Part shown: positions 1 to 8,804 of the stretch, in pieces | How the letters are laid out: every line of letters begins with the position of its first letter | Numbering within the stretch: the stretch's first letter is position 1 | Assembly: GCA_002432555.1 (NCBI GenBank) | Contig: DJFO01000421.1 | Span: forward strand, 1 to 8,804 | Direction: 5' to 3' | Source: Marinagarivorans sp. UBA5870 | GTDB lineage: Bacteria; Pseudomonadota; Gammaproteobacteria; Pseudomonadales; Cellvibrionaceae | Length of the DNA: 8,804 bases | Made by a program: the position numbers and the translations under genes | The notes under the pieces: generated by a model | Database searches by the model: none | Told to the model about the DNA's origin: nothing | Seen by the model: only the letters and a program-made list of their open reading frames with translations

Positions 1-587
1 TCGTGGGTGATCATGAACACCGTCAGGTCCAGGCTGTCGGCCAGGTCGCGGATCAGTTCGTCGAAGGCCGCCGCGCCGATTGGGTCGAGACCCGAGGTGG
101 GCTCGTCGAGGAAGAGCAGATCCGGCCGATGCAACACCGCGGCGGCAAGTGCCAAACGCTGCTTCTGTCCACCGCTCATGGTGCCCGCCAGCTGGCGCTG
201 GCGACCCGCCAAATCGTAAAGCTCCATCAGCTCCGCCACCCGCAGGTTTGCCGCCGCGCGCGGTAGTCCGTAAATGCGAGCCACGAAAGCCAGGTTTTCC
301 GCCACCGTCAAGTTGCCGTACAGGGAAAACTTCTGGGTCATATAACCAATGCGCCGCCGCACGGCTTCAGCCTGCTCGGGCAGCGGCTGTCCCAGCACCT
401 TGATTGAGCCGGCGGAGGGAGTCAGCAGGCCCGTCAACATGCGGATGGCGGTGGATTTGCCACTGCCGTTGGGGCCGAGAAAGCCGTAAATGCGCGCCCG
501 CGGAATTTGCAAGCTCACCTGGTTGACGGCCGTGAGTTTGCCGAAGCGGCGCGTCATGCCCAGGGTTTCGATCGCCCAGTCGCTCAC
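1..587 (-). CDS. ABC-2 type exporter ATP-binding protein, partial (C-terminus beyond window)
   Basis: Nucleotide-binding subunit that would power an ABC-2 exporter at the cytoplasmic face of the inner membrane. The 195 visible residues carry nearly the whole ATPase core in order: Walker A GPNGSGKST (38-46), Q-loop in MTQKFSLYGNL (Gln85), signature MSGGQKQR (137-144), Walker B LLFLDEP (157-163), D-loop SGLDP, and the switch His195 at the cut edge. The start is GTG at 587, overlapping the adaptor's stop as GTGA and preceded by GGAGG with a 7-base spacer. An ATG at 594 is in another frame. Position after a TetR gene and a HlyD-type adaptor matches the E. coli ybhGFSR layout, and the Q-loop region resembles YbhF-type ATPases. 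YbhF has two fused ATPase domains; whether this protein does cannot be seen. Membrane subunits should lie to the left. The substrate is unknown. Confidence 0.93.
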   Translation of the reverse strand, partial: MSDWAIETLGMTRRFGKLTAVNQVSLQIPRARIYGFLGPNGSGKSTAIRMLTGLLTPSAGSIKVLGQPLPEQAEAVRRRIGYMTQKFSLYGNLTVAENLAFVARIYGLPRAAANLRVAELMELYDLAGRQRQLAGTMSGGQKQRLALAAAVLHRPDLLFLDEPTSGLDPIGAAAFDELIRDLADSLDLTVFMITH

Positions 588-1543
588 CGGTCATCCTCCG
601 GCAGCAGTACCTGGGCAGTCAGTCCCGCCGGCAGGTCGACAGCATCGGCGCCGAGGGCGACCTCCGTCAGGTAAACCAACCGCGTGCGCTCCTTCTGATT
701 GAGTGCGTAAAAGGGCGTAAAAGCAGGCTCCGCGCTGATGGACCTGATGTGGCCGACCAGCGTGCGGTCGATCCCGTCCACCCGCACCTGCAACGCGTTG
801 CCCTCATGCAGTGCGGCGCGATACGTCTGCGGCAGGTAGATCCGCGCGTAGGGCGCGCGCTCCACCAGCAGCACCGCCAGCACCGCACCCGCCGCCACGC
901 GATCACCAGCGAGCCACGGCAGCGCGTCGACCCGACCGTCGCGGGTCGCGGTGACGGACAAATCCGCCAGATTTTTTTGCTCTAATTCGAGCAGAGCCGC
1001 GGCCGCGGCGACTTGCGCCTGGGCCTGGCGCACCTGTTCCACTCGAGTGCCCGCCACCAGCAGTTGCCATTGCTCGTGCGCGTCCTTCACCGCTGCCTGC
1101 GCCGCGTCCCGCTGGGCGAGCGCCTGGTCGAACTCCGCCTTGCCGGCTAATTTTTGCTGGTAGATGGCTCGCACCCGCTCCAATTGATTGGACGCCGCCA
1201 AGGCCCCGGCTTCCGCGCCTTCGAGGCGCGCCTGGGCCGCAGCAATCTGCTCTGCGCGGGCGCCGTTTTGCAGTTCGGCCAATTGCGCCGCCGCTCGTTC
1301 AGCTTCAGCGGCGGCCTGGGCGACCCGCGCGGCCTGGCGCCGGTCGTCGAGGCGCAAGAGCAGCTGTCCCGTGGTCACGTTCTGCCCCTCGGCCACCAGC
1401 ACCTCGGTTATCACTTCCGCCGCGGTCGCCGTGAGAGTAATGCGATCGCGCTCCAAGGTGCCGAGGGCAATCTCGGGGGCACCGCGACTGCAGCCAACCA
1501 AGGCCGCCACCAAACCCATCCATTTCCACCATGTTCCGCTCAT
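584..1543 (-). CDS. HlyD/YbhG-family periplasmic adaptor lipoprotein of ABC exporter
   Basis: Membrane fusion (adaptor) protein that would link the ABC-2 exporter to an outer-membrane channel. The 319 residues start with a hydrophobic segment ending in a lipobox LVGC (Cys18), so it is probably a lipoprotein. Then come a first lipoyl half-motif (about 40-66, with VAEGQNVTTGQLLLRLDD), a long Ala/Gln/Glu-rich helical hairpin (about 67-195), the second lipoyl half (about 196-225, DGRVDALPWLAGDRVAAG) and a beta-barrel region to the end. The start chosen is ATG 1543, which has AGGAG 6 bases upstream. An in-frame ATG at 1567 would overlap the tetR stop, lacks a comparable site, and would put charged residues before the signal peptide. 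The gene follows tetR by 16 bases and overlaps the ATPase start by 4, so the three are likely one transcript. The family is clear, the cargo is not. Confidence 0.9.
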   Translation of the reverse strand: MSGTWWKWMGLVAALVGCSRGAPEIALGTLERDRITLTATAAEVITEVLVAEGQNVTTGQLLLRLDDRRQAARVAQAAAEAERAAAQLAELQNGARAEQIAAAQARLEGAEAGALAASNQLERVRAIYQQKLAGKAEFDQALAQRDAAQAAVKDAHEQWQLLVAGTRVEQVRQAQAQVAAAAALLELEQKNLADLSVTATRDGRVDALPWLAGDRVAAGAVLAVLLVERAPYARIYLPQTYRAALHEGNALQVRVDGIDRTLVGHIRSISAEPAFTPFYALNQKERTRLVYLTEVALGADAVDLPAGLTAQVLLPEDDR

Positions 1544-1559
1544 ACTTTTCTCCTGTCGA

Positions 1560-2180
1560 TCACACATCGGGCACCAGCAACCCCTCGGTCAAAACGCGCA
1601 TATTGTGTTGCGCGAGTGCCGCGAGATAGGCGGGTGTCAATTGAATGCCCTGCAGTGCCAACATGGCCGGCGGGGCAAGAAACGGGAAAACCATCAGGCT
1701 GATAAAACTCAGGCGCGCCATGTCGGGCGCCGCGGCGAAACGCAAGCGCTGCGGGCGGACAAATACGGCTTCCTCGAGGCGACGCAGCAGCGGCGCTAAG
1801 ATTTTTTCGATGATTTGTCGCTGCGGACTCGGCTCATGTTCCATCATGACTCGCGCCACCAGGCGCGGCAGATCCGGGTTGTCGCCCATGATGCGGTAGT
1901 AGGTCTCGAGCAGGGCGGACACACTGTCGCCGCTCGGCTGCTCGAGCCGCGCAAACTGCTCGAATATCGGTTGTGCCGTCTCGCGCAGCATCGCCTCGAA
2001 CAATCCGGCCTTGTCGCGGAAGTAATAGCGAATCAGGGCGGAATTCACGCCCGCGTGCTGCGCGAGCAGGCGGATGGAAACCTGCTGATAAGCCTTGGCC
2101 ACAAACAGCCGGCGGGCGGCCTGGATCAAGCGCGCTCGCGCGTCAGTCGCCCCCTTGGGTCGTCCCGGCACCTGGGCCAT
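1560..2180 (-). CDS. TetR-family transcriptional regulator (CecR-like position)
   Basis: Likely ligand-responsive repressor of the exporter genes that follow it. The 206-residue length is typical of TetR proteins. The N-terminal DNA-binding domain spans about residues 12-60, with the helix-turn-helix at about 33-55 (VSIRLLAQHAGVNSALIRYYF) followed by the usual DKAGLFEAML helix. The rest is an all-helical ligand and dimer domain that cannot be assigned a ligand. Start ATG 2180 is preceded by only a weak purine-rich GGAAAAA. The gene is first in the tetR-adaptor-ATPase run, the same order as E. coli cecR-ybhG-ybhF, which suggests autoregulation and local control. Orthology to CecR is inferred from order and domain type only. 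Confidence 0.9.
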   Translation of the reverse strand: MAQVPGRPKGATDARARLIQAARRLFVAKAYQQVSIRLLAQHAGVNSALIRYYFRDKAGLFEAMLRETAQPIFEQFARLEQPSGDSVSALLETYYRIMGDNPDLPRLVARVMMEHEPSPQRQIIEKILAPLLRRLEEAVFVRPQRLRFAAAPDMARLSFISLMVFPFLAPPAMLALQGIQLTPAYLAALAQHNMRVLTEGLLVPDV

Positions 2181-2192
2181 AAGTTTTTCCGG

Positions 2193-2210
2193 TAATTCAT
2201 CAGGTGATTA
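2193..2210. promoter_or_regulatory. Candidate TetR operator upstream of tetR
   Basis: The core TCATCAGGTGA (2197-2207) is an 11-base imperfect palindrome with four of five arm pairs matching, flanked by TAAT on one side and TTA on the other. It sits 17 bases upstream of the tetR start in AT-rich DNA where a promoter for the operon would lie. TetR proteins commonly bind palindromes at their own promoters. No clear -35/-10 pair was identified, so this is a position-based inference. Confidence 0.35.
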
Positions 2211-2292
2211 AAATAAGCCGCGATCAGAGGTAAAGCCAGCGCGAAAATTCATCGGGATGCGGGAAATCGAGTAAAGATAGGCTGGGCAACGC

Positions 2293-2324
2293 GAGGCGCC
2301 GACGCCGCCTGGACGCGGCGCCTC
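2293..2324 (-). terminator. Hairpin after the DUF378 gene, possible terminator
   Basis: A perfect 9-base-pair GC-rich stem, GAGGCGCCG (2293-2301) with CGGCGCCTC (2316-2324), and a 14-base loop. It begins 5 bases past the TAA of the DUF378 gene. No strong run of T follows on the minus strand, so it may be a weak or Rho-assisted terminator or an mRNA-stabilising hairpin. It separates this gene from the exporter operon. Confidence 0.45.
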
Positions 2325-2328
2325 CGGA

Positions 2329-2619
2329 TTAGCGAACGCCGTTAGCTTTGCGGTGAGAAAGTTTGCTGCAGGTGTAGAGAGTCCAAAGCGCCGCCAGGCC
2401 GACCAAAGCATAAACCAGTCGGGAGAGCGACGTTTCCTCACCAAAGATGGCGGCGACCAAATCAAAGTCGAACGCCCCCACCAAACCCCAGTTGAGGGCG
2501 CCGATGATCACCAGCGCAAGGGCCAGCCAGTCGATAGCCGATAAGGAGCGCTTAGCGAGGCCGTTGGCGCGGCGGTCGGGGGTATAACGTCTTTCAGTGG
2601 AATGGGTTGTAGTTGCCAT
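2329..2619 (-). CDS. DUF378-family small inner-membrane protein
   Basis: A 96-residue membrane protein of unknown function matching the DUF378 (YuzA-like) family. After a charged 28-residue N-terminus come helix 1 (about 29-48), containing the family hallmark IIGALNWGLVGAFDFDLV, a short acidic loop (GEETS), and helix 2 (about 66-84, SRLVYALVGLAALWTLY). A basic tail ends the protein. The start ATG 2619 has AGGAG 6 bases upstream, a strong site. It is transcribed toward the exporter operon, but 148 bases and a GC-rich hairpin separate it from tetR, so it is probably its own unit. Family assignment is confident; the role is not known. Confidence 0.9.
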   Translation of the reverse strand: MATTTHSTERRYTPDRRANGLAKRSLSAIDWLALALVIIGALNWGLVGAFDFDLVAAIFGEETSLSRLVYALVGLAALWTLYTCSKLSHRKANGVR

Positions 2620-2787
2620 AGAGTTCTCCTATTTTGGGTCGGTTCGCGAGCCGAGCGTCGTCAGCCCGCTCGTCACAGGGACATAGCAACCCTTATGCCG
2701 AGCGAGAAAATCCGGGAGTCGAGCGCCAATAGCGGGAAACAGCCGCAATTTGGGCTGCAAGAATTACAGGAGTTTGTACGCGGCGAA

Positions 2788-2802
2788 GCCGGCAGCGCCG
2801 GC
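2788..2802. repeat. Small perfect hairpin GCCGGC-AGC-GCCGGC
   Basis: GCCGGC repeats around a 3-base loop; since GCCGGC is itself palindromic it can fold on either strand. It directly abuts the 19-base tandem repeat, and another GCCGGC (2880-2885) lies just past the other end of that array. It may be part of a transcription end or repeat structure; function is unknown. Confidence 0.4.
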
Positions 2803-2876
2803 TGAGCCTTGATATTGAGAGTGAGCCTTGATATTGAGAGTGAGCCTTGATATTGAGAGCGAGTCTTGACCGATAG
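2803..2876. repeat. 19-bp tandem repeat, three exact copies plus one degenerate copy
   Basis: The unit TGAGCCTTGATATTGAGAG occurs exactly at 2803-2821, 2822-2840 and 2841-2859, and is followed by a decayed copy starting CGAGTCTTGA (2860-2876). The array lies in the 284-base gap between the synthetase stop and the DUF378 start. It has no unique spacers, so it is not a CRISPR array. It is bracketed by GCCGGC motifs. It resembles a small minisatellite; binding or termination roles are untested. Confidence 0.9.
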
Positions 2877-2887
2877 GCCGCCGGCTC

Positions 2888-2903
2888 CGCGCGGAAACGC
2901 GCG
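2888..2903 (-). terminator. Hairpin directly after the A-T-TE gene, possible terminator
   Basis: A 6-base-pair stem CGCGCG/CGCGCG with a 4-base loop (GAAA on the plus strand, TTTC on the minus strand). It lies immediately beyond the TAA stop of the synthetase gene (2904-2906). No T-run follows on the minus strand, so intrinsic termination is not certain. Confidence 0.35.
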
Positions 2904-5480
2904 TTAAAGATAAAGACGCAACCGAGCCGCGAGGTCCTGCACTATGCCCTCGCGCAGCATGCCGAGGTGATCCCCGTTAACTTCGTGCACCCGAAGACTC
3001 GGCAAATATCGACCCCAGCCAAGATCCGCGCTGGGCGGTTCGAACTCGGTGCGTTCTTTTGCCTTGAACAGCAGGACCGGCTCGGTAAACGGGCGCGGCT
3101 GATAACCGCGCGAAGCGGTGGCTCGGGCGCTCGCCCGCTCGTCCACCACCGGTGCCAGGCCCGATTTCGCCAGCCACTTGTGTTTAATTTTTGCCATGAG
3201 CGCGCGATTGAAATAGGCGCCGCGCTCGCGCAGGATTTTTTTCATATGCAGCAGCATTTTTTGCGCGGGGGACAGACTGCGCCAAAAACCCGGAGCGTGG
3301 GTGTCCAACATCGCAACCAGGGCTACCTCTTCGCCCCGCTCACGCAGCAGCCGCGCGACTTCCAGCGCAATTATGCCGCCGAATGATTCGCCGGCCAGGT
3401 AATAAGGCCCCTTCGCTTGGAACGCGACTATGCTCTGCAGGTAACGCGCGGCTATTTTGTCCACGCTCAGCAGGTCCTGCACCGCCGCTGCGTCCGTGCC
3501 CTGCTGCATCAGGAGGACTTCTTCCGCGAGATACACGCCGCACACGGTTCGCTGGGTCTGCAGGGCCAATGCAAGGTCGCGGTACAGGAGCACTCCATAC
3601 AGACAAAATAAAGGCGCGTCCGTATTGCCGTGTTTCAAGACCACCACATCTCCGACGCCGGGCGCCGGCTTTTCCTGCTCCAGCAGTTCCGCCAATTCGC
3701 GCACCGTCGGATGGCTGAGCAAAAAACTGATGGGAATGAAGCGGGCGTATTTTTTGTCGACTGCCATCAGATAGCGGACGGCGGTCAGGGAGTCGCCGCC
3801 CAGCTCAAAAAAACTGTGGTCTATGCCGATGCTGTCAAGGGCAAAAAGGTCTTGCAGTATGGCCAACAAATCCATTTGCACCTGCGTGGTCGCCGCGGCG
3901 AAGCCGCCCGACAACAACAAGTTAGCGGCACTCGGCGCGGGCAGTTGGCTGCGGTCCAATTTACCATTGTGATTGAGGGGCAGTTTTCCCAGCCGGACAA
4001 ACAGCGGCGGAATCATATAGTCCGGCAGGTGCTGGCGCAGATGGTGGTGGATGTAGGCCGCGTCCACCGCCTCGTCCTCGTGCAATACCAGGTAGCCCAC
4101 CAGCGTCGGCTCCGTCTGATCCGCCAGTTTTTTGGCCACCACCACGCAGTCGCTGACGGCCGTCAAACTTTTTAATTGCTGCTCGATTTCGAGAAGCTCG
4201 ACGCGCATGCCGCGCACTTGCACTTGAAAATCCGCGCGACCGAGCAATTCAACATAACCCTCGGCGTCGAACCGACCAACATCGCCTATGGCGTAATACC
4301 GCTCGCCATCGATTTCGAGAAACTTTTCCGCGGTGAGCGTTGGCTGGTTCAGATAACCGGTTACGAGACCAGGGCCGGCGAAATACACCTGTCCGACGGC
4401 GCCTTGCGACACGGCTCGCCCCTCGGCGTCCAAGATTTTCAAGCGCACGTCGGCGAAGGGTGTGCCCACCTTGGTGCGGATGATGGTGTGCGAGCGCGAC
4501 ACGGGGTAGGTGCATCCCATGCAACTGATCTCGCTGCTGCCGTAGATCACGTAAACTTCCGCGTGGCGAAAAATCCGCTTGAGGCTCTCGAGGATTTCCG
4601 GCGGGACCATGTCGCCACCCGATGAGACGTGGCGCAAGTGATCAAAGGCCGCCAGCCCCGGCCCGTTATTTTCGATATAAGGCAGCAGCTGTTTCAGCAG
4701 GCTGGGCCCGAAATGGAAGACGGTGGAGCGCGCAACTGCAGCGCTCAGTTTGGCCATGTCCAGCACCTGTTCCCGCGGCAGCAAATTGACCTCCGCCCCC
4801 ACAGCGAGCGGTGCCAGTAATTCGAACAAACTAATACTGAAAGTAAACCGCGCGGCCGCAATAAATTTATCGGCGGAGCAAAAGCCAAAACGTTCCGCGG
4901 CGGTCTTGATGTAGTGCAGCAGGTTCGCGTGGGTTGCGACAACCCCTTTGGGTTTGCCGGTAGTGCCGGAGGTGAAAAAAATATGCGAGATATCGTCGAG
5001 CGCGAGGGCCACCGCCGGGTTTTCCACCGCGGTTGCACCAGTTGCTGTGGGTATGGTGAGATCGATAAAAGATTTTTGGAAAGACGGCGGCAGATAGGCG
5101 CAATCACCCAGCCCGAGAATCAACCGCGGCTGCACCTCGTCGAGAATGACGGCGATGCGGTTGATGGGAAAACCGGGATCGACCGGTACATAGACCGCGC
5201 CCAATTTATGGAGCGCGAGAATCGCCACCAGAATTTCCAGGGCGGGCGGCGCGCACACCACGACGCGTTCGCCTTTTTGCAAACCGCAGCGGCCGAGGTA
5301 GTGAGCGAGCTGGTTAGCGCGCACGTTTAATTCGCCGTAGGTCAGCGATTTATCCTGGCAGCGCGCCGCCGTTTTGTCACCCTGCTGCTGCGCCTGCCAT
5401 TCGATCAGGCGCACCAGAGGCACTGGGGCAAATGCGGGTGAAGCCGGCTGTTGCAATTGGGGAAGCGCCACAGATCTCAC
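2904..5480 (-). CDS. Stand-alone NRPS-like synthetase, domains A-T-TE, non-amino-acid adenylation domain
   Basis: An 858-residue single module that should activate an acid as its adenylate, load it on a phosphopantetheine arm and release it through a thioesterase. The A domain (about 24-515) shows A1 LTYGEL (46-51), A2 LGAVYVPVD (93-101), A3 FFTSGTTGKPKG (168-179), A7 GD (399-400), A8 GRADFQVQVRG (414-424) and A10 NGKLDR with Lys507. The carrier domain (about 533-602) has FFELGGDSL with Ser564. The thioesterase (about 615-858) has GESFGG with Ser699, Asp726 and His838, a complete triad. There is no condensation domain. In A4 the expected FDxS is FSIS, with Ser215 at the amine-binding Asp235 position of GrsA. 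A5 is YGSSE rather than YGPTE. Start GTG 5480 overlaps the HPPD stop as GTGA, with GAGG upstream. This architecture is known from enzymes such as ralfuranone and atromentin synthetases, which dimerise aryl-pyruvates. The substrate here is inferred only: homogentisate or an aryl-pyruvate. Confidence 0.93.
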   Translation of the reverse strand: MRSVALPQLQQPASPAFAPVPLVRLIEWQAQQQGDKTAARCQDKSLTYGELNVRANQLAHYLGRCGLQKGERVVVCAPPALEILVAILALHKLGAVYVPVDPGFPINRIAVILDEVQPRLILGLGDCAYLPPSFQKSFIDLTIPTATGATAVENPAVALALDDISHIFFTSGTTGKPKGVVATHANLLHYIKTAAERFGFCSADKFIAAARFTFSISLFELLAPLAVGAEVNLLPREQVLDMAKLSAAVARSTVFHFGPSLLKQLLPYIENNGPGLAAFDHLRHVSSGGDMVPPEILESLKRIFRHAEVYVIYGSSEISCMGCTYPVSRSHTIIRTKVGTPFADVRLKILDAEGRAVSQGAVGQVYFAGPGLVTGYLNQPTLTAEKFLEIDGERYYAIGDVGRFDAEGYVELLGRADFQVQVRGMRVELLEIEQQLKSLTAVSDCVVVAKKLADQTEPTLVGYLVLHEDEAVDAAYIHHHLRQHLPDYMIPPLFVRLGKLPLNHNGKLDRSQLPAPSAANLLLSGGFAAATTQVQMDLLAILQDLFALDSIGIDHSFFELGGDSLTAVRYLMAVDKKYARFIPISFLLSHPTVRELAELLEQEKPAPGVGDVVVLKHGNTDAPLFCLYGVLLYRDLALALQTQRTVCGVYLAEEVLLMQQGTDAAAVQDLLSVDKIAARYLQSIVAFQAKGPYYLAGESFGGIIALEVARLLRERGEEVALVAMLDTHAPGFWRSLSPAQKMLLHMKKILRERGAYFNRALMAKIKHKWLAKSGLAPVVDERASARATASRGYQPRPFTEPVLLFKAKERTEFEPPSADLGWGRYLPSLRVHEVNGDHLGMLREGIVQDLAARLRLYL

Positions 5481-6511
5481 ACCAAAACACCTCGGCGTTC
5501 TTGGTCAAGTTCAATCGACTCGAACAGGGCCTGGAAATTGCCTTCGCCGAAACCGGGGTTGCCTTTGCGCTGAATGAATTCAAAGAAAATCGGGCCTATG
5601 CTGTTTTTGGTGAAAATCTGCAGCAGGAACCCGCCCCCCTGCTCTTCACCACCGTCGATGAGAATTTTGCGCTCGCGCAGACGATCCACCACCTCTCCGT
5701 GACCCGGCAGGCGGGAATTCACTTTTTCGTAATAGGTATCGGGGGTGTGCTGAAAAGGCACGCCCTGGGTATCGAGACTCTCCACCGTCCGATAAATATC
5801 GCTGCTCAAGAGCGCTATGTGCTGAATGCCTTCACCATTGTATTCACGGATGAACTCGGCGATCTGCGATTTATCGTCTTTGGTTTCGTTGAGCGGAATG
5901 ATGACACGACCACAGGGACTCGCCACCACTTCACTGTAAAGACCGGTCTTTTTGCCCTCGATGTGGAACGAGCGGATGCGCCGGAATCCGAAGACCGTTT
6001 CATAAAAACGGCACATGCGCTCGACGCCGCCGCGGTTGAGGTTGTGCGTCAGGTGGTCGATTCGCTCCAGGCAGCTATCCGACGCGGGCGTGTAAGTGCG
6101 CGTGTAATTAAATTCGGCAAACAGCTTGCGCTCCGCTGCATCGTCCACCAGATAAATCAGCGATTGGCCGACGCCGTGCACGGCGGGAATATCGTAGTCT
6201 TTCAAGGTTGCGGGTGTTGCGCCCAGTTTAACGGCCAACTCGAAAGCCGCTTTGGAGTTGGCGACCTTGAAACCCATGGCGCTCGCGCCCCGATAATGCA
6301 CCGCCCGAAACATTTCAGCGTTGCCGCCGCTCGACGGGTTGGAAATAAAATGAATATGGCCTTGGTGGTGCAGCGTGATCGGGCGGCTTTGATGCCGGCC
6401 GACTTGCGCAAAGCCCATCTGGGCGAAGAGTTTGGTCAAGGACCGCGGCTGGCTGCCGGAAAATTCAAGAAAGGACAAATCCATGACCTGAACAAAATCC
6501 GCATTAACCAT
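5477..6511 (-). CDS. hppD: 4-hydroxyphenylpyruvate dioxygenase
   Basis: A non-haem iron dioxygenase that converts 4-hydroxyphenylpyruvate and O2 to homogentisate and CO2 in the cytoplasm (tyrosine breakdown; also the route to pyomelanin). The 344 residues include the iron ligands His153 (IDHLTHN), His231 (NGEGIQHIAL) and Glu311 (FFEFIQRKG). Substrate-pocket residues typical of HPPD are also present: Ser193, Asn208 in IPLNE, Gln216, Gln230 and Gln298. The gating C-terminal helix (GFGEGNFQALFESIE) is intact, so the enzyme looks functional and close to proteobacterial HPPDs. I chose ATG 6511, preceded by GAGG with an 8-base spacer; this gives a length close to the roughly 357 of the Pseudomonas enzyme. 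The in-frame ATG 6532 is possible, and the open frame back to 6679 has no HPPD character. The stop overlaps the synthetase start by 4 bases, so the two are likely cotranscribed and translationally coupled. Confidence 0.95.
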   Translation of the reverse strand: MVNADFVQVMDLSFLEFSGSQPRSLTKLFAQMGFAQVGRHQSRPITLHHQGHIHFISNPSSGGNAEMFRAVHYRGASAMGFKVANSKAAFELAVKLGATPATLKDYDIPAVHGVGQSLIYLVDDAAERKLFAEFNYTRTYTPASDSCLERIDHLTHNLNRGGVERMCRFYETVFGFRRIRSFHIEGKKTGLYSEVVASPCGRVIIPLNETKDDKSQIAEFIREYNGEGIQHIALLSSDIYRTVESLDTQGVPFQHTPDTYYEKVNSRLPGHGEVVDRLRERKILIDGGEEQGGGFLLQIFTKNSIGPIFFEFIQRKGNPGFGEGNFQALFESIELDQERRGVLV

Positions 6512-6766
6512 TGCCGTGACCTCACACTTCATTATTATCGGACCTGCGAAAGCTGCGCAGTTGGTATGGCATGCTGGATTGCAAAAAGGCAGCCACTTTT
6601 GGTACCCGCCCAAGTTTTTTTGGGGAATCGACAGACGAACGGCGTAAAATGCGGGTTCAATTGAGCCAAGGCACCGCATTTGGGGGAAAAAATCGTGGAG
6701 TCTGTTGACTACCTGTGGCGTGCCTATTGCGAAAAAGCCCCATGGCGGAGGACCTTCTCGCCGGCG

Positions 6767-6783
6767 TGTAAAAGCCTTCGACA
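6767..6783. promoter_or_regulatory. Candidate operator-like palindrome
   Basis: TGTAAAAGCCTTCGACA is a 17-base imperfect palindrome of form TGT-N2-AAG-C-CTT-N2-ACA, with six of eight arm pairs matching. It lies about 256 bases upstream of HPPD and 214 upstream of the reductase. It starts with TGTAAA, as TyrR-type boxes do, but the spacing and second half do not fit the TGTAAA-N6-TTTACA consensus, so no regulator is named. Confidence 0.25.
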
Positions 6784-6899
6784 GAAAGTGCAGGCAGGTC
6801 GAAGATGTCTTTCAGCACGCGCAGGAACAGCCCTTTAAGGCGGCCTTCCGCTATTGTTGTTTGTCCACTACCACCCGCAAAATGGCCTGCCTCGCCCCA

Positions 6900-6944
6900 C
6901 CGGTGTTAGCCGCATGGCCGGTGTTAGTCGCCCGACCGGTGTTA
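6900..6944. repeat. 18-bp tandem repeat, CCGGTGTTA three times
   Basis: CCGGTGTTA occurs at 6900, 6918 and 6936, an exact 18-base period. The intervening nine bases differ a little (GCCGCATGG against GTCGCCCGA), and the third copy is cut short. The array lies 53-97 bases upstream of the reductase start, where promoter or activator sites would be. It could be phased regulator sites or a minisatellite remnant. Confidence 0.8.
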
Positions 6945-6996
6945 AAAGTGTCGGCAGCCCTAAGAGCGGAGCCACTTCCCTAACCGAGAGCCTGTT

Positions 6997-7809
6997 ATGC
7001 AAACTTCTTATCTGATTTACGGCACTGCCTGGAAAAAGGAGCGCACTCGAGGGCTGGTACTCGATGCGTGGCGAGCGGGCTTCCGCGCGTTCGACACGGC
7101 CTGTCAGCCGAAGCACTATCGCGAAGATTTAGTGGGCGAGGCGCTTGCACATTTGAGCTCGGAGGGCGTCGAGCGCAGTTCCTTTTATTTGCAGACGAAG
7201 TTCACTCCCGTCAACGGCCAGGACGCGAGGGCCATTCCCTACGATGCGGCGGCTCCACTGGCGCTTCAGGTGGCGGAGTCTTTCCAGGTTTCTCTGCGGA
7301 ATCTGCGCACCGACTATCTCGACGCTTTGATTTTGCATTCGCCCCTCGACTCGCCGGACAAAACCTTGGCCGCCTGGGCGGCGATGGAAAAAATTCACGG
7401 CGCGGGAGGTGCGCGCCGGTTGGGCATCAGCAATTGTTATGACCTGCAACTGTTGCAGCGACTTTACGCCACCGCCGCCGTTAAACCCGCCGTGGTGCAA
7501 AACCGTTTTTACGCCGAGACGGGTTACGACCGGGAAATCCGCCGCTGGTGTCTCACCCACGACGTCCAATATCAGAGTTTCTGGACGCTGACGGCCAACC
7601 CGCATGTGCTCGATCACCGGGTGACTCGCGGTCTCGCCGCAGCGCTCCACCGCACCCCCGCGCAGATATTCTTCCGCTACCTCCACCAGCGCGGCTTGGT
7701 GCCCCTGACGGGTACCAGTGATCCGCGACATATGCAGGAGGATCTCGCAATTGTCGACTTCACCCTCGCCGAGGATGCCCTTCAGGAGATCGATCGGCTA
7801 TTTGAGTAG
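6997..7809 (+). CDS. Aldo/keto reductase family protein
   Basis: A probable NAD(P)H-dependent oxidoreductase of 270 residues with a TIM-barrel fold, acting on an unknown carbonyl substrate in the cytoplasm. The catalytic tetrad is visible: Asp33 in FDTA, Tyr41 in KHY, Lys68 in LQTKF and His114 in LILHSPL. Other family marks are LGISNCYD, the NRFY strand (QNRFYAETGY), and a C-terminal cofactor-binding loop GTSDPRHMQEDL. The loop between Lys68 and the next helix is fairly long. ATG 6997 has GAGAG 6 bases upstream, a moderate site. It is divergent from the HPPD/synthetase pair across 485 bases. It could act in the same pathway on a keto intermediate, but the sequence does not show this; a general detoxifying role fits equally well. 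Confidence 0.88.
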   Translation: MQTSYLIYGTAWKKERTRGLVLDAWRAGFRAFDTACQPKHYREDLVGEALAHLSSEGVERSSFYLQTKFTPVNGQDARAIPYDAAAPLALQVAESFQVSLRNLRTDYLDALILHSPLDSPDKTLAAWAAMEKIHGAGGARRLGISNCYDLQLLQRLYATAAVKPAVVQNRFYAETGYDREIRRWCLTHDVQYQSFWTLTANPHVLDHRVTRGLAAALHRTPAQIFFRYLHQRGLVPLTGTSDPRHMQEDLAIVDFTLAEDALQEIDRLFE

Positions 7810-8030
7810 TCGCCGCCCCGCCGAACCCGCGCGCGCCAAAGAGCGCGGCGCGAGCGCGTTAAGGAACGCCGCAAACGAGGCGAACCGTGTTGCAGGGCTT
7901 GGCGTTTCTGCGGGCGGTGGCGCACGGCGTTGTTTTTGCCGGGGTCGCAGAATAAACTCGCGCCCGGCATCGCCTGCCAGGCAGCCTCCCTTTCTCCGAC
8001 CGCGCCCGGTCTTTCACAGTCGAGGAACCA
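7810..8030. other. Intergenic region with GC-rich hairpin
   Basis: This 221-base gap lies between two plus-strand genes. A stem CGCGCC (7832-7837) / GGCGCG (7847-7852) with a 9-base loop follows the reductase stop, but no T-run comes after it. A weak promoter-like pair TTGTTT (7930) and AATAAA (7951) has a short 15-base spacer. The palindrome CTGCCAGGCAG (7974-7984) is perfect. None of these is strong enough to call separately. Confidence 0.4.
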
Positions 8031-8672
8031 ATGAATCTCAGCAACTCCGATGACAGTCGCTCTCTGGGCGATCAGCTTGAAGAGGCTATTCACAACCTGC
8101 CGCCCGACAATTTGAAATTGAGCGAAATTCTGGATCGTTTTGGCGCCCAGGGATTGCTGCTGATGAGTCTGCTGCTCACGCTCGTTTTCCTGATACCGGT
8201 CTCCATCCCGGGGGTCAGCACTGTATTCGGCGCGGCGATTTTGCTGGTGGGCGTCAGCCGCTTGTTCAACCGGCCCCTCTGGCTGCCGGAGCGGGTGCGC
8301 GAGCGCCCTCTGCCCACCGAGCGTCTACGCCCGGCCCTGCTGCGCGGTCTCAATTGGGTTCGCCGCCTGGAGAAAATCAGCCGCAGCCAGCGCCTGGCGA
8401 GTTTGGCACAGGGCCGCGTGGTCGATCTTTTTAACAACCTTGCTTTTATTCTCGCCGCCGTGTTGCTGATGATGCCCTTCGGTTTTATCCCCTTCAGCAA
8501 CACGCTGCCGGCGCTCGCCCTACTGTTTTACGCCATAGGTCTGTTGCAGCGCGACGGCGTCGCTATTCTCCTTGGGCACTTGGCCAACATCGCGACCCTC
8601 GCCTATTTTTCCGTGCTGATTGCCGGCGGCGGCCTGGCACTGCGGGAAATTTTTTCCCGCCTCAGCGGCTAG
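8031..8672 (+). CDS. ExoD-family membrane protein
   Basis: A 213-residue integral inner-membrane protein of the ExoD (exopolysaccharide synthesis, PF06055-type) family. The N-terminal soluble stretch ends in LKLSEILDRFGAQG, the usual ExoD entry motif. Hydrophobic segments lie at about 38-56, 62-78, 134-151, 157-173 and 178-204. The family signatures LIPVSIPGVSTVFGA (54-68) and PFGFIPFSNTLPALAL (149-164), then GLLQRDG (170-176), are clear. A basic loop (about 80-125) joins the two halves. Start ATG 8031 has GAGG 5 bases upstream. ExoD was named from rhizobial mutants with altered exopolysaccharide and alkali sensitivity; its biochemical role is unknown. No polysaccharide genes are nearby, so a specific role here is not supported. 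Confidence 0.92.
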   Translation: MNLSNSDDSRSLGDQLEEAIHNLPPDNLKLSEILDRFGAQGLLLMSLLLTLVFLIPVSIPGVSTVFGAAILLVGVSRLFNRPLWLPERVRERPLPTERLRPALLRGLNWVRRLEKISRSQRLASLAQGRVVDLFNNLAFILAAVLLMMPFGFIPFSNTLPALALLFYAIGLLQRDGVAILLGHLANIATLAYFSVLIAGGGLALREIFSRLSG

Positions 8673-8734
8673 CCCTGATTATTGCACCCCGGGCGCTACG
8701 GCATTTCGTCCGTCGGCGCGCCCCCCGCGACCTT

Positions 8735-8804
8735 CGCAGCCGACCTTTGCAGCCGACATTTGCAGCCGACCTTCGCAGTCGACCTTCGCAGTCGACCTTC
8801 GCAG
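8735..8804. repeat. 13-bp tandem repeat array running off the window
   Basis: The unit YGCAGYCGACMTT is repeated at 8735, 8748, 8761, 8774 and 8787, with a sixth copy cut at 8800-8804 and a partial copy before it (GCGACCTT, 8727-8734). The last two full copies are identical; the earlier ones differ by one to three bases. It begins 62 bases after the ExoD stop. There are no spacers, so it is not CRISPR. Its full length cannot be seen. Confidence 0.9.

Follow-up and report, generated by a model that had tools for sequence, protein, structure and literature searches.

The window, by which we mean the whole analysed stretch of 8,804 nucleotides of Marinagarivorans sp. UBA5870 DNA (contig DJFO01000421.1), carries on its minus strand two overlapping genes, one for an HPPD and one for an NRPS-like synthetase, with the following features:

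6520..6523, minus strand: GAGG, resembling a ribosome-binding site, 8 nt 5' of the HPPD ATG, read in the sequence
5477..6511, minus strand: HPPD, 344 aa; TIGR01263 match, best structure 1cjx, ten pocket and metal positions kept
5477..5480, minus strand: GTGA start/stop overlap between the HPPD and synthetase genes, read in the sequence
2904..5480, minus strand: stand-alone A-T-TE NRPS-like synthetase, 858 aa, GTG start at 5480, domains by Pfam
3960..5402, minus strand: adenylation (A) domain by Pfam; pocket code SIFHVSICMK by alignment
3681..3869, minus strand: thiolation (T, PP-binding) domain by Pfam; motif FFELGGDSL
2931..3590, minus strand: thioesterase (TE) domain by Pfam; GESFG (Ser699), Asp in MLDTHAP, His in NGDHLGML

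The HPPD reading frame extends from an ATG at 6511 to a TGA stop at 5479-5477, with a second possible start in frame further upstream at 6679, and the GTGA overlap consists of the last base of an HPPD Val codon and the TGA stop. An earlier note on this DNA had described a full-length HPPD joined by such an overlap to a stand-alone A-T-TE synthetase, and each part of that description is borne out. Scanned from the longer start, the HPPD scores 347 bits against the NCBIfam equivalog model TIGR01263 (4HPPD), for which the cut-off is 277, and the synthetase contains AMP-binding, AMP-binding_C, PP-binding and Thioesterase domains in one protein, with no Pfam match to a condensation domain. The GGDS motif of the T domain and the GESFG motif of the TE domain are present, together with a candidate catalytic Asp and His, and in a comparison with solved structures those matching most of the TE domain are EntF thioesterases. 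A promoter and terminator scan of the pair gave signals within about one standard deviation of shuffled sequences.

The top-scoring solved structure for the first protein, 1cjx, is an HPPD. All ten metal-site and pocket positions checked are kept in an alignment of 36 HPPDs which, together with alignments to 1cjx and 2r5v, reveals a 2-His-1-Glu metal site and the HPPD-type pocket Asn, Gln and Phe. The Phe occupies the position of an Ile in the hydroxymandelate synthase 2r5v; since this C-terminal Phe and the pocket Asn are both retained, a hydroxymandelate synthase identity was discarded. At the level of family assignment there is good evidence that the window enzyme would convert 4-hydroxyphenylpyruvate to homogentisate. 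A variant product, such as 4-hydroxymandelate or quinolacetate, could instead be made and then loaded by the A domain, given that hydroxymandelate synthase is an HPPD relative and that the four cyanobacterial cluster HPPDs checked all carry an Asn where a conserved Pro otherwise stands two residues ahead of the pocket Asn, at a position that can influence product outcome. However, the complete set of checked positions in the window enzyme, Phe and Asn included, and the margin by which it clears the equivalog cut-off both speak against this alternative, which we regard as very improbable.

Asp at code position 1 is usual for amino-acid A domains; in the window synthetase this position, equivalent to GrsA Asp235, is Ser. 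The same code-reading procedure returned Asp for every one of the 15 control domains chosen, and in 11 further non-SIFH domains encoded in SIFH-family loci it returned Asp ten times and Met once (the second protein of L118). An ordinary amino acid as substrate, which the earlier note had named as the outcome that would undo its reading, is therefore judged unlikely on the basis of the pocket code. In a wider reading of 136 stretches from 78 loci, position 1 was Asp in 115, Ser in 15 and another residue in six; the Ser stretches comprised ten SIFH domains and five other codes, so that Ser at this position is not by itself unique to SIFH domains.

The synthetase search matched 4122 proteins, many of them probably general NRPSs, and all of the best 120 listed, the window protein included, have a code that starts with SI, with Ser at position 1; the family thus looks widespread in environmental data. 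In an A-domain tree with 12 controls, the 40 SIFH rows, among them the window, form one clade with support of 100/100. No characterised A domain is known to us to carry a SIFH code, which consequently serves better to argue against an alpha-amino acid than to single out homogentisate.

The pairing of the two genes recurs. Of 42 SIFH-code loci examined, 20 have an HPPD next to the synthetase and 13 have a VOC protein close to it that is HPPD-like and half-size; seven (L004, L005, L095, L118, L119, L120 and L128) have neither nearby, and in two the contig is cut. The pairings with HPPD are gammaproteobacterial (the window, L016, L096, L116, L117 and L131-L134) and cyanobacterial (L001, L002, L003, L006, L173-L176 and L178-L180), and the HPPD can be upstream on the same strand, divergent, downstream or convergent. 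For the cyanobacteria, 52 genomes matched and the loci of 30 were covered, with only the three SIFH-code loci L064-L066 assigned to the family; a match in G1226 has the code DPWAMCVIDK and was for that reason not counted. In a control set of 48 loci, HPPD was present in five of the seven with a SIFH code vs none of the 41 others. Within the family of G001 (titled Cellvibrionaceae), HPPD lies within 5 kb of the synthetase in 7 of 23 synthetase-bearing genomes, where chance alone would give about 0.3% per genome (binomial 2e-13, with genomes treated as independent and relatedness ignored). The HPPDs that neighbour a synthetase fall into two separate clades, one gammaproteobacterial (support 96/92) and one cyanobacterial (100/98), in a selection of 36 rows. 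Plasmid searches returned distant NRPSs for the synthetase (108 records, none reaching 60% identity, with 20 of the 108 listed) and matches below 60% identity for the HPPD (201 records, 60 of them listed).

Because it recurs across phyla, the compact pathway that the earlier note proposed is well supported; the note had named as refuting a pairing confined to a single strain with genes not cotranscribed, and the same loci contradict the first part of this. A search of open-access papers, PMC10316625, PMC9047271, PMC1173090 and PMC9603100 among them, found the pairing described nowhere; subscription papers were for the most part outside its scope. That the pairing recurs in distantly related bacteria suggests a family of aromatic natural-product pathways that has yet to be described.

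Genome content also counts in favour of a coupling of the two enzymes. HPPD exceeded the cut-off in all 30 synthetase genomes tested, while HmgA (homogentisate dioxygenase) was absent above the cut-off from 29 of them, and in G001's family HPPD is present in 23 of 23 synthetase-bearing genomes vs 60 of 121 others (Fisher 7e-7). At least 41 genomes of that family have HPPD with neither HmgA nor synthetase. The absence of HmgA is weakened as proof of a biosynthetic role because some genomes contain an HPPD / small VOC / FAA-hydrolase arrangement (L141 by Pfam, L139 and L150 by N-terminal likeness); in L142 an FAA-like gene lies near HPPD and a small VOC is absent from the gene listing. Lacking HmgA does not prove that homogentisate escapes degradation.

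The seven loci without an HPPD or VOC partner bear on a different reading, in which the A domain would activate an unrelated aryl or acyl acid and the adjacency of HPPD would stem from some other shared role, in redox, pigment or tyrosine balance. Their synthetases all have codes ending in ICMK, as the HPPD-linked ones do, whereas those of polysaccharide loci have shifted codes ending in NCMK, CCMK or CCLK, and both facts can be taken in its favour. Against it, three of the four such gammaproteobacterial genomes (G832, G819 and G890) nevertheless encode a cluster-type-clade HPPD at another site, as G786, whose synthetase has the ICMK code, does not, and the genomes of L004 and L005 each have an HPPD, of whichever clade, elsewhere; overall we think this reading quite unlikely. 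Conversely, G889 has a cluster-clade HPPD and lacks the synthetase; this genome, G786 and the seven loci count against a coupling of HPPD and synthetase. By coordinate subtraction, an HPPD also lies 8-12 kb from the synthetase in the 12 gammaproteobacterial half-VOC loci; as a member of the general HPPD clade (two of the 12 placed), it was left out of the pairings.

On the basis of these data, we consider it reasonably probable that the window contains a small biosynthetic operon. HPPD would produce homogentisate from 4-hydroxyphenylpyruvate, the A domain would adenylate homogentisate, or a closely similar product of HPPD, at its carboxylate and load it on the T domain, and the TE domain would pass the homogentisyl moiety to an acceptor with a hydroxyl or another nucleophilic group, the putative product being an ester, a lactone or a depside-like dimer. 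Several relatives have a second module; there homogentisate would, judging from the pocket code, probably serve as a non-amino starter coupled to a residue resembling glycine. Eight multi-module relatives were seen (L003, L132, L134 and L177-L181), and in each of them the SIFH module comes first. The cyanobacterial loci lend further weight to this reading: eight also contain a prephenate-dehydrogenase-type gene and four a DAHP synthase gene. In the 13 loci with a half-size VOC the acid loaded may differ.

Alternatively, the A domain could activate 4-hydroxyphenylpyruvate, as atromentin and aspulvinone synthetases do, with HPPD competing for the keto acid or draining it. The A-T-TE layout is indeed shared with fungal and bacterial aryl-pyruvate synthetases (PMC10316625), and the prephenate-dehydrogenase-type gene of the eight cyanobacterial loci would supply this substrate. 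Nevertheless, section 5 of that paper gives Val at code position 1 as the mark of alpha-keto-acid A domains; with Ser, the SIFH family lacks this defining residue, and membership of the window enzyme among the arylpyruvate synthetases was rejected. A competing drain would also be a poor explanation for one synthetase clade being accompanied by HPPDs of two clades; a scan of seven window proteins found no transaminase, and the SIFH domain acts as the first module in multi-module lines. We regard keto-acid activation as unlikely. The earlier note had left both fates open and likened the enzyme to ralfuranone, atromentin and aspulvinone synthetases; the likeness is shown for domain layout only and fails at the pocket Val, and homogentisate loading is favoured over competition because different HPPD clades adjoin one synthetase clade whose pocket lacks that Val.

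Homogentisate is best known as an intermediate of catabolism, as the precursor of pyomelanin and as a building block of plastoquinone and tocopherol. A dedicated A-domain lineage for homogentisate or a near relative would, if real, give NRPS prediction a further building block together with a pocket code that can be read. In 11 of 12 polysaccharide-type loci of relatives an O-acyltransferase (MBOAT or AT3) adjoins the synthetase, which makes aromatic decoration of exopolysaccharide a bolder option. It is conceivable, if doubtful, that a cross-phylum pathway class passes homogentisate made by HPPD-family enzymes, or a derivative made by the half-size enzymes, to a dedicated A domain, and that in exopolysaccharide loci the MBOAT or AT3 enzyme takes over a carrier-bound hydroquinone acid and decorates the polysaccharide with it. 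This branch hints at phenolic acylation of the bacterial matrix, which could then become redox-active, pigment-forming or adhesive.

Tyrosine-catabolism HPPDs (TIGR01263) resemble the window HPPD in family model, metal ligands and pocket residues, but 12 of the 13 rows of its clade, in the 36-row selection, come from synthetase-bearing genomes. DltA is a D-alanine ligase and DltB an MBOAT; the polysaccharide-type loci similarly combine an A-T-TE enzyme with an acyltransferase, whereas in the window no acyltransferase gene was found among the proteins scanned, the TE is fused, and code position 1 is Ser, not Asp. The DhbE/EntE-type A domains of siderophore NRPSs use aryl-acid starters, and, as the SIFH module would, they place a non-amino aromatic acid first; in the window, by contrast, A, T and TE are fused in one protein, and the pocket code presumably differs from the DHB code. 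The aryl-pyruvate synthetases for atromentin, polyporic acid and aspulvinone, and the bacterial RalA and EchA, share with the window enzyme the stand-alone A-T-TE order and, putatively, an aromatic acid from the tyrosine/prephenate branch. They differ in having Val where the window has Ser (RalA and EchA being likened by domain layout only); the neighbour in the window is HPPD rather than a transaminase, and several relatives have a truncated condensation remnant (L001) or extra modules.

In the window, two minus-strand genes have GTGA in common, and the earlier note's description of a full-length HPPD (4-hydroxyphenylpyruvate dioxygenase) joined in this way to an A-T-TE synthetase (adenylation, thiolation and thioesterase domains) was borne out when both genes and the overlap were read:

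6511-5477, minus strand: HPPD, 344 aa, a TIGR01263 equivalog match
5480-2904, minus strand: A-T-TE synthetase, 858 aa, assigned by domain content

The HPPD scores 347 bits against TIGR01263 (cut-off 277), which is above the equivalog threshold; its best-scoring solved structure is 1cjx, an HPPD. Its metal site is conserved, as are the pocket residues distinguishing HPPD from hydroxymandelate synthase (2r5v). One flank of the pair has genes of the DUF378, TetR and HlyD types, plus a reading frame recognized as ABC-ATPase-like by motifs only; on the opposite flank are an aldo/keto reductase gene and a member of the ExoD family. The ABC-ATPase-like frame, HlyD-type adaptor and TetR regulator (window 3-2180) make up a general efflux-like set, with no indication of belonging to the pair; the best NCBIfam match of the adaptor is PRK03598, under the cut-off of that model.

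A genome-contig scan with the window synthetase yielded 48 loci, five of which contain tblastn matches to the window HPPD. One of the five, L016, is from a Cellvibrionaceae MAG, and its HPPD (84% identity) is on the same strand, 6 nt ahead of the next reading frame; the other four are cyanobacterial and divergently oriented. All five fall within the seven loci whose adenylation pocket code begins with SIFH, and HPPD was found in none of the 41 non-SIFH loci. The L016 genome is G001; at E 1e-120 the synthetase occurs in 5/390 genomes from its order, in 23/144 from its family and, in a class sample, in 1/321, namely G001 alone. In one cyanobacterial order 14/42 genomes match at E 1e-220, 13 of the 14 with the SIFH code, and in a wider cyanobacterial sample 52/386 match at E 1e-150; three of 30 loci examined from the latter are SIFH loci (L064, from the L001 genome; L065, G683; L066, G523), the remainder being other NRPS domains. 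The genome search for HPPD beside A-T-TE proteins that the earlier note had proposed found the pairing in 20 of the 42 SIFH loci inspected for neighbors (window included), in both gammaproteobacteria and cyanobacteria.

Partner genes at the 42 SIFH loci
HPPD adjoining, nine gammaproteobacterial loci: window, L016, L096, L116, L117, L131 (one gene in between), L132, L133, L134
HPPD adjoining, eleven cyanobacterial loci: L001, L002, L003, L006, L173, L174, L175, L176, L178, L179, L180
Half-size HPPD-like VOC protein nearby, 13 loci: adjoining in L097, L098 (10466-11176), L099 (7485-8189), L121-L127, L129, L130; at 2.3 kb, within the same gene run, in L094 (13332-14012)
Neither nearby, seven loci: L004, L005 (contig stops within the synthetase), L095, L118, L119, L120, L128
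Contig stops short of the expected partner position: L177, L181

Lineages differ in where HPPD lies and how it is oriented with respect to the synthetase, and this variation speaks for a functional link instead of a purely inherited one. In a 52-row A-domain tree, all 40 SIFH rows group together in one clade (100/100), apart from the 12 controls. A second tree, built from 36 selected HPPDs, places the sequences from synthetase-bearing gammaproteobacteria together in a supported clade (96/92). Of its 13 rows, 12 are from genomes with the synthetase, including the window and G199, and one is from G889, whose genome has no synthetase. Four cyanobacterial cluster HPPDs form their own clade (100/98), separate from other HPPDs in those genomes; seven found later, 71–76% identical to the L001 copy, were left out of the tree. 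One synthetase lineage is therefore accompanied by two HPPD lineages. Among genomes in which no VOC gene neighbors the synthetase, G832, G819 and G890 have a cluster-clade HPPD elsewhere and G786 has none. In the cluster HPPDs of L001, L002, L003 and L006, the IPLNE motif has Asn in place of its conserved Pro, a substitution that could alter the product.

Of the catalytic half of HPPD, the half-size VOC protein (about 225 aa) retains the DH, QH and PEYVERP-like elements; its scores, about 32–38 bits in twelve genomes and 25 bits in G863, fall under the HPPD cut-off. Since the L094 and L099 copies share 54% identity and the partner label switches twice along the A-domain tree, it was probably recruited twice by the SIFH synthetase family.

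By alignment, the window A-domain code is SIFHVSICMK. Among the 120 best matches listed, the window's own protein included, position 1 is Ser in all, and the endings are ICMK (88), LSLK (26), FVMK (3), NCMK (2) and MCMK (1); the same procedure gave Asp at position 1 in 15/15 chosen control domains. In 136 stretches from 78 loci, position 1 is Asp in 115, Ser in 15 and another residue in six; as five of the Ser stretches carry codes other than SIFH, this Ser is not peculiar to the synthetase family, and SIFH (the other ten) was, within that set. The last four positions follow partner type in part: the ending is ICMK in 19 of the 20 HPPD-linked loci (LCMK in L133), NCMK, CCMK or CCLK in the 12 polysaccharide-type enzymes with the half-size protein, and LSLK in L094, and the seven partnerless loci share ICMK with the HPPD-linked ones. 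Because those 12 enzymes form one clade (98/98, A-domain tree), the covariation amounts to about two independent changes. In all eight multi-module proteins (L003, L132, L134, L177-L181) SIFH is the first module, which fits an acid lacking an amine. The second-domain codes of L003, L177, L178, L179, L180 and L134 (DILQLGVIWK, DILQLCMVWK and similar; only an incomplete DILQ- code for L134), which we take to be glycine-like, suggest a homogentisyl-glycine type product. L181 (DIEDVVTVTK) and the three-module L132 depart from this pattern.

HPPD exceeds the cut-off in 30/30 synthetase genomes tested, and HmgA (homogentisate dioxygenase) in 1/30 (G835). Within the family of G001, 83/144 genomes carry HPPD, 23/23 of those with the synthetase versus 60/121 others (Fisher 7e-7, uncorrected for kinship), and 20/144 carry HmgA, 1/23 versus 19/121. 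HPPD without HmgA also occurs in at least 41 synthetase-free genomes. In L141 (2202-4921) HPPD adjoins a small VOC protein and an FAA-hydrolase (Pfam-confirmed), and L139 and L150 have the same set by likeness; these genomes lack HmgA over the cut-off, and the cluster is a possible HmgA-independent route of homogentisate degradation. Both observations caution against over-reading HmgA absence.

Several cyanobacterial loci carry, near the synthetase, a prephenate-dehydrogenase-type gene (L001, L002, L003, L006, L173, L179, L180, L094) or a DAHP synthase gene (L002, L003, L006, L179), called by NCBIfam or Pfam in L001 and L002 and by protein likeness in the others; these would supply 4-hydroxyphenylpyruvate and the first shikimate step. 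The prephenate-dehydrogenase-type genes of L001 and L002 exceed the cut-off of the chorismate mutase/prephenate dehydrogenase model, and Pfam finds no chorismate mutase domain in L001. A family-2 glycosyltransferase follows the synthetase in L001, L002, L006, L016, L173, L174, L175, L179 and L180, and is nearby in L117 and L128. In the 12 gammaproteobacterial half-size VOC loci the synthetase lies amid exopolysaccharide-like genes, judged by sequence likeness only, as it does in HPPD-linked L096 and partnerless L118. An O-acyltransferase follows it in 11 of the 12 (L097-L099, L121, L122, L124-L127, L129, L130; MBOAT in eight, AT3 in three, preceded by one small gene in L121) and was not seen after it in L123; aromatic acylation of polysaccharide is possible in these loci. 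After MBOAT comes a protein of about 325 aa, which gave no Pfam match in L099, the locus scanned. Apart from the ExoD-family neighbor, the seven scanned window proteins include none of these accompanying kinds. Beside the HPPD-linked synthetase of L117 lies a protein (3554-8263) that combines a formyltransferase, an A domain into which a luciferase-like monooxygenase is inserted, and a T domain. The L016 synthetase (9335-12650) is split over two overlapping frames (A; T-TE), which may be an assembly frameshift or a real split.

Family membership gives strong grounds to expect that the HPPD would produce homogentisate. Linkage, pocket and pathway supply suggest that the A domain would adenylate it and the T domain carry it, and the TE may then transfer the homogentisyl group onto an acceptor; the TE nucleophile motif is of Ser type in the window and of Cys type (GLCIG) in L001 and L016. 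For the bare pair, the simplest product would be a homogentisate ester, dimer or lactone. The Ser at code position 1 differs from the Val reported for α-keto-acid A domains of fungi (PMC10316625). A-T-TE enzymes and HPPD are each already known kinds, and no description of their coupling was found in the open-access literature searched. To our knowledge, the recurrent coupling of HPPD with A-T-TE enzymes of a distinct A-domain lineage is new, and we regard it as a variation on those known kinds.
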